A DNA stretch of 64,000 bases from Psychrobacillus vulpis (lineage in GTDB: Bacteria > Bacillota > Bacilli > Bacillales_A > Planococcaceae), in contig NZ_VDGI01000004.1 in the NCBI RefSeq assembly GCF_006861825.1, positions 62,294 through 126,293 on the forward strand. Direction: 5' to 3'. The notes beneath the pieces were generated by a model. The model was not told the DNA's origin, made no database searches, and saw nothing but the letters and a program-made list of their open reading frames with translations. A program made the position numbers and the translations under genes. Within the stretch, counting starts at the first letter, position 1. Each line of letters opens with the position of its first letter. Shown piece by piece: positions 1 to 64,000 of this stretch.

Positions 1-456
1 TTTAGCAATGAAAACGATTTGACCGACATGGTACGTAAAATGTGTAATACTACGGAAGACTGCTTCCATAACTGTATGAGGCTCATTTCGAATATATATA
101 GTTTGGAGTAAATGCTGTTCTTCTATTGAATCAATTGCTTGTAAGAACAACTTACACCCAGTTTCCCAAACTCGTAATAGCTCTTCGCGTGATTTAATAG
201 TATTCTCAAATTCACCATCTCGATCTCTGTCATGCTTTTCACCATCTGTTGTTAAAAAATCAGTCCAGCGTGAAATGAGGTTACCACTCAAATGTTTGAT
301 GATTATCGCAACACTGTTGGAGTGTTCATTCGGCGTCCAAAATAAGGCGTTATCTTCCATTTGAGCAATCGCTTTATCAGTATCACGGATCATTTCTTCT
401 ATTCTTTTCCTTGCAACTTGCACAAAATTCTCATGCAGCTTTGCAGATTCTAACAA
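1..456 (-). CDS. DUF1572 / DinB-like protein (3' end cut by window edge)
   Basis: Reading right to left, a continuous frame runs to the left edge. The translation contains 'KHLSGNLISRWTDFLTTDGEK', 'RDRDGEFE' and 'HFTYHVGQIVF', the pattern of the DUF1572 family, a four-helix DinB-like fold with metal-ligand histidines. Biochemical roles in this family are mostly unknown; some DinB-fold proteins are thiol transferases. A GGAG at about 466-469 is 9 nt from a TTG at 454-456 but abuts the in-frame ATG at 463-465, so TTG is the better start. The C-terminus lies outside the window. Confidence 0.8.
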   Translation of the reverse strand, partial: MLESAKLHENFVQVARKRIEEMIRDTDKAIAQMEDNALFWTPNEHSNSVAIIIKHLSGNLISRWTDFLTTDGEKHDRDRDGEFENTIKSREELLRVWETGCKLFLQAIDSIEEQHLLQTIYIRNEPHTVMEAVFRSITHFTYHVGQIVFIAK

Positions 457-702
457 TCTAATCATCTCCTATTTTTTACTTTTCACAAATATTCCAAAAA
501 TACCATCTACCTCATATTAAAACACTTCATTTTGAAATTGTATATTATATTGATTAGATTATAGTGTTAGTTACGTATCCGAGCTTAGATTAAGGGATTC
601 TTGTTTGGGACACCATCATCATGAGTGTCTCTATACTTTGCCAACTGGGGTTGTCCAATAAGCCTAATAAAAAAGAAAATCGTTGGAACGGCTCCCTTTC
701 CG

Positions 703-862
703 GAGGCCACTGAAAAAGTCACTTTTTTTCAAAAAATAAAAACGAAATCCCATAATTCCTTCACTTTTTAGGGTGTTTATGGGGACGTCATGCCAATTTT
801 GATACAAATATACTTCTCAAGTGGTGACTTTATTTTCTGAATTTTGGTTTTTCAGTGGCCTC
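703..862. mobile_element. MITE-like element, 160 bp, 15-bp TIRs
   Basis: GAGGCCACTGAAAAA at 703-717 is mirrored exactly at 848-862. The interior is AT-rich with no coding capacity. The flanking sequence CTCCCTTTCCG occurs at 692-702 and again at 860-870, which could be a target duplication or a remnant of the host repeat. The same termini bound the elements at 898-1136 and 21858-22087, but this interior is different, so it may be an internally deleted derivative of an insertion sequence using the same ends. Confidence 0.6.
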
Positions 863-897
863 CCTTTCCGCGGGCGTTGCCTCAACTTCCTCGCTTT

Positions 898-1136
898 GAG
901 GGCACTGAAAAAGTGTCATTCATATAAATTATCTATCAAATAGTCCTAAGAGAATTTAGCGCTTTGGCATTCGCCTTCCGCGGGCGAGCGACGAGCCTCC
1001 TCTACGCTTCGCTTCGTGTGGGGTCTCGTCTGTCTCGCTTTCCCACAGGAGTCTCATGCGTCGCGCGAAATTCTTAAAATGATATACAGCAAATAGTTCC
1101 TATAAAAATAATAATTTTGAGTTTTTCAGTGGCCTC
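898..1136. mobile_element. MITE-like element, about 240 bp, carrying a GC-rich palindrome
   Basis: The left end (GAGGGCACTGAAAAA, one base short of the usual terminus) and the right end TTTTTCAGTGGCCTC at 1122-1136 form terminal inverted repeats. Inside are AT-rich arms (AAGAGAATTTAGCGC and its approximate complement near 1060-1075) around a GC-rich palindromic core. The element at 21858-22087 is the same unit in the opposite orientation. Confidence 0.6.
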
Positions 1137-1361
1137 CCTCGCTTCGCTGCGGGGTCTTCGACTAACGCTATTCCCGCAGGAGTGTCGCCTTTTCCAACGA
1201 TTTTCTATAAATGAAAAAGTAGAGTGAGGAAATTGTTGATATTCCTCTCAACTTTTGTAGTTTTTAGACACGCCAATCACCCTCTTTTTATTTAGTCAAT
1301 TATAGGGACTTCTATAGTTCCCTCACGAGCAACAAAGAATGAAAGCGTTTGTCAGCAGTCA

Positions 1362-1397
1362 GAAAGCACTAAGCAACTCATTTTGCTTAGTGCTTTC
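1362..1397 (-). terminator. Hairpin downstream of metA
   Basis: GAAAGCACTAAGCAA and its complement form a 15-bp stem starting 4 nt after the metA stop codon. The following bases on the minus strand are not U-rich, so it may act as an RNA 3'-end stabiliser rather than a strong intrinsic terminator. Confidence 0.45.
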
Positions 1398-1400
1398 AAA

Positions 1401-2309
1401 TTATTCCCATTCAAAAGGTGTTTCCTGATAAACATAGTAGTTCAACCAATTTGAAAATAATAAATGCGTATGAGAGCGCCATGTATTTAAAGGTGGTTTA
1501 GACGGATCATTATTTGGAAAATAGTTTTCAGGTACTTCTATATTAATTCCTTTATTTATATCTCGAGAATATTCTTCTGCAAGTGTTGTTGCATCGTATT
1601 CTAGATGTCCAGTTATCATAATATGCTTTTCATCTTTTGATATGACGAGAAAAACCCCTGCGTCAACTGAAGTGGAAAGTAGATGTAAGCGTGAATCATT
1701 TTGAATTTTTTCGATAGAAACAGATGTATAGCGCGAAACAGGTGCATGAAATTCATCATTAAATCCTCGAACTAAATTGAGTGTATGATCAGACAATTGG
1801 TGGATATACACTCCTGAACATTTTTTAGGCAGTTCGTATTTATCAATTCCATAATGATGGTATAAAGCTGCTTGTGCCCCCCAACAAATATGAAGGACTG
1901 ATGTTACATTTGTTTTTGTCCAGTCCATAATTTCCGCTATTTCATCCCAATAATTCACATCTTCAAATCGTAAATGCTCTATAGGAGCTCCTGTAATTAT
2001 CATTCCATCATATTTTCGTCGCTTTATGTCCTCAAACGTAGTATAAAACGTATCTAGATGCGTCTTACTGACATTTTTAGATTCATGTGAAGCAGTGTTC
2101 AAGAACGTTACATTTACTTGCAGCGGCGTATTCCCTAGTAATCTAAGTAACTGAAGTTCTGTTTTTTCTTTTTCTGGCATCAGATTTAAAATAACTATAT
2201 TTAATGGACGTATATCCTGTGTAAACGCACGCTCTTCATCCATCACAAATATTTTCTCTTCTCTTAATAACTTTCCAGCTGGTAAATGCTTTGGAATATT
2301 AATTGGCAT
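1401..2309 (-). CDS. metA: Homoserine O-acetyltransferase, MetA type
   Basis: Catalyses acylation of homoserine, the first committed step of methionine synthesis, in the cytoplasm. The 302-residue protein has the usual length and carries the catalytic Cys142 in '[13 protein letters not shown]', with His235 and Glu237 in '[10 protein letters not shown]'. Residue 111, in 'TGAPIEHL', is Glu; in this fold Glu111 is associated with acetyl-CoA use and Gly111 (as in E. coli) with succinyl-CoA, so acetyl-homoserine is the predicted product. An upstream SAM-I riboswitch should repress it when S-adenosylmethionine is plentiful. It is monocistronic as far as can be seen. Confidence 0.95.
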
Positions 2310-2344
2310 TCATTTCTCTCCCCTTTTCCCTTTGAAAATAATAC

Positions 2345-2510
2345 AAAAAAACCCTCTTTTCTCAAAGATAAGAAAAGAGGGTCCATGATTAGATCTCCGT
2401 TCTTATCTCTCAAGACAAATATAGTCTTGTAGGATTTAGCACCTTTCTGATGATTCAGAGGTTGCTGAAGCTTCAAAGGGCCATATCCCTCGGCTTCTCT
2501 TGATAAGAGT
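2345..2510 (-). promoter_or_regulatory. SAM-I (S-box) riboswitch with terminator, leader of metA
   Basis: On the minus strand the leader begins with CTTATCAAGAGAAGC, followed by GAGGGATATGGCCC, GAAGCTTCAGCAACC and AAGGTGCTAAATCC, and closes with GAGAGATAAG near 2401, which is the SAM-I aptamer order. A 14-bp terminator stem (2351-2382) followed by a U-run (2345-2350) forms the expression platform. SAM binding should stabilise the terminator and stop metA transcription. Confidence 0.93.
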
Positions 2511-2608
2511 ATTAAATATGAATAATTTGAAATTGTAACAATATATAAATAGTATCATTCAAATAATATATATGCAATTCAGTACAATTACACTAACTAC
2601 TTATTATT

Positions 2609-4609
2609 TTATACATGAAAACGATTAACTGCTGTAGAGAGCTTCTCACTCAACTCTGTTAATGTTTCGGATGCTTTAGCAACTGATTGAATTGCCCGCA
2701 ATTGTTCATCTGAGGAAGCACTCACTTCTTCACATGCTGCTGCCGTCTGTTGAGAAGTCGCTGCCATCATTTGAATGGTTTCCACTACTTGTTCTTTGTA
2801 TTTCGAAACTTGTTGAATTTCATTAGAAACTTCATCAATGGAATTTTGCATAGTTGCCATTAACGAAGAAATTTTCCCAAATGTCACTTCTGTATCAGAT
2901 ACGACCGTACCTTGCAAACGGAATGTTTCCCTTGTTTCTTTCATTTGTTTAGTTACATGAATAGACTCGAACTGTAATTCTGTTATTGTCTTTTTCACTT
3001 GTTCAGTTGCATTTGCTGATTGTTCGGCTAACTTTCTAACTTCATCTGCGACAACGGCGAAACCTTTACCATGTTCTCCTGCTCTTGCTGCTTCTATACT
3101 TGCATTCAGTGCAAGTAAATTCGTTTGTGCAGAAATTTCCATTATCGTTTCCATAACTCCGCCAATCGCTTTTACTTTTTGTTCTAAAGTTTCGATAACT
3201 GCAGACATGGATTTCAAATTTGTTTCCCAATTATGGAATGATGATTTTAGTTCTCGCATTTGGTTTTGACCACTTGCATTCATTTCATTAGCTTCTATAG
3301 CAATTTCATTCATCGAAACTGATTTTTCAGTGATCGAATTTATTTGATCACTTAACTGCGATGAATTATCTGTTACTATTTCTGCGTCTTCCGCTGATTT
3401 TGAGGCACCTTCTGCAATCTCACTTACAGCAAGAGCTACTTCCTCGGAAGATGCATTCGTTTCTTCTGCAACAGCACTTAAACTTTCTGAGCTGGCTTGC
3501 ACATTATTTGCTGAATCTTTTACTACTTTAATAATTTTATTCATATTTTCTGTCATTTTATTGAAATTAAAGGCTAGCTGACCAATTTCATCTTTCGTCT
3601 GAACATTTGCATGAACGGTTAAATCACCATCTGCCACTAAATCCATTAATTGTTTTAGTTGATCAACTGGTTTTAACATATATGTGATAGAGAAATACAA
3701 CACAATACACATAAACAATAGCATTAGTGCTGTTAAAATAATAATTATATTTCTAATACTATCTGCTGTCTGGTTTATGTTCTTTTGATCATACACAGTT
3801 CCAATTTTCCATTCCAATCCTGGAATTGTTGTAAATACTGTAACATTTGAAATACTTTCCGTAATATTTCGTACTACACCAGAAGAACTTGCAAGCATTT
3901 CAGGCACATAACCATAATCGGATAGGTCTTCTCCAAATTTTGTCGGATGGACAATTGCTGTTCCATCATTTTCAATAATAATTGGATAACCTTCAAACCC
4001 TAGCTCATTTGAAGAAAGTTTATCTGTAAGTTTTGATAATAAAATATCAATACCTAGTACACCGACTACTTTCCCATTATCAAGAACTGCCTTTGCACCT
4101 GATATTGCATATTCTCCAGTTGCTGAATCTACATAAGGCTTTGACCATGTGAATTTTTCAGGGTTTCCTGTAGCAACTTTATACCAATCTCTTGAGGTTG
4201 GATCAAAGTCAGAACCAAGATCTACTTCCGGTAAAATTTCAAGATGCTTATTTGGTAATGCATAATATATAGAAGATGCAGCATCAAACAAAGTTAAAAA
4301 CTCGGATAGTTTACTATCTAATTGTTTTTCAAGTCTTATTGCTGTAACTGTATCTGGTGAATTTTTTTCATCCATATATTCGATAATCTCACGAGTAGAA
4401 GACATTTGCATAATACCTTTTTCGTAAGAACTTAGGTAATTTTCTATCGAAGAAGACATTTCCTTTACAAGAACATGACTTTGATCAATTAAGCTTTCTT
4501 CCGTTTTATTACTAATCGTATACGTGCTAATAACATTCAATACTACTAACCCAACAACAATTAGCGTAAATACTGTACTAATAATTTTCCATTTAATAGA
4601 TTTCTTCAT
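2609..4609 (-). CDS. Methyl-accepting chemotaxis protein with extracellular Cache domain
   Basis: A transmembrane chemoreceptor of 666 residues, similar in length to B. subtilis McpA/TlpA-class receptors. Order: N-terminal membrane helix (about 9-31), extracellular double-Cache domain (about 40-275, with '[11 protein letters not shown]' and 'GVLGIDI'), second membrane helix (about 290-312), HAMP, then the cytoplasmic signalling coiled coil whose tip includes '[20 protein letters not shown]'. I start it at the ATG at 4607-4609; the upstream in-frame ATG at 4643-4645 lacks an obvious SD. The ligand cannot be read from the sequence; amino acids are common ligands of this Cache type. Confidence 0.93.
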
Positions 4610-4767
4610 CTCGCATCTTCTCTCTCTTATTAGATATTTCATCAAAGATACTATCTTATCAATAGTAATTCAATAGACTAAATTCCTAACAAAAACTATT
4701 TCAGAGAGATAAATAAGTACATTAGCATTACTTTTTGAACGGAAAAATGGTAAATATATAGTTATAT

Positions 4768-5295
4768 TTACTTATTATTGAAATACTTTTCAATTTCATA
4801 CCAATTATTCAATCTAAAATAACGTGTTTCTTGCATATTATGTGGAGCTGTAAAAAGTATTCCTTTCCCTTTAAACGTTTCTAAATTTTCAGGTGTATCA
4901 TCGATTAAATAATCTGCACGAATGATGCTTTTGTCACCACAAAATACAAAATTCTTTTCATTTAAAAAATCGTAGTTCTTTTTAAGCCACTTATACTTTG
5001 GCGCTAACGAGGACGGGAAATCCATAGCGGCAGTTACAATAAATATTTCATACTGAGAACTTAACTTTTTAATAACTTGTTGACTGTCTTTCACAACTTC
5101 TAAGCTTAGAAAAAAAGATTCTAAGCTTAGATATTCATTCACTTTTCTTTCAAATCTCTTGTCTAACTCAACAAGTTTCTTCCCATGTAAATCATTTACA
5201 GAATAATTTATATTAAACTCATTATTAAATAACTGTATACACTTAGTACTAAATTGGCTTATTACTTCGTCCATATCTATTGCTATTCGTTTCAA
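4768..5295 (-). CDS. HAD-family 5'(3')-deoxyribonucleotidase-like phosphatase
   Basis: A 175-residue single-domain HAD protein. The nucleophile motif is 'IDMDEVI' at the N-terminus (Asp7, Asp9), the middle has 'IVTAAMD', and the metal-binding end is 'YLIDDTPENL'. This matches the NT5C/YorS-like nucleotidase group, which dephosphorylates (deoxy)nucleoside monophosphates. It starts at TTG 5293-5295 behind an AAGGGG box. It lies just upstream of the ABC-F gene's 3' end but has no clear functional link to it. Confidence 0.8.
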   Translation of the reverse strand: MKRIAIDMDEVISQFSTKCIQLFNNEFNINYSVNDLHGKKLVELDKRFERKVNEYLSLESFFLSLEVVKDSQQVIKKLSSQYEIFIVTAAMDFPSSLAPKYKWLKKNYDFLNEKNFVFCGDKSIIRADYLIDDTPENLETFKGKGILFTAPHNMQETRYFRLNNWYEIEKYFNNK

Positions 5296-5326
5296 AACCT
5301 TACCCCTTTATTTATTGTACGTCATC

Positions 5327-7198
5327 TTATTGAGTATCCATCCATTGCTCTAGATAATTCTCTAATTCTATCTCTTTAGATTTTTTCAAACTAAGCAACT
5401 CTTCGTACTTTTTCCAATCACTTTCTACATCTATTTGCTTGTCTAAAACAGCAATTTCTTCTTCGAGTAAAGCAATTATCACTTCCAATGGTTGCGTTTT
5501 AGGCAACTTTGTTTTCACTATCTTTTCCTTTTCTTTATCCTTACATTCAACTGAAATTGAGACAGTTTGATTTAACTGTCGCTCTTCCCATTTCGCACGT
5601 GCCCATTCATATGGGCCCTCAAAAGTTAATAATTCACCTTGATCTAGCCAAGCTGTTCTTGGAAACAATTTATTTAAAAAGTAACGATCGTGCGAAACTG
5701 CTAGGATCGTTCCTTTAAATTCTTCCAATGCATCTTCAAGTACTTCTCTTGAATCAATATCTAAATGATTGGTCGGTTCATCTAACATCAGTAAATTTAT
5801 ATCTTGATGCATAAGTTGGGCTAGACGAAGACGCATCTTTTCTCCCCCACTTAAATCACCAACTCGTTTGAACACATCCGGTCCGTAAAACATAAATTTC
5901 GCAAGAATATGTCTTGCGTCACCTTCGAAAACATTTACTTCGCTTCTAAATACATCGATTAATCGTGCTTTCGGATCGCTCACTTCGAAATGCTGAGATA
6001 AAAACCCCACTCGGACATTACTGCCAAGTCTTGCTATTCCCGAATCTACTTGTATCTCTTTGCGCAGTATTTTTAATATCGTAGACTTTCCAGTGCCATT
6101 TCGCCCAACGATAGCAATCCGATCCTTCCAGAATACATTTAATTTTGCATTTTGAAGCAACACTTTCGTATCGAATGCTTTATATACTTCGTCCATAATC
6201 ACAACTTCTTTTCCACTTCTTGGTGCGGCCTCAAATGATAAGTTCATTTTCTTTGGATCCATTAATGGTTTTTTTACTTTTTCCATTCGTTCCAATGCTC
6301 TTTCCATATTTCGTGCTTGGCGATGAAGACCAGCATTAGGTGGAACCGCTTCATTTGCCCATTGTTTAAGTCTTTTTATAGCTTCCTTCATTTTTTTTAT
6401 CTTTTTTTGTTGTTCCTCGTATTGCTGAAACTCACGTATTAATCTCTCTTCTTTCTCTGTAATGAATGCAGAATAATTCCCATGATATAAGGTGAGTTCT
6501 CCCTCTTCTAGATCTGCTACTTTCATAACAACTTGGTCTAAAAAGTATCTATCGTGAGAAATGATTACAACCGTACCAGGGTAAGAAACCAAATATTGCT
6601 CTAACCATTCTACTGCAAATAAATCTAAATGATTTGTTGGTTCATCCAGAAGTAACAGATCAGGTTTAGTTAACAATAGCTTACCAAGCATGATTTTCGT
6701 TTGTTCTCCTCCACTTAAGCTCGAAAATGGTTGAAGTACAAAATTACCTAATTGTAATCCTTGAATTACTTTTTCAATTTCCGAATCCATTGTATATCCA
6801 TCTCGATTCGAAAATTCTTCCTGAACGTCACCATAAAGCAGTAATAGTTTTTCCATCTCTTCAGGTGCTACAGATGAAAGTTTATTTTCTAGTAATTGCA
6901 TCTTTTCTTTTAGAACTATTAACTCCTCGAAAGCACTTATTAATACGTCATAACCAGTTGTATTATCTGTGTAGACAGGAATTTGTGCTAAATAACCAAT
7001 TTTCGTTCCTCTTTTGAAGTGAATACTTCCTTTATCTGGCGATTCTATTCCCGCAAGCAGAGTAAATAATGTCGTTTTTCCACTTCCGTTTCTTCCGACG
7101 ACACCTAATTTATCCCCTGTTTTAATTGCTAAAGATAAATCTTCAAAGATTGTGTTTCCTCCAAGCATTTTGCTTATTTCTTGTATTGTACAAATCAT
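5327..7198 (-). CDS. ABC-F family ATPase, possible ribosome-protection or translation factor
   Basis: Two ABC domains in one 623-residue chain with no membrane segments define the ABC-F class, which acts on ribosomes. Domain 1 has 'GRNGSGKTT', 'LSGGEQTKIMLGKL' and 'LLLLDEPTNHLDL'; domain 2 has 'GRNGTGKST', 'LSGGEKMRLRLAQLM' and 'LLMLDEPTNHLDI'. The linker between them is basic and helical ('LHRQARNMERALERM'), and a coiled-coil tail occupies about the last 60 residues. The leader contains a short ORF and an intrinsic terminator, an arrangement known from inducible antibiotic-resistance ABC-F genes such as vmlR, so drug-dependent induction is plausible. Drug specificity cannot be told. Confidence 0.9.
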   Translation of the reverse strand: MICTIQEISKMLGGNTIFEDLSLAIKTGDKLGVVGRNGSGKTTLFTLLAGIESPDKGSIHFKRGTKIGYLAQIPVYTDNTTGYDVLISAFEELIVLKEKMQLLENKLSSVAPEEMEKLLLLYGDVQEEFSNRDGYTMDSEIEKVIQGLQLGNFVLQPFSSLSGGEQTKIMLGKLLLTKPDLLLLDEPTNHLDLFAVEWLEQYLVSYPGTVVIISHDRYFLDQVVMKVADLEEGELTLYHGNYSAFITEKEERLIREFQQYEEQQKKIKKMKEAIKRLKQWANEAVPPNAGLHRQARNMERALERMEKVKKPLMDPKKMNLSFEAAPRSGKEVVIMDEVYKAFDTKVLLQNAKLNVFWKDRIAIVGRNGTGKSTILKILRKEIQVDSGIARLGSNVRVGFLSQHFEVSDPKARLIDVFRSEVNVFEGDARHILAKFMFYGPDVFKRVGDLSGGEKMRLRLAQLMHQDINLLMLDEPTNHLDIDSREVLEDALEEFKGTILAVSHDRYFLNKLFPRTAWLDQGELLTFEGPYEWARAKWEERQLNQTVSISVECKDKEKEKIVKTKLPKTQPLEVIIALLEEEIAVLDKQIDVESDWKKYEELLSLKKSKEIELENYLEQWMDTQ

Positions 7199-7251
7199 TA
7201 AATTCGCTTCCTCTCGAATAAGTAATTAGCTGGAAGCATTTTTCTGCATAG

Positions 7252-7282
7252 AAAAAAGACTGCCTGAAAAGCAGTCTTTTCC
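7252..7282 (-). terminator. Intrinsic terminator/attenuator in the ABC-F leader
   Basis: A 10-bp stem (AAAAGACTGC at 7271-7280 on the minus strand with its complement at 7254-7263), a 7-nt loop and a U-run lie between the short leader ORF and the ABC-F start, 54 nt before the ATG. Because it precedes rather than follows the gene, it is better read as an attenuator than as the terminator of an upstream gene. Confidence 0.7.
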
Positions 7283-7314
7283 ATAAAAAATATGGTTCAG
7301 AAAGAATGACTTTA

Positions 7315-7446
7315 TCAGCTGTGAAATTCATGAAATTTACTAAAAATGGACAGACTAATCCCGTTGTTAGAAATTTCATGAGTAATAGCACAAGATGTGG
7401 ATAAAAATTCCAATATAAATCCATGTGCATTCACAGTGTTTTTCAT
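7315..7446 (-). CDS. 43-codon leader ORF upstream of the ABC-F gene
   Basis: A near-ideal SD (GGAGGTGAGG, 7452-7461) precedes ATG 7444-7446; the frame runs 43 codons and contains 'NNGISLSIFSKFHEFHS' at its end. A perfect 10-bp inverted repeat (CATGAAATTT, 7371-7380, with 7329-7338) lies inside the reading frame. The loop of that hairpin contains AGTCTGTCC (7348-7356), which can pair imperfectly with the 5' arm of the downstream terminator. That gives the parts needed for ribosome-stalling attenuation. I recognise no protein family. It is more likely regulatory than a functional protein. Confidence 0.6.
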   Translation of the reverse strand: MKNTVNAHGFILEFLSTSCAITHEISNNGISLSIFSKFHEFHS

Positions 7447-7480
7447 TCTTTCCTCACCTCCGTTCATATAAGATAAAATC

Positions 7481-7509
7481 ATTTTATCATAAAAATTCGA
7501 ACAATTCAA
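7481..7509 (-). promoter_or_regulatory. SigA-type promoter of the leader ORF and ABC-F gene
   Basis: TTGAAT (7504-7509), a 17-bp spacer and TAAAAT (7481-7486) on the minus strand; the SD of the 43-codon ORF follows about 20 nt downstream. Confidence 0.65.
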
Positions 7510-7521
7510 TCGATTATTTCA

Positions 7522-7743
7522 TTAAGGTTTTTGAAAAGTTGGATCTTCAATTGTTCCACCAGTTCTTGGAATTCCCATATCATTTTCTTCATTCACTTCT
7601 TCGTTTCCCGTGTTTGGAATGTCATCAGATTGACTATCTATTTGGGTTTCTGGGTTCGCTGGAGCATTTGACTCTCTCGTAGAACCACAAGCAGAAAGAC
7701 TAAAAATTGTAAAAACAATCATAACTACAAAGATTTTCCGCAT
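7522..7743 (-). CDS. Small secreted lipoprotein
   Basis: 73 residues: a lipoprotein signal peptide with lipobox 'LSAC' (Cys19) followed by an acidic, low-complexity tail rich in Asn, Glu and Pro. It should be anchored to the outer face of the membrane after lipidation. AAGGAG precedes the ATG. No conserved domain is visible, and the tail may be a disordered spacer. Neighbours give no hint of function. Confidence 0.7.
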   Translation of the reverse strand: MRKIFVVMIVFTIFSLSACGSTRESNAPANPETQIDSQSDDIPNTGNEEVNEENDMGIPRTGGTIEDPTFQKP

Positions 7744-7802
7744 ACTATCACTCCTTCATTTTTCTTAGAATGCTCCATTGTTTTTTGTTTATGCTAATAC
7801 AA

Positions 7803-7832
7803 AAAACTCCCATACACTTGTATAGGAGTTTT
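7803..7832 (-). terminator. Intrinsic terminator of the 7870-8265 gene
   Basis: AAAACTCC...AGGAGTTTT stem with an inner ATACA/TGTAT extension, with a U-run on the minus strand; about 37 nt after the stop codon. Confidence 0.75.
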
Positions 7833-7869
7833 CAGAATTGTATTTAATTTGTGTGTCTGCCTGGTACAA

Positions 7870-8265
7870 CTATTCTTCGATGTCAAAGTAAATTTCGTCT
7901 TCGTCATTGAATTCTGAACCATCTGCGAATAATACCGTTGTACGTAAAATGAGATTAGTTACTTCGGCATTTTCCTCAGGTAGCCATCTTTCATCTGGCA
8001 TAATTTCAAATGGAATCATTTGCATATCTTTTGAAGCAGCAGCTCCGACTAGTTCGACGGAATGCTTAGAAACAATTTTCGAAATTTCTCCATTTATCAA
8101 TTTAAATACTTCAAGTTTAATGTTTTCTACTAGTTCATCGCCATGTACGCCATCGATATAGATGGTACCAGATAAATTAATACCGTGTTCAATATATGGA
8201 TGGTCCACAACTGTTTCAATTTTTACTGATTGTACTTGTATGGAAGACTCAAACTTCTTCACCAT
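7870..8265 (-). CDS. Conserved hypothetical protein, possible Spo0M/arrestin-like beta protein
   Basis: 131 residues with no signal peptide. The N-terminal half alternates beta-like segments ('VKIETVVDHPYIEHGINLSG', 'GTIYIDGVHGDEL'), reminiscent of the arrestin-like N-domain of sporulation protein Spo0M, but at roughly half its length. That link is weak and inferred from pattern only. The SD (AAGGTGG) overlaps the stop codon of the AI-2E family gene just upstream, so the two are probably co-transcribed and translationally coupled. Confidence 0.6.
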   Translation of the reverse strand: MVKKFESSIQVQSVKIETVVDHPYIEHGINLSGTIYIDGVHGDELVENIKLEVFKLINGEISKIVSKHSVELVGAAASKDMQMIPFEIMPDERWLPEENAEVTNLILRTTVLFADGSEFNDEDEIYFDIEE

Positions 8266-8270
8266 TCATC

Positions 8271-9473
8271 TCAATCCACCTTGTTATTTGTAAGCTCATA
8301 CTGATTTTCAGAAATAGGCTCATATTTATTATAACGCTTTTTGAATAAAGTATAAAAATGAGAAACAATCACTTTTAATATTGCATACCCTGGAATCCCT
8401 AAAATTACTCCTGGTACACCAAACAATGATCCGGACGTAATTAATACAAAAATAATCGTAATTGGATGAACATGAAGTGATTTACCCATAATTTGTGGAG
8501 AGATAAATTTTCCTTCAACTAATTGTACGATTGTCCATACCACTGCAAGCTTAATCAACATAAAAGGTGAGGTAACAAGTGCAATTATGGCCGCTGGAGT
8601 TATGGCAATTACAGGTCCTAAATATGGGACGACACTTGTTACCATTGCAATAACTCCTAATAATAATGCGTATTCCATCCCGATAATTGTAAAACCAATA
8701 TAGATCATAAAGCCAATGCACATGGAAACTAAAATTTGCCCTTGGATGTACGAACTGATTTGTTTATCAATATCTTTGAATACGGAGTGTAAATCTTCCC
8801 TCATACGTGGAGGAAAAATTTTCATTACAAATCGAGGTAATTTTTCTCCATCTTTTAATAAATAAAAAAGAATAAATGGAACTGTTACAATAGCTAGTAC
8901 AAAGCTAGTCAACACGCCTACTACCGAAGATATTCCAGTAGCAATTTCAGTAAGAGTGCTTTGAAGGAATTTTCCTATATCTTCTGGTATTCGCTCAATA
9001 ATTGTATCCACTTTACTTTCAATTTGAAGGTAGTAATCTGTTAAAAAAGATGTTCTCAAAAAATGGTCAAATGAGTTAAGAAGTTGTATAAAATAACCAG
9101 GAAACTCTTCCACTAATTTAATAGACTGCGATCTCAAAAAAGGAAATACTAAAAATACTAATAATGTGATTAGTCCTATTAATGCAAGGAAGATGATTAA
9201 TATTCCCCACACTCTAGGTAATTTTATTCGCTCTAATAATCGTAGCAACGGTCGTAATAAGTAATATGAAATGACTGCTAAAATAATTGGTAAAATCACA
9301 TTACCTAAAAATACTGTTAAAGGAACAAAAATAAATGAAATATCATCATAAATCATAATAATTAGCCCAATTAACATTACCATTACTAGTGTGAAAACTG
9401 TATTACGTCCACCTAAAAACTTTATGTAACGTGTAGAAAAAAAAGAAGGTTTCTCAGGCTCCACTAATATCAT
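8271..9473 (-). CDS. AI-2E family (UPF0118) membrane transporter/permease
   Basis: A 400-residue polytopic membrane protein with paired hydrophobic helices at the N-terminus (about 25-70), a soluble segment near 110-190, and further helices including 'FVLAIVTVPFILFYLLKDG' and 'GYAILKVIVSHFYTLFKKR' at the end, the layout of the AI-2E/PerM family. Members are linked to autoinducer-2 or ion export, but most substrates are unknown. I start at ATG 9471-9473 behind GGAAAGG rather than at an in-frame ATG 17 codons upstream that lacks an SD. It is followed directly by the 131-residue gene. Confidence 0.85.
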   Translation of the reverse strand: MILVEPEKPSFFSTRYIKFLGGRNTVFTLVMVMLIGLIIMIYDDISFIFVPLTVFLGNVILPIILAVISYYLLRPLLRLLERIKLPRVWGILIIFLALIGLITLLVFLVFPFLRSQSIKLVEEFPGYFIQLLNSFDHFLRTSFLTDYYLQIESKVDTIIERIPEDIGKFLQSTLTEIATGISSVVGVLTSFVLAIVTVPFILFYLLKDGEKLPRFVMKIFPPRMREDLHSVFKDIDKQISSYIQGQILVSMCIGFMIYIGFTIIGMEYALLLGVIAMVTSVVPYLGPVIAITPAAIIALVTSPFMLIKLAVVWTIVQLVEGKFISPQIMGKSLHVHPITIIFVLITSGSLFGVPGVILGIPGYAILKVIVSHFYTLFKKRYNKYEPISENQYELTNNKVD

Positions 9474-9534
9474 ACTTCCTTTCCTATTTAATCTTATTTT
9501 ACGAAGGTATATAAAGATTAGCAACGCATACGTA

Positions 9535-10479
9535 TTACTTTTTTTCTAAAAAGTCAGTAATTGCTGATTTATTTTTTTCTACATTAATTTCAATAACAGA
9601 TCCAGCATGAGAATAGTTTTTAAATGAGTATGTCCCTTCCACTGGAATTGTCAATTTTTCGATTTCTACTTTACCACTTGTTATAGCATCTAAAATGCGT
9701 TTCGCTTTGTCAGTTTTAGAATAATCTGTTTCAATATATCCTTCAGCTGCTCCAACAAATTTAGGGATATTTGATAAATTATCTATGGAAAGCACTTCAT
9801 TTTTTAATGCTTCTAATACGATTTGCTGTCTAGAAACTCGTCCAAAGTCTCCCTCTGCATCCGAACGAAATCTTGCATAGCCTAGTAATTCTTTTCCAGT
9901 TAAATCATGCTGCCCTTTTTTTAGAGAAACACCGATTTTCTCAGACATATCTTTTTCTACATTTATAGGCACACCATCAGGAGCAATTATATCCACTAAT
10001 GATTCAAAGCTACTAAAATCGATAAGTGCATAATGATGAATAGGAATATCAAACATTTTTTGAATTGTATCTGTTACAAGTTGCACACCATCTAAATAGT
10101 AAGCAGTATTTAATTTGTATGATTTATATCCTGGGATATCTGCATATATATCTCGCATTAAAGATACAATTTTGACATCATTATTTTTTTTATCCCAAGA
10201 AACAATCATCATCGTATCTGTTCGAGCTTTGTCCTCTCCACGTGAATCTACTCCTAGAACTAATATATTTTCTCTTTCATCTGAAGATAATTTATCTCCA
10301 GTAAATTCATGCTTCTTTTGTGGTTCCCCACTTGCTAATTTATATCCTATTGAATATTGAATGACCGAATAAATCCCTCCGATTAATACAACTAAAATAA
10401 GTAGAAATACAAATACTCTTCCTACTCTCAATTTTCTTTTTCGCTTTCTTCTAGTTGGCTCTTGTTGGATTTCATCCAT
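9535..10479 (-). CDS. LytR-CpsA-Psr (LCP) family cell-wall glycopolymer ligase
   Basis: 314 residues: a very basic cytoplasmic start ('RRKRKRKLRVGR'), one membrane helix (about 20-43), then an extracellular LCP domain. Visible LCP motifs are 'NILVLGVDSRGEDKARTDT', 'SLMRDIYADIPGY' and 'YARFRSDAEGDFGRVSRQQ', which hold the Arg/Asp residues binding the polyprenyl-pyrophosphate. B. subtilis homologues TagT/U/V attach teichoic acids to peptidoglycan; the same role is expected here. It is divergently oriented from msrA at 10597. Confidence 0.92.
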   Translation of the reverse strand: MDEIQQEPTRRKRKRKLRVGRVFVFLLILVVLIGGIYSVIQYSIGYKLASGEPQKKHEFTGDKLSSDERENILVLGVDSRGEDKARTDTMMIVSWDKKNNDVKIVSLMRDIYADIPGYKSYKLNTAYYLDGVQLVTDTIQKMFDIPIHHYALIDFSSFESLVDIIAPDGVPINVEKDMSEKIGVSLKKGQHDLTGKELLGYARFRSDAEGDFGRVSRQQIVLEALKNEVLSIDNLSNIPKFVGAAEGYIETDYSKTDKAKRILDAITSGKVEIEKLTIPVEGTYSFKNYSHAGSVIEINVEKNKSAITDFLEKK

Positions 10480-10540
10480 CTCAAAATCTCCCCTTCATAT
10501 TATTATAATAACGTATTTTCTCCCGATTAGTTTCAGTTTT

Positions 10541-10569
10541 TTGTGCTTCTTTAGGAGTAATGATAAAAT
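10541..10569 (+). promoter_or_regulatory. SigA-type promoter of msrA (first copy)
   Basis: TTGTGC (10541-10546), a 17-bp spacer and TAAAAT (10564-10569), followed by a GGGGGG ribosome-binding site and a TTG start. Confidence 0.6.
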
Positions 10570-10596
10570 AGTTTTACAGATTTAGGGGGGATAATT

Positions 10597-11115
10597 TTGA
10601 TAGAAAAAGCAACTTTTGCTGGTGGCTGTTTTTGGTGTATGGTAAAGCCATTCGATTCATGGGAAGGTATACATAAAGTCACTTCAGGATATATGGGCGG
10701 TCATTTAGAAAATCCAACATATGAGGATGTAAAAAAAGGGACGTCAGGTCATCTGGAAGTAGTAGAAATTCAATTTGACCCAAATATTTTTTCCTATAAA
10801 CAATTACTAGAAATTTTTTGGCAACAAATTGACCCAACAGATGCAAGGGGACAGTTTCAAGACCGTGGGGAAAGCTACACTTCTGCAATCTTCGTCCATT
10901 CCGATGAACAAAAACAACAAGCAGAAAAATCAAAAGAACTACTAGCAGCTAGTGGTAAATTTTCCAAACCAATTGTTACTCCAATTAGAGAAGCAAAGAC
11001 TTTTTATGAAGCTGAAGATTATCATCAAGATTTTTATAAGAAGGATCCAAAACATTACAAAGAAGATAGGGCTCAATCAGGGCGTGATGAATTTATCGGA
11101 AAAAATTGGAAATAA
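10597..11115 (+). CDS. msrA: Peptide methionine-S-sulfoxide reductase MsrA
   Basis: Reduces methionine-S-sulfoxide in proteins. The 172 residues start with the catalytic motif 'GGCFWC', followed by '[15 protein letters not shown]', '[12 protein letters not shown]' and '[13 protein letters not shown]', all typical of MsrA. The start is TTG 10597-10599, 6 nt after a GGGGGG box. A second msrA lies at 58398-58928, next to msrB; the two proteins are clearly paralogous but not recent duplicates. A standalone copy next to an arsenic region could relate to oxidative stress, but that is inference. Confidence 0.95.
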
Positions 11116-11116
11116 T

Positions 11117-11146
11117 AAAAAGCTAGCATTCTTGCTAGCTCTTTTA
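11117..11146 (+). terminator. Intrinsic terminator of msrA
   Basis: AAAAGCTAGC...GCTAGCTCTTTT stem-loop right after the stop codon, followed by a U-rich stretch. Confidence 0.75.
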
Positions 11147-11199
11147 TTATTTTCCAATGACAAAGAAGTGTTTTTTTTTAAAAATAGATTAAGTTTTCC

Positions 11200-11372
11200 G
11201 AAGCTTACCGTTCACTTTCCGCGGTCGAGCGTCAAGCCGCTTGGGCCAACATGATGTTGGTCTTGAAGGCGTTGCATCAGGACTAGGCACACTTAGCCTT
11301 CCTTCCATTAACATACTCCTACAGGGTCTCGTCTGACTCGCTTTTCCCGCAGGAGTTGATCGGACGCTTCTC
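11200..11372. repeat. GC-rich palindromic repeat element
   Basis: The gap 11147-11621 holds this element and no gene. It reads CTTTCCGCGG...GGGTCTCGTCTGACTCGC...TTCCCGCAGGAGT, the same family as at 675-1205. Its arms are again locus-specific and roughly complementary (GAAGCTTACCGTTCACT near 11200-11216 against AGTTGATCGGACGCTTC near 11356-11372). An internal hairpin, GGGCCAACATGATGTTGGTC, sits near 11245. Confidence 0.6.
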
Positions 11373-11621
11373 CAAACTAATAACTATTTATCCATTCATT
11401 TTTATTATTCAAAATAAGATTAATCTTGAATTGATGGAATATGGTGAAAAGAAACTGAAAATATAAGCGGACCAATTAGAAATTACTACAATAGGACAAC
11501 TTCTTCTACAAGACCAGTTCGTAACTTGGGCTATGAATGATTTCGACTTCATTTATTCAATGCTCTTTGGATGTCTTAGTATTAATCTTTTTGCCTTGTT
11601 TAAGTTAAGAAGCTTATTATT

Positions 11622-11819
11622 TTAGGTTTTTAAATCTTCAATGGCCCGAATAAAATTGTTGTAACTCTCTATTCCGTATATCTCTTTACTCTCCTTAAAG
11701 AAGCTTTTTTGCATGAAGATTTTTGCAGATTCTAGAGAATAAGATCTTGCTTTCATAACAAGTCTTAGGTAGGAAATAAAATATTCTTTAGATAAATTAG
11801 CCCCATTATTTACAATCAT
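11622..11819 (-). CDS. Small protein of unknown function, downstream of the flavoprotein gene
   Basis: 65 residues, charged and helical ('FISYLRLVMKARSYSLESAK'), no signal peptide and no family I recognise. Its SD (AAGGGTGA) sits in the 12-bp gap after the flavoprotein stop codon, so the two are almost certainly co-transcribed. Position suggests a role in the MarR-controlled arsenical cluster, but nothing in the sequence states what it does. Confidence 0.6.
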   Translation of the reverse strand: MIVNNGANLSKEYFISYLRLVMKARSYSLESAKIFMQKSFFKESKEIYGIESYNNFIRAIEDLKT

Positions 11820-11831
11820 ATTGCTTCACCC

Positions 11832-13211
11832 TTAACATTTAGATGCTTCCGTTCCGCAGCATGATTTCGAAGAATTTTGTGGAGTTAAATTAATGCTACA
11901 TACACCAGTTTCAGGTAGATCGAGTTCTACCTTTTTAGCTGATTCAAAGTCACCGGAAAGATGGGCCACAATAGACCTAACTTGTTCATATCCAGTGGCC
12001 ATTAAGAATGTTGGAGCTCGACCATAACTTTTCATTCCAACTATATAGAAATCTTTTTCAGACTGTCTTAATACCTCTTCACCATGAGGTCGAACTGTTC
12101 CGCAGCTGTGAAGGTTTGGATCAATCAAAGGAGCAAGAGCCTTAACGCTTTCCGTAGCAGTATCTATACTGAGCCTGATTTCTCTTATAAATGAGAAATC
12201 AGGACGGCTTCCTGTATTAGCAATGATTTCATCAACAGGAGAAAGTGTTATTTCACTACCGTCGGATTCCCCAGTAATTCCTATTCCATCATTCGTCTTA
12301 CTTAATTGATGAATAAGAAAAGGAGTATAGACTTTTACTTGACCAGCATCAACTAATTGATGTATACGGCTACCTAATTCACCTCTTGCTTCAAGGGCGT
12401 CTTTGTCTTCTCCACCGTACGCATCTTCTACATTTTCCTTTCTCATTATCCAAGTAATTTCCACTTCATCATTTAACTTTGATAATTCTAAAATTGTGTT
12501 AATGGCTGAATGACCGCCACCAACAACTGCCACTCGTTTGCCTTTGTATCTTTCTTTATGCTCGCCCTTAATATCAGGAATTCCATAATATATGTGTTGT
12601 TTTAATTCTCTTTCTTCTTTTGTCCAAATACTATCAGCATTAATAGGATTTGAATTTGACCAGGTTCCCGCAGCATCTATTACAGCCCTTGCTTCTATTC
12701 TTTTTGATATCCCATTTTGTTCAATGTATAAAACAAAGGGTGAATTGTCACGATTAGCAGTTTTCATTTTATCTAAACCTTTTTTACTTATGGAAACAAC
12801 TCTTGTATTCAGTGATAAAAAAGGTTTTATCTCTGGTAAATTTGCTAAAGGAATCAAATACTCGTTAACTAATTCACTTCCTAAAGGAAGTTTATCTAAA
12901 ATAGGTGGATTCCAACCGTGATTTACTAGAGTTTTTTTAGCTATCTTATCGATATTGTATTGCCATGGTGAAAATAACCGCACATGTCCCCAGTTTAGAA
13001 TATTACTTCCAACACTATCACCTGACTCGAGTAGTATAAAACGTTCTCCAATATTAGCTAGATGGGCAGCTGCTGCTAAACCTATAGGACCAGCACCTAT
13101 AATCGCTATTGGTAATTCCTTGTTTGAAGATTTTACTACATCTGAATTTATTTGTGCTGCAGGCACGCAGCATCCACCAGTGTATACTTGTTTCAGTTCA
13201 ATATTATTCAT
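11832..13211 (-). CDS. FAD/NAD(P)-dependent oxidoreductase with cysteine-rich termini
   Basis: 459 residues with two Rossmann motifs: FAD-binding 'IGAGPIGLAAAAHL' (about residue 40) and NAD(P)-binding 'VAVVGGGHSAINTILEL' (about 225). This places it among flavin-dependent monooxygenase/thioredoxin-reductase-like enzymes. Unusual are a vicinal Cys14-Cys15 in 'GGCCVPA' and a C-terminal cluster 'SCCGTEASKC', which look like soft-metal or arsenical ligands. A GGAGGT box 6 nt before ATG 13209-13211 fixes the start. It lies downstream of marR and has its own promoter carrying the shared palindrome. Substrate unknown; oxidation or reduction of an (organo)arsenical is my inference from context. Confidence 0.85.
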   Translation of the reverse strand: MNNIELKQVYTGGCCVPAAQINSDVVKSSNKELPIAIIGAGPIGLAAAAHLANIGERFILLESGDSVGSNILNWGHVRLFSPWQYNIDKIAKKTLVNHGWNPPILDKLPLGSELVNEYLIPLANLPEIKPFLSLNTRVVSISKKGLDKMKTANRDNSPFVLYIEQNGISKRIEARAVIDAAGTWSNSNPINADSIWTKEERELKQHIYYGIPDIKGEHKERYKGKRVAVVGGGHSAINTILELSKLNDEVEITWIMRKENVEDAYGGEDKDALEARGELGSRIHQLVDAGQVKVYTPFLIHQLSKTNDGIGITGESDGSEITLSPVDEIIANTGSRPDFSFIREIRLSIDTATESVKALAPLIDPNLHSCGTVRPHGEEVLRQSEKDFYIVGMKSYGRAPTFLMATGYEQVRSIVAHLSGDFESAKKVELDLPETGVCSINLTPQNSSKSCCGTEASKC

Positions 13212-13242
13212 CTTCTTACCTCCATGAAATTTTAGTTGAATT

Positions 13243-13278
13243 ATCATATAAATTGTTCTTATTAATTGCATTTTGCAA
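13243..13278 (-). promoter_or_regulatory. Promoter and MarR-type operator of the flavoprotein gene
   Basis: The palindrome TTGCA-TTT-TGCAA (13266-13278) overlaps a -35-like TGCAAT; after a 16-bp spacer comes TATGAT (13243-13248). The same TTGCA-N3-TGCAA palindrome overlaps the marR/arsN1 promoters, so this is probably the MarR binding site. Confidence 0.6.
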
Positions 13279-13314
13279 GTAATATTCATTTTTTTAAGCA
13301 AGACTTAATCTTGC

Positions 13315-13761
13315 TTAAAGTAGAGGTGTACAGCAAACGCTTGATTTGGACATAGCTTGATTTAATAATTTAATAGAACGAATAACTGTTTCTTTTTCAA
13401 ATTCGTTCATATGAGAGAATACTTCCTCTAAATAAGCATTCATCGATTCATCAATGGTTGTAGCGACAAACTTACCTTGTACTGTAAGAGATAAAATATA
13501 TACCCTTTTGTCTGTTGAGGAAGGTGTTTTCTTTACTAATTCCATTTTAATGAGTGTCTGGATTTGTCTGCTAAAAGTCGTTATATCCATTGCTATCGCT
13601 TCTGCAATTTGTTGCATGGATGGTGATGTTTGTTTATCTATTTCATAAAGAATGTGACTTTGTACGGATGTTATATCCACAGCTCCAATTGAACAACAAT
13701 TTTTATTAAGAAGTCCAAACCTACGAGTAAGTACTTGGAATAGTTCACGTTTGTTTTCCAT
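13315..13761 (-). CDS. MarR-family regulator with vicinal cysteine pairs
   Basis: A 148-residue winged-helix regulator: recognition region 'SMQQIAEAIAMDITTFSRQI' and wing 'KTPSSTDKRVYILSLT' are typical of MarR. It has Cys22-Cys23 ('NKNCCSIG') near the N-terminus and Cys143-Cys144 ('SSVCCTPLL') at the C-terminus, which could meet across the dimer and bind a trivalent arsenical or another thiophilic ligand. It is divergent from arsN1 and upstream of the flavoprotein; a shared palindrome sits in the -35 of all three promoters, which suggests autoregulated derepression. Ligand identity is inferred. Confidence 0.85.
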   Translation of the reverse strand: MENKRELFQVLTRRFGLLNKNCCSIGAVDITSVQSHILYEIDKQTSPSMQQIAEAIAMDITTFSRQIQTLIKMELVKKTPSSTDKRVYILSLTVQGKFVATTIDESMNAYLEEVFSHMNEFEKETVIRSIKLLNQAMSKSSVCCTPLL

Positions 13762-13773
13762 GTTTTCACCTCT

Positions 13774-13825
13774 TATATAATGTATACATCATTTACTTGC
13801 AATGTGCAACAAATAACTATAAAAT
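13774..13825. promoter_or_regulatory. Divergent marR/arsN1 promoters sharing one operator
   Basis: Palindrome TTGCA-ATG-TGCAA at 13797-13809. Rightward: TTGCAA (13797-13802), 17 bp, TAAAAT (13820-13825) for arsN1. Leftward: the complementary TTGCAA (same six positions read on the minus strand), 17 bp, TATATA (13774-13779) for marR. One bound regulator would cover both -35 elements. Confidence 0.65.
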
Positions 13826-13864
13826 TTCATTAAATACTTTTTATTTATATTGGGGGAATCAGAG

Positions 13865-14365
13865 ATGAATTTTATGATTCGAAATGCTACAAAAGATGAT
13901 TGGGATGAAATTAAATATATTTATGAAGCTGGGATTTCCACTGGAGTAGCTACATTTGAAATCATAGCACCCTCCACATATGAAGAATGGATCTTAAAAG
14001 CTCATCCTAAATGTACTCTAATTGCACTTGACGAAAATAAAATATTTGGTTGGTGCAAAATTACACCTATATCTGATCGTTTGGCTTATGCAGGTGTTGG
14101 CGAAGTTAGTGTCTATGTCCATCCTAAATCACAAGGGAAAGGAATCGGTAGTCTACTCTTGAAAAATTTGATTACTATATCTGAAGAGCAAGGTTTCTGG
14201 ACTTTACAGGCTTCAATTTTTAGGGAAAATAATAGCAGTATTTATTTGCATAAGAAAAATGGTTTTAGAGAAGTAGGGATACGAGAAAAAATAGGGAAAT
14301 TAAATGGTAATTGGAGGGATAATGTTTTGTTAGAAAGAAGAAGCTGTTTAATTGGATTAGAATAA
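13865..14365 (+). CDS. arsN1: GNAT acetyltransferase, ArsN1-type (arsinothricin resistance)
   Basis: A 166-residue GNAT protein. 'GISTGVATFE', 'ISDRLAYAGVGEVSVYV', 'GFWTLQASIFREN' and 'IGKLNGNWRDNVLLERRS' match the ArsN1 branch of the phosphinothricin-acetyltransferase group; the acetyl-CoA loop is 'PKSQGKGIGSLLL'. ArsN1 N-acetylates the antibiotic arsinothricin, and some relatives accept phosphinothricin. ATG 13865-13867 lies 8 nt after GGGGG; an upstream TTG and a downstream ATG (13874) are alternatives. It is divergent from the cysteine-paired MarR and near arsR-arsB-arsC, which supports an arsenical role. Confidence 0.85.
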   Translation: MNFMIRNATKDDWDEIKYIYEAGISTGVATFEIIAPSTYEEWILKAHPKCTLIALDENKIFGWCKITPISDRLAYAGVGEVSVYVHPKSQGKGIGSLLLKNLITISEEQGFWTLQASIFRENNSSIYLHKKNGFREVGIREKIGKLNGNWRDNVLLERRSCLIGLE

Positions 14366-14410
14366 GATTCTTAATGTAATTCAAAATTTTAAGGGTATTA
14401 ATGCAAAATA

Positions 14411-14437
14411 ATAGCCACTCAGTTGAGTGGCTTTCTA
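14411..14437 (+). terminator. Intrinsic terminator of arsN1
   Basis: AGCCACTCA/TGAGTGGCT stem with a very short loop, followed by TTTCT. The rest of the 14366-14572 gap shows nothing else. Confidence 0.65.
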
Positions 14438-14572
14438 CAATTATTAAGAATTGTTTTCTGCAGGAAAAAGCGGTTCTGTTAAGTTTAACAAGTAAGCATA
14501 TACTTTCTTTATCAAGCTAAGAATTTTCACAAGTGAAGTCTATATGTAAGTAATTTACCCGGCTTTGATAAT

Positions 14573-14902
14573 TTATCTAGATGTTTCTAGAAATTCAATA
14601 TTAACCAATTCTTCTGTTTCTGTTGTATACTCAATTCTTACAAATACACCGAATTCGTTGTCCCCTTCTTTTAACCATAGCTTAAACTTTTCAATTGTTG
14701 AATCCTCTTTAGATTCACTTCCTTCATGCAGGTAGTCAATAATTTTCGCATTGGGATATTTTAATTGTGTCTCTTTTACTGCAAGCTGTCCCCACTTTGC
14801 ATATGCTGGTATTTGTTGTTGTGAATGAACAATAGTTGGATTATATGTTGCTATAGTATTAACAATTGTAAAAATTCCAAGTGCAATAAATGTTTTTCTC
14901 AT
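14573..14902 (-). CDS. DUF3889 family secreted protein (YqzG/YhdC-like)
   Basis: 109 residues with a cleavable signal peptide (hydrophobic 'FIALGIFTIVNTIATY' region) and the family signature 'YAKWGQLAVKETQLKYPNAK' followed by 'IIDYLHEG'. Such proteins are small exported proteins of Bacillus with no known activity. It lies between arsN1 and arsC but is unlikely to be part of the arsenic cluster by function. Confidence 0.75.
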   Translation of the reverse strand: MRKTFIALGIFTIVNTIATYNPTIVHSQQQIPAYAKWGQLAVKETQLKYPNAKIIDYLHEGSESKEDSTIEKFKLWLKEGDNEFGVFVRIEYTTETEELVNIEFLETSR

Positions 14903-15062
14903 AGTTAATCACATCTCCTTTTCAATAGGATGAGTAATTTGCTTAAAATCATTCTACGTAATTAACATAAGTAGAAGTCCAATAACATGTAAAGAGTTTA
15001 TTTAGACGAACAGGTACTTCACTTGAAGAAGGCCACTATAATTAATAAATTTTTATTACAAG

Positions 15063-15104
15063 AAAAAAATCCATTTTGATCAATCTTTTTTCAAAATGGA
15101 TTTT
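15063..15104 (-). terminator. Intrinsic terminator of the arsR-arsB-arsC operon
   Basis: AAAATCCATTTTGA at 15066-15079 pairs with 15091-15104; a U-run follows on the minus strand. It lies 70 bp after the arsC stop codon. The remaining gap up to 14903 shows no gene. Confidence 0.75.
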
Positions 15105-15175
15105 CTAATTATGGTAATATCGGTTTCAAGAAGTTCACAAATCCCTATTGAACAACTTAAGAACAGATTAATGCA

Positions 15176-15595
15176 TTACTTTCCCGTTTCAGCAAAATGC
15201 TTAATTCTTTCTCGAATTTCATCACGAACTCGTTGGAAGGTAGCCCATTTCTCTTCATCAGTACCTTGTGCTTTTGCAGGGTCGTCAAAGCCCCAATGAT
15301 CGCGTTTCACATGAGGTGGTGTCATTGGACATTTATCCGCAGCATCTCCGCAAAGTGTAACTACAAAATCCGCATTATTTAACGTTTCCATATCAATAAT
15401 ATCTGAAGTCTGATTAGAAATATCAATTCCAGCCTCATTCATTGATTTAACAGCATTAGGGTTTAAGCCATGTGCTTCAATTCCTGCACTTAGTACTTCC
15501 CACTCATTGCCTAGATATTTTTTTCCCCAAGCTTCTGCCATTTGGCTTCTGCACGAATTTCCCGTACATAAAAAGTAAATAGATTTTTTTTCCAT
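15176..15595 (-). CDS. arsC: Thioredoxin-coupled arsenate reductase ArsC
   Basis: Reduces arsenate to arsenite for export. The 139-residue protein has the low-molecular-weight phosphatase loop 'CTGNSCR' (nucleophile Cys10) and the redox pair in '[12 protein letters not shown]' (Cys82 and Cys89 in the family's numbering), so it is the Staphylococcus/Bacillus type that needs thioredoxin, not glutaredoxin. It is the last gene of arsR-arsB-arsC, 14 bp after arsB. Confidence 0.97.
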
Positions 15596-15609
15596 GATTT
15601 CAGTCTCCT

Positions 15610-16905
15610 TTAGGAAATTAATAATGAAATATATAGTCCAAATAATGTAAGGAATAGAATTGGAATTGTGAGGACAATACCAGTTTTAAAGTAAGTTCCC
15701 CATGAAATTTTTACTCCCTTTTGCGATAAAACATGGAGCCAAACTAACGTAGCAAGTGAACCGATTGGAGTGATTTTTGGTCCTAGATCAGATCCAATGA
15801 CATTGGCATAAATAAGCGCTTCACGAATAGTTCCAGAAGTGTTTGTTTCTGCAATTGCTAATGCATCGATCATTACAGTTGGCAAGTTATTCATAATGGA
15901 CGAAAGGAATGCTGCAATGAATCCCATCGACATCGTAGCTACGAATAATCCTTTTTCTGCAGCTACTTCGATTACTCCAGCTAATACATTCGTCAGTCCT
16001 GCATTTCCTAGTCCGTATACGACTACATACATACCAATTGAGAAAAATACAATATTCCATGGAGCCCCTTTAATAATAGTTCTTGTGTCAACAGCTTTAC
16101 TTCTTCTTGCCATTAGAATAAAGAATATCGCTATAATTCCAGCCACTATTGAAACCGGTAATTTTATGAATTCACTAGTAAAGTAACCAACAAGTAACAT
16201 GGCAAGAATATACCATGAAAGATGGAACATTTTTAAATCTTTAATTACTTCTTGTGGTTCTCTTATTTTAGTTAAATCATATGTCCTTGGAATGCTTTTT
16301 CTAAAATAGAATAATAAAACGATGATAGTTGCAATCAGTGAGAATATGTTAGGGATTATCATTCGTGAAGCATATTCTACAAAACCGATATTAAAGAAGT
16401 CCGCTGATACAATGTTAACAAGATTACTCACTACAAATGGGAGTGAAGTTGTATCTGCAATAAACCCGCTCGCCATTATAAATGGAAAGATCATTGTTTC
16501 TTTGAAATTCAAATTACGAACCATTGCCAATACTATCGGTGTTAAAATTAATGCAGCCCCATCATTAGCAAAAAATGCTGCAACAATTGCACCTAATACA
16601 CTTACATAAACAAACATTTTATAACCATTGCTTTTGGCTGCCCGTGCCATATGCAAAGCAGCCCATTCAAATAATCCGATCTCATCTAAAATTAAAGAAA
16701 TAAGGATAATAGCAATAAAGGATAAAGTCGCGTTCCAAGTTATGTCTACTACTTCTATGACATCACTAAACTCGACAACTCCTACTAATAGCGCAATAAC
16801 CGCCCCTCCACATGCAGACCAACCGATGTTTAAACCTTTAGGCTGCCATATAACGAAAATAAGCGTTACTAAGAAAATAATTGATGCTAAAATTACTGAT
16901 AACAT
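15610..16905 (-). CDS. arsB: Arsenite efflux permease ArsB
   Basis: 431 residues with about 12 membrane helices throughout; family patterns include '[14 protein letters not shown]', '[18 protein letters not shown]' and '[19 protein letters not shown]'. The length and motifs match ArsB of the ion-transporter superfamily, not Acr3. It expels arsenite (and antimonite) using the membrane potential; no arsA ATPase is nearby. GGAGG in the tail of arsR is 8 nt from ATG 16903-16905, which makes translation coupled to arsR. Confidence 0.96.
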
Positions 16906-16919
16906 AAAACTAACCTCCA

Positions 16920-17264
16920 TTAATCACATGAGATACGTAATCCCTGCACTTCTAATTCTTCAAGTTTAAAATCTTGGTTCGGAAGATGATGAATCAAGCT
17001 CTGGACGAATGGAAAATCATCACTTTCTCTATTCAATGAATAAATAATCCATTGACCTTTTCTTGTTTCTCTAACCAATCCAGCATCTTTTAACTTCCGT
17101 ACGTGTTGACTAATAGCAGGCTGACTTACTTTAAATATTGCAACAAATTCACAAACACAATAATCATGTGTATCCAGCATTTTAAGCATTGTAAGTCTTG
17201 TTTTATCACCCAACAGTTTTAATATTACTGCAGCTTTTTCAATTTCAATCGCTGATGAATTCAT
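16920..17264 (-). CDS. arsR: Arsenical-responsive repressor ArsR
   Basis: A 114-residue winged-helix repressor. The metal site lies in '[12 protein letters not shown]' (the ELCVCDL motif of ArsR), followed by the recognition helix '[18 protein letters not shown]' and wing '[13 protein letters not shown]'. Arsenite binding to the CxC pair releases it from DNA. First gene of the arsR-arsB-arsC operon, behind its own SigA-type promoter. Confidence 0.96.
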
Positions 17265-17303
17265 AAAATCGCCTCCCTAATAAGCATATAACGATTAACT
17301 TAT

Positions 17304-17332
17304 ATAATAATCCACTTATATGTTAATTGCAA
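17304..17332 (-). promoter_or_regulatory. arsR promoter with probable ArsR operator
   Basis: TTGCAA (17327-17332), 17 bp and TATTAT (17304-17309) on the minus strand. ATATAAGT occurs twice across and beside the spacer, the AT-rich repeat expected of an ArsR operator. Contains no TTGCA-N3-TGCAA palindrome, so it is separate from the MarR regulon. Confidence 0.6.
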
Positions 17333-17540
17333 CTGTTCATTTTGTAGTTTTTGAATAGTAATGTAATAATCTTTGAATAACATTTTTACTTCTTTTAGAT
17401 AGAAAAACCGATTATTCAGAGTGTATCTGGGGGATATTTACTCCTGTAAACTAATTTTTGGGGCTAATTTGGAAAATGTTTGTCTATAAACCTTTCCAAT
17501 TAGGGATTATATATTTTGTATTTACTATATTCAAAATTAA

Positions 17541-17566
17541 AAGAGCGTTCCGACTGGAACGCTCTT
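17541..17566 (-). terminator. Hairpin in the gap 17265-17679
   Basis: AAGAGCGTTCC/GGAACGCTCTT stem, flanked by A-rich DNA on the left (U-run on the minus strand), so it may terminate the 17680-18333 gene about 115 bp downstream. A second imperfect inverted repeat (17464-17475 with 17493-17503) lies beside it. No gene is seen in this gap. Confidence 0.6.
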
Positions 17567-17679
17567 ACGTTGCTACTATTATATTTTCCTTACTACGCTT
17601 TATGTTCCTGAAATGTAATAAAGCCAACATAATTAATGTGCTTACTTTTAAACGATTCGAAGAATCTTGCATTACCCAA

Positions 17680-18333
17680 TTAAATTGTTGGTTCTGTTGT
17701 TGGTGTTGGTTCTGTTGGAGTTACTGGAATTGTTGTATCTCCAGGGGTGTTCGTATTTTCATCTACTGGTTTTGGAGTGTCAGCTTGTTCTGCCAAAGAC
17801 TTCACTCGTTTGATTTCATCTGTAGCTTTTTGTTGAAGTTCTTTGGACCTTACAAGTAATGCTTCAAAATCAGCAGCATTTGCTTTGTATTTTTTCTTAT
17901 CGGAAGCAAGTTGTTTATCAATTGCACGAAGCTTATTAATCTCCGCTTCAAGCTTTCCCTTATAACTATTATATTTTTTATTTGGTGTTTCTTCGCTTAC
18001 TTCTTTATCAACTGTACCCGCGTCATTTACACCAAAATATGTGTTTATAGATTTCGATAAACTATTGATCGTAGAATCAATAGTATTCAATCGCTTTTCG
18101 ACTGTTTTACCAACTTTAGATTTAATAACCACTTTTTTTACATTTGAAGATTTGTCTTCTTTTTGTTTTTTATTTTTTTCCGAAGACTTGTCCTCTTTTT
18201 GAAATTGGACATTTCCCTTTTGTACTGTATTTCTTTCGTCCGAGCCTTTAGCACTTGCAAATGATGCTGTACCGAAGACTAAAGTTACAACTACTAAACT
18301 TGTTAAAAAATTTGAAAACCATTTTGTTTTCAT
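17680..18333 (-). CDS. Secreted coiled-coil protein under a c-di-GMP-I-like riboswitch
   Basis: 217 residues: Sec signal peptide ending about 'ASFASA', a lysine/glutamate-rich stretch with repeats ('KEDKSSEKNKKQKEDKSS'), a helical coiled-coil region (about 70-185), and a Thr/Pro tail ('TTIPVTPTEPTPTTEPTI'). It should be exported and could be a surface or matrix component, but I recognise no family and see no LPXTG anchor. AGGAGG precedes ATG 18331-18333; the start codon lies in a sequence complementary to the riboswitch P1 strand. Confidence 0.75.
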   Translation of the reverse strand: MKTKWFSNFLTSLVVVTLVFGTASFASAKGSDERNTVQKGNVQFQKEDKSSEKNKKQKEDKSSNVKKVVIKSKVGKTVEKRLNTIDSTINSLSKSINTYFGVNDAGTVDKEVSEETPNKKYNSYKGKLEAEINKLRAIDKQLASDKKKYKANAADFEALLVRSKELQQKATDEIKRVKSLAEQADTPKPVDENTNTPGDTTIPVTPTEPTPTTEPTI

Positions 18334-18442
18334 TACCTTTTCCTCCTCTTGGCATTTTTGGTAATGGCAGCTGGCTGGCATAGATTACAATCCTTAGCCC
18401 CGGTAGCTTTGTGACATCAAGTTTCCCTGATTGTACCTTTAC
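18331..18442 (-). promoter_or_regulatory. c-di-GMP-I (GEMM) type riboswitch with start-codon sequestration
   Basis: Minus strand, 5' to 3': a hairpin ATCAGG-GAAA-CTTGAT with a GNRA loop (aptamer P2), then CACAAAGCTACCGGGGCTAAGG and GCCAGCCAGCTGCC, the order of the GEMM/c-di-GMP-I aptamer. P1 can form between GTAAAGGTA (18434-18442) and TGCCATTAC (18361-18369). CATTACC of that strand (18360-18366) is also complementary to GGTAATG (18331-18337), which contains the start codon. Ligand-stabilised P1 would free the start codon, predicting a translational ON switch. I have not run a covariance search. Confidence 0.7.
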
Positions 18443-18524
18443 AGATGTTTCATTTATTTTATCGGTATAAAGCAGAATGAAATAAGCTGAACTTCTAATC
18501 TTTCGCTAAATGTTCCTACTATGA

Positions 18525-18704
18525 ATATTATTATTAAATCGCGGACTAAACGTGAAGGTAATCGCTGAACGATTGGGTAATACTCCACAAATGATTTATG
18601 AAATCTATGACCATGTATTAAAGGAACTAGAACTAGAACAAGAATCAGTTCACTTATTTAGTCAAAGTTTACAAACAAGTGGGGCTACTATTGGGGCTGA
18701 CTAG
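18525..18704 (+). pseudogene. C-terminal remnant of a phage/ICE tyrosine integrase
   Basis: About 59 codons, with an in-frame stop (TGA 18522-18524) just before, encode 'GLNVKVIAERLGN', 'YEIYDHVLKELE' and end in 'SGATIGAD'. This is the C-terminal end of Firmicute phage/ICE integrases: the helix before the catalytic Tyr, here in 'MIYEIYDHV', and the usual tail. The catalytic domain upstream is missing, so it is a stump. It lies at the border of the arsenic/accessory region and points to a decayed integrated element. Confidence 0.75.
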
Positions 18705-18764
18705 TAAGTAGAGTGGCAAGAAAGCTTGTCGAATCAAGGGTTTGTAGATTTTGTTTAAACTACA

Positions 18765-18773
18765 TGCTATAAT
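18765..18773 (+). promoter_or_regulatory. Extended -10 promoter of the YkpA-type ABC-F gene
   Basis: TGCTATAAT is a perfect extended -10 (TGnTATAAT), 31 nt before the ATG and just upstream of the TAGGAGG box; no good -35 is visible at 17 bp. Confidence 0.55.
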
Positions 18774-18804
18774 AAGAGCATTGTGAATTTTAGGAGGTAC
18801 TAGC

Positions 18805-20400
18805 ATGATTGCAGTAAGTAATGTAAGTCTTCGTTTTGGTGATCGTAAATTATTTGAAGACGTAAATATAAAGTTTACACCAGGTAACTGTTATGGTTTA
18901 ATCGGTGCAAATGGAGCAGGTAAATCAACATTTATTAAAATTTTGTCTGGAGAAATTGAGGCACAAGAAGGCAATGTTATTATGAATCCAGATGAGCGTT
19001 TAGCTATTCTAAAACAAAACCACTTCGAATACGAAGAATATACAGTTTTAGAAACAGTTATTATGGGTCATAAACGTTTATACGAAGTAATGAATGAAAA
19101 GAATGCTATCTATATGAAAGAAGACTTTTCAGATGAAGATGGTATGCGTGCAGCTGAGCTAGAAGGTGAATTTGCAGACTTAAATGGTTGGGAAGCAGAG
19201 TCAGAAGCTGCAATCCTTTTACAAGGTCTAGGCATTCCTGATAGTATGCACCAAAAGAAAATGTCTGAGTTAACTGGTTCTGAAAAAGTAAAAGTGTTAC
19301 TATCACAAGCCCTTTTCGGGAAACCTGATGTTCTTTTACTAGATGAACCTACTAACCATTTAGACATTAAAGCCATTCAATGGTTAGAAGATTTCCTTAT
19401 CAATTTTGAAAATACTGTAATTGTAGTTTCCCATGACCGTCACTTCTTAAACAAAGTATGTACACATATTGCAGACTTAGACTTTAGTAAAATCCAAGTA
19501 TATGTTGGAAACTATGACTTCTGGTATGAATCAAGTCAACTTGCATTGAAGCTAGCATCTGATCAAAACAGTAAAAAAGAAGAAAAGATTAAAGAGCTTC
19601 AAGCCTTTATCGCTCGATTTAGTGCAAATGCTTCAAAATCTAAACAAGCAACTTCTCGTAAGAAAATGTTAGATAAAATTGAGTTAGATGATATTAAACC
19701 ATCTTCTCGTAAATACCCTTATGTAAATTTCTCGATGAAACGAGATATCGGAAATGATGTTTTACAAGTACAAGATCTGGGCTATACATTTGAGGGAGAA
19801 AAACTATTCTCTAAATTGAACTTCACTTTGAATAAGGAAGACAAAATTATTCTACTTGGAGATGAACTAGCAAAATCTGCATTACTTCGTGTACTAGCAG
19901 AGGAAGAAGAACCACAAGAAGGTTCAATCCGCTGGGGTGTAACTACTACTCGTGCGTACTTCCCTCTTGATAATGCAAAATATTTCGAAGGAAACGAGAC
20001 TTCACTAGTAGACTGGTTACGTCAATATTCGCCTGATGATGAAAGTGAAACATTCCTACGAGGGTTCTTAGGTCGTATGCTATTCTCTGGTGAAGAAGTG
20101 AAGAAAAAACCATCTGTACTTTCCGGTGGAGAAAAAGTTCGCTGTATGCTATCTAAAATGATGCTATCGGAGTCGAACGTACTTTTACTAGATGAACCAA
20201 CGAACCATTTAGATTTGGAATCTATCCAAGCACTAAATAATGGATTGACTGCATTTAAAGGTGCAATGATCTTTACATCACATGACCATCAGTTCATTCA
20301 AACAATCGCGAATCGTGTAATTGAAATTCGCGAAGACGGCTCAATTTTAGATAAGCAATTGACATATGATGAATTTTTAGAATGGCGAGAGCAAAAGTAA
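18805..20400 (+). CDS. ykpA: ABC-F family ATPase, YkpA/YbiT type
   Basis: 531 residues, two ABC domains, cytoplasmic. Domain 1 is canonical: 'GANGAGKST', 'LTGSEKVKVLLSQALFG', 'LLLDEPTNHLDI'. Domain 2 has a good signature 'LSGGEKVRCMLSKMML' and Walker B, but its Walker A reads 'LLGDELAKSALLRV': one residue shorter than GxxGxGKST and lacking the last glycine, though K-S are kept. It closely resembles B. subtilis YkpA. ABC-F proteins of this branch act as ribosome-associated translation factors; specific client unknown. Good TAGGAGG site. Confidence 0.93.
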   Translation: MIAVSNVSLRFGDRKLFEDVNIKFTPGNCYGLIGANGAGKSTFIKILSGEIEAQEGNVIMNPDERLAILKQNHFEYEEYTVLETVIMGHKRLYEVMNEKNAIYMKEDFSDEDGMRAAELEGEFADLNGWEAESEAAILLQGLGIPDSMHQKKMSELTGSEKVKVLLSQALFGKPDVLLLDEPTNHLDIKAIQWLEDFLINFENTVIVVSHDRHFLNKVCTHIADLDFSKIQVYVGNYDFWYESSQLALKLASDQNSKKEEKIKELQAFIARFSANASKSKQATSRKKMLDKIELDDIKPSSRKYPYVNFSMKRDIGNDVLQVQDLGYTFEGEKLFSKLNFTLNKEDKIILLGDELAKSALLRVLAEEEEPQEGSIRWGVTTTRAYFPLDNAKYFEGNETSLVDWLRQYSPDDESETFLRGFLGRMLFSGEEVKKKPSVLSGGEKVRCMLSKMMLSESNVLLLDEPTNHLDLESIQALNNGLTAFKGAMIFTSHDHQFIQTIANRVIEIREDGSILDKQLTYDEFLEWREQK

Positions 20401-20404
20401 TAAT

Positions 20405-20440
20405 AAAAAGCTTGAGAGATTTTTTCTCTCAAGCTTTTTT
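20405..20440. terminator. Bidirectional intrinsic terminator
   Basis: AAAAAGCTTGAGAGA with its complement and U-runs on both strands, shared by the convergent ykpA and DUF1232 genes; it overlaps the 3' end of the latter. Confidence 0.85.
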
Positions 20441-20917
20441 TGTCTTTTTTATAAATCTTCCTAATAAAGATTTCGATGGAAGCTTTCCTACAAATGAATT
20501 GCTAGTTTCCGCTATTTTTTTTAGAGCGGTTAATAACTTTACATCTCCAGCCCAGTGTTCTTCAATAATTTCAGCGGAAAATTTATTTAATAACATATTC
20601 ACTATGAAAGTGGCTACAATAATGTCATCGATATATCCACCAGGCCCAACCAAACCTTCTGGCAAGACATCGACTGGAGATATAAAATAAAGTATTCCAC
20701 TACCAATTAATGTTTTATTTTTCGCATCAATGCGATTATCTAATAGCGCTTTTATAAGAAGATGAAACAAGTCTGGAGCAAATAATAAGTAAGGTGCTAA
20801 CTTGCTTTTTTTCCCTGACTTTGATGTTAAAAATTCTGTCATTTTAGCACGAAGTTTCACATAAAAATCTTGTTGCTGTTCGTATGATGGTAGTTCTTTT
20901 TTTAGTTCGATATTCAA
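20429..20917 (-). CDS. DUF1232 (YkvA family) membrane-associated protein
   Basis: 162 residues. The family signature is 'YFISPVDVLPEGLVGPGGYI' followed directly by 'DDIIVA', a short hydrophobic hairpin found in YkvA/DUF1232 proteins, some of which associate with membranes. The N-terminal half is helical and charged and the C-terminus basic. Function is not known for the family. Convergent with ykpA, with a shared terminator. Confidence 0.8.
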   Translation of the reverse strand: MNIELKKELPSYEQQQDFYVKLRAKMTEFLTSKSGKKSKLAPYLLFAPDLFHLLIKALLDNRIDAKNKTLIGSGILYFISPVDVLPEGLVGPGGYIDDIIVATFIVNMLLNKFSAEIIEEHWAGDVKLLTALKKIAETSNSFVGKLPSKSLLGRFIKKTKKA

Positions 20918-21016
20918 GGTAAGCTCCCCTTTCTTATTTTACTATACCAAAAAAGTAGTAGGATGAAACTTAATTCGTATTAATACGACTAATTCAAATG
21001 AAAAGGAGGAATAATT

Positions 21017-21664
21017 ATGCAAAAGTTAATGCTACTATTAATTCCGATACTATTTCTCTTTGCATGTGAGCAAAATCAAACAAACTCTACGAAGCCGGAA
21101 ACAGCTCCAGAAGATGAGCAAACACCGATTGCTGTAAAAGAACAATCCACTCCGGATATAACCCGCTCTACTTTTTTCATGGGCGATAAGTCTTCTGCTC
21201 AGTTTAAAGGAGAAGGAAATGAATATGCAAGCTATACGTTGAAAACGGATTACTTATATGACCATTACGTGTCAACATATGAAGATAATGGTGGAACAGT
21301 AATGCAAAGAATTTATCGTATTTCAAATGATAAAATAACAATCGTTTTGGAAGTAGCTGAAGCATATGAAACAAATAATCCAACATTAGAAGAGTTAGAT
21401 GCAATGCCTGATCTAAAAATATACTTAGCAGGACCTTTTGATGTCGGAACAAAATTCGACGGATGGAAAATAATATCGACGTCTGACACTTTAGCAACTG
21501 CTACCCAAAATTTTCAGGACGTTATTGTAATAGAAAAAATAGAGAAAGAAAGTAAAATTCGTAAATACTTTGCAAAAGATTTTGGAGAAATAAAAAGAGA
21601 ATTTATCATGAACACAAATGGAGAAGAAAACATTATCTCCTCTACTTTCGAAAAAATAATGTAA
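21017..21664 (+). CDS. Lipoprotein of unknown function
   Basis: 215 residues with a lipoprotein signal ('LFLFAC', Cys17), a disordered acidic linker (to about 45), then a mixed alpha/beta domain with 'YTLKTDYLYDHYVSTYEDNG' and 'VIVIEKIEKESKIRKYFAKD'. The repeated strand pattern is like small extracytoplasmic sensor domains, but no named family is recognised. AAGGAGG precedes the ATG. The 21665-22248 gap downstream contains repeats. Confidence 0.75.
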   Translation: MQKLMLLLIPILFLFACEQNQTNSTKPETAPEDEQTPIAVKEQSTPDITRSTFFMGDKSSAQFKGEGNEYASYTLKTDYLYDHYVSTYEDNGGTVMQRIYRISNDKITIVLEVAEAYETNNPTLEELDAMPDLKIYLAGPFDVGTKFDGWKIISTSDTLATATQNFQDVIVIEKIEKESKIRKYFAKDFGEIKREFIMNTNGEENIISSTFEKIM

Positions 21665-21791
21665 ACAATGAGCAAGCGGCTTGATCATTCTAAGTTCCCG
21701 ACATCGTGTCGCAACTAGTGTATGACTTGCTTTGTTGCAGTCCCCGTAAAACAATAAATAGACGGAACAATTACATTCTTCTAAAATAGAT

Positions 21792-22141
21792 GGATTTCGT
21801 TACAAGCGGCGACTCCTGCGGGATAAGCGTTAGTCGAAGACACGCTAGCTGTGCGAGGAGGCCACTGAAAAACTCGAATTAATATTTTTGTAGGAACTAT
21901 TTGCTGTATTTATTTAAGAGAATTTAGCGCGACGCATGAGACTCCTGCGGGAAAGTGAAACAGACGAGACCCCGCAAGAAGAAGGAGGCTCGTCGCTCGC
22001 CCGCGGAAAGCGAATGCCAAAGCGATAAATTCTCTTAACGACTATTTGATAGAAATTTTATTAGAATAACACTTTTTCAGTGGCCTCGAAGCGTGAAGTC
22101 TTAGGCAACGCCCGTGGAAAGGTCCGCATGTAACGGAATCC
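21792..22141. repeat. GC-rich palindromic repeat in locus-specific arms, invaded by a MITE-like element
   Basis: GGATTTCGTTACAAGCGG (21792-21809) pairs with 22124-22141 (16 of 18 positions). Inside come GACTCCTGCGGGATAAGCG on the left and GGCAACGCCCGTGGAAAGG on the right, parts of the GC-rich family, separated by the element at 21858-22087. This and its flanks fill 21665-22248; no gene is seen. Confidence 0.7.
21858..22087. mobile_element. MITE-like element, 230 bp, perfect 15-bp TIRs
   Basis: GAGGCCACTGAAAAA (21858-21872) is exactly mirrored at 22073-22087. The interior is the same as that of the element at 898-1136 in reverse: AT-rich arms, AAGAGAATTTAGCGC and GCGATAAATTCTCTT, around a GC-rich palindrome. 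Inserted into a larger GC-rich repeat in both cases. Confidence 0.65.
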
Positions 22142-22205
22142 TTTAAAAAAGACCATGATCGCCGTGTTCATGACATACAAAGTTTTTATACTATAATTAT
22201 CTTTT

Positions 22206-22240
22206 AAAAAATAGAAGCTCTACCAGAATGGTGAGCTTCT
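22206..22240 (-). terminator. Intrinsic terminator of csp
   Basis: AGAAGCTC/GAGCTTCT stem (22213-22240) with an inner ACC/GGT extension and a U-run on the minus strand, 9 nt after the stop codon. Confidence 0.75.
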
Positions 22241-22248
22241 TTCTATTA

Positions 22249-22449
22249 TTATAGTTTTGACACGTTTGCAGCTTGTGGCCCGCGGTTACCTTCTACTACT
22301 TCAAACTCTACTTTTTGTCCTTCTTCAAGTGATTTGAAGCCTTCTCCAAGAATTGCAGAAAAGTGTACGAATACATCGTTTTCGCCTTCTACTTCGATAA
22401 ATCCAAATCCTTTTTCAGCGTTGAACCATTTCACTGTACCTTGTTTCAT
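22249..22449 (-). CDS. Cold-shock protein, CspA family
   Basis: 66 residues, the usual length of a single OB-fold. RNA-binding motifs RNP1 'KGFGFIEV' and RNP2 'DVFVHFSAI' are intact. It binds single-stranded RNA/DNA and keeps mRNA unfolded in the cold. The gene is behind a strong promoter and a leader of about 130 nt with alternating hairpins, so post-transcriptional temperature control is likely. It is similar to B. subtilis CspB/C/D; I cannot tell which. Confidence 0.97.
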
Positions 22450-22473
22450 TCTATTACCTCCAAAAAGTTAATC

Positions 22474-22550
22474 AATATGTGAAAAACAAAAATTCACATA
22501 TTCCATGAAGTACCGACATCACATCGATCACTACATAGGATATGTGAATT
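22474..22550 (-). promoter_or_regulatory. csp 5' leader with mutually exclusive hairpins
   Basis: Three segments on the minus strand: A, AATTCACATATCC (22538-22550); B, GGAATATGTGAATT (22491-22504); C, TTCACATATT (22474-22483). A pairs with B (13 bp with one bulge, loop about 33 nt); B pairs with C (perfect 10 bp, 9-nt loop). Both cannot form together. C lies just upstream of the SD. Confidence 0.6.
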
Positions 22551-22585
22551 GCAAATACGGCTTCTCACTATGAATTGTTACTTAA

Positions 22586-22613
22586 ATTATAACATTTGGA
22601 TAAATATAGTCAA
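22586..22613 (-). promoter_or_regulatory. SigA-type promoter of csp
   Basis: TTGACT (22608-22613), a 16-bp spacer and a consensus TATAAT (22586-22591); start of transcription would give a leader of roughly 130 nt. Confidence 0.75.
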
Positions 22614-22642
22614 CAAATTTTTTTATTATTCAAAATCGTTTA

Positions 22643-22918
22643 TCATATAACGTTCCAAATGATTCCATGATATATTTGCAAATCTTCGTCGCATGAATCA
22701 CAAAAACATTGCTCTTTATCAGACCAAAAAACCCAGTATTTATCTTCTTTCATTTTTTCCAAAGGAAACTTTTCACGGAATTCACCTAATATCTTATTTA
22801 AGTGTTCTATTCCTTCTTTCTCTTGCACAAACATATACTTTTCTTGAATATTATCTTCCCAACCTTCAAATGCCCACCACGGCTCATAGTCAGCTTTCAT
22901 ATAAATAATTTCATACAT
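22643..22918 (-). CDS. DUF1033 family protein
   Basis: 91 residues starting 'MYEIIYMKADYEPWWAFEGW', the signature of DUF1033, a small cytoplasmic family of Firmicutes with no known activity. The C-terminal half has 'FCDSCDEDLQIYHG', with two cysteines that might bind metal. AGAGGTGAT precedes ATG 22916-22918; a GTG three codons upstream is a less likely start. Single gene. Confidence 0.75.
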   Translation of the reverse strand: MYEIIYMKADYEPWWAFEGWEDNIQEKYMFVQEKEGIEHLNKILGEFREKFPLEKMKEDKYWVFWSDKEQCFCDSCDEDLQIYHGIIWNVI

Positions 22919-23079
22919 TCCTATCACCTCTATGATTTAATGTTAACTCATATTTTACTGTTATAAATTAGAAAGTCTAGTCAAACGAATTATTTGAATA
23001 ACAAAAAATTGAAAAACCTTCAATTATCAGTTAAGTTATAGATAGGCAATTTTTGTGAATCAGAAAAGGAGGAGTTCTC

Positions 23080-23361
23080 TTGAAAAAACGAGCACATATT
23101 CATATGCACAGTGATGTTGATGGTGTCGGCTTCCGTTTTCTTGTGAAACAAAAAGCACATTCTCTAGGATTAAAAGGGCAATGTAAACAAAATGAGGAGA
23201 AAGAAATAATCATAGATATCGAAGGTACTGCAAATAGTTTGGAAGAATTTTTACATTATATTCAAAAAGGCGTATCTCCATTAACAAGAAAAAATTCATT
23301 TGAAATTGAATTTTTTGATGAACTAAAAGGATATACAACGATGGAATCTGATATCGTATAA
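23080..23361 (+). CDS. Acylphosphatase
   Basis: 93 residues. The catalytic loop is 'HSDVDGVGFRFLVKQKAHSL', holding the essential Arg of GVGFR; the second catalytic residue, Asn, is in 'CKQNEEKEI'. The enzyme hydrolyses acyl-phosphates such as acetyl-phosphate. The loop normally reads VQGVGFR; here Gln is Asp. Start TTG 23080-23082 behind GGAGGAG. It lies upstream of xpaC-telA but has its own spacing and is likely independent. Confidence 0.88.
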   Translation: MKKRAHIHMHSDVDGVGFRFLVKQKAHSLGLKGQCKQNEEKEIIIDIEGTANSLEEFLHYIQKGVSPLTRKNSFEIEFFDELKGYTTMESDIV

Positions 23362-23440
23362 ACATCACTTTTTAGCATTGAATGAAACCTTCTTCCCTCT
23401 CATTCGTATAATGTATTGTAGATATAAGGAGGTAACCAAT

Positions 23441-24118
23441 ATGACGGAAGTAGCCCAAACTTTCATTCGACATTTTTTTAACATACCAATAATGATTACA
23501 TCCTGGTTCATCTTCTTTTTCGCTTTTGATACTGGGTTTTTCGTTAGTTCTGCACTTTCTATCGTTGTATATTTACTATCGAATTTTACAATTAAAAAAT
23601 TTCAACAACGTAGAATTATGAAAAAACATCAGCTTACTCTTTCCGAGTACTTCCATATACAGAAGCAATTAAAAGAAGCAAATAATAAAATTAAAACTCT
23701 TAATAGTCATTATTTAAAAGTGAGATCGCTTAGTTCATTTAAACAATTATTCGAAATGAATAGACTTGCGAAAAGAATCATTTCATTAGTGAAGGCAAAT
23801 CCACGCAAATTTTATCAAGCGGAAAATTTCTTCTATGCACATTTAGATTCAGCAGTGGAACTTACTTCGAAATATACACTTTTAGTAGCACAACCGGTTA
23901 AAAACATCGACATGAAAATTGCATTACAAGATACACGCGATACATTACAAGCCATCAATTCTGTTATGGAAGATGACTTAAGAGATGTCCTTTCATCAGA
24001 TATAGAGCATTTGAAAATGGAATTAGATTTCGCAAAATTATCTGTTGGAAAAAAGGAACAACCTTTATATTTAAAAGGAGAATCAGAAAATGAGCGAAAA
24101 ACAATCGAGTACAAGTAA
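23441..24118 (+). CDS. xpaC: XpaC family protein (5-bromo-4-chloroindolyl phosphate hydrolysis protein)
   Basis: 225 residues: two membrane helices near the N-terminus (about 15-55), then a helical cytoplasmic part with '[20 protein letters not shown]'. This matches XpaC, named for hydrolysis of X-phosphate; the true function is unclear. It is paired with telA, as xpaC-yaaN in B. subtilis, and its last 29 bases overlap the telA start. AAGGAGGT precedes ATG 23441-23443; a further upstream in-frame start lacks an SD. Confidence 0.88.
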
Positions 24119-25280
24119 TGACTTTTTAATGGATGAATTATTAGAGAGTCCATTTAATATGACAGCACCACAAGAACAATCCCTTTCATCAAATACAGCT
24201 GAACCAGCTCCAACTAAATTGATTGACCGATTGTCAGAAATAGAACAACAAAAAGCACGTCAACTAGCAGATCAAATTCCAGCGGGAAATTATGAAGCAA
24301 TATTAACATATGGAGCAAATGCCCAAACAGAGCTTTCCCGTTTCTCTCATCAAATGCTAGATCACGTGCAGAAAAAAGATATTGGTCCAGTTGGTGATAT
24401 TTTAGGGGATCTGATGAAGAAACTTTCTGATATTAATCCGGAAGAACTCTCTGCTCAAAAAAAATCGGGTATAAAAAGATTATTTAACCGAGTAAATCGC
24501 TCTGTTCAAGAATTGATGACAAAATATCAGAAGTTGAGTACACAAATCGATCGAATAGGCATTCAATTGGAGCATTCGAAACGCGGTCTTGTGGAAGATG
24601 TTCATATGCTGGACAAACTTTATGAGCAAAATAAGACTTATTTCCAAGCGTTAAATGTTTATATCGCTGCTGCAGAATTGAAAAAAGAGGAAATCATTAA
24701 TAAAATTATTCCAGAGCTACGAAGAAAAGCGGAGGCTTCAAACGATCAAATGGCCTTTCAAGAAGTAAATGATATGGCACAGTTTTTAGACCGTTTAGAA
24801 AAAAGAGTATACGATTTACAATTATCTCGACAAATTACGATTCAAAGCGCTCCGCAAATTCGAATGATCCAGCAAACAAATCAAACGCTTGCGGAGAAAA
24901 TACAATCGTCTATTATGACTTCCATTCCTCTATGGAAAAATCAAATTGCAATTGCCTTAACTCTAAATCGTCAACAAAAAGCTGTAGAAGCGCAAAAACA
25001 AGTAACACAAACAACAAATGACTTACTTCTTAAGAACTCTGAAATGTTGAAAGTAAACAGCATTGAAACTGCCAAAGAAAATGAACGTGGTATTGTAGAA
25101 ATTGATACACTAAAGAAAACACAAGAAAATCTTCTACAAACAATCGAAGAAACACTACGAATCCAAGCAGACGGTCGTGTAAAACGAAAAGCTGCAGAAA
25201 TAGAAATTGCTCGTATGGAAGAAGAATTAAAACAACGTCTTCTTCTCATAGCGGCTCAATCCCAAAACCGTCCTTCCTAA
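24090..25280 (+). CDS. telA: TelA family protein (YaaN-like, toxic anion resistance)
   Basis: 396 residues of long helices with a coiled-coil character and no membrane segments: '[20 protein letters not shown]', '[20 protein letters not shown]' and '[13 protein letters not shown]' are typical of TelA/KlaA. Members are linked to tellurite and cell-envelope antibiotic tolerance. The overlap with xpaC indicates one operon and a joint membrane-linked role. An intrinsic terminator follows closely. Confidence 0.92.
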
Positions 25281-25298
25281 ATCGGAAGGCGGTTTTTT
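25264..25298 (+). terminator. Intrinsic terminator of xpaC-telA
   Basis: AAACCG-TCCTTCC...GGAAGGCGGTTTTTT stem-loop and U-run, overlapping the telA stop codon. Confidence 0.85.
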
Positions 25299-25317
25299 AA
25301 TAACTTTTCTTCATGAC

Positions 25318-26604
25318 TCACTTATTGTCAAATAGAAATATCTCCTCCCTCTCTATTCCCGACTCCATATCTTTAATTTTTATTTTATTATTCGCTACTT
25401 CATTTTCACCAATAAAAATGACTTGTTTAACCCCTTCTTTATTTGCTCTGACGAGAGCTTTGTTCATTTTTTTTATTTTCATTTCAATCTCAACTTTAAA
25501 TCCCATTGTTCTCAGTTGAGTAGCAACTAATAAAGCCTCTTTTCGAAATTGAAATGGAATAATGTAAAAATCTAACTGTGAACTATAATTAATCATATTA
25601 TTCAGTTCAACAGCAGCGTATATGACATCTAAGCCAAATGAAATTCCGACAGTCGAGTATGTTTCGTCAGTTCCTAGCAAGCCGCTTATAGCATTGTCAT
25701 ATCTACCACCACTCCCAATACTTGAGCTAATCGAACCATCTTGTAAAAACATTTCATAAATTGTCCCTGTATAAATTTCTAATCCTCTTGCTAAAAATGG
25801 ATTAAATATACACTGTTTGTTGATATTTAAGTATGTTAGATATTCTGTTAATTCTTTTAATTCCTCCATGCCTTTTGAAATAAGTTCATTTTTTGTAGCA
25901 AATTGATCAAAGTAATTGATATCTTTCCCTACCGTCTCCTTTAATAAATTTATTACTTTCTCGATTGACTCTTCATTTATCTTTTTTTCTATCAGTTCTT
26001 CTTTAACACCTAGGATGCCAATTTTCTCAAGTTTGTCTATGATCAATATAACGTTACTCATTAAATATTGTTGAATTCCTAGACTCTCCAATAATCCTTG
26101 TAAAAGCTTACGATTATTATATTGAATAATAATTGGTAAATTTAACTGGCTAAACACAGATAGTGCCATTTGCATAAGCTCAGCTTCTGCCATTTGATTA
26201 TCTACACCAACAACATCTACATCACATTGGGTAAATTCGCGATATCTTCCCATTTTAATAGGACCATCTCGAAAAACTTTACCAATTTCATAACGTTTAA
26301 AAGGTAATCTAATAGTTGGATTCATCGCAACAACTTTGGCAAAAGGAATCGTTAGATCATACCGTAGTGCTAAATCTCGCTTACCACGATCGTTCAACGT
26401 ATACATTTCCTCCAATATGGAAGCACCTCCACCATATTTAGAAGACATCAAAGAAGTATAGTTGAGAATAGGTGTTTCTAACGGTTTACATCCATATTGT
26501 TCAAAAGTATCCTCTAATGTTCTCCTAATCTTCTTCCGTATCATTTCTGCTTTTGGCAAATAATCTTGAGTCCCTCTGACATTTTGATAATCCATTTTTT
26601 TCAT
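25318..26604 (-). CDS. hisS: Histidyl-tRNA synthetase of unusual type, under a His-codon leader
   Basis: 428 residues, class II synthetase. Motif 2 reads 'RDGPIKMGRYREFTQCDVDV', more like the archaeal/eukaryal 'GRYREFYQCDFD' than the usual bacterial form; the histidine-specific motif is 'LARGLEIYTGTIYEMF', and motif 3 follows ('STVGISFGLDV'). All class II parts needed for charging tRNA-His are visible. A 17-codon leader peptide with three His codons and an attenuator precede it. It could be a second HisRS acquired horizontally; the rest of the genome is needed to tell. AGGAGG precedes the ATG. Confidence 0.88.
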   Translation of the reverse strand: MKKMDYQNVRGTQDYLPKAEMIRKKIRRTLEDTFEQYGCKPLETPILNYTSLMSSKYGGGASILEEMYTLNDRGKRDLALRYDLTIPFAKVVAMNPTIRLPFKRYEIGKVFRDGPIKMGRYREFTQCDVDVVGVDNQMAEAELMQMALSVFSQLNLPIIIQYNNRKLLQGLLESLGIQQYLMSNVILIIDKLEKIGILGVKEELIEKKINEESIEKVINLLKETVGKDINYFDQFATKNELISKGMEELKELTEYLTYLNINKQCIFNPFLARGLEIYTGTIYEMFLQDGSISSSIGSGGRYDNAISGLLGTDETYSTVGISFGLDVIYAAVELNNMINYSSQLDFYIIPFQFRKEALLVATQLRTMGFKVEIEMKIKKMNKALVRANKEGVKQVIFIGENEVANNKIKIKDMESGIEREEIFLFDNK

Positions 26605-26617
26605 CTCAATTCCTCCT

Positions 26618-26727
26618 AAATAAAATAAAAGAACTGCAAACGATAAAGGATTAAACCCTTTCGATGCAGTTCATGATAAATAGCCTTCCTATAAACGATG
26701 TTTTTATCGGATATAGCAAGGCTATTT
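26618..26727 (-). promoter_or_regulatory. Histidine attenuator in the hisS leader
   Basis: After the leader peptide come two structures on the minus strand: a long hairpin, AAATAGCCTT (26718-26727) with AAGGCTATTT (26678-26687) and inner CTATA/TATAG and CGAT/ATCG pairs; then a terminator, GAACTGCA (26665-26672) with TGCAGTTC (26631-26638) and a U-rich tail (26618-26630). The first hairpin begins at the final AAA-TAG codons of the leader peptide, where a ribosome stalled on the His codons would melt it. Confidence 0.75.
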
Positions 26728-26775
26728 GTGATGATGATATGAAGTTGATGATGTAAGTGTAATTAGCTGTGACAT
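26722..26775 (-). CDS. Histidine leader peptide (17 aa)
   Basis: MSQLITLTSSTSYHHHK: ATG 26773-26775, SD GAGGTGG 5 nt upstream, and three consecutive His codons just before the end, directly before the attenuator hairpin. This is the layout of a leader peptide that senses charged tRNA-His by ribosome stalling, as in the his operon of enteric bacteria. It is too short to be a stable functional protein. Confidence 0.75.
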   Translation of the reverse strand: MSQLITLTSSTSYHHHK

Positions 26776-26801
26776 TTTTTCCACCTCATGTATAAGAAGT
26801 A

Positions 26802-26830
26802 ATTCTACTCCAAAAAGATTGAATAGTCAA
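26802..26830 (-). promoter_or_regulatory. SigA-type promoter of the hisS leader
   Basis: TTGACT (26825-26830), 17 bp and TAGAAT (26802-26807); transcription would begin about 20 nt before the leader-peptide start codon. Confidence 0.75.
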
Positions 26831-26855
26831 TAATATTACACTACTAAAACAATTC

Positions 26856-28739
26856 TCAAGAGCTTTTCACAACATGATGTAACATTTTTTTTAGTAAACG
26901 TAACGTTTCATCTGAAAATTTTTCTAGAGATGAGGCAGTTGCGGTCTTTTTACCAAATATTAAATGAAATAAATTTATTTGCTCTTCCGTTGCTTCTGTG
27001 TCATTTAAAAACAAATGGAGTACCGATATATTTTTTCGTTCTAACTCAATTACTGCTTCTGCAGTATCCATTATGCCATTTTGAGCATATCCAAATGCAG
27101 ACGGTTCTCCGTCGGAAAACATAAGAATAAATTTATGCTGTTCCTCTCTGTGCTCTAATCTCTTCCCCATCCATCTCAATGCAAATCCATCCCGATTATC
27201 TTCATGTGCGTTAATAGATAAAATCTGCAAGCCATTGTCCTTTTGACTATCCTCTAGTTTATGCACCCATTCGAATGTATTGGGATGACTTGATTCAGAG
27301 GCTTCAAATGCGTCTTCATAGTGAAGGACAATTTCATGAGCGATTTGTAATTTTCGTAAAACATCATGAAATAAAAGAACAGCTTTTTTTGTTTCTTCTA
27401 GCTTATCTTGCATCGATGCCGAACCATCTACTAGTAAGCCGAATACTGCATTTAATTGAGTACTTGGTGCAGATTTTTTATAAAATGGTTTTGGTCGCTC
27501 TTCTGTCCAAAATACGATTTGGTTAGACGATAATCGTCCCTTAGATAAATTAACACGTTTATCAACTTTTTTCTGTTCCATTCTTTTTTTAATCTCTTCT
27601 ACAAAAGCTTTCACATAAGGTGCTTGTTCTTGACGATATGTTTGGAGCAATAACTTATTGGATGATAGTGCGTCCGTTTCTAATCGCTTTTCTTCAAATA
27701 CGACATTCTTATGTTCTATCCCAAAAGCTTTTCCTGCTTTTTTCACTGAATTCGAACCCTTTTTAGTCAGTTCCTCTTGTTTCAATTCTTTTAAATTTCC
27801 AGTTGATCTACCTTGACCGATTTCTGTAATCTCATGTCCTTCTCTTCCCTCTTCCGCGGATAAACTCTGATCAGCTTTTCCATCATTACCATGTTCGAGT
27901 TCGTACTGCAGATGGATTCCTTTTTCTTGTTCATTTTCTCGGTGCCAACTTCGAAATAACTCTTCAATTGTATCTTTTTTATCTGTTTCCCCAGCTTCAC
28001 TCTCTGCCACCCCTTTATGATAATGAAAATGGGCAGCTGGCAAAATAGAAGTTGATACGATGGAATAATATTCATGCAACGTATCTTCATTAATATCCTC
28101 AAATATTAAATAATAAAGCTGGAAAACAAGATCTATTGAAGACTGTGTGTCATTATTTTCATATACCTTTTGGATAATACGGTTAGCTTGTTGGAATATT
28201 TCTGGACCATTTACATGCATTGTCCCCTCATAGAGACTTATATATAAATAACTAATAAATGCATCTGCTATAAATCCTTTTTGATAATTAACTATTAATT
28301 GTTGCTTATGAAAAGTTAGGTACATTTGAATCCTTTTTTCAAATATTTTAATTGTACCTACTCGTTTTTTCTGTATTTTTTCCATTAAACGAAATTCTTC
28401 TAAACAAAATAATAGTTGATCCATCAGTTTCGGAAGCTTATTCGGCCGTTCTGAGAGATATGCCTTCCACGCAGAAACATTGAATTCTTTCCAAAATCCT
28501 TCTGCCAATATATAAATATCCGATAGTCTACCTGCATCCATCATGTTTTGTTCTCTATGTCTCCAAAACACACTGATTGACATCGTTTGCTCGCTAGGTT
28601 GAAATTCCATGAGTTTTCGTTCATTCACTAATAACGTTCCATTTTTCGTTAATGCTTTCGCTAAGTTTTCATAATGCATTAACTGCCTTGCGTCGATTGT
28701 TTCATTGTTAAATTGAATAAAACGATTAACAGAGGACAT
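26856..28739 (-). CDS. yojO: VWA-domain protein, YojO/NorD-like partner of a MoxR ATPase
   Basis: 627 residues. The C-terminal third is a von Willebrand A domain with the MIDAS motif 'VDGSASM' (DxSxS); the middle is charged and low-complexity ('EEGREGHEITEIGQGRST'). NorD/CobT-like proteins of this kind work with an AAA+ partner to insert metal or remodel a target enzyme. It follows the MoxR-type gene by 9 bp in the same order as B. subtilis yojN-yojO, so the two are probably one complex. The client is unknown. Confidence 0.87.
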   Translation of the reverse strand: MSSVNRFIQFNNETIDARQLMHYENLAKALTKNGTLLVNERKLMEFQPSEQTMSISVFWRHREQNMMDAGRLSDIYILAEGFWKEFNVSAWKAYLSERPNKLPKLMDQLLFCLEEFRLMEKIQKKRVGTIKIFEKRIQMYLTFHKQQLIVNYQKGFIADAFISYLYISLYEGTMHVNGPEIFQQANRIIQKVYENNDTQSSIDLVFQLYYLIFEDINEDTLHEYYSIVSTSILPAAHFHYHKGVAESEAGETDKKDTIEELFRSWHRENEQEKGIHLQYELEHGNDGKADQSLSAEEGREGHEITEIGQGRSTGNLKELKQEELTKKGSNSVKKAGKAFGIEHKNVVFEEKRLETDALSSNKLLLQTYRQEQAPYVKAFVEEIKKRMEQKKVDKRVNLSKGRLSSNQIVFWTEERPKPFYKKSAPSTQLNAVFGLLVDGSASMQDKLEETKKAVLLFHDVLRKLQIAHEIVLHYEDAFEASESSHPNTFEWVHKLEDSQKDNGLQILSINAHEDNRDGFALRWMGKRLEHREEQHKFILMFSDGEPSAFGYAQNGIMDTAEAVIELERKNISVLHLFLNDTEATEEQINLFHLIFGKKTATASSLEKFSDETLRLLKKMLHHVVKSS

Positions 28740-28748
28740 CTAAATCCC

Positions 28749-29612
28749 TCACTTTATCCAAGAAGAGGCTAATTCTAAGACAAGTCTTTTCTCTTGTTCA
28801 TCCTCTAACTTTTCAGCTATCGCGTAATTGATCGCCCGCATCGGATCAATATACAGTGCAAGTTCCATTGCATATTGCAAGCTTCGAATAGAAGCAGCTT
28901 CTTCTGATAGTAGCCCTTGTATCACTTGCTCCTTCAAATCTTCTGCTAAATTCAACATGAGCGTATGTAATTGTCTAGGTGCAGTAGGAAATAAATCATT
29001 CCAAAGGTTTTCCAATAAATCACCAGAAATATAAGGAATCGAGAACGATATAAAACGATTTTTTAATGCTTCATTCATTGGAGTGGTACCTATATATCCT
29101 TCATTGATAGCAGAAATAACGGTAAAATCAGGATGCGCATTAATTACTTCACCTGTATATGGATTCGTTAACATTCTTCTGTAATCCAGAACACTATGTA
29201 GTATTGGCAATGTCTCAGATTTCGCCATATTAATCTCGTCTATATATAGAATATGACCTTTTTTCATCGCTTCAATAACAGGTCCTTCTACAAATTCAAT
29301 TGAGTTAAGACCATCTTTTGCTACTATTGTTTTAAATCCTAGGAGCGCCTCAGCATCCAAGTCAACTGAACAGTTGATGCTTTGTACAGGCTGAGAGAAG
29401 TATTGTGAAACTGTTTCAGCAAGTTTCGTTTTACCCGCCCCCGTAGGTCCTTTTAGTAAAACTGGTTTTTTTAATGTTACTGCGATTAACACATCATTTA
29501 ATAAATACTCATTAGGTGATAAATAACCACCAGCTCCTATTAACTGTTGATCTTCTTCACTATGCGATCTACTTCTTCGAATCATCTGTTCCTTTTCAAT
29601 TAAATCAATCAT
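28749..29612 (-). CDS. yojN: MoxR-family AAA+ ATPase, YojN/NorQ-like
   Basis: 287 residues. Walker A 'GPTGAGKT' and Walker B 'ILYIDEINMA' are visible, with sensor 1 'VISAINEGY' and an arginine-finger region 'EALKNRFISFSIP'. The MoxR/CbbQ/NorQ class are chaperone-like ATPases acting with VWA partners; the VWA gene follows immediately. It is the first gene of a likely two-gene operon with AAGGAG before the ATG. Confidence 0.9.
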   Translation of the reverse strand: MIDLIEKEQMIRRSRSHSEEDQQLIGAGGYLSPNEYLLNDVLIAVTLKKPVLLKGPTGAGKTKLAETVSQYFSQPVQSINCSVDLDAEALLGFKTIVAKDGLNSIEFVEGPVIEAMKKGHILYIDEINMAKSETLPILHSVLDYRRMLTNPYTGEVINAHPDFTVISAINEGYIGTTPMNEALKNRFISFSIPYISGDLLENLWNDLFPTAPRQLHTLMLNLAEDLKEQVIQGLLSEEAASIRSLQYAMELALYIDPMRAINYAIAEKLEDEQEKRLVLELASSWIK

Positions 29613-29630
29613 TTATTATCTCCTTCTAAT

Positions 29631-29655
29631 AAAAAAAGCCGATGATTTTCATCGG
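29631..29655 (-). terminator. Intrinsic terminator of the 29661-29858 gene
   Basis: CCGATGA/TCATCGG stem (29639-29655) with a U7 tail on the minus strand. Confidence 0.8.
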
Positions 29656-29660
29656 ATTTT

Positions 29661-29858
29661 TTATTGAAAATATTCTTTGTAATAGCCGCCAACTTTTCCT
29701 GTGTTATCGACCACAAATAGAAACTCTTCTGTTTCATTTTTTACTTCGTATGATTTTCCTACAGTTAGTACATTACTTACTAAAAACTTCTTTGCATCAG
29801 TATGTACACACGTAACTGTTTTCATAGTAGGCTTTGTTGCCCAATTTGTATGTATCAT
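29661..29858 (-). CDS. DUF6501-like small protein
   Basis: 65 residues, no signal peptide. 'VKNETEEFLFVVDNTGKVGG' followed by 'YYKEYF' is the conserved end of a small Bacillus family that I believe is DUF6501, with an SH3-like beta-barrel pattern. Function is unknown. Separate from yojN, ending in its own terminator. Confidence 0.7.
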   Translation of the reverse strand: MIHTNWATKPTMKTVTCVHTDAKKFLVSNVLTVGKSYEVKNETEEFLFVVDNTGKVGGYYKEYFQ

Positions 29859-29955
29859 TTAACCACTTCCTTTACATATTAGTATACGATTGTCTGTATT
29901 AGAATTCAATGTGCATGACACCATTTTTCCTTAAAAAATGACATCTAGCATTGAA

Positions 29956-30629
29956 AATGTAGATTGTCCAATCTACATTCAGACTGTAGACAATTTCGTT
30001 TTACAATGAATAGAGATGTATAAGAGAATCAGCGGGGCCCGCCACTTCGCTTTCCGTGGGATTGGCTTCAGCCTCCTCGTCACTGGAAAAACATATGCTC
30101 CTGCGGTTACTCGTCGCAAAGACACTGGCCAAATAAAGTTCGGCCAGTGTCTTTCCTGCGGGGTCTTCAGCTCAAGCTATTCCCACAGGAGTCTCCGTGG
30201 CAGGCCCTGCCTATTTTTCAGAAGTTGAAAGTGGAAATCTGAAGATGCTGTGATCAATCCATGTTTCTCGGAATATCTGATAAAAATAACGGATTGACTA
30301 TCCCATCTCATCAAGTGAAAAGGCTTTAATTGTCCACTTTTCTGTTTATTGAAGTTAAAAATAAGCGGAAGGCGGCGACTCCTGCGGGACAGCGAGACAG
30401 TCCAAGACCCCGCAGGCAATAAGTAGGAAGGCTAAGATCGCCGCGTCCTGCGGCAACGCCTTCATGACCAACATCCTGTTGGCCCGAGGCTTGGCGCGAG
30501 CCCGCGGAAAGCGCCCGCCTGGAGCGATTGCTACAGGAAAAGCACAATAATCACTATGTTCTTAATACATTTTGATTCATAAAAAATGCAATTGTCGACA
30601 AGCTGAATGTAGATTGTCCAATCTAAATT
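29956..30629. mobile_element. TIR element (copy 1, about 626 bp) flanked by duplicated hairpin
   Basis: The body (29980-30605) begins CAGACTGTAGACAATT; the inverted right end reads CAGCTTGTCGACAATT (13 of 16 match). It carries two GC-rich palindromic modules in opposite orientation around a 180-bp AT-rich spacer. A 24-bp palindrome, AATGTAGATTGTCCAATCTA plus CATT (29956-29979), recurs on the right side (30606-30629) with one mismatch. Copy 2 is at 49507-50067 with a different duplicated hairpin. No ORF of note; mobilisation would have to be in trans. The 29859-30775 gap holds only this and the 21-bp array. Confidence 0.65.
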
Positions 30630-30704
30630 GTTTATTGTCCAACTTTAAAGACAGATTGTCCAAATTTTATCGTTTATTGTCCAACTTCTTAAAAAGATTG
30701 TCCA
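30613..30704. repeat. Phased array: ATTGTCCA five times at exact 21-bp spacing
   Basis: ATTGTCCA starts at 30613, 30634, 30655, 30676 and 30697. Alternate copies share further bases (AGATTGTCCAA versus TTTATTGTCCAACTT), so the true unit is about 42 bp. An imperfect sixth piece (CTGTCCAAAA) follows at about 30708. The first copy lies within the right-hand duplicated hairpin of the TIR element. Spacing of two helical turns suggests protein binding, but nothing proves it. Confidence 0.7.
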
Positions 30705-30736
30705 AACTGTCCAAAAGTATCTTAATTAAAAGATAT

Positions 30737-30767
30737 AAAAAAGTACACCACAATTAAGTGGTGTACT
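30737..30767 (-). terminator. Intrinsic terminator of odhA-odhB
   Basis: AGTACACCAC/GTGGTGTACT stem (30742-30767) and U-run on the minus strand, 9 nt after the odhB stop codon. Confidence 0.85.
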
Positions 30768-30775
30768 AGTTTTAA

Positions 30776-31993
30776 TTAAGAATTCAACATTAGATCTTCT
30801 GGATTTTCTAGAAGCTCTTTTACCATTTTTAAGAATCCAACAGAATCTTTTCCATCGATTACTCGGTGGTCATAAGATAGTGCGATATACATCATCGGAC
30901 GAATTTGTACTTCATTTCCAACAGCGATTGGACGTTTTTGAATTGTATGCATTCCAAGAATACCTACTTGTGTTCCGTTTAAAATTGGAGTTGAAAGTAA
31001 TGAACCGAATACTCCACCGTTAGTGATTGTAAATGAACCGCCAGACATATCAGAAAGAGCTAACTTGTTATCACGAGCTTTTTTAGCAAGTTCTCCGATA
31101 TTTCCTTCGATTTCTGCAAAGTTTTTACGATCTGCATCACGAACGATTGGAACTACTAAACCACCTTCTGTTGATACAGCAATACCGATATCGAAGAAAT
31201 TATTTTTTACAATTTCGTCTCCGTCAATTTGAGAATTCACATATGGATATTTTTTAAGTGCTGCAACAACAGCTTTTGTAAAGAATGACATGAATCCAAG
31301 ACGTACATCGTTTTGCTCAAAGAATTGATCTTTTTTGCGTGAACGTAATGCCATCACGTTTGTCATATCAATCTCATTGAAAGTAGTTAACATCGCAGTG
31401 CTTTGTTTAACTTCTAATAAACGAGAAGCAATTGTTTGACGACGACGAGACATTTTTTCACGAGTCGTACGGCCATCATCTTCTTTCGCTGCAGATGGAG
31501 CTGGTGCGGCTTTAACTGGTGCTGGTGCTGAACCATGTGCTGCCACATCTTGAACACGTACGCGTCCCATTGGATCTACAGGTGAAATTTCACTTAAGTT
31601 GATTCCTTTTTCACGAGCTAGTTTACGTGCAGCTGGACTAGCAATTGTGCGATCTTGCTCTGTTGAAGTTTCCACTGGAGCAGATGCTGAAGGAGCTGGT
31701 GCTGCTGGTGCTTCTTCTGTTTTCGCTTCAGCTACTGGTGCTGCTGCAGCTGAACCAGAACCTGCTCCAACGATTGCAATTACTTGCCCAACTTGAACAG
31801 TATCGCCTTCATTAGCAAGTAATTCACTAACAACTCCAGCTTCCTCTGAAATTACCTCTACGTTTACTTTATCTGTTTCAAGTTCAACAATGAACTCACC
31901 TTTTTCAATTGTATCGCCTGGTTTTTTCAACCATTGTGCAATGGTACCCTCTGTAATCGATTCTGCTAATTCTGGAACAATAATTTCTGCCAC
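30776..31993 (-). CDS. odhB: 2-oxoglutarate dehydrogenase E2, dihydrolipoamide succinyltransferase
   Basis: 405 residues. Order: lipoyl domain (1-80; lipoylated Lys42 in '[12 protein letters not shown]'), Ala/Pro-rich linker, E3-binding domain (about 115-150, '[14 protein letters not shown]'), second linker, and the catalytic core ending with '[15 protein letters not shown]' (active-site His). It transfers succinyl to CoA in the TCA cycle, in a multi-enzyme complex with OdhA and lipoamide dehydrogenase. It follows odhA with a 29-bp gap. Confidence 0.98.
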
Positions 31994-32022
31994 TTGAATT
32001 TCCTCCTCTTGTCTTTCCTTAC

Positions 32023-34833
32023 TTAAATGCTTTTAACTGCCTCTTCAATAATACGTGTTTGTTCAACTTTATAAGAATCAATATCGCCTTCAGCCGGACT
32101 TGAACGATGTACACGTCCAACGTAAGAAATATTTCTGTCTTTAGCTAACTCTAGTAAATACGGAAGTGCAAAGTTCCAAGAACCCATGTTTTCCGTTTCT
32201 TCTTGTGCCCATACAAGCTCTTTCGCATTTGGATAACGATCGATAATTGCTTGAATTTTTTCAGTAGGGAAAGGATATAATTGCTCTACACGAACAATAT
32301 GTAAGTACTCATATCCAGTTCCATCCTTCACTTTATCAGCTAAATCAATAGCTAATTTACCGCTAGCAAATACAATTTTCTTAACTTTCTTCGCATTTTG
32401 TCCAAGACCTGGTTGCTCCATGACAGTTTCAAAATGTCCTGTAGTTAAATCCGCAACATCCGCACCAACTAATGGGTGACGTAATAAAGACTTCGGAGAA
32501 ACGATAATTAACGGACGAATTGATTCTTCATTTAACATTTTAGCCTGTCTTCTTAATATATGGAAGTAGTTTGCAGCACTTGAAAGGTTCGCTACAGTCC
32601 AGTTGTTTTCAGCAGCTAGTTGCAAATAACGTTCTAATCGTGCACTAGAATGTTCTGCTCCCTGTCCTTCTGAACCATGTGGTAGTAACATTACAAGACC
32701 TGATTTCAAGCCCCATTTCGAACGTGCAGAACTAATAAAATTGTCAAACATCACTTGGGCCATATTAGCAAAGTCACCGTATTGCGCTTCCCAAATAGAT
32801 AAAGAATTACTATCCTCTAAATTATATCCAAACTCATATCCTAAAACTGCTGCTTCAGTCAGTGGGCTATTATGAACAACAAAAGATGCTTTTGCATCAC
32901 TTATGCTATGCATTGGTGTTAATTCTGCACCAGTAACTTCATCATGAAGAACTAAATGTCTATGAGAAAAAGTTCCGCGTTGCGCATCTTGACCAGTCAA
33001 ACGAATAGAATTTCCGTCTTGTACAATAGTTGCAAAAGCAAGCGTTTCGGCATGACCCCAATCCACTTTTCCTTTACCTTTAAACGGCTCTTCACGACGT
33101 TTTAATATTTTCTCAAGCTTTTTAAAAGGAGTAAATTCTTTTGGCCATGTAAGTAGCTCTTCGTTTATTTTCGTTAATTTACTTTCTGAAACTCCTGTTT
33201 CAACAACTGGTATACCATTTAATACAGCTTCTGGGATAATGATTTCATGCGCAGTTGTTTGAGGAAGTTCTTTTACACGGTCATATGCTGCTTGCATACC
33301 GTTAAAAACTGTCTCGTCTAATGTTTGAACTTCCGATGATTCCACTAATTTTTCTTCAACTAATTGTTTACCATATATTTCACGAACTGTTGGATGTTTG
33401 TGAATTACATGGTACATAGTAGGATTTGTCACTAATGGCTCATCCATTTCATTATGTCCATAACGACGGTATCCTAGTAGATCGATCACTATATCTTTTC
33501 CAAATTGTTTACGGTATTCATAAGCAAATTTTGCAACCCCAAGAACAGCTTCTACATCATCTGCATTTACATGAATAATAGGAACTTCATATCCTTTTGC
33601 AGGGTCAGATGAGTATAAAGTAGAACGAGAATCATAGTGTTCTGTCGTAAATCCGATCATATTATTAGCAATAATATGAATAGATCCACCTGTTTGGAAC
33701 CCACGAACTCGACTATAGTTTAATACTTCTGTTACGACACCTTGCCCTGGAAATGCTGCGTCACCATGTACAAGAACAGCAAATGCTGCATTTTTATCTT
33801 GCACCGGGTAACCAACAGAATTTGTCGTTTCTTGCGCTGCGCGTGTTTGACCAGTAACTACTGGACTTACTACTTCTAGGTGAGATGGATTATAAGCAAG
33901 TTTTATAGTTAATCCTGTTTTTGAACGGTAAGTAGCACCATTATGATACTTTACGTCTCCATACCAACCTTTAGAAAATTCTAATGACCCATCTTCAGGT
34001 AAGAATGTCTCATTTGGAACATGTGCAAATTCTGCAAACATCATCTCATACGGCTTATTTAAAACATGAGTTAAAACATTTAAACGACCACGGTGAGCCA
34101 TTCCAATGTTCACTTGTTTAGTATTCGTTTTCTCAGATTGACGAACTAGTTCATCAATTAATACTACTAGAGTGTCTAATCCTTCTATGGAAAAACGTTT
34201 TGCACCAACAAAAGTACGATGGATGAATTTCTCGAAACCTTCAATTTGTGTTAAACGTTTTAATAATTCTTTTTTATCATCTGCTGATAGGTTTTCTTTA
34301 ATAGTACCTTTTTCAATTTTCTCCTGTAACCAAGCACGTTCTTCGGAATTTGCAACATGGGAAATTTCGAAAGCAATATTATTTGTGTATACAGCTTTCA
34401 AATGTTCAATTGCTTGAAGACCATTTGTAATATTTCCTGGTGCATTGGAAATGAGTAGTGAAACCGGTATTTCTTTTAAATCTTGTTCAGTTAAATTATA
34501 AGTTTTTGAATCAATTTTTGATTCGTTTTTTGGACCATCATTGAGTGGATAAATATTAGCTGCTAAATGACCTTGTGATCGAATAGCATCTGCAAGTTGA
34601 ATAGCGCGAATAATTTTATCAAAATTATTCGGTGATACCGCCGCGGCAGAAGCACTTGTTCCTGCTCCTAATTGTGAGGATGATGCTAATGACGGAGCAC
34701 CATACTGTTGAAATAAGCTGACTAACTCACTATCCACTTCTTCCGGAGACTGTAAAAATAAATCATACTGCTCCATTACATAACCAAGGTTCGGACCTGA
34801 AAAAGCTGACCAAGGTGATTGATTGTTCGACAT
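32023..34833 (-). CDS. odhA: 2-oxoglutarate dehydrogenase E1 component
   Basis: 936 residues of thiamine-dependent dehydrogenase; '[20 protein letters not shown]', '[17 protein letters not shown]' and '[10 protein letters not shown]' are TPP and substrate-binding signatures. The start '[20 protein letters not shown]' is the short N-terminal segment that binds E2. It decarboxylates 2-oxoglutarate in the TCA cycle and is the first gene of odhA-odhB. The 267-bp gap upstream (34834-35101) shows no gene. Confidence 0.98.
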
Positions 34834-35101
34834 TTAGAAAAACCTCCAACATTTTGTGCCTTCTAGGCATTGATGATAAAAATTGCATTAATCATATAAA
34901 TAAAAAACGAGTTAAATACTGTAAAGCATACGCAATATGTACACAAATACAGTTTACCACTCTTTCATAAGGACATAAAGAACCTTTTGAAAGAACGATT
35001 TTTCCATTTCCATCTTACTACTTACGAGAAAAAAAACAACAGTTTTTATTAAAAAATATCTTAATAATGAACTATTTTTCATTTATCATTATTTACATCT
35101 G

Positions 35102-36475
35102 TTAACCACTTATATTATATGGAAAAAAAATACGGAATGTAGTACCTTTACCTAGTGTACTTTCGACCTCTATTCTTCCTTCATATTCCATCACGAGCAT
35201 ATTCACAATACTTAAACCAAGACCTGATCCACCCTTCGATTTTGTACGAGATGAATCGACTGTATAAAATCGATCAAAAATTTTGGATATTTGATCTTTC
35301 GGAATTCCTATACCATTATCTTCAACCGTAATAATGATATGAGTTTGATTTTTCATTACTTTAACAATTATGTTTGGCGTATTTTCATTGTATTTAATCC
35401 CATTGTCTATAATATTTCTGATAATTTGTTGAAGTGCTGTTTGTTGGACTGATACATAATAATTTTCATCTATGTCCATTTTTATTGATACAGAAGGTTG
35501 TATTAACTCATATTCTTTTTGTAATAGTAACACCACATTTAAAATATTTGTTTGTAGGTCCTCTTTTGTATTTTCTCTTCTTGCAAGCTTCAACATTTCT
35601 TCCTTTAGTTTTTTCATCTTTTGGATTTCTTCCAGTGATATATTTAATGACTCTTCTAATACCTCTTTATCATCTTTCCCCCATCGGTTTATAAGTGATA
35701 AATGTCCTTCAATTACTTGTACAGGTGTTCTTAATTCGTGCGAAATATTGTAAATGAATTCATCCTGTCTATTAATTGTATCGGAAACTTCATGCATTAG
35801 TTGTTTATATATTAATAGCAATTCTCCTATTTCATCTTTTGTGGAATAGTCAAAACTAACTTCATTAGAAAACTTGTGTTGTTTTGCTCGTTGCATCTCA
35901 TTTCTTAGTTCTTTGATAGGTTTCAATAAAATAGAAGATAGTGTGTACCCAATGAGAGCAGATAACACAAGGGAAATAAGGGCAAAAATAACCATTGCAA
36001 TTAATATATATCTCATCACCTGTGAAAAATTCTCTAAACTATGTGATATTTCTACGTAACCAGAAAAAGTTCCGAAATTTACTTCTGCTACCTTATAAAA
36101 TAAAGGTTGATTATTAATCACTTCTCGTTCAAATTCAGGAGACAATTGGTTGGAGAATTCCGGGAAATTACTCGCGTCATTTATTCTAAGTATTTCAATC
36201 CCATCTTTGTTTACTAATCGAATAGATTGCTCCTGATTGACGATTTGGTTTAACAATGTACGATTTCTACCAATATCTTGAATGGTAAGAAATGGCCCTT
36301 TAGATTCTAAAAAAAGGACTACTTCGTTTAATGTGTTTTGTGCAGATTTCTTTTCAGAAATAATCATCCAATTATAAAGTGAAAAATATAATATGATACA
36401 CATTGTCAGAAAGCTTAAAAAGATAGAGATTGCTGAACTATATGTCCATTTTCTTTGAAGTGTCCAGTTTTTCAT
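35102..36475 (-). CDS. Sensor histidine kinase, ArlS/YkoH-like
   Basis: 457 residues. Two membrane helices (about 12-37 and 157-180) enclose an extracellular sensor of some 120 residues; then HAMP (about 181-234), the HisKA box '[20 protein letters not shown]' with the phosphorylated His, and an ATPase domain with '[12 protein letters not shown]', '[11 protein letters not shown]' and '[13 protein letters not shown]'. It phosphorylates the response regulator encoded just upstream; the two reading frames overlap by four bases. The signal is unknown. Confidence 0.94.
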
Positions 36476-37143
36476 CCTCTCATCACATATCCAACTCCTC
36501 TTACAGTCTCAATCATATTGGATACTTTCGGTAACTTCTTTCTTAAATGTCTAATGTAGACATCCACTACATTCGTTTCAACCTCTGCATCATAGCCCCA
36601 AACAGTTTCTAAAATAGCATCTCTGGATAGAACATTATTTTGGTTTTCCATCAAATAGACTAACATATCAAATTCCGTCTTAGTTAGTTCAATTTCCTGA
36701 TTCTCATAGAAAACCTGATATGCATTTTTATCGATCTTTAACTGTCCAATCGTTAATACCGATTTTACTTCGACTAGTGGACCCAATCTCCTCAAAACTG
36801 CTCGAATCCTTGCTAGCAACTCTTCAATTGCAAATGGTTTGACAACATAATCGTCAGCACCAGCTTCTAAACCTGAAACACGATCGATGATTGCATCGCG
36901 AGCAGTAATTAGAATTATAGGTATAGATTTTTGTTTCCTAACTCTTCTACAAATCTCAAGACCATTTAAACCTGGAAGCATAACGTCCACTAAAAGCAAA
37001 TCATAGTTATTGGAAAGTGCTAATTCTATTCCCTCTCTACCATCGTTTGAAACAGTTACTTGAAAGTTTTCATGTTTTAACTCTAACTCCACAAATTTTG
37101 CAATATTTACTTCGTCTTCAATTAATAAAATGTGACGATCCAT
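36472..37143 (-). CDS. Response regulator, OmpR family, ArlR/YkoG-like
   Basis: 223 residues: receiver domain with acidic pocket 'LLIEDEV', phospho-acceptor Asp53 in '[10 protein letters not shown]' and switch Lys in 'YVVKPF', then a winged-helix DNA-binding domain with '[15 protein letters not shown]' and '[11 protein letters not shown]'. The sequence is close to S. aureus ArlR in many positions; ArlRS controls adhesion and autolysis there. It is transcribed before and overlaps the sensor kinase gene. Confidence 0.94.
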
Positions 37144-37172
37144 ATGTATGACCTACCTTTTAAAATAGCCGT

Positions 37173-38855
37173 TCAATATGAACTTTGAACGGCATTTGTA
37201 TACATAAAATTGTTTTTACCTAGTTTTTTGGCAGTGTACAGTGCTTGATCTGCATTATCTAGTAATTCGTCTACTGTTATTCCATCATCCGGAAAAATAG
37301 ATATACCAATAGAAGATGTTGGTGTGAAGCAATGTTCGTCAATCGTCCAACCTTTTTTTAATATATTTTGGATTTTTGTTACGACTGCTTGTACTATTTC
37401 ACTAAAACCCTCTCTATAATCATTTATTTGATCGGCAATAATAACGAATTCATCTCCACCAATTCGATAAATTTTATATTGGTAATCTACACTTTCTTGT
37501 AACTTTTCGGCAAAAATGCTTAAAAATTGATCTCCCACGTCATGTCCGAACTGGTCATTCACAGATTTAAAATCGTCTCCATCGATATATATTAAAGCAA
37601 CATTCGGATTACTCTGATTGACAGATTGAATGACAACCGGAAAATCATAATGAAAAGATCGACGATTTGGTAATCCGGTTAAACTATCATGATACGCCAT
37701 AAATTTTAGTTTATCTTCTAACTCTCTTTTCTCTGTTATTTCTCTCGATACTACAACAAACCATTTCTCTTCTTCCCCGTCTCTATTTCTTTTAGCAGCT
37801 GTAAAACATGTGTCTGTCCAAATAGTATCCCCATCTTTAGTTTTCAGTAATAATTCAGTCCGATGAATCGCGTTTTCTTTTATTATAGGGAATTTTTTTC
37901 CCTCTTCCGAATGATTCATATCATTTGATACTAAGTTTAAGTAGTATGTTCCAAGTAACTCTTCTTTATCATAATGTAAAATAGTTTCATGACTAGGGGA
38001 TGAATAGAGTAAATAACCTTCTTCATCGGTAATTGCTATAAGATCATTTGAATATTCTGTTATAAGTTCAAATGTTCTTTCAATATTACGTAATTCATCG
38101 ATAATTCTTTTCTTCTCAGTTGTATCGAATTGGATGGTTAAGTATTTTTCTATTTCTCCATTTTCATTCATAATCGGTATGACATTTGCATCTACCCAAT
38201 AAAAGGAACCTGATTTTGTGCGATTACGAATTTCTCCTCGCCAAATATTCCCTTCTTCCACTGTTCTCCACAGTTCTTCAAAAAATTCATTTTCATGAAA
38301 ATAGGAGTTAATCATTTGAAAAGACTTTCCTATTAGTTCACGTTGATCAAATTGACATGTAGTTTCAAACACATGATTGACCATTTCGATAATCCCGTCT
38401 TTATTAGTCATTGCAACTAGTGCTGCACCATTAATGCCTTTTTTATAACTTTCTAAAACATATGTCGAAGTTTTCATTTCTTCGGTACGAGATATTTCTT
38501 TTGTAGTTGCAAGAATATATTGAGTTTCCCCATCATAAATAGGGATAGCAGTTGTTTCATTAACTAGTGTTTCGTTAAATAAACAATGATGATCTTGATA
38601 AAAAATTGATTTATTCTCTTTAAATGCTCTATTATAATTATTTATTATAGTTTTAGAGTGAAACTCTTCCAAGCATTGCTCTAGCGTCAAACCGATTGGA
38701 CTCTCGGAAAAAATTACTTCTGCTTTTTTATTAATATATTCATATACAAATGATTGATTATTTTTTCTCATCAGAAACACATAATCATCGGCTAAATCAT
38801 ATAATAATTTGAATTGGTTTTGAGAAATAAATTTTTGTGTCATTTTTTTAAGCAT
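37173..38855 (-). CDS. PAS-GGDEF diguanylate cyclase
   Basis: 560 residues, soluble: about three PAS-type domains (near 10-125, 145-255 and 265-385) followed by a GGDEF domain (about 395-555) with 'HDSLTGLPNRRSF', 'YIDGDDFKSVNDQFGHDVGD' and an intact 'RIGGDEF'. It should make c-di-GMP in response to redox, ligand or light sensed by PAS. The allosteric RxxD inhibition site is not present five residues before GGDEF. A c-di-GMP-type riboswitch occurs at 18331-18442. An ATG four codons downstream is better spaced from the AGGGG box. Confidence 0.93.
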   Translation of the reverse strand: MLKKMTQKFISQNQFKLLYDLADDYVFLMRKNNQSFVYEYINKKAEVIFSESPIGLTLEQCLEEFHSKTIINNYNRAFKENKSIFYQDHHCLFNETLVNETTAIPIYDGETQYILATTKEISRTEEMKTSTYVLESYKKGINGAALVAMTNKDGIIEMVNHVFETTCQFDQRELIGKSFQMINSYFHENEFFEELWRTVEEGNIWRGEIRNRTKSGSFYWVDANVIPIMNENGEIEKYLTIQFDTTEKKRIIDELRNIERTFELITEYSNDLIAITDEEGYLLYSSPSHETILHYDKEELLGTYYLNLVSNDMNHSEEGKKFPIIKENAIHRTELLLKTKDGDTIWTDTCFTAAKRNRDGEEEKWFVVVSREITEKRELEDKLKFMAYHDSLTGLPNRRSFHYDFPVVIQSVNQSNPNVALIYIDGDDFKSVNDQFGHDVGDQFLSIFAEKLQESVDYQYKIYRIGGDEFVIIADQINDYREGFSEIVQAVVTKIQNILKKGWTIDEHCFTPTSSIGISIFPDDGITVDELLDNADQALYTAKKLGKNNFMYTNAVQSSY

Positions 38856-38945
38856 TCCCCTATCAAATTTCTTACATATATCCTTTAATGATATGTATTT
38901 AATAAAAGAGTTACAAGTATTTTAATCTAATTTTCTAAAAAAATG

Positions 38946-38975
38946 TTTACAAAAAATTAATAATTAGTGTAAGAT
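38946..38975 (+). promoter_or_regulatory. SigA-type promoter upstream of the tRNA-like element and GNAT gene
   Basis: TTTACA (38946-38951), an 18-bp spacer and TAAGAT (38970-38975). The predicted transcript would start about 55 nt before the tRNA-like sequence. Confidence 0.5.
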
Positions 38976-39033
38976 ATTTCTCTATGCAAATTGTATAAAA
39001 CTTAGTATATTATAAATGCAAATAATTTTATAA

Positions 39034-39123
39034 GGCAAAGATTACTTTGCCGTGGGAAGGCAAATGGTGCGCCACCAGTTTTGAGCTGGTCCTAGTAGGT
39101 TCGATTCCTACCCCGAAATTTTT
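39034..39123 (+). ncRNA. tRNA-like element (UUG anticodon loop, degenerate acceptor)
   Basis: D-arm GGC-AAATGGTGC-GCC (39059-39073), anticodon arm ACCAG-TTTTGAG-CTGGT (39074-39090, anticodon TTG as in tRNA-Gln), 4-nt variable loop, and a perfect T-arm GTAGG-TTCGATT-CCTAC (39095-39111). The acceptor stem is poor: CCGTGGG (39050-39056) against CCCGAAA (39112-39118) gives 3-4 pairs, with no CCA. A hairpin GGCAAAG-ATTA-CTTTGCC (39034-39051) sits just upstream and overlaps the 5' acceptor strand. A T6 run follows. Best seen as a pseudo-tRNA or a tRNA mimic in the leader of the GNAT gene; 38856-39201 has no protein gene. Confidence 0.5.
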
Positions 39124-39201
39124 TATGCAATTCGAAATGAAAAATTTCAGGGAACCTAGGATGATTATGCTCATTTTTGGTTCTTTAAGGGGGCGCTTTT
39201 T

Positions 39202-39747
39202 TTGATTAAAAAGAGAGAATTAAACGAATGTACTTCACTATACGAATTAATGTCTGAACCTAGTGTGCTAGCTTTTGTACGTCATAAAGCGAGTTCAGCA
39301 GATGAATACTGGTTTATGACTAAGCAATTAATGGAAGATGAAGAAAATGGAAATGCTGTTAGTAGAACAATTTTTAGTGATTTCGGTCAACCTATAGGCA
39401 CTATAAATTTGTTTGATATTGAAGACGGAGCTGGGTTTCTAGGCACATGGATTGGAAAACCGTTTCAAGGACTTGGATATAATAAAAAAGCGAAAGAACA
39501 ATTCCTACATGAATTATTTTTTGAAACAGATATCCATACTGTATTTTTACGAATTCGTAAAAATAATGTTAAAAGCATACGTGCAACAGAAAAACTTCGT
39601 TATGCACTAAAAGCAAATGAAACTCATCCACTTATCTATTCTGAGATTAATAAAAAGAACGACATTTATGATCTATACTATATTCCTAAAGACCTCTTCC
39701 ACTTAAGTATGTTACAAAGTAATACGGAAGAAGAACAGGCTATGTAA
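39202..39747 (+). CDS. GNAT acetyltransferase, RimJ/RimL-like
   Basis: 181 residues. 'GTWIGKPFQGLGYNKKAKEQ' is a pyrophosphate-binding loop of the GNAT type and 'RIRKNNVKSIRATEKLRY' the following helix. RimJ/RimL-like enzymes acetylate protein N-termini or small molecules; substrate unknown. Start TTG 39202-39204 behind AAGGGGG. The leader contains the tRNA-like element described separately, and an intrinsic terminator follows. Confidence 0.8.
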   Translation: MIKKRELNECTSLYELMSEPSVLAFVRHKASSADEYWFMTKQLMEDEENGNAVSRTIFSDFGQPIGTINLFDIEDGAGFLGTWIGKPFQGLGYNKKAKEQFLHELFFETDIHTVFLRIRKNNVKSIRATEKLRYALKANETHPLIYSEINKKNDIYDLYYIPKDLFHLSMLQSNTEEEQAM

Positions 39748-39780
39748 GGCGTAATACCAGTTCTTATATTGTAAAATAAT

Positions 39781-39810
39781 ACTCCCGTCAAATTGTAAAT
39801 TGACGGGAGT
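39781..39810. terminator. Bidirectional intrinsic terminator
   Basis: ACTCCCGTCAA/TTGACGGGAGT stem between the convergent GNAT and murG genes; U-rich tail on the plus strand, weaker on the minus. Confidence 0.8.
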
Positions 39811-39820
39811 TTCTTTTTTC

Positions 39821-40897
39821 TTATTTTTTAAAAGTAAGAAGAGTATCAACGAATTCGGACGGTGTTTTAGAAGAATTAGCTGATTTCTGATTGGAAATAA
39901 TGTCATCTCTTTTATTTACTAATGTTGTAATTGAATCTAAAAAAGAATTTGGAGTTAAATTCTCTTCTTCTAAAACAATAGCGTATCCTTTTTCTTCAAA
40001 ATAGTTTGCGTTTAATACTTGGTCCCCCCTACTTGCATGAATTGATAATGGAATTAATAGCATTGGGAACTTTAATGCTAGAAACTCAAAGATGGAATTT
40101 GATCCCGCTCTACTTATTACATAATTCGACATTTTCAAAAGATGTGGCAATTCATTTGTAACATACTCAAAAGCAATATAATTAGGTTTTCCTACTAATG
40201 AATTATTAATGTTTCCCTTACCACAAAGATGAATGATCTGAAAATCTTTTGTTAAAGCATCTATATTTTCATAGATAGATTCATTTATTTTTGTTGCACC
40301 TTGACTTCCGCCCATAATAATGATTGTATCTTTTCCATATTTAAACCCGGTAAGCTTCTCCGCAATAATTGCGTCCCCATTAAACAAATCTGGACGAATA
40401 ATGGCACCGATAGAAGAAGATTTGTCTGATGGTAAGTATTTCAATGTTTCATTAAAAACGGTAAAAATATGCTTTGCAAAGCTCATTGCTATTTTATTCG
40501 CCAGTCCTGGAGTGATATCAGACTCATGAATAACAACTGGAATATTTGCAAGTTTTGCAGCAAGTACGACTGGAACAGAAACAAATCCACCTTTAGAAAA
40601 AACAAGTGAAGGCTTAACTTTCTTTAAAACTCTTGCTGCTTGCAGAGTACCATAAAGTACTTTAAATGGATCAGAAAAATTTTTAATCGAAAAATATCTT
40701 CTCAGTTTCCCATTGGATATCGAGTGATATGGTATCGAAGGGAAATTATCTGTTATAATTGGTTTTTCTATTCCATCGGAGGAGCCAATATAATGTATTT
40801 CATAGCCTCTATTTATTAATTCTGGGATAATTGCCTGATTTAATGAAACATGTCCAGCAGTTCCTCCACCTGTTAATACAATTGTGTTATTATTCAT
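39821..40897 (-). CDS. murG: UDP-GlcNAc transferase MurG (solitary copy)
   Basis: 358 residues of GT-B fold. Motifs: N-terminal 'LTGGGTAGHVSLNQAIIPEL', 'HESDITPGLANKIAM', 'GGSQGATKINESI' and 'ISRAGSNSIFEFLAL', all diagnostic of MurG. It adds GlcNAc to lipid I to make lipid II at the inner membrane. It sits alone, outside any mur/fts cluster, so it may be a second copy like MurG2 of the B. cereus group. Divergent from the MATE gene. Confidence 0.92.
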   Translation of the reverse strand: MNNNTIVLTGGGTAGHVSLNQAIIPELINRGYEIHYIGSSDGIEKPIITDNFPSIPYHSISNGKLRRYFSIKNFSDPFKVLYGTLQAARVLKKVKPSLVFSKGGFVSVPVVLAAKLANIPVVIHESDITPGLANKIAMSFAKHIFTVFNETLKYLPSDKSSSIGAIIRPDLFNGDAIIAEKLTGFKYGKDTIIIMGGSQGATKINESIYENIDALTKDFQIIHLCGKGNINNSLVGKPNYIAFEYVTNELPHLLKMSNYVISRAGSNSIFEFLALKFPMLLIPLSIHASRGDQVLNANYFEEKGYAIVLEEENLTPNSFLDSITTLVNKRDDIISNQKSANSSKTPSEFVDTLLTFKK

Positions 40898-40942
40898 TCA
40901 TAATCTCCTAACTATTTTATAACTTTAAAGGATGTATGCAAA

Positions 40943-42301
40943 ATGCAAGAAACGAAAACATTACCTGAAAAAAGCATTAGAATGATTAAAATTGTCTTAC
41001 CTATATTAATCACTCAAGTAGCTCTCTATTTAATGACCTTTTTTGATGTATTAATGACAAGTAAATATAGAATTGATCATTTAGCAGGTGTTTCCATTGG
41101 TTCATCTCTTTGGGTTCCTATATATACTGGGCTAACTGGTATATTATTAGGAATTACGCCCATTGTAGCACAATTAATGGGAGCAAAAAAGAAGGAAGAA
41201 GTTCGTACCTTCGTCCAACAAGGATTTTTTATTGCAGTTGTTTTAGCTATTCTTGTTTGGATTGCAATTTTACTGTTCATCGATCCTATACTTAATCGGA
41301 TACCACTTGAAGATAGTGTACGCGATGTTGCAAAAAATTATTTATTTATGATGAGCATAGGACTTATTCCACTTTTCCTTTATAGTGTACTCCGTTCTTT
41401 TATAGATGCTTTAGGCAGAACTAGAGTATCCATGTTTATCACTTTATTATCAGCCCCAATTAACATTGTACTAAATTATGTATTCATTTATGGAAAGCTT
41501 GGTATGCCTGCACTTGGTGGTGTAGGAGCAGGTCTTGCTTCAGCACTAACCTATTGGGTCGTATTGCTAATTGCTATTATAATTGTCTATAGAACAAAAC
41601 CTTTTGCCCCATTAAGGATTTTCAATAATTGGAGTAAACCTTCCATAAACAAAATTAGTACATTAACAAAAATCGGTTTACCAATTGGATTATCCATATT
41701 TGCGGAGACGACAATTTTCTCTGCTGTAACACTCTTAATGAGCGCATATTCGACAGAAGTTATTTCTGCCCATCAAATCGCGTTGAACTTCACTTCTCTT
41801 TTATATATGATTCCTCTAAGTATTGCAATGGGAGCTACAATATTAGTCGGTCATGAAATTGGTGCAAAACGATACAAAGACGCCAAAACGTATAGTTGGT
41901 TAAGTGTTGCAACAGCAGTAGCATTTAGCTTTGTTTCTGCATCGATACTATTGCTTTTTAGAGAACCTATCGCTGCAATATACACAAATGATCAAGCAGT
42001 GTTAACACTCACTGTTCAATTCTTTTTCTTTGCAGCACTTTTTCAACTTTCTGATGCGATACAAGCGCCAGTTCAAGGAGCCCTTCGAGGATACAAGGAT
42101 GTTACGATTACATTTATTATGGCTATCATCTCCTACTGGGTAATTGGCCTACCAACAGGATATGTATTAGCTAATTACACTTCCTTTGAACGATTTGGAT
42201 ACTGGATCGGTCTTATTGTTGGACTTACATTAGGTGCAATTACACTTGGAATCAGACTCATATATTTACAGAAAAAAATTACTAAAAACGACGCAGTCTA
42301 A
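40943..42301 (+). CDS. MATE-family multidrug/cation antiporter, NorM/YojI-like
   Basis: 452 residues with about 12 membrane helices, two internal repeats of six. 'GVSIGSSLWVPIYTGLTGIL' and the second-half counterpart 'AMGATILVGHEIGAKRYKDA' are typical MATE elements. It exports cationic drugs by Na+ or H+ exchange. The length and sequence are close to B. subtilis YojI. A terminator overlaps the stop codon. Confidence 0.93.
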   Translation: MQETKTLPEKSIRMIKIVLPILITQVALYLMTFFDVLMTSKYRIDHLAGVSIGSSLWVPIYTGLTGILLGITPIVAQLMGAKKKEEVRTFVQQGFFIAVVLAILVWIAILLFIDPILNRIPLEDSVRDVAKNYLFMMSIGLIPLFLYSVLRSFIDALGRTRVSMFITLLSAPINIVLNYVFIYGKLGMPALGGVGAGLASALTYWVVLLIAIIIVYRTKPFAPLRIFNNWSKPSINKISTLTKIGLPIGLSIFAETTIFSAVTLLMSAYSTEVISAHQIALNFTSLLYMIPLSIAMGATILVGHEIGAKRYKDAKTYSWLSVATAVAFSFVSASILLLFREPIAAIYTNDQAVLTLTVQFFFFAALFQLSDAIQAPVQGALRGYKDVTITFIMAIISYWVIGLPTGYVLANYTSFERFGYWIGLIVGLTLGAITLGIRLIYLQKKITKNDAV

Positions 42302-42314
42302 CTGCGTCGTTTTT
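42284..42314. terminator. Bidirectional intrinsic terminator
   Basis: AAAAACGACGCAGT with its complement, U-runs on both strands, shared by the MATE gene and the convergent gerAC. Confidence 0.85.
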
Positions 42315-43377
42315 AATCCATGACTCCCGTATCTGTAATATTAATACTAACTTTCGGAACAATCGTTAACGTTGGATATATATCTTTCCACTTACCTTCT
42401 TCGAATAAATCTTGATGAAATGCTCGAGCAATTCTACCTAAACCGAGCGCATCACTATTTGCATCATGTAGAATTTTAACTATTTTCTCCATATCTGTTG
42501 TTAACTTTTGTTGTAAAAATTTTTCTAACTCTTTTTTTCTTTCCTTGTTTTGAAAATCATTTTTATAATATTCCATTATTCCAATCTTTATCTTATAGTC
42601 TATATGAATAGTTGTACCATCCCACTTCATGTCCTTATTTATTTGTTTTATATTTATTGTGACTGGTACGTTTTTATCCATATAAGTTATATATGCATAC
42701 TTACCAATTTTGTCCATCATTACATTCAATAATATTGATTCTTCTCTTTTTAACGTCTTTCCGGTGAAATTACCTTCGTCAAAAAGAGCCAATCCACCGA
42801 CCTCTGGAACATCATTTTCATTTGAGATTTTGATATACGGCAGTACTAAATCTATCCCTTCATCCAATAAATACGAACAAGCCAATTGCAAATCAATATC
42901 CGGGAAAATAGATTTTTGAACGAACCCTTTTACTAGTTGGCTGTAATAATTATTTACATTGCCGCCCATTTTTTCACCATATTTTATAAATGGTTCAGCA
43001 CTTCCTTCAGTTATTAACATAGAAGTATTCAACCGATTTCTAGCATTCCTATAATACATATCCAATAAACTGTACAAGTCATGCTCTGCTAATTGATCTG
43101 ATATTAAAATGCTAGACAGTTTAGATAAGTCTACCCCTTCACTTACTTGTAAATCGATCTTTTGTCTAACCTCTTCCACTGAAGCACCTTCTGCTTTCAA
43201 GAAACTAAACTCGCCAGCATTCTGTTGTTGTCCTGGAATTCCAAAGTACCCTTTTAGTTCACCAATTTCACCATCAAACCCTATCATAGGTACAATTGCA
43301 ATATCTTTGTTTGGCCGCTCATCCCAGCAACCGCTTAGTAACAACACGATAAAGACAATACTAACTATTTTTTTCAC
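42313..43377 (-). CDS. gerAC: Spore germinant receptor C subunit (GerAC family lipoprotein)
   Basis: 354 residues with lipobox 'LLSGCW' (Cys17) and the Ger(x)C pattern: 'DIAIVPMIGFDG', 'GVDLSKLSSILISDQLAEHD' and an end region '...NSDALGLGRIARAFHQ'. It is anchored on the outside of the inner spore membrane and completes the receptor with A and B subunits. It overlaps the B-subunit gene by 17 bp. Confidence 0.93.
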   Translation of the reverse strand: MKKIVSIVFIVLLLSGCWDERPNKDIAIVPMIGFDGEIGELKGYFGIPGQQQNAGEFSFLKAEGASVEEVRQKIDLQVSEGVDLSKLSSILISDQLAEHDLYSLLDMYYRNARNRLNTSMLITEGSAEPFIKYGEKMGGNVNNYYSQLVKGFVQKSIFPDIDLQLACSYLLDEGIDLVLPYIKISNENDVPEVGGLALFDEGNFTGKTLKREESILLNVMMDKIGKYAYITYMDKNVPVTINIKQINKDMKWDGTTIHIDYKIKIGIMEYYKNDFQNKERKKELEKFLQQKLTTDMEKIVKILHDANSDALGLGRIARAFHQDLFEEGKWKDIYPTLTIVPKVSINITDTGVMD

Positions 43378-44395
43378 GTAATGACTTCCTCCAGCCTCTT
43401 AACATAATAAATAAAGGAAATAGTATGCCAAAAAATAAATGGGTGTACAATAATCCATCATGTAATTTTTTTACCATTTCCCTAGTGATAAAAAACGCAG
43501 GTAGGATAGAAACAACAATATGAATGAAAACCGTAAATTTAATACTACGAGTATACATCGTCTTATATAAATGAAGCCCTAAAAACATAAATAATGTAAT
43601 CGAAATAACACTCCAAGTCATCCAAATATACGTAAAAAATAAATCTAATCTCTGTAAAAATGTAATCTCTTGTGATTTAAGTAGGTACATGATCGTTACT
43701 GGAATTATCTGTATTTCTTTTAAGGAAAAAAATAGGAGTGAATAAATAATAGTTATTACAAAAAAAAGGGTAAAGATTAGTTGATAAAGAGCAATTTTTC
43801 GGTAGGTAATTTGTTTTTTATCTTGCACAAATGGTCGTAAGATTAAATACGCTTCTATTCCTATAAACGCATATATAGTTTTTCCAAAACCTTCCATCCA
43901 TTGTTTTAGTTCTATTTCACCTATTGGAAAAAAATTTGTCCATGTCAAATCTTTTGTAGACAGACTCAACATCGCGAAAAACACAAAAATAAACGGTATT
44001 AATATAACCGAAATATTAAAAATCACTGCATATTTACTAAGATTTGCGTAAAGCGATATAATCGCCATTAAACTAATTACTATAAAAGCTGGAGTTAGAG
44101 GAAATGCCCATAATTTTAATACAAAGTCAATATAAGTTAAAAAAATTACAACAATTGAGTACCAATATAACTGGTATAACCATTTTTCAAATTTGTTCAT
44201 TTTAAAATACTTATAGTATTTATCGAATAGGATAAGTAATAATAAATGCAAACCACTCACTATGACAAAAACGATCCATGCATTTTGCTCTGCTGCATTA
44301 ATTACACGTGATTGGAAAGAAATAAATACAGTACCTGTTTGCAGTATAAATAAAAATAAAAATAACTGCTTATTAGATATAGTAAACTTAGCCAT
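43361..44395 (-). CDS. gerAB: Spore germinant receptor B subunit (GerAB family)
   Basis: 344 residues, about 10 membrane helices of the APC-transporter fold; this subunit binds the nutrient germinant. 'FGKTIYAFIGIEAYLILRPF' is a typical GerAB stretch. It overlaps gerAA by 8 bp and gerAC by 17 bp, so the three are one operon. Ligand specificity cannot be predicted from the sequence. Confidence 0.93.
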   Translation of the reverse strand: MAKFTISNKQLFLFLFILQTGTVFISFQSRVINAAEQNAWIVFVIVSGLHLLLLILFDKYYKYFKMNKFEKWLYQLYWYSIVVIFLTYIDFVLKLWAFPLTPAFIVISLMAIISLYANLSKYAVIFNISVILIPFIFVFFAMLSLSTKDLTWTNFFPIGEIELKQWMEGFGKTIYAFIGIEAYLILRPFVQDKKQITYRKIALYQLIFTLFFVITIIYSLLFFSLKEIQIIPVTIMYLLKSQEITFLQRLDLFFTYIWMTWSVISITLFMFLGLHLYKTMYTRSIKFTVFIHIVVSILPAFFITREMVKKLHDGLLYTHLFFGILFPLFIMLRGWRKSLREKNS

Positions 44396-45812
44396 TTCTC
44401 TTCGACCCTTTTTTACTGAAAAAATAGAAACTTCTATGTTGAGGAATCTGTTTGTAAAAAGGGAGTCGGAAAAATACTGCTTTAATCTTCTTCGGTTCGA
44501 AAGGTATAACTGGGCTTAAGTATGGTTGATTTAATGATTGTAAGTTTAATAAATGGATAAACAATATCATAGAACCAATGACGATTCCAAAAAAACCAAA
44601 TAGCGATGCAGCTACCATAAACGGAAAACGCAATAATCGAATCGTCGTGTTCATCTCTACAGATGGTACAACAAAGCTTGCCAGTGCTGTAGAGGCAACT
44701 ACTATGACCATTAAGTTGGAAGCGAGACCTGCAGAGACAATTGCATCCCCTATAACAAGCCCTCCAACAACCCCTATTGTCTGTCCAATGGGGCTAGGCA
44801 ATCGAATACTTGCTTCTCGTATAAGCTCAATCATTAGTTCTAATAATAATGCTTCAAATATTGGACGGAATGGGATATTACTAACGGAGCTTTTAACTTG
44901 TTCACCAAGTTCTAGTGGCATTATTTCAAAATGAAAACTAGCAACTGCAATATAAAATGCGGGTAAAAAAATTGCTGTAAAAAAACTTGCTAATCGAACT
45001 AATCTATAGAATGATCCAACTAGGACTCTTCCATTAAAATCATCAGGGGACTCGTAAAAAGTAAACAAACTAATTGGTCCAATTAATGCAGTAGGATCCG
45101 AATCAGTTAATATAACAATTTTCCCCTCCACCAAATTAGCAATTACTCTATCGGGTCGTTCTGTATTTAAAAATTGAGGAAATGGTGACCAAATGGAATC
45201 TTCTAAATAGTCTTCCAACTGACCGGAACTATACATCATTTCAGTTTCTATTTGATCTAATCTTTCTTTTAATGTGTCTAATGCTTCTGTATCTACTTTC
45301 GTAGTTAAGTAAATAATTGAAACGGTAGAATTAGACTTTGTCCCAATAACTCGATTTTCAATTTTCAAATCAGCCGATCGAAGCTTTTTACGTATTAAAT
45401 TTATATTAACGTCTAAATTTTCTACGAAACCATCATGAGAGCCCCTTACAACATACTCATTTTCTGGTGATTCCGGTCCTCTTGAAGCAATCTTTGGGAG
45501 TAAAATACTAATCATATTATCTGAGCTAGGAAATATGATAACAGTTTCTCCTGCACATATACTTTCTTTTAATTGTTTCATTGTGAACTTATTTTCTTTT
45601 GTAAAAGCTGTTTCTCCCCATTTTGCTTTACCTGATTCAAATCGTTTTTGAATCGTTTGTAATTGTTCCATTACAACAGCTGTGTCAATCATCGATGAGT
45701 AATAGCATAGAATTACATGTTCATTTTTCCAATCTAATTCTTTTGCAACAAAATCGACGGTTTGAGAAAACTCTTCTACAATGACATCCACTATGTCTTT
45801 ATACAAAACCAT
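44388..45812 (-). CDS. gerAA: Spore germinant receptor A subunit (GerAA family)
   Basis: 474 residues: a soluble N-terminal domain (about 1-225) with 'SDSDPTALIGPISLFTFYES' near its end, then 5-6 membrane helices including 'RPIFEALLLELMIELIREAS' and 'QTIGVVGGLVIGDAIVSAG', diagnostic of GerAA. AAGGGGTGAG precedes ATG 45810-45812; an in-frame ATG 22 codons upstream lacks an SD. First gene of gerAA-gerAB-gerAC, proof of endospore biology. Confidence 0.94.
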   Translation of the reverse strand: MVLYKDIVDVIVEEFSQTVDFVAKELDWKNEHVILCYYSSMIDTAVVMEQLQTIQKRFESGKAKWGETAFTKENKFTMKQLKESICAGETVIIFPSSDNMISILLPKIASRGPESPENEYVVRGSHDGFVENLDVNINLIRKKLRSADLKIENRVIGTKSNSTVSIIYLTTKVDTEALDTLKERLDQIETEMMYSSGQLEDYLEDSIWSPFPQFLNTERPDRVIANLVEGKIVILTDSDPTALIGPISLFTFYESPDDFNGRVLVGSFYRLVRLASFFTAIFLPAFYIAVASFHFEIMPLELGEQVKSSVSNIPFRPIFEALLLELMIELIREASIRLPSPIGQTIGVVGGLVIGDAIVSAGLASNLMVIVVASTALASFVVPSVEMNTTIRLLRFPFMVAASLFGFFGIVIGSMILFIHLLNLQSLNQPYLSPVIPFEPKKIKAVFFRLPFYKQIPQHRSFYFFSKKGSKRNG

Positions 45813-45866
45813 TCGCTCACCCCTTGAAACAAAGTGTGTGCAAAATAATTTGAAAGTAAACGCAAA

Positions 45867-45899
45867 AATGCCTATCAAGAATAAATCTTGATAGGCATT
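45867..45899 (-). terminator. Intrinsic terminator of CAP gene 1
   Basis: AATGCCTATCAAGA with its complement; U-run on the minus strand. It lies 33 bp after the CAP gene stop. Confidence 0.8.
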
Positions 45900-45930
45900 A
45901 CTAGTTCAAAGAGCTTGTAAACTTATATGA

Positions 45931-46751
45931 ACTTATTTTCCGATAAATTGTTGTGTCCAGTAGTATCCACTATCAGATAATCCTACTCCGATATGTGTAT
46001 ATGCTGGGTTCATAATATTTTCTCTATGACCTGGTGATTTCATCCATGCGTCAACGACTTCTGCTGCAGTACGTTGTCCCATCGCAATATTTTCTGCTGC
46101 TGACTTATACGAAATACCAAGAGATTTCATTTGATCAAATGGTGAGCCGTATGTTGGGCTCGTATGAGAAAAGTAGTTTTTGTTTTTCATATCTTGAGAT
46201 TTAGCTTGTGCTGATTGTGTAAGTGTAGTATCGATTTGTAATGCTTTTAGTCCAGCTTTAGTACGTTCTTTATTTGTTAAATCTACAACTTCTTGAATGA
46301 CTGCAGGTACTGTTGCTCCTTCACTTGCTGTTTGAGCAGGCTTCTGTTCTGTAGCTTCTTGTTTAGTAGTAGTTTGATTCACGTTCTCAGTAGGCTGACT
46401 GTTGTTATTTTTATATTGAAATGGAGAGTTCCATGTTTGTGTCTCACAAGTTTTTGCTTCTGAAGTGGTATTTGAATTATCAGTTGACATAGATGCTTCC
46501 ACAGAGTGTGTTGAAAATAGTAAGCTTCCCGCAAGTACCACAACTAGTAACGAATAGTTTTTATTCATTTACTTCTCCTCCTTCGTCTTTTGCTTTCTCA
46601 TTAAAACATGAAATTGGAGGTTTTTTTTCAATAAAATATTCCAGTGAATCCAGTCTAGCTGAAAATGTTATCAAGAACAGCCATACTTTTTTAAAAAATT
46701 GGATAAACTATCCTCCATGCTTAGTTATTTCTTCTGAAATGCTGTTGACAG
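45931..46751. repeat. Segmental duplication, copy 1 (821 bp)
   Basis: CAP gene 1 and some 180 bp upstream of its start are nearly identical to 50135-50955. Identity begins at the stop codon region and ends at 'GCTGTTGACAG' near 46741-46751. Only a handful of bases differ. The rest of 46752-46955 shows nothing. Confidence 0.9.
45933..46568 (-). CDS. CAP/SCP-domain secreted protein, YkwD-like (paralogue 1)
   Basis: 211 residues: Sec signal peptide ending about 'THSVEA', a low-complexity Asn/Thr/Gln linker (about 30-88), then a CAP domain ('VVDLTNKERTKAGL', 'NKNYFSHTSPTYGSPFDQMK', 'WMKSPGHRENIMNP', 'THIGVGLSDSGYYWTQQFIG'), with the catalytic-like His and Glu of the family. It is exported, role unknown; homologues are found in cell wall and spore coat. 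AAGGAGGAG before the ATG. Differs from paralogue 2 at four residues. Confidence 0.92.
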   Translation of the reverse strand: MNKNYSLLVVVLAGSLLFSTHSVEASMSTDNSNTTSEAKTCETQTWNSPFQYKNNNSQPTENVNQTTTKQEATEQKPAQTASEGATVPAVIQEVVDLTNKERTKAGLKALQIDTTLTQSAQAKSQDMKNKNYFSHTSPTYGSPFDQMKSLGISYKSAAENIAMGQRTAAEVVDAWMKSPGHRENIMNPAYTHIGVGLSDSGYYWTQQFIGK

Positions 46752-46955
46752 ATTTGGAGATTCCTCAATATACAACGAAAATCCTACTAGGCTGACTGAA
46801 TTACAAGCAATAACTCATGATTGTATCCTGAATAAATGTAATGTACAAAAGTATCATTCTAATGTCTCGATACTTACTTGGATTGTTATTATTAATAAAA
46901 ATATTTGAAACTTCAGCTATAATTTATATATGCAATGCAGAAAGGTTGGGTAAAA

Positions 46956-47642
46956 ATGAGTATAAATCCAAATATGTCGGAAGTGGCTGCTCTACTTGGG
47001 GAGAAATCGCGGGCAACAATTCTAACTAGTTTAATGGACGGGCGTTTTCATACTGCCAGTGAATTAGCTTTTATGGCTGGGATTACACCTCAAACAGCGA
47101 GCTTTCACCTTTCAAAATTGGTTGAAGGGAACCTAGTTATCGTTGAAAAAAACGGACGTCATCGTTATTTTAAGTTAGCCAATGGAGACATCGCACGAAT
47201 TTTAGAAACGTTTCTTTCGATATCTCCACCTCCCGAAGTTCGTTCATTAAAACAATCTAGTCAATTAAAATTGCTTCAGGAAGCCAGAACTTGTTATGAC
47301 CATTTAGCAGGTAAATTAGGTGTCTACTTAACTGAAGCGTTGTTGAACTCTGGTTATTTGAAAAAAGAAGAGAGAGAATTTGTAGTCACACCAAAAGGAG
47401 AACATTTCTTTTCTGATTTCGGTATAGATTTAAGTGACTTAAAAAGAAAACGTAGATCATTTTCTCATGCATGTTTAGATTGGAGTGAGCGTCAACATCA
47501 TCTTGCTGGAGCTTTAGGACATCGACTTTTTACACACTTTTTGGAAGTAGGTTGGATAGTTCGAGTTCCTTCGATTCGCGCTGTAAAAGTCACAGTTAAA
47601 GGGAAAGTAGGATTTAAACAATTTTTTAATATAAATGTGTAA
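46956..47642 (+). CDS. ArsR-family winged-helix regulator with C-terminal extension
   Basis: 228 residues. The N-terminal ~95 are an ArsR-type winged helix ('ASELAFMAGITPQTASFHLS', 'KNGRHRYFKLAN'); the rest is an unknown domain with 'ARTCYDHLAGKLGVYLTEAL' and 'SHACLDWSERQHHLAGALGH'. Cys/His residues there might bind a ligand or metal. ATG 46956-46958 behind AAAGG is preferred to an upstream ATG without SD. Target genes unknown; the DMT exporter is convergent. Confidence 0.85.
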   Translation: MSINPNMSEVAALLGEKSRATILTSLMDGRFHTASELAFMAGITPQTASFHLSKLVEGNLVIVEKNGRHRYFKLANGDIARILETFLSISPPPEVRSLKQSSQLKLLQEARTCYDHLAGKLGVYLTEALLNSGYLKKEEREFVVTPKGEHFFSDFGIDLSDLKRKRRSFSHACLDWSERQHHLAGALGHRLFTHFLEVGWIVRVPSIRAVKVTVKGKVGFKQFFNINV

Positions 47643-47658
47643 TTTAGCGCAAAGAAAA

Positions 47659-47706
47659 AATCCCTTTCCTAGTAGCAGATTTATTTTCTGCACACTAAGA
47701 AGGGAT
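47659..47706. terminator. Intrinsic terminator between regulator and DMT genes
   Basis: AATCCCTT...AAGGGATT outer stem with an inner GCAGA/TCTGC hairpin; convergent gene ends on both sides. Confidence 0.65.
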
Positions 47707-47749
47707 TCTAGTCTGTGATTGAACGGTTTACAGCAAGCTACTCATTTAT

Positions 47750-48634
47750 TTATAATGTTCTTCTAACAAGACTACTTTTCTGCTGAAAATTACTATTTAC
47801 AAGATAGATACCAATAATAATAAACAAGCCACCAACTATGAGTGAGGAGTATAACGGCTCTCCTAGTAATAACCAACCAGACAAAACACCGAAGAAAGGT
47901 GCCAAAAATAAATAAGCACTCGTCTTTCCTGGATCACCATTTTGTAAAAGATAATACCAAACTGCAAATTGAACAATCGAAGACATTATACTTAACCATA
48001 ATAAAATAAAGAATGAATTGACGTTCAAAATAAAGAATGGTTTTTCAAAAAGAAAACTACAAAGTAAAAGTAGTAATCCACCAAAAAGCATCTGATAGGC
48101 AGATAAAACCCAAGTATCGAAAAACGCTCCCCACTTTTTAGCTAATAGTGTGGAGATTGCCCAAAAAACAGCGGAAAGAATTCCAAATAGAATGCCAATC
48201 TTAAATTCAATTTGTGCACCCATCGTAATACTTACCCCCACTAACCCTAAAAGAACACCAATCCATTGATAAAGTTTATAGTTAGTTTTTAAAAAGATAG
48301 TACCGAATACAACCACAAGTAATGGGTTCGTGAATGTAAGAATTGAAGATTCGCTAGCTGTAATAGTTCGCAAACTCAAGAAAATACATCCCATAACACC
48401 AGCTGTTTGGAAAGCACCAATAGTAAGCATCATTATCCAGTTTCCTTGGGTTGTTGGATGCTTTCTTTTTAATACGATAACTATTACTGCCATTATAAAT
48501 CCTGCAAGTGTGAAACGTAATGCTGCTAATAACAACGGGGATGAATAAAGCAATGCAACTTTAACTACAGCAAAAGAAGAACCCATTAAAAATGTTGTTA
48601 ATAGTATCAACAGTATAAATTTGTAATTATTCAT
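47750..48634 (-). CDS. DMT-superfamily (EamA) transporter
   Basis: 294 residues with about ten membrane helices and two EamA repeats; repeat 2 contains 'FILLWLSIMSSIVQFAVWYY' and 'FLAPFFGVLSGWLLLGEPL'. It would export metabolites such as amino acids, or drugs; substrate unknown. Its ATG overlaps the stop of the small upstream ORF (48631-48849) in an ATGA. Confidence 0.88.
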   Translation of the reverse strand: MNNYKFILLILLTTFLMGSSFAVVKVALLYSSPLLLAALRFTLAGFIMAVIVIVLKRKHPTTQGNWIMMLTIGAFQTAGVMGCIFLSLRTITASESSILTFTNPLLVVVFGTIFLKTNYKLYQWIGVLLGLVGVSITMGAQIEFKIGILFGILSAVFWAISTLLAKKWGAFFDTWVLSAYQMLFGGLLLLLCSFLFEKPFFILNVNSFFILLWLSIMSSIVQFAVWYYLLQNGDPGKTSAYLFLAPFFGVLSGWLLLGEPLYSSLIVGGLFIIIGIYLVNSNFQQKSSLVRRTL

Positions 48635-48849
48635 TGTGTAATCTCCCTACATATATTAATAACCAATCCATGGCTATTATAACTGCTGAATATTTCAGCA
48701 ATCATCGAAGTATGGAATGCAAATGGAGATTTGTTAAAAATAATAACCTCAAAGTTGTTTGAATCGATTTCTCTACTTGTGAATTGGTTAGTCGAAATTG
48801 AAAATCGCAAATAATTATCTTTCTTGACCCTAGTTCCCGTAGACGACAA
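48631..48849 (-). CDS. Uncertain 72-codon ORF between DinB and DMT genes
   Basis: A frame from TTG 48847-48849 to a TGA overlapping the DMT start. It has no clear SD and no family I recognise; codon use is unremarkable. It could be translated by coupling after the DinB-like gene, be a decayed gene, or be non-coding. Reported because it fills the space between two co-oriented genes. Confidence 0.3.
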   Translation of the reverse strand: MSSTGTRVKKDNYLRFSISTNQFTSREIDSNNFEVIIFNKSPFAFHTSMIAEIFSSYNSHGLVINICREITQ

Positions 48850-48855
48850 GTGGAA

Positions 48856-49371
48856 TTATACTAAATATTTTTCCTTGATGATATTTACATGATGAAGTTC
48901 ATGCCCCGCAATAATGTAAGCAAGAGCTCTTACAGATAGTTCACTATTGTTGGCAAAACCTCTCCTAGACCAAAATTCTTCAGACAGTCCTCTAACTAGT
49001 GTAATGGTTGAACCTCTTACTGCAATATACTCCTCTAGTAAATCTGCTAAAGAGCGAGAATGGAATGAAGCCTCTTTGACATATTGTTCGTCATCATAGC
49101 CTGCGAGAGGAGTTTTATCTCCTCTCGATATTCTTAGTAACCTATAGCTCATAATTCGTTCAGTGTCTATAAGATGACCAATTACTTCTTTTAATGTCCA
49201 TTTACCTAAAGCATAACGATAATTTGCCTGTGCATCAGAAATGTCCATAAGTAATTCAGTTGTATCCTCAAGCTGTTTGAATAGAATAGTGGTCAAGCTG
49301 TCTTCTGACACCAGACTAATATACTTACTATAATAAGTGGGGTATTCTTGATTTGAAGGTTTATTGTACAT
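48856..49371 (-). CDS. DinB-superfamily protein (YfiT-like)
   Basis: 171 residues, all-helical. Conserved metal-binding pattern: His in 'VIGHLIDTERIMSYRLLRI' and the C-terminal 'IIAGHELHHVNIIKEKY'. DinB-fold proteins are often thiol-dependent S-transferases or of unknown role. Similar fold, different family, to the partial DUF1572 protein at 1-456. Confidence 0.88.
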   Translation of the reverse strand: MYNKPSNQEYPTYYSKYISLVSEDSLTTILFKQLEDTTELLMDISDAQANYRYALGKWTLKEVIGHLIDTERIMSYRLLRISRGDKTPLAGYDDEQYVKEASFHSRSLADLLEEYIAVRGSTITLVRGLSEEFWSRRGFANNSELSVRALAYIIAGHELHHVNIIKEKYLV

Positions 49372-49506
49372 TTCATTTCCTCCTTTTTTATTACCATAAT
49401 ATACTACTTTTAATCATACACGACAATTACTTCTTAATCGTTTGTAAATAACAACAGGAACACTTTGTTTTATATCATATTTCATTTAGATACTAAAATA
49501 ATTAAA

Positions 49507-50067
49507 GGCCCAAATCATATGTGATTTGGGCCATCAGACTGTAGACAAATTCGTTTTACAATGAGTAGAGATGTATAAGAGAATCAGCAGGGCCCGCCAC
49601 TTCGCTTTCCGTGGGCTTGGCTTCAGCCTCCTCGTCACTGCAAAGACACTGGCCAAATAAAGTTCGGCCAGTGTCTTTCCTGCGGGGTCTTCAGCTCAAG
49701 CTATTCCCACAGGAGTCTCCGTGGCGGGCACTGCCTATTTTTCAAAAGTTGAAAGTGGAAATCAAAAGATGCTGTGATCCAATCAATGTTTCTCGGAATA
49801 TCTGATAAAAATATCGGATAGACTATCCCATCTCATCAAATTGATAAGCTTTAATTGTCCACTTTTCTGTTTATTGAAGATAAAAATAAGCGGAAGGCGG
49901 CGACTCCTGCGGGACAGCGAGACAGTCCAAGACCCCGCAGGCAAAGCCGAGGAGGCTTGGTGCGAGCCCGCGGAAAGCGCCCGCCTGGAGCGTTCTTAAT
50001 ACATTAGGATTCATAAAAATGCATTTGCTATCAAACTGAAAGGCCCAAATCATATGTGATTTGGACC
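49507..50067. mobile_element. TIR element (copy 2, about 504 bp) flanked by duplicated hairpin
   Basis: The body (about 49535-50038) begins CAGACTGTAGACAAATTCG and is collinear with copy 1 at 29980-30605, minus two internal stretches. A 26-bp palindrome, GGCCCAAATCA-TATG-TGATTTGGGCC (49507-49532), recurs on the right (50042-50067) with one change. Copy 1 has a different duplicated palindrome. An internal perfect 13-bp hairpin, AAAGACACTGGCC/GGCCAGTGTCTTT, lies near 49640-49680. No ORF is convincing. It and its flanks fill the gap 49372-50136. Confidence 0.65.
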
Positions 50068-50134
50068 TTTACTTGCTACTTTAATATTTATTCTTAAACC
50101 TAATCCATCAATAAGTGTTGGTAGGTATTCAAAT

Positions 50135-50955
50135 TATTATTTTCCGATAAATTGTTGTGTCCAGTAGTAGCCACTTTCAGATAATCCTACTCCGATATGT
50201 GTATACGCTGGGTTCATTATATTTTCTCTATGACCTGGTGACTTCATCCATGCGTCAACGACTTCTGCTGCAGTACGTTGTCCCATCGCAATATTTTCTG
50301 CTGCTGACTTATACGAAATACCAAGAGATTTCATTTGATCAAAAGGTGATCCGTATGTTGGACTCGTATGAGAAAAGTAGTTTTTGTTTTTCATATCTTG
50401 AGATTTAGCTTGTGCTGATTGTGTAAGTGTAGTATCGATTTGTAATACTTTTAGTCCAGCTTTAGTACGTTCTTTATTTGTTAAATCTACAACCTCTTGA
50501 ATGTCTGCAGGTACCGTTGCTCCTTCACTTGCTGTTTGAGCAGGCTTCTGTTCTGTAGCTTCTTGTTTAGTAGTAGTTTGATTCACGTTCTCAGTAGGCT
50601 GACTGTTGTTATTTTTATATTGAAATGGAGAGTTCCATGTTTGTGTCTCACAAGTTTTTGCTTCTGAAGTGGTATTTGAATTATCAGTTGACATAGATGC
50701 TTCCACAGAGTGTGTTGAAAATAGTAAGCTTCCCGCAAGTACCCCAACTAGTAACGAATAGTTTTTATTCATTTACTTCTCCTCCTTCGTCTTTTGCTTT
50801 CTCATTAAAACATGAAATTGGAGGTTTTTTTTCAATAAAATATTCCAGTGAATCCAGTCTAGCTGAAAATGTTATCAAGAACAGCCATACTTTTTTTAAA
50901 AATTGGATAAACTATCCTCCATGCTTAGTTATTTCTTCTGAAATGCTGTTGACAG
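50135..50955. repeat. Segmental duplication, copy 2 (821 bp)
   Basis: Nearly identical to 45931-46751, in the same orientation, 4.2 kb away; it covers CAP gene 2 and its upstream region. Beyond 50955 the sequences diverge completely, and 50956-51130 shows only AT-rich DNA without a gene. Confidence 0.9.
50137..50772 (-). CDS. CAP/SCP-domain secreted protein, YkwD-like (paralogue 2)
   Basis: 211 residues, same architecture as paralogue 1: signal peptide, low-complexity linker, CAP domain. The four differences are Val9 to Gly in the signal peptide, 'PAVIQE' to 'PADIQE', 'LKALQ' to 'LKVLQ', and 'LSDSGYY' to 'LSESGYY'. Identical upstream DNA means the same expression signals. Recent duplication, possibly for dosage. 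Confidence 0.92.
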   Translation of the reverse strand: MNKNYSLLVGVLAGSLLFSTHSVEASMSTDNSNTTSEAKTCETQTWNSPFQYKNNNSQPTENVNQTTTKQEATEQKPAQTASEGATVPADIQEVVDLTNKERTKAGLKVLQIDTTLTQSAQAKSQDMKNKNYFSHTSPTYGSPFDQMKSLGISYKSAAENIAMGQRTAAEVVDAWMKSPGHRENIMNPAYTHIGVGLSESGYYWTQQFIGK

Positions 50956-51135
50956 TTTTGTATAGTCCTCGTCTAAGATGATTTTCTTATTTCAATCAAT
51001 ATATTATTATTAAATTCTTTTTACTTAAACATAAAAAACCATACAGATATTCATTACGATTTTATTGAATGAAAGAAAAATATTATTTTATATCTGTCAT
51101 TTCAAACTATCGAATAGAATCGCGTTTACACAAAA

Positions 51136-51165
51136 AAACCTACCAAATTCTATCTTGGTAGGTTT
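51136..51165 (-). terminator. Intrinsic terminator of CAP gene 3
   Basis: AAACCTACCAA/TTGGTAGGTTT stem with preceding A-run (U-run on the minus strand), 8 nt after the stop codon. Confidence 0.8.
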
Positions 51166-51173
51166 ACAATCTA

Positions 51174-52022
51174 TTATTTTCCGATGAATTGTTGTGTCCA
51201 GTAGTATCCGCTATCAGATAATCCAACTCCGATATGAGTGTATGATGGGTTCATAATATTTGCTCTATGTCCTGGAGATTTCATCCAAGCATCTACTACT
51301 TCAGCTGCACTACGTTGACCCATTGCAATATTCTCTGCTGCTGATTTATAAGAAACACCAAAAGATTTCATTTGATCAAACGGTGAGCCGTATGTTGGGC
51401 TAGTATGAGAAAAATAGTTTTTGTTTTTCATATCTTGAGATTTAGCTTGTGCTGATTGCGTAAGTTTCGCATCAATTTGTAAAGGTTTCAAACCTGCATT
51501 CGTACGTTCTTTGTTTGTTAAATCAACAACTTGCTGAATAACAGAACCAACTTTAACGTCTTGCTTGTTCTCAGTTACTGGTTGTTGTACTGAAGTACTT
51601 GGTTTTTGTGTAACCGGTTTTTGTGCTACTGGTTTTTGTTCTACTGGCTTTTGAGCAACCGGTTTTTGTGCTACAGGCTTTTGTGCTACTGGCTTTTGCG
51701 CTACTGGCTTTTGTTCTACTGGCTTTTGCGCTACTGGCTTTTGCGCTACTTGTTGATTTTGAGCAGCTTGTAATTCTTTTAGAATCATTGGTTTTAGAGC
51801 TAATAATTCGTTATTAATAATATTTTGAATGGCCTTGTCATTTAAATTGTAATTAGACAAAATATTAACCGGTGATTGCCATTTATAAATAACAGATGAT
51901 TGTGCCTCGGAAGTAGTTTGTGAATTTCCAGTTGTAGTCGCTGCATCTGCTGTATTAGTAGAAAACAATAAGCTCCCTGCTAGTAGACCAACCATGATAG
52001 AATGTTTTTTATTCAATTTCAT
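51174..52022 (-). CDS. CAP/SCP-domain secreted protein with QKPVA repeats (paralogue 3)
   Basis: 282 residues: signal peptide (ends about 'NTADA'), a linker with a short helical part, then about nine units of the five-residue repeat 'QKPVA' / 'QKPVE' (about residues 95-140), and a C-terminal CAP domain nearly like the other two. The repeat is proline-rich, a probable cell-wall spanner whose DNA is a tandem repeat prone to slippage. AAGGAGG-like SD before the ATG. More diverged than paralogues 1 and 2. Confidence 0.92.
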   Translation of the reverse strand: MKLNKKHSIMVGLLAGSLLFSTNTADAATTTGNSQTTSEAQSSVIYKWQSPVNILSNYNLNDKAIQNIINNELLALKPMILKELQAAQNQQVAQKPVAQKPVEQKPVAQKPVAQKPVAQKPVAQKPVEQKPVAQKPVTQKPSTSVQQPVTENKQDVKVGSVIQQVVDLTNKERTNAGLKPLQIDAKLTQSAQAKSQDMKNKNYFSHTSPTYGSPFDQMKSFGVSYKSAAENIAMGQRSAAEVVDAWMKSPGHRANIMNPSYTHIGVGLSDSGYYWTQQFIGK

Positions 52023-52175
52023 TTCCTCCTTCTTTTGTGCACCCCTATTGTAAACACAAAATCTGAGGAAGTTTTCTCATAATATATTCCAACACTACCA
52101 TCTTGCATTTATATATTGATAGAAATCATTATCTATTCCTTCTTTTTTGGTTAACATAACCAATGCACTCAAAAT

Positions 52176-52436
52176 TTACGTTTCATCTACTGTTGACAGT
52201 TTCATATATTCCTCTCTGTAAATGGTTATAAGTTTTTGTTGATCCATATCAGATAAATCACTTTGAGTGATTCGATTCACTGCAATCTCATACTTTTTAT
52301 GAATCGATTGTCTAGCTCTTGGATGTGTTAATTCGTCCAAAAGCTCGCTTACTACAAATTTACGTATATCTTCTACTGTTTGAAGTTTATCTGTTGACAC
52401 TCTTCCTTTAAACAGTAATTGAAACGACTTAATCAT
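52176..52436 (-). CDS. Small protein of unknown function, co-encoded with CobW GTPase
   Basis: 86 residues, charged and helical ('FQLLFKGRVSTDKLQTVEDI', 'DQQKLITIYREEYMK'). No signal peptide and no recognised family. Its first 8 bases overlap the CobW-family gene, so the two are co-translated. A role with metal delivery is possible but is an inference from position only. Confidence 0.65.
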   Translation of the reverse strand: MIKSFQLLFKGRVSTDKLQTVEDIRKFVVSELLDELTHPRARQSIHKKYEIAVNRITQSDLSDMDQQKLITIYREEYMKLSTVDET

Positions 52437-53334
52437 TACTTATTCTCCCTAACACATCTATTCTATCTACTTGATCGCCAATAATAACGATTTGAGGTGG
52501 CATTTTTATCATTTCAGGTAGCCATTGTACCATTCCATACGCATATTGAAATAATAATGGGTTTTTATGTCCTACTAATGGAACATACCCCTTCATGCGA
52601 TATACAGTATCCGGGAGTTCTTTTAACCAACACTCAAAATCTTCTTGATTAACTGGTTCTTGAAAAGTATGTAATCGAGAAGAAAGAAAAAGCTGTTTGC
52701 CAATCGCTGTTTCGTTTATTTCTTTTTCATGAAAAGTTGCTTCTATCTTCTTCATAATGTTTAGAGGAAGTTTACTATTAGAGGTCTGAATAATAGGTGC
52801 TTTTGCATTTAGTGCTTGTAATTGCATCGTAACTGTTGCAATTTCAGAATCCGTTAATAAATCGATTTTATTTGCAACTATTAAATGAGCATGTCTTATT
52901 TGTTCTAAAAACAACATACGTGTTTGAGGTGTCATTTTATCTCGGTCTAGCCACCTCTTACAATCTGCTACTGTAATAATCCCCTTCATATTTAGCTTAC
53001 TTGCAAAAAGTGGAGAATAAACAGCATCCATTGCTTCAACTGGATGTGCGGCACCTGTTGTTTCTATTAATAACACATCAAAGCTTTCACCTTCTAAAAG
53101 CATTTGAAGTTGAGCTTCCATTTTTTCAGATCCCGTACAGCAAATACAACCCTCCAACATCTCTTTTAGCGGTACATCTGCTTCTACTGCTCTACTATCG
53201 AAAGGTAGCTTTCCTAGTTCATTCATTATTACCGCGGGTTTCGTTCCTTCCTTTTTAAACTGTTCAATAATATGTGACAGTAAAGAGGTTTTGCCACTTC
53301 CTAAGAAACCACTTAAAAGGTAAACATCAATCAT
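52429..53334 (-). CDS. CobW/COG0523 family G3E GTPase (metallochaperone)
   Basis: 301 residues. P-loop 'GFLGSGKT' (9-16), the metal-binding 'GCICC' (62-66), Walker B region 'VLLIETTGAAHP' and the base-specific 'NKID'. C-terminal CobW_C domain. Members of this family deliver zinc or other metals; many are Zur-regulated. No Zur box is obvious upstream. Co-encoded with an 86-residue protein. Confidence 0.92.
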   Translation of the reverse strand: MIDVYLLSGFLGSGKTSLLSHIIEQFKKEGTKPAVIMNELGKLPFDSRAVEADVPLKEMLEGCICCTGSEKMEAQLQMLLEGESFDVLLIETTGAAHPVEAMDAVYSPLFASKLNMKGIITVADCKRWLDRDKMTPQTRMLFLEQIRHAHLIVANKIDLLTDSEIATVTMQLQALNAKAPIIQTSNSKLPLNIMKKIEATFHEKEINETAIGKQLFLSSRLHTFQEPVNQEDFECWLKELPDTVYRMKGYVPLVGHKNPLLFQYAYGMVQWLPEMIKMPPQIVIIGDQVDRIDVLGRISND

Positions 53335-53360
53335 CCGTCCAAACTCCTTTATTCCTGTTG

Positions 53361-53389
53361 AAAAAGCTGACCGAATAGGCCAGCTTTTT
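53361..53389 (-). terminator. Intrinsic terminator of ctpB
   Basis: AAAAAGCTG...CAGCTTTTT stem with GGCC-type inner pairs; immediately after the ctpB stop codon on the minus strand. Confidence 0.8.
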
Positions 53390-53393
53390 CAAG

Positions 53394-54869
53394 TTATTTT
53401 TTTAGAAGTTCTAATACTACTTCTTTCGCTTTTAATAATTGAGGATCTTCGTTCAATATTTTTTGGCGAAGTTTATCCATTAAGATAAATGAAGATTCAC
53501 CAGTAAGCTCTCCAGTGGATGCAAGTTTATTATCCGATTGAAATTTTTTCACTGCTGCAGTCATTTGAGCATCGAAGTTTCCATCTACTTTCCCAACTTC
53601 GTAACCAACAGCTTTTAGCATTTCTTCCGCATTTTGAACTGCTTCAGATGATTGATTTTCTTTTAAAATCATTGAAGGGTCTAATGGAGCGAGCATTGCA
53701 TATGAAGGATATTCCACCACGTAATCTGGTGCAATTCCCTTTTCGTGAATCCAATTTCCATCTGGAGTTAACCATTTAGCTGTAGTAATTTTAATGTTTG
53801 ATCCATCCGGTAGATCGTTAACTGTTTGGACAGTACCTTTACCGAAAGAATTTACTCCTACTAAAGGTACATTAGCCGATTCACTCAGTGCACCTGCTAG
53901 AATTTCAGAAGCAGAAGCACTTCCCTCATCAATAATAAGTGTGACAGGAACTTTTACTCTTTCACCTGGAGATGCTGTAGTGACATCTTTCTCCCCACGA
54001 ACATCAACTTGAACAATTGGTTTTCCATCTTCAACAAAAAGGGTAGAAATATCTATTGCCGAGTTTAGAAGACCACCAGGATTTTGCCGAACATCTAATA
54101 CTAGTGCTTTCATTCCTTGACTATTCATTTCATTTATCGCATCTAAAAGTTCATCATACGTGTTCGTTGAAAAACTTGAGATAATAATATGTGCAACTTG
54201 ATCGTCCATCATCTCTGCATAGACTGTCTCTATCGGAATTTCATCACGAACAATGGTAATATCCATTGCAGCACTTTCCCCACGTTTAATAGAAAGCGTT
54301 ACTTTTGTGCCTTTATTTCCACGTATTAATAATACAGCTTCTGATGCGCTTAAACCTTTTATATCTTTTCCATCTACTGCCATTATTTTATCATTTGGTA
54401 ATACACCTGCTTTTTCGGCAGGAGAATTTTTTATTGGAGAAACGACTGTAATTACGCCATCTCTTTCTTGAATTTCTGCACCAATCCCTTGAAAACTAGA
54501 AGAGATACTTTCGTTAAACTGTGATGCCTCTTCTTCATTCATATAGTCTGAATATGGATCACCCAATGCATCAAGCATCCCGTTAATTGCACCATTTACG
54601 ATTGCATCTTGGTCTATATCTTTATAGTATTCTTGTTTTAGCTTATCATAAGCCAAGTAGAGCTTGGCAAATTCTGATCTTTGTGGGTTAGCCATTTCCC
54701 CTACTTTTTCTTTCCCAATAGTTAGAGAAAACACCGTAATGCCTACAGTGGCTACAATTAAGGATAAAATCATTATTAAAAAAACAAATGGTTTCATCTT
54801 TACATATTTCGATGCGCTATTTACTTCAGAAGATTCTACTTCTTCATTCGTATGCTTTTGTTCTTCCAA
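53394..54869 (-). CDS. ctpB: S41 carboxy-terminal processing protease CtpB-like
   Basis: About 491 residues. One membrane helix (about 25-50), PDZ domain (about 110-190), S41 peptidase domain with catalytic Ser in 'DEGSASASEIL' and Lys in 'NSFGKGTVQ', then a peptidoglycan-binding domain ('VDGNFDAQMTAAVKKFQSDN'). In Bacillus CtpB cleaves SpoIVFA during sporulation; related enzymes act in cell-wall maintenance. GAGGGTG suggests TTG 54867-54869; an earlier TTG at 54885-54887 lacks an SD. Confidence 0.92.
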   Translation of the reverse strand: MEEQKHTNEEVESSEVNSASKYVKMKPFVFLIMILSLIVATVGITVFSLTIGKEKVGEMANPQRSEFAKLYLAYDKLKQEYYKDIDQDAIVNGAINGMLDALGDPYSDYMNEEEASQFNESISSSFQGIGAEIQERDGVITVVSPIKNSPAEKAGVLPNDKIMAVDGKDIKGLSASEAVLLIRGNKGTKVTLSIKRGESAAMDITIVRDEIPIETVYAEMMDDQVAHIIISSFSTNTYDELLDAINEMNSQGMKALVLDVRQNPGGLLNSAIDISTLFVEDGKPIVQVDVRGEKDVTTASPGERVKVPVTLIIDEGSASASEILAGALSESANVPLVGVNSFGKGTVQTVNDLPDGSNIKITTAKWLTPDGNWIHEKGIAPDYVVEYPSYAMLAPLDPSMILKENQSSEAVQNAEEMLKAVGYEVGKVDGNFDAQMTAAVKKFQSDNKLASTGELTGESSFILMDKLRQKILNEDPQLLKAKEVVLELLKK

Positions 54870-54906
54870 ATTTTTCACCCTCTTCAAAGAAAACTCAAAA
54901 TCTTTT

Positions 54907-54941
54907 AAAAATAGACTGTCATTTCCATGACAGTCTATTTT
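54907..54941 (-). terminator. Intrinsic terminator of deoD
   Basis: AAATAGACTGTCAT/ATGACAGTCTATTT stem, U-run on the minus strand, 12 nt after the deoD stop codon. Confidence 0.8.
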
Positions 54942-54952
54942 AGCTTTTTCAC

Positions 54953-55657
54953 TTAGTCCTGAATAGCCGCTTCTAAAGCAACGACAATCATATCGTTAAA
55001 CGTTGTTTGTCTTTCTTCAGATGATGTTGCTTCTCCAGTAATAATATGGTCACTAACAGTTAAGATTGAAAGTGCTTTACGACCAAATTTAGCTGCTAAT
55101 GTATATAGAGCTGCAGATTCCATTTCAACTGCGAGTACTCCATATTCTGCCCATTTTTCATTTTGAGCATTCTCATTATAGAACAAATCTGCCGTAAACA
55201 CGTTTCCTACTTTTAAGTTTAATCCTGCTTCTTTACCGGCATTATATGCTTTATACAATAAATCGAAATCAGCAGTTGGTGCATAGCTCACATCATTCAA
55301 TAATACTTTATTCAAAGTTGAATCTGTTGAAGCACTTTGAGCAATAATTACGTCGCGAACTTTTACATCTTTTTGGATTGCTCCACAAGTACCTACACGA
55401 ATCAATTTTTGCACGTCATAATCGTTCATTAATTCATGAATATAAATAGAGATAGAAGGAACACCCATTCCAGTACCTTGGACAGAAATTCTCTTTCCTT
55501 TATATGTACCCGTGTAGCCAAACATATTGCGTACTTCGTTATATTGAACAACATCTTCTAAAAATGTTTCTGCAATATATTTCGCACGAAGAGGATCTCC
55601 AGGAAGTAAAATTGTATCCGCAATTTCACCTTTTTTTGCACTAATGTGTATACTCAT
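54953..55657 (-). CDS. deoD: Purine nucleoside phosphorylase DeoD
   Basis: 234 residues, hexameric PNP-I type. Signatures: '[20 protein letters not shown]', '[17 protein letters not shown]', '[16 protein letters not shown]' and 'ILTVSDHI'. It cleaves purine (deoxy)nucleosides with phosphate for nucleotide salvage. Single gene between ctpB and yozE. Confidence 0.98.
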
Positions 55658-55728
55658 TTATTTGACCCCATTTCTATTACATATCGGATTAATGATACAT
55701 TTTTTTTGGTAGAATTGCAATGAAATAA

Positions 55729-55950
55729 CTAGCTAATCGCTTCTATATATTGTTCCCAAAGCTCGTCAAAAACTACTGCACTCATATCTGGATGAGCCAG
55801 TTCTTCTATATATTTCGATAAAGTATCAAAAGAAGTTTCTGCTTTAGGAAAATCATGCTGATTAAACATACTTTCAGCAAAAAGAGATTTCATATCCTTC
55901 TTTTGACCCCCACGGAATTTTAATACAAATAAATAAAACGATTGATTCAT
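55729..55950 (-). CDS. yozE: YozE family protein
   Basis: 73 residues. 'SFYLFVLKFRGGQKKDMKSL' and 'FDELWEQYIEAI' are the conserved ends of the YozE_SAM-like family (UPF0346), a small three-helix protein of Bacilli of unknown function. In B. subtilis yozE is also near deoD. Confidence 0.85.
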   Translation of the reverse strand: MNQSFYLFVLKFRGGQKKDMKSLFAESMFNQHDFPKAETSFDTLSKYIEELAHPDMSAVVFDELWEQYIEAIS

Positions 55951-56071
55951 AATTTCCCTCCGTCTTTAGTCATGAAGTCATAGAAAATTCAAAAATGTGT
56001 AGATAATTTAATCTAAAACAAGTAAACTTAAAAATATTGGTAAGAAATAGATCTTAAAGGGGATGGTTTAG

Positions 56072-57931
56072 TTGTTAAAACGGATCAAAAAAAAGATAAA
56101 GCCAATTGAATTACCAAAAATAAAGAAACCAGAAAAGAATTTATCAAAAGCGAAAAGAATTCCTTCACTATCTTTCTTCAAAAGGGGGAAAAAGAAAGTC
56201 AAAAACCCTGCGGTTATTTCCAAATCTAATATATTGAATTCAATTCGTGGCAGAGTGCTTTTAATTTTTTCAGTTCTTATCGTTATCTTAATTTCTATGC
56301 TTATATTAACATCTACAAAAATGTACTCATCTCAACAAGCATTAGAAAAATTTACAAATGTTGATATTAAAGAGCAAATGATGGTCAATCAAATCGCAAC
56401 TGAAATTGCACAGTTAGCAAATGCAGAGCAAAGTTATATTATAACTGGTAAAACAAATTATATGGGAACTTACAAAAAATATAAAGATGCAATTTCAACT
56501 CACCTAAAAGAGTTGCACAACACATATAAAGATCGACCAGAAGAATTACAAAAGATAAAATCCATTGATCAATTTTTTACGACTTATCTTCAATATTCCG
56601 AACGAGTTGTTAAAATGCGAGATGAAAAAGGGATGGAATCAGCGCAAAAATTAGTGAACACTGGGAACGGTAAAACAGCGATGAGCTATGTAGATGTTCA
56701 TATTGCAGCAATGAATGAACTTTTAGCTAAGAAAAATGCAGAGCAAATTGCTCTTTTGAAAAAAGAAAATACTACGTCCTTATACTTATTTATTGCTTTA
56801 ACAGTATTTTCTGTAGTATTAACACTTTCATTTGGAATATATTTATTCCTTTCTATCAAACGTAGTACATACTCGATTAACCGATCTATTTTGGATATTG
56901 CACAAGCTGGCGGTGACTTAACAAGACGAGTTAAAGTACGTTCGAAAGATGAATTTTCAGAAATTGCTGAAAGTACAAACGTCTTAATTACTTCTATTGC
57001 AAATCTTGTCAAACGAGTAAGCTTATTAACTGAAAATGTATCTGCAAGTGGTCAAGAACTAATGGCATCATCGGATGAAACGGCTATTACAATTCAATCG
57101 ATAGCAGACTCGACAAATGAAATTGCTGTTGGAAGCGAGCAAACAATTCGAAGCATGAATATCGCTATTCAAAAGATGAATTCTTTGGAAGAAGCAACAA
57201 GATATTTAAATAACGATGCTCAAGCTGTAAAAGAGGCTACAGACCAAATGAGGTTAGCAGCACTTAAAGGTGGAGAATCTGTACAACACTCTTCCAATGT
57301 AATGATGAGTATCGAAGAGACAATGGCCAACACTTCTCATACTGTAGAAGCTCTAGGTACCAAGTCATATGAAATTACATCTATTATTAAAACAATTACT
57401 GCTATTGCAGAACAAACAAATCTCTTAGCTTTGAATGCAGCTATTGAAGCTGCTAGAGCGGGAGAACATGGCCGAGGATTTGCAGTAGTAGCAGACGAAG
57501 TACGTAAACTAGCAGAGCAATCTCAAAATGCAGCAAAAGAAGTTACAGGAATAGTTACCTCTATTCAAATGGAAGTTACATCAATTGTGAAGCAAAATCA
57601 TGAAGGTGTAGAAAACGTTATTCGTGGTGTAGAAGTAGCAAATGAGACGAATACATCACTTGAGCAAATTATGAAACAAACAAATGAAACGATAACTATC
57701 ATTGATAAAATGGTCAAACAAATTGAAGAAACACTTGGTTTCAGTCAAGAAGTTGCTGCATCGTTCATTGAAGTTAACCAGATTGCTGAAAATACTGCAA
57801 CAAATACAGAAACTTCAGCTGCTGCTGCAGAGGAAGGTTCTGCTGCTATGGAAGAAATCAATGCATCATCTGTTGAATTATCTCACCAAGCAGACGAGCT
57901 ACGTAAAGTTGTAAACGAATTTAAACTATAA
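56072..57931 (+). CDS. Methyl-accepting chemotaxis protein with CHASE3-like sensor and basic N-tail
   Basis: 619 residues. A long Lys/Arg-rich cytoplasmic N-terminus (about 1-58) precedes the first membrane helix (60-80); extracellular four-helix domain of CHASE3 pattern ('[20 protein letters not shown]'), second helix (about 230-255), HAMP, and signalling domain with tip '[20 protein letters not shown]'. CHASE3 has no known ligand class. It starts at TTG 56072-56074, behind AAAGGGG. The basic tail is unusual for a receptor and could bind lipids or DNA; that is inferred. Confidence 0.92.
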
Positions 57932-57935
57932 ATTG

Positions 57936-57977
57936 AAAATAGCACGGAAGAGTACTTACCTCTTTCGTGCTATTTTT
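57936..57977. terminator. Intrinsic terminator of the chemoreceptor gene
   Basis: AAAATAGCACG(G)AAGAG...CTCTTTCGTGCTATTTTT stem; also downstream of msrB on the minus strand. Confidence 0.8.
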
Positions 57978-57997
57978 GTGTTAAAAGATAATGATTA

Positions 57998-58408
57998 CTA
58001 AAATAATTTTAAGTAATCCTCATACCCTTCTTCTTTCAACTTTGCTTTTGGAACAAAGCGTAAAGAAGCCGAGTTAATACAATATCGTAGCCCTGTTTCA
58101 TCTTTAGGACCATCTGGAAATACATGACCTAAATGAGAATTTGCAGTTTTACTTCTTACTTCTACCCTTCTCATCCCATAACTATCATCAAAATGCTCTG
58201 TCACCTCTTGAGCTTCAATAGGTCTTGTAAAGCTTGGCCATCCACATCCTGCGTCATACTTGTCCTTAGAATGAAACAATGGTTTACCCGAAACGATATC
58301 AACGTAAATTCCTTCCTCAAAATGCTTGTCATATTCATTTTGAAACGGAGGTTCAGTTCCTTTTTGCTGTGTAACATAATATTGCATTTCCGTTAGTTTA
58401 TCTTTCAT
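57998..58408 (-). CDS. msrB: Peptide methionine-R-sulfoxide reductase MsrB
   Basis: 136 residues. Catalytic Cys in '[15 protein letters not shown]'; '[12 protein letters not shown]' and '[12 protein letters not shown]' are signature motifs. The zinc CxxC pairs of some MsrB are absent, so it is the zinc-free form. It reduces Met-R-sulfoxide, complementing MsrA; it overlaps msrA (58398) by 11 bp and is translated with it. Confidence 0.96.
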
Positions 58409-58928
58409 TCTTATCCCCCCACATTTTCTCTATATATGCTGCTCGTCCAGATCCTATAAAATATCGGTTATAATGAGTAGGATTTTTCTTATAATAGTCT
58501 TGATGGTATGACTCAGCAGCATAAAATACTTGTGCTGGCAAAATTTTAGTCGTTACATTGGAGGAAAACTTATTGGAAGCATCCAAATTGGCTTTCGAAA
58601 TTTCAGCTTTTTCGCGTTGTTCTTCCGTATGATAAAATATAGCAGTCTGATAAGAAGTTCCTCTGTCAAAAAATTGACCACTATCATCAGTAGGATCGAT
58701 ATTCATCCAAAATATTTCTAGCAATCGTTCATAGGAAAAAATGGATGGATCAAATGTAATTTGAATAGCTTCATAATGACCAGTTGTATTCGAACAAACT
58801 TGTTCATATGTTGGATTTACAACATGTCCTCCTGTGTATCCAGAGATCACACTCTCAATACCATCGTAGGAATCAAAAGGTTTTACCATACACCAAAAGC
58901 AACCGCCTGCAAATGTAGCTTTTTCCAT
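58398..58928 (-). CDS. msrA: Peptide methionine-S-sulfoxide reductase MsrA (second copy)
   Basis: 176 residues starting '[19 protein letters not shown]', with '[20 protein letters not shown]' and '[16 protein letters not shown]'. It shares the family motifs of the copy at 10597 but has different intermediate residues. AGGAGGGG precedes ATG 58926-58928; an in-frame start 7 codons earlier overlaps that SD. Operon with msrB, downstream of ypmS as in Bacillus. Confidence 0.96.
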
Positions 58929-58941
58929 TGTTAACCCCTCC

Positions 58942-59514
58942 TTACTCATTTGGAATGACTATTTCTAAAGTAATAATATCTTCTGCAAGATTTATTTCCT
59001 TAGCGCGAACACGTACGCCAGAAGTCATCGGAATGCTTGCCAATTGTATTAGCACTTCCTCTTCATCAGGTTTTACAACTATCCATTCTGGTAATTGAAT
59101 AGATTCATTTAGTAATTTTAAGACCGTTGCTGGATCTAGTTTTGCTTGACCTACTTCAATGGAAGACTGCTCCAGGCGAATATCACCATTTTCCTCCACA
59201 AAGGGTTCGAAAAATAGTTTCACAGGAAGAGTAAAAGAAAAAATCGTTAGCTCGGAAGATAGTACTACTTGGTCTTCTAAGGTCAATTTTAAAGGTACTG
59301 GCTTACCTTCCATCGCTTTTTTTATAAAACTATTTGCAATTCCTTCAAAATCTTCTATCGTTGAGTTCACTGTTAATACATGACCTGTTAAATTAGGTGA
59401 TTCTTCGTAAACTACTTCGGAATCGGAAGGAAGAGTAATCCAGTAAAATAGTCCAATTATGGAACCCACTATTACTAGAACTAGTAAAAAGAAAGCAATC
59501 TTCCATTTGTTCAT
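58942..59514 (-). CDS. ypmS: YpmS family membrane protein (DUF2140)
   Basis: 190 residues: one N-terminal membrane helix (about 5-28) and an extracytoplasmic beta-rich domain with 'KAMEGKPVPLKLTLEDQVVL', the YpmS pattern. The function is unknown, but it is always beside the SGNH gene ypmR; 12 bp separate them here. Probable partner of that lipase on the outside of the membrane. Confidence 0.88.
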   Translation of the reverse strand: MNKWKIAFFLLVLVIVGSIIGLFYWITLPSDSEVVYEESPNLTGHVLTVNSTIEDFEGIANSFIKKAMEGKPVPLKLTLEDQVVLSSELTIFSFTLPVKLFFEPFVEENGDIRLEQSSIEVGQAKLDPATVLKLLNESIQLPEWIVVKPDEEEVLIQLASIPMTSGVRVRAKEINLAEDIITLEIVIPNE

Positions 59515-59526
59515 CTCATCAACTCC

Positions 59527-60333
59527 TTAAAACAACAATTCCCTATTTTGCGTATCTATAAAACCACAACCTTGTAAGGAGCTCATAATAGATTCTTTCA
59601 TTAGTTGATATCCTTTACCGTTCGGATGAAAAAAGTCTGTATGATACACTAGATTAGCATTTGTATCAAAATGCTTTTCAATTGAAATAAAACATGCGTT
59701 TTCATCGTCTTCTGCAATAGATTCAATCGTTTTATTCCAATCATAAATTATTGTATCGAACTCATTGAACTCATCTGTTACTAAAGATAATGGGTTGTAT
59801 ATCCCAATTAACGCTATTTTTGCTTCGCTATTAATCTCTCGTATATGGTCCATAATTTTTATATAATTTTTTTCAAATGATACTAATCCCTTATCAAAGG
59901 ACCCTACTTGCAAATTAAATAAATCCTTTTTTACTATTTTCATGAGATCATTCCCACCAATTGTGATCATGATGAGATCTGCATTTCGGATGGAATGGTC
60001 GATATCTCCATCTCGAAGTAGTTTTAATAACTGATCACTTCTTCTTCCTCTTAATGCAGTATTGGTTAAGATAACATCTTCTATTCCTTTATATTGCAAA
60101 AGTTCTGTACGTACTCTGCCAATATAACCTTCTCTTTTCATCTCATCTCCAACACCTTTTGTAAGAGAGTCTCCCATACCAACTAATTGGAGTTTTCTTG
60201 GAAAAAAAGTATAAGGGATAATATATTCCTCAAAAGAAATAGCTTCTTTCTTCGTAAAATCCACAGTTTTTGTATCCTGAGCCACACAGCCCGATAGTAA
60301 AATAATACATAATAAGTTAATAATGTACTTCAT
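59527..60333 (-). CDS. ypmR: SGNH/GDSL-type lipoprotein hydrolase YpmR
   Basis: 268 residues: lipobox 'LLSGC' (Cys16), then the SGNH hydrolase fold with block I 'MGDSLTKGVGD' (Ser), block III 'TIGGNDLM', and the C-terminal Asp-His in 'FHPNGKGYQLM'. It is a lipid-anchored esterase or lipase acting on the outer face; substrate unknown. First gene of the ypmR-ypmS-msrA-msrB set. Confidence 0.9.
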   Translation of the reverse strand: MKYIINLLCIILLSGCVAQDTKTVDFTKKEAISFEEYIIPYTFFPRKLQLVGMGDSLTKGVGDEMKREGYIGRVRTELLQYKGIEDVILTNTALRGRRSDQLLKLLRDGDIDHSIRNADLIMITIGGNDLMKIVKKDLFNLQVGSFDKGLVSFEKNYIKIMDHIREINSEAKIALIGIYNPLSLVTDEFNEFDTIIYDWNKTIESIAEDDENACFISIEKHFDTNANLVYHTDFFHPNGKGYQLMKESIMSSLQGCGFIDTQNRELLF

Positions 60334-60357
60334 TCATATCCCCTTTCGATAAAATAA

Positions 60358-60380
60358 AAGCAGGGACAAATCCCTGCTTT
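60358..60380 (-). terminator. Intrinsic terminator of degV
   Basis: AAAGCAGGGA/TCCCTGCTTT stem followed by a U-rich tail on the minus strand, 4 nt after the degV stop. Confidence 0.8.
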
Positions 60381-60384
60381 ACTA

Positions 60385-61224
60385 CTACTCAGTCATATAC
60401 ATGAAACCAATTGCACCAGGACCTGTATGTGTACTAATAACAGGGGAAGTAAAAGAATCATGAATATGACGAAACCCTGTTTCCTCAATCTGTTTCTTTA
60501 AAGGTGTTGCCATTGAAAATCCGTTGGCATGTGAAATTCCAACTGCCTTTACAATTTTCCCTTTTGTGTCTTCGGTAAACTGCTTAAACAAATAACTAAC
60601 TACTTGTTTATGACTTCTTACTTTTGCAATTGGAGTATATACACCATCAGCTAATTTAGCAATAGGTTTTATAGAAAGGAGAGAACCTAATATGGCACTT
60701 CCTTTTCCGATTCGTCCTCCCTTTACTAAATTATCTAATGTATCAACAACAACATACAGATTTGTTTTGGAACGCACATCATCCAACTTACGAAGAATTT
60801 CTTCTACTGACTTTCCGTTTTGTGCCATTTTAGCTGCTTCTATTACTTGAAAGGAAAGTGCAAAAGAAATAAATTTTGAGTCTATTACTGTGACGTCTGC
60901 ATCTGACATTTCTGCTGCAGCTTGTGCTGATTTTACTGTACCACTCATACCACCTGTCATATGTATCGAAATGATTTGATCTCCATTTTCTCCGAGCTTA
61001 TCGTATAATTCTTTGAATACACCTGCAGCTGGTTGCGATGATTTAGGAAGTTCTTGCGAAACAGCCATCTTCTCTAAAAAAGTTTCAGGTTGAATATCTA
61101 CTCCATCCACAAATGATTCACCGTCAATTTGAATTGTTAATGGTACTATGTGTATATTGAGGGTTTCAATCAGCTCTTTTGTTAAGTCAGCAGTTGAATC
61201 CGTAACAATATGTATTTTAGACAC
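60385..61224 (-). CDS. degV: DegV family fatty-acid-binding protein
   Basis: 279 residues. 'IHIVTDSTADLTKELIETL', 'HMTGGMSGTVKSAQAAAEMS' and 'THTGPGAIGFMY' are the DegV signatures; members bind fatty acids (FakB-like) and present them to FakA kinase. No kinase is next to it. The 292-bp gap upstream (61225-61516) shows no gene. Confidence 0.93.
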   Translation of the reverse strand: MSKIHIVTDSTADLTKELIETLNIHIVPLTIQIDGESFVDGVDIQPETFLEKMAVSQELPKSSQPAAGVFKELYDKLGENGDQIISIHMTGGMSGTVKSAQAAAEMSDADVTVIDSKFISFALSFQVIEAAKMAQNGKSVEEILRKLDDVRSKTNLYVVVDTLDNLVKGGRIGKGSAILGSLLSIKPIAKLADGVYTPIAKVRSHKQVVSYLFKQFTEDTKGKIVKAVGISHANGFSMATPLKKQIEETGFRHIHDSFTSPVISTHTGPGAIGFMYMTE

Positions 61225-61516
61225 AAAATCCCTTCCTTCCTATATACACTTATTATAAGAAGAAGTGCAGCAGTATGTAAACTATTTGATGGCATGTTCA
61301 TACTTGCAAGACACCAATTGTAGAAAGTTTGTGAATAATTATTTTAGAATTTTTTTTAACGCTCTGTACACTATATGTTGGTAGTATTAATATTTGAACT
61401 TTTACTAGTTGGATTTTATTATTAATTTTCCCCTTTATTTGAGATGTTCCGTTTGTATAAATAGCGTCACGGTATTTTCCATGTCCCTATCCACAATACA
61501 AATCGAATAGTATGAC

Positions 61517-62008
61517 TTATACACTAACCTTTCTTTCATAAACTAAGTAAGCATAAGTTACGCCATCCGGTGTCTGCATATCTTCTGTAGTGTCAACTAG
61601 CCCCCACTCTTCGTTGCTGTATGGAGGAAAGAAAGTGTCCCCTTCAAATATATCTTGAATAATAGTAATATACAATCGATCAGCTATTGGTAAAACTGCT
61701 CTAAAAATTTGTTCTCCACCAATAATCATTACCTCTTCGTGAAAATCTTTCGCTAGATCTATCGCTGCCTCAATAGTACTTACTACTTCCGCGCCCTCAA
61801 TCTTATAAGTAGTATTTCTTGTAATGATGATATTCTTTCTACCAGGAAGTACTCTTCCAATTGATTCAAACGTTTTCCTTCCCATGACAATAGCTTTGTT
61901 CATTGTTTTTGCTTTGAAATAAGCTAAATCACCTGGGATGTGCCAAGGCATTTTGTTGTCTAATCCAATTACTCTATTTGGATCATGGGCTACTATTAAT
62001 GAAATCAT
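61517..62008 (-). CDS. dfrA: Dihydrofolate reductase
   Basis: 163 residues. 'MISLIVAHDPNRVIGLDNKM' with 'PWHIPGDLAYFKAKTMNKAI' following, then 'MGRKTFESIG', 'IIGGEQIF' are DHFR motifs. It reduces dihydrofolate with NADPH, restoring the cofactor used by thymidylate synthase, encoded 20 bp upstream in the same operon. Trimethoprim-resistance residues were not assessed. Confidence 0.98.
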   Translation of the reverse strand: MISLIVAHDPNRVIGLDNKMPWHIPGDLAYFKAKTMNKAIVMGRKTFESIGRVLPGRKNIIITRNTTYKIEGAEVVSTIEAAIDLAKDFHEEVMIIGGEQIFRAVLPIADRLYITIIQDIFEGDTFFPPYSNEEWGLVDTTEDMQTPDGVTYAYLVYERKVSV

Positions 62009-62028
62009 TTAAAATCCTCCTGACATTC

Positions 62029-62973
62029 TCACACAGCTATAGGTGCTTTTATTCTTGGATATGGGTCATAGCCCTCAATAGAAATATCCTCTACTTCAAA
62101 TTCGAATATAGAGTCCTTTTGCGAATTTAATACAAGTGTTGGTAATTGCCTCGGAGTACGGTTAAGTTGTGTATCCACTTGTTCCATATGATTTAAATAG
62201 ATATGTGCATCCCCAAGCGTATGTACAAATTCCCCAACTTCTAAATTACATTCTTTTGCGATTAAATGAGTAAACAACGCGTAAGAAGCAATATTAAAAG
62301 GCACGCCTAAAAATACATCTGCACTGCGTTGATAAAGTTGACAAGATAGTTTTCCATTCGCTACATAAAATTGCATAAAAGAATGACATGGGGGAAGTGC
62401 CATTTCGTCTACCTCAGCAGGATTCCAAGCGGTAATGATATGTCTTCGTGAATCAGGATTCGTTTTTAATTGCTCAATAAGATTTTGAAGCTGATCAATC
62501 GTTTCTCCGTCTTTACCAGGCCAAGATCTCCATTGCTTTCCGTAAACAGGACCAAGATCACCAAATTCATCTGCGAATTGATCGTCGGATATTATTTTAG
62601 AATGAAAAATTTCCATTTGTTTATCAACGACTAGCTTAAATTCTTCATCATTCGCAGCTCTTACACCGAAATTTGTCATATCTGGACCGTCATAGCTTTC
62701 ACTTTTCACCCATTTTTCGAATGCCCACTCGTCCCAAATATGGTTATTAGCTTCTATTAGAGTTTTTACATTTGTATCACCTTTAATAAACCATAATAAT
62801 TCACTTACTACTAAACGAAAAGCTGTCTTCTTTGTAGTCAATAATGGGAAACCTTTTGACAGATCAAATCGCATTTGATAGCCGAATACACTTTTTGTCC
62901 CTGTACCAGTACGATCCGATTTTATGATTCCATTTTCTTTTATATATCTGCATAAATTTAAGTATTGTTCCAT
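62029..62973 (-). CDS. thyA: Thymidylate synthase
   Basis: 314 residues with the active-site region '[20 protein letters not shown]' and '[19 protein letters not shown]'. It carries about 50 residues more in the small domain than E. coli ThyA (264 residues), as in the Lactobacillus casei and S. aureus enzymes. It makes dTMP from dUMP using methylene-tetrahydrofolate. It is first of a thyA-dfrA operon. Confidence 0.98.
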
Positions 62974-63042
62974 TGTGATTCCCCTTTTTTTCAGTATCTA
63001 TTCAATGTTGTATAAAGTTTGATTTAAAATATACTATATCAT

Positions 63043-63066
63043 AAAAAAAGCTCTCGTTAAGAGAGC
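63043..63066 (-). terminator. Intrinsic terminator of ypjP
   Basis: GCTCTC/GAGAGC stem overlapping the ypjP stop codon, U7 tail on the minus strand (63043-63049). Confidence 0.75.
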
Positions 63067-63632
63067 CATTTAGGAGGTGTATTTTTTGACCAGAAAATTT
63101 CTCCTAATGCATAATGTTTTGAATAATTATCTTCTGCTAAGTGATAGTGGAAGTTGAAATAATATCCGTCCATCGGTTTTTTATCTGTTCTAACATGGAA
63201 TCGGATTAAATCTTTTCTTGAATCAAGGTTATAAATGTGAAAAATTTTCTCATGATATTCTCCGGAAGGTTGTTCTGTAATTGATAATCTAGAAGCATTA
63301 TCCGTTCCTACTTTTGAAATAGTAGCGTCTATGGCTTCTTGAATTCGAGGGAAAATGACTGCATCAAACTCATCTTGAATAACAGGTCCAATCCGTTCAC
63401 CAAATTTTATGTAAGACTGTTCTTTTGCGGCGAACGTGAAAGTTTCTTTCTCATCAGGAGTATTTTTAATCGTAACTTGTACATACTCTACACTATTAGC
63501 TTCAGAAGAAATCGACTTTGCTGTGCTCTTATTATCTAATAATTGTTCCCAAATTAGATGACTGGGAGATATTAGTCCAAATGTTAATAATGCAACAGTA
63601 ACTATGAGAGATTTCTGAATCCATTTTTTCAT
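63057..63632 (-). CDS. ypjP: YpjP family protein
   Basis: 191 residues: an N-terminal signal or membrane segment ('SLIVTVALLTFGLISPSHLI'), then a domain ending in '...GYYFNFHYHLAEDNYSKHYA', the YpjP pattern. Conserved in Bacilli beside thyA-dfrA, function unknown. Confidence 0.85.
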   Translation of the reverse strand: MKKWIQKSLIVTVALLTFGLISPSHLIWEQLLDNKSTAKSISSEANSVEYVQVTIKNTPDEKETFTFAAKEQSYIKFGERIGPVIQDEFDAVIFPRIQEAIDATISKVGTDNASRLSITEQPSGEYHEKIFHIYNLDSRKDLIRFHVRTDKKPMDGYYFNFHYHLAEDNYSKHYALGEIFWSKNTPPKWLS

Positions 63633-63782
63633 TCATTATCACCTTCAATTATGACCATTTTAGAAACGCAGTGTCTAATCTTGAACGTTTTCAAGAACAA
63701 AAGGTTTCATCTTCTTACTATTCATTGTACAATAATTAGTGTAAACATACAGTAGGTTTTTTCTTAAGGAGGAGAATTTATT

Positions 63783-63860
63783 ATGGATTTAAATTTAGTA
63801 ATTGGAATTGGATTTTTATTTTTATTAGGATATTTAACTTCTTTAAACTTTACTGACTAA
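63783..63860 (+). CDS. 25-residue hydrophobic small membrane protein
   Basis: AAGGAGGAGAA lies 7 nt before ATG 63783-63785; the 25 codons form one membrane helix ('LVIGIGFLFLLGYLTSL') with short polar ends. A possible promoter TTGTAC-17-TACAGT lies upstream and a terminator follows, so it looks like a complete gene unit. I recognise no family. Confidence 0.65.
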   Translation: MDLNLVIGIGFLFLLGYLTSLNFTD

Positions 63861-63883
63861 TATTATTATTCTCTAGTTGATAC

Positions 63884-63913
63884 AAAAAAGCTGTCTAAAT
63901 TGACAGCTTTTTT
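63884..63913. terminator. Bidirectional intrinsic terminator
   Basis: AAAAAAGCTGTC/GACAGCTTTTTT stem; the stop codon of the next minus-strand gene lies in its right flank. Confidence 0.85.
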
Positions 63914-64000
63914 ATATGTTCAATATGCCGTAATGGAATTTAGAAGTAAGACGTGTTAACTGCTCAAATCCATATCGTCCAAACATTTCAGATCGAAAAT
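63912..64000 (-). CDS. Partial gene, C-terminal 28 codons only
   Basis: An open frame from the right edge ends at 63912-63914, encoding '...GRYGFEQLTRLTSKFHYGIL' and two more residues. The balance is too short to name. It is convergent with the small membrane protein gene. Confidence 0.5.
   Translation of the reverse strand, partial: FRSEMFGRYGFEQLTRLTSKFHYGILNI

Follow-up and report, generated by a model that had tools for sequence, protein, structure and literature searches.

The window considered here (64,000 nucleotides from the soil bacterium Psychrobacillus vulpis) carries, at positions 11622–14365, a module that adjoins arsRBC. The minus strand encodes a small conserved protein of unknown role and devoid of cysteine, ORF65 (11622..11819, 3' of the flavoprotein gene), an FAD/NAD(P) two-Rossmann flavoprotein, provisionally described as ArsV-like (11832..13211; 459 aa; PF13738, 76 bits for a cut-off of 30), and a MarR-family regulator (13315..13761; 148 aa; PF01047, 44 bits for a cut-off of 24.6). 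An ArsN1-like GNAT acetyltransferase is encoded on the plus strand (13865..14365), divergently from marR. Two predicted operators, O1 (TTGCAATGTGCAA, 13797..13809) and O2 (TTGCATTTTGCAA, 13266..13278), are located between marR and arsN1 and between marR and the flavoprotein gene, respectively. The neighbouring arsC (15176–15595), arsB (15610–16920) and arsR (16920–17264) are all on the minus strand. The order <ArsN1 >MarR >flavoprotein >ORF65 is found repeatedly, in many genomes; a chance neighbourhood was rejected as an explanation of the module, as both the gene order and the partner genes recur across genomes. The <ArsN1 >MarR pair occurs once more in the same genome, where the flavoprotein gene that comes next is reduced to its initial part. 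Transposition genes are present at the flanks of some loci.

Three sets of loci were compared. Set A (L039–L118) includes 80 loci, i.e., 79 flavoprotein loci and the second copy from the P. vulpis genome. Set B includes 80 loci retrieved with the MarR alone (the best 80 of 456 relatives), and set C consists of 31 MarR relatives drawn from the whole of Bacillota. Sets A and B have genomes in common, and one locus of set C (L240) is the same contig place as one of set B (L179). Partner genes were counted only in sets B and C, since set A was chosen by its flavoprotein.

The MarR protein contains exactly four cysteines (positions 22, 23, 143 and 144). Both pairs are kept by all of the 80 MarRs of set B, which were found by the MarR search, and an alignment of 60 sequences sharing 70–97% identity shows no change at any of the four positions. 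The 31 relatives of set C all keep them as well; the profile used for this set takes in the cysteine columns and is therefore biased towards proteins with such pairs. The cysteine count omits one fragment (L088) among the 52 MarR rows of set A. Foldseek matches of the regulator are MexR, FabT and ZitR, and Cys22-Cys23 and the C-terminal tail belong to the less certain parts of its AF2 model. Seven MsrA-linked paralogues, out of 24 lower-scoring ones, were fetched; none of the seven has the cysteine pairs, the operator or ars genes.

The length of the flavoprotein is counted from an ATG, the listed open reading frame of 489 aa beginning at an upstream TTG. It carries C14-C15 close to its N-terminus, C451-C452-G...C459 at its C-terminus, and C370 and C438 between them. 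Counts in 32 sequences identify C14, C15, C370, C438, C451 and C452 as conserved, C370 and C438 being kept in 32 of 32; these two are also found in the homologues from Ensifer and Rhizobium and are missing from one locus (L117). The family is not specific to MarR, as 41 of 104 tree rows are under the control of ArsR or another regulator, and it also has members in Pseudomonadota and Actinomycetota. Two identities were rejected, ArsO (NF040505, 50 bits for a cut-off of 425) and YpdA (TIGR04018, 54.7 bits for a cut-off of 339.9). Among solved structures, both sequence and Foldseek comparisons place the bacillithiol disulfide reductase Bdr/YpdA closest; with an rmsd near 20, the Foldseek match only indicates the fold class. 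The AF2 model is poor (67.4) and does not allow the placement of the cysteines. No ArsV model is present among the 25 best NCBIfam rows. The resemblance to ArsV, which oxidises trivalent organoarsenicals, is inferred from synteny, without comparison to a characterised ArsV sequence, and membership of this family remains unsettled.

ORF65 has homologues in 67 loci (67 ORFs, sets A and B, whose genomes overlap), with 31–72% identity among 24 aligned homologues, but neither a consistent Pfam domain nor a PDB match was found for it. It might be an accessory of the flavoprotein, which is only a guess, its role being unknown. The NCBIfam family nearest to the acetyltransferase is ArsN1 family A (NF040503), whose cut-off it misses (147.2 bits for 170); the Paenibacillus urinalis counterpart, which adjoins the same MarR-flavoprotein pair, exceeds it (197.8 bits). 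The proposal that the enzyme works like ArsN1 is kept, its acetylation substrate being inferred, and membership of family A is not claimed. The original prediction had listed a MarR regulator with Cys22-Cys23 and Cys143-Cys144, a flavoprotein with CC and CCG...C motifs, a 65-residue companion and a divergent ArsN1-type acetyltransferase. All of these parts and cysteines are confirmed, C370 and C438 having gone unmentioned, and the ArsN1 assignment holds only in part, as family A is the nearest family but is not reached.

The palindrome TTGCANNNTGCAA (at most one mismatch) is present upstream of marR in 76 of the 80 loci of set B, for a mean of 0.22 and a maximum of 2 with permuted half-sites. 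A further palindrome count within one mismatch gives 66 of 80 (permuted controls: mean 0.27, highest 7), and set C gives 22 of 31 (mean 0.17, highest 2). Conservation of the operator sequence is thus shown, and its binding by MarR is inferred. The left half of O1 doubles as the -35 box of a promoter-like match for arsN1. The P. vulpis genome contains 11 exact sites (4 for the reversed pattern); four are outside of ORFs and all four flank ars genes of the module type. One gene sharing the operator, elsewhere in this genome, encodes an ArsO-like protein (285 bits for a cut-off of 425). A MarR regulon extending beyond ars genes in this genome was considered and rejected, since the other 7 exact sites fall within ORFs and resemble background matches.

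The regulator is linked to organoarsenical genes well beyond this module. In set B, the gene that follows marR encodes the flavoprotein (34 loci), an ArsO-like flavoprotein (17), an ArsP-family permease (10), ArsM (8), ArsI (2), ArsN1 (1) or something else or nothing (8), and an organoarsenical-type gene is next to marR in 72 of 80 loci. The commonest partner in set C is ArsM, directly after MarR in 21 of 31 loci. The identity of ArsM and ArsI was checked against cut-offs for three proteins, and PF03773 for three of the ArsP-family permeases. No recognised organoarsenical gene is adjacent to marR in 8/80 loci of set B and 6/31 of set C, and none is found in the whole fetched stretch in 3/80 and 5/31, respectively. 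Inorganic ars genes are nearby in 50 of the 80 set B loci, while 28/80 loci of set B and 20/31 of set C carry an organoarsenical-type gene without any inorganic ars gene in the fetched stretch. An ArsM query found no match in the P. vulpis genome at E ≤ 1e-15, in a run without positive control.

These data suggest that the module is likely a second regulon, controlled by MarR, responsive to organoarsenicals and separate from ArsR, although sensing and catalysis are inferred without biochemistry. The original prediction had proposed such a regulon apart from arsRBC, and the shared operator, the conserved cysteine pairs and the linkage to organoarsenical genes support it. Its two functional claims, that MarR senses an organoarsenical and that the flavoprotein oxidises or reduces one, are supported as readings, ligand binding, derepression, enzyme activity and redox direction all being inferred. 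The prediction withstands the refuting conditions that can be checked on sequence: the conservation of the pairs is verified and the association with ars genes holds for MarR. The flavoprotein family is not confined to MarR control. The presence of related MarR genes before arsM, arsI and genes of ArsP-family permeases goes beyond what had been predicted.

The following model can be drawn for the module. A MarR dimer would bind the TTGCANNNTGCAA palindromes O1 and O2 at the promoters and would repress the divergent arsN1/marR genes as well as a separate flavoprotein-orf65 unit. The putative ligand is a trivalent organoarsenical, i.e., methylarsenite, a trivalent aromatic or an arsinothricin-type compound, that may be held by the vicinal thiols Cys22-Cys23 and/or Cys143-Cys144, predicted to lie at the ends of the helices that form the dimer. 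In the repressor SpArsR, a single vicinal pair gives the selectivity for MAs(III) (PMC13236881). Once bound to its ligand, MarR would leave the DNA and the genes would be induced. The ArsV-like flavoprotein, with NADPH, FAD and O2, would then convert the trivalent compound, captured by the thiols of C370, C438 and C451/C452, to a less toxic pentavalent form, and the ArsN1-like enzyme would acetylate arsinothricin-type compounds. A further genomic site may contribute an MFS exporter and the ArsO-like flavoprotein.

Among the alternatives, the one that survives best, albeit unlikely, is that MarR senses inorganic As(III)/Sb(III) through a three-coordinate cross-dimer site formed by both pairs, the flavoprotein being mainly an antimonite/arsenite oxidase. 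Organoarsenical genes would then follow MarR because organoarsenicals are made from arsenite. Two pairs per chain make a third ligand feasible, inorganic ars genes occur in the 50 set B loci mentioned above, and ArsV also oxidises Sb(III), according to the title of the paper cited for it. Furthermore, the substrate of ArsM, the most frequent partner in set C, is inorganic arsenite, so that arsenite could be the inducer. Against this, ArsR of arsRBC already senses arsenite, the substrates of the ArsI, ArsP-family and ArsN1 partners are organoarsenicals, and organoarsenical-type genes occur without inorganic ars genes in the 28 and 20 loci cited above. A second alternative, very unlikely, is that MarR responds to thiol redox state or to electrophiles in general, in the manner of OhrR/YodB, and that the flavoprotein is a bacillithiol-linked reductase, for example a YpdA-like one splitting thiol-arsenical adducts. 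MarR proteins with redox cysteines do exist and Bdr/YpdA is the best solved relative, but the YpdA cut-off is missed by far, the flavoprotein family has members in Pseudomonadota and Actinomycetota, phyla not known to produce bacillithiol, the genes that accompany the MarR are arsenic genes, and the pairs are absent from the seven paralogues without ars genes. Least probable of all, a functionless passenger of mobile arsenic islands would fit the transposition genes flanking some loci and the truncated flavoprotein gene of the second copy, but not the phylum-wide maintenance of cysteine pairs, operator and organoarsenical partners, with or without inorganic ars genes.

The organoarsenical-responsive regulon can be placed in a bolder scheme, towards which the balance tips only slightly: an ancient, Bacillota-wide MarR family with paired-cysteine termini would be dedicated to sensing trivalent organoarsenicals and have a conserved operator of its own, in parallel to and independently of ArsR. 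It would govern both the making of arsenical antibiotics (arsM) and their destruction, export or blocking (arsV-like, arsO-like, arsI, arsP-family and arsN1 genes). The published scheme of Paraclostridium bifermentans EML, where arsM is under the control of ArsR1, counts against the MarR reading. In the same strain, the mechanism activating arsP is called unknown in a figure legend (PMC11653729); the location of marR directly upstream of ArsP-family permeases in other Bacillota makes it a candidate, its presence in strain EML not being established. If true, such a sensor family would explain how Bacillota switch the production of, or the resistance to, organoarsenicals apart from the arsenite pump, and the MarR would be a candidate part for organoarsenical-selective biosensors.

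No MarR-type arsenical regulator was recognised in the open-access literature searched, and the arsenical repressors of two recent papers are ArsR/SmtB proteins. One of these, SpArsR (PMC13236881), shares with the MarR of the window a vicinal cysteine pair as presumed organoarsenical site, but belongs to the ArsR/SmtB family and has one pair, whereas the MarR has pairs at both chain ends and a different operator. Repressors of the MexR/FabT/ZitR type have the same fold and winged-helix DNA-binding domain; terminal CC pairs and linkage to arsenic genes were not seen in the entries compared, and their ligands differ. ArsN1 family A is the best, though sub-threshold, NCBIfam match of the acetyltransferase. 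Members of the ArsO family (NF040505) are, like the module flavoprotein, flavoproteins with two dinucleotide folds encoded in ars loci, but this flavoprotein shares only 25% identity with the ArsO-like protein of its own genome. ArsV from Ensifer adhaerens ST2 and from Paracoccus sp. SY, where it occurs as ArsV-ArsW, is likewise a flavoprotein of ars loci. Homologues of the window flavoprotein are encoded between arsR and arsK in Ensifer adhaerens and Rhizobium (47–49% identity) and between arsR and an MFS gene in Neotabrizicola (Paracoccaceae). These arrangements fit the order arsR-arsV-arsK/arsW of Ensifer and Paracoccaceae, the identity of the homologues with ArsV being presumed. C370, C438 and the CC tail are common to the window protein and those of Ensifer and Rhizobium, whereas control by MarR, the N-terminal CC and ORF65 distinguish the module from ArsV systems.

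The MarR regulator of the module (13315-13761, minus strand) contains only four cysteines, which form two vicinal pairs. On the same strand, the gene at 11832-13211 (ATG start) encodes the flavoprotein, a two-dinucleotide-fold FAD/NAD(P) protein carrying C14-C15, C370, C438, C451-C452 and C459, and is directly followed by ORF65 (11622-11819), whose product belongs to a cysteine-free small protein family without Pfam model. A GNAT acetyltransferase gene is divergent from marR and arsC-arsB-arsR lie 0.8 kb beyond it; a DUF3889 protein (14573-14902, minus strand; PF13028, 101 bits) is encoded between arsN1 and arsC. All parts named in the original prediction, i.e. a MarR with two cysteine pairs, a flavoprotein, its companion, a divergent acetyltransferase and arsRBC, are real in the sequence. 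Homologues of ORF65 were found in 67 loci; within ars loci they adjoin the flavoprotein gene or HesB-like genes, or lie upstream of marR.

The order <ArsN1 >MarR >flavoprotein >ORF65 is recurrent in set A (79 loci found through the flavoprotein plus the second copy in the genome holding the window), with or without arsRBC. Flavoprotein matches at E<=0.001 occur in 170 of 261 family genomes, weak short matches counted. Because set A loci were chosen for holding the flavoprotein, they are unfit for partner counts, and a separate search was therefore made in the genomes of named species with a MarR alignment, using two peptide patterns in the winged-helix region, away from the cysteines. The best 80 loci of 456 MarR relatives (70-97% identity) constitute set B. 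The next same-strand gene after marR encodes the flavoprotein in 34 of them, an ArsO-like flavoprotein in 17, an ArsP-family permease in 10, ArsM in 8, ArsR in 3, ArsI in 2 and ArsN1 in 1; it is lacking or on the opposite strand in 3 and of another kind in 2. Two ArsM proteins and one ArsI passed the NCBIfam cut-offs and three permeases passed PF03773, a wider family than ArsP; the remaining labels rest only on blastp to these seed proteins. The predicted co-occurrence with ars genes was found: at least one organoarsenical-type gene (ArsM, ArsI, ArsP, ArsN1, flavoprotein or ArsO-like) is present in 77/80 loci and inorganic ars genes in 50/80, the former without the latter in 28/80.

Among 398 evenly drawn Bacillota genomes, 32 matched the MarR profile at E<=1e-20. 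Set C consists of the 31 matching loci that lie outside the genome holding the window, one of which duplicates a set B locus. These proteins are 35-71% identical to the window MarR or the Priestia one, whichever is closer, and the gene after marR encodes ArsM in 21 cases, the flavoprotein in 2, ArsN1 in 1, ArsP in 1 and something else or nothing in 6.

Loss of the cysteine pairs would have refuted the original prediction; those of MarR held. The four cysteines are invariant in 60 aligned sequences, both pairs are found in 80/80 set B proteins, and two CC pairs more than 90 residues apart in 31/31 set C proteins, the profile of which contains the cysteine columns and is therefore biased towards such proteins. 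Among full-length MarRs of set A, C22 is present in 48/51 and the three other cysteines in 51/51. Family matches fall into 76 (71 genomes) at >=216 bits, 24 at 97-128 bits and one 95-bit fragment (manual row count). Of the 24 paralogues, seven were fetched; these lack both cysteine pairs, the operator (<=1 mismatch) and any nearby ars gene; msrA is present in every one of these stretches (L233-L239), an unexplained conserved neighbourhood. Cysteine clusters persist in more distant ars-linked MarRs, namely those of two Priestia plasmids (CC and CC; ArsP-family permease gene next), one from Niallia (CC plus a single C; operon marR-arsN1-flavoprotein) and one from a Pseudomonas nitroreducens plasmid (23% identity, CC and CC; order marR-arsN1-flavoprotein-arsD-arsA). 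On the Priestia plasmids (L218, L219; 1-6410), marR and the permease gene are near RCCLKC-tail radical SAM, ATP-grasp and carboxymuconolactone decarboxylase-type genes, which might together specify an arsenical natural product, any tie to arsenic chemistry being a guess.

Against 1.3 occurrences predicted by base composition, the 1.2 Mb of set A contains 55 exact copies of the operator TTGCANNNTGCAA, of which 53 are close to the start of a marR, flavoprotein, arsN1, MFS or ArsO-like gene. Allowing <=1 mismatch, it is upstream of marR in 76/80 set B loci and lies in the interval from marR to the following gene in 66/80 (59 permuted half-site controls: means 0.22 and 0.27 loci, maxima 2 and 7, respectively), with zero matches inside marR (control mean 0.24). 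Set C has it in 22/31 loci (controls: mean 0.17, maximum 2), or 29/31 with two mismatches (mean 2.5, maximum 12). These controls preserve composition, not ancestry; the central triplet varies, which speaks in favour of selection acting on the half-sites. Exact sites number 11 in the genome holding the window, against 4 for the reversed-pattern control, and 7 of the 11 are within ORFs. The other four are O1, between marR and arsN1; O2, between marR and the flavoprotein gene; the gap of a second arsN1/marR copy; and that of a divergent MFS/ArsO-like pair. In a promoter-like match for arsN1, the -35 coincides with an O1 half-site; shuffled versions of the region yield more such matches than the region itself. 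By visual inspection, an O1 half-site also serves as the -35 in a promoter-like match for marR. The second copy (contig C1 near 401,000; L008, L118) carries an operator of its own, and only the beginning of a flavoprotein gene comes after this copy. The divergent MFS transporter and ArsO-like flavoprotein genes (L121, C1:406,634) are separated from the second marR by about 5 kb and, as inferred from their operator, are likely further regulon members.

To sense MAs(III), the repressor SpArsR relies on one vicinal pair, without a third cysteine (PMC13236881), and it is chemically plausible that a MarR vicinal pair would form a two-coordinate organoarsenical site, ligand and DNA binding being inferred. 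In an AF2 model (pLDDT 83), one pair is located where helix 1 ends and the other immediately after the last helix, both in less certain parts; these helix regions form the dimer of MarR proteins. The main rival, which remains possible, is an arsenite site of three-coordinate geometry that spans the dimer. ArsM being the commonest set C partner, arsenite sensing stays open and the organoarsenical reading becomes slightly less probable. A title cited in PMC11868830 reports that an arsRM operon of a different bacterium is inducible by methylarsenite, which is a precedent for the organic form inducing arsM. Under the organoarsenical reading, since neither ArsM (searched without positive control) nor ArsI above its cut-off was found in the genome holding the window, the module is likely a defence against organoarsenicals made by others; the ligand of the MarR, its binding to DNA, the catalysis and any part played by the acetyltransferase and ORF65 are inferred at most.

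The flavoprotein fell under the cut-offs of both ArsO and YpdA, and these identities were rejected. Among 32 sequences, C370 and C438 are present in 32, C451 in 31, and C452, C14 and C15 in 30 each. One 42% homologue (L117), from a stretch where no ars gene was recognised, lacks all these cysteines. Homologues are carried by plasmids of Bacillota, Pseudomonadota and Actinomycetota. Absence of ars genes around them would have counted against the original prediction; 12 of the 13 plasmid stretches inspected for the flavoprotein contain an ArsR-family regulator or a named ars gene, the latter in 8/13, and the Roseomonas stretch is the one with neither. Near relatives on Staphylococcus/Mammaliicoccus plasmids (H20-H22; L003) come from poultry litter, duck and chicken. 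Aromatic arsenicals were formerly poultry feed additives, and this origin possibly points to them, though it is only suggestive. Genes for TnsA/Mu-type transposase, TniB and TniQ flank the Niallia (L217 1-4689) and Rhizobium (L005 1-1800, 8890-12200) loci, which Tn7-like elements might carry. A quick tree of 104 rows (63 under MarR, 41 under ArsR or other control) needs at least 4 changes of control, and the flavoprotein family is therefore wired to different regulators.

The likeness of the flavoprotein to ArsV lies in the synteny of its homologues. Work on ArsV is cited in PMC11719878, PMC9144182 and PMC10080717, one of the cited titles dealing with the oxidation of organoarsenicals and of antimonite. 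The gene is located between arsR and arsK in Ensifer and Rhizobium and is followed by an MFS gene in Neotabrizicola (Paracoccaceae), Hydrogenophaga and Rhodococcus, an arrangement that would fit ArsV of Ensifer adhaerens ST2 and, with ArsW, of Paracoccus sp. SY. The Ensifer and Rhizobium homologues share C370, C438 and a CC; the N-terminal CC is absent from them and from one ArsR-controlled Bacillota group. Known kinds already include the MarR regulators, the organoarsenical sensors of ArsR type and the oxidases of ArsV type. No MarR family with its own operator and linked throughout Bacillota to organoarsenical genes was found in the open-access literature searched, and the word MarR is absent from the main text of PMC11868830 and PMC13236881, both recent papers on arsenical repressors.
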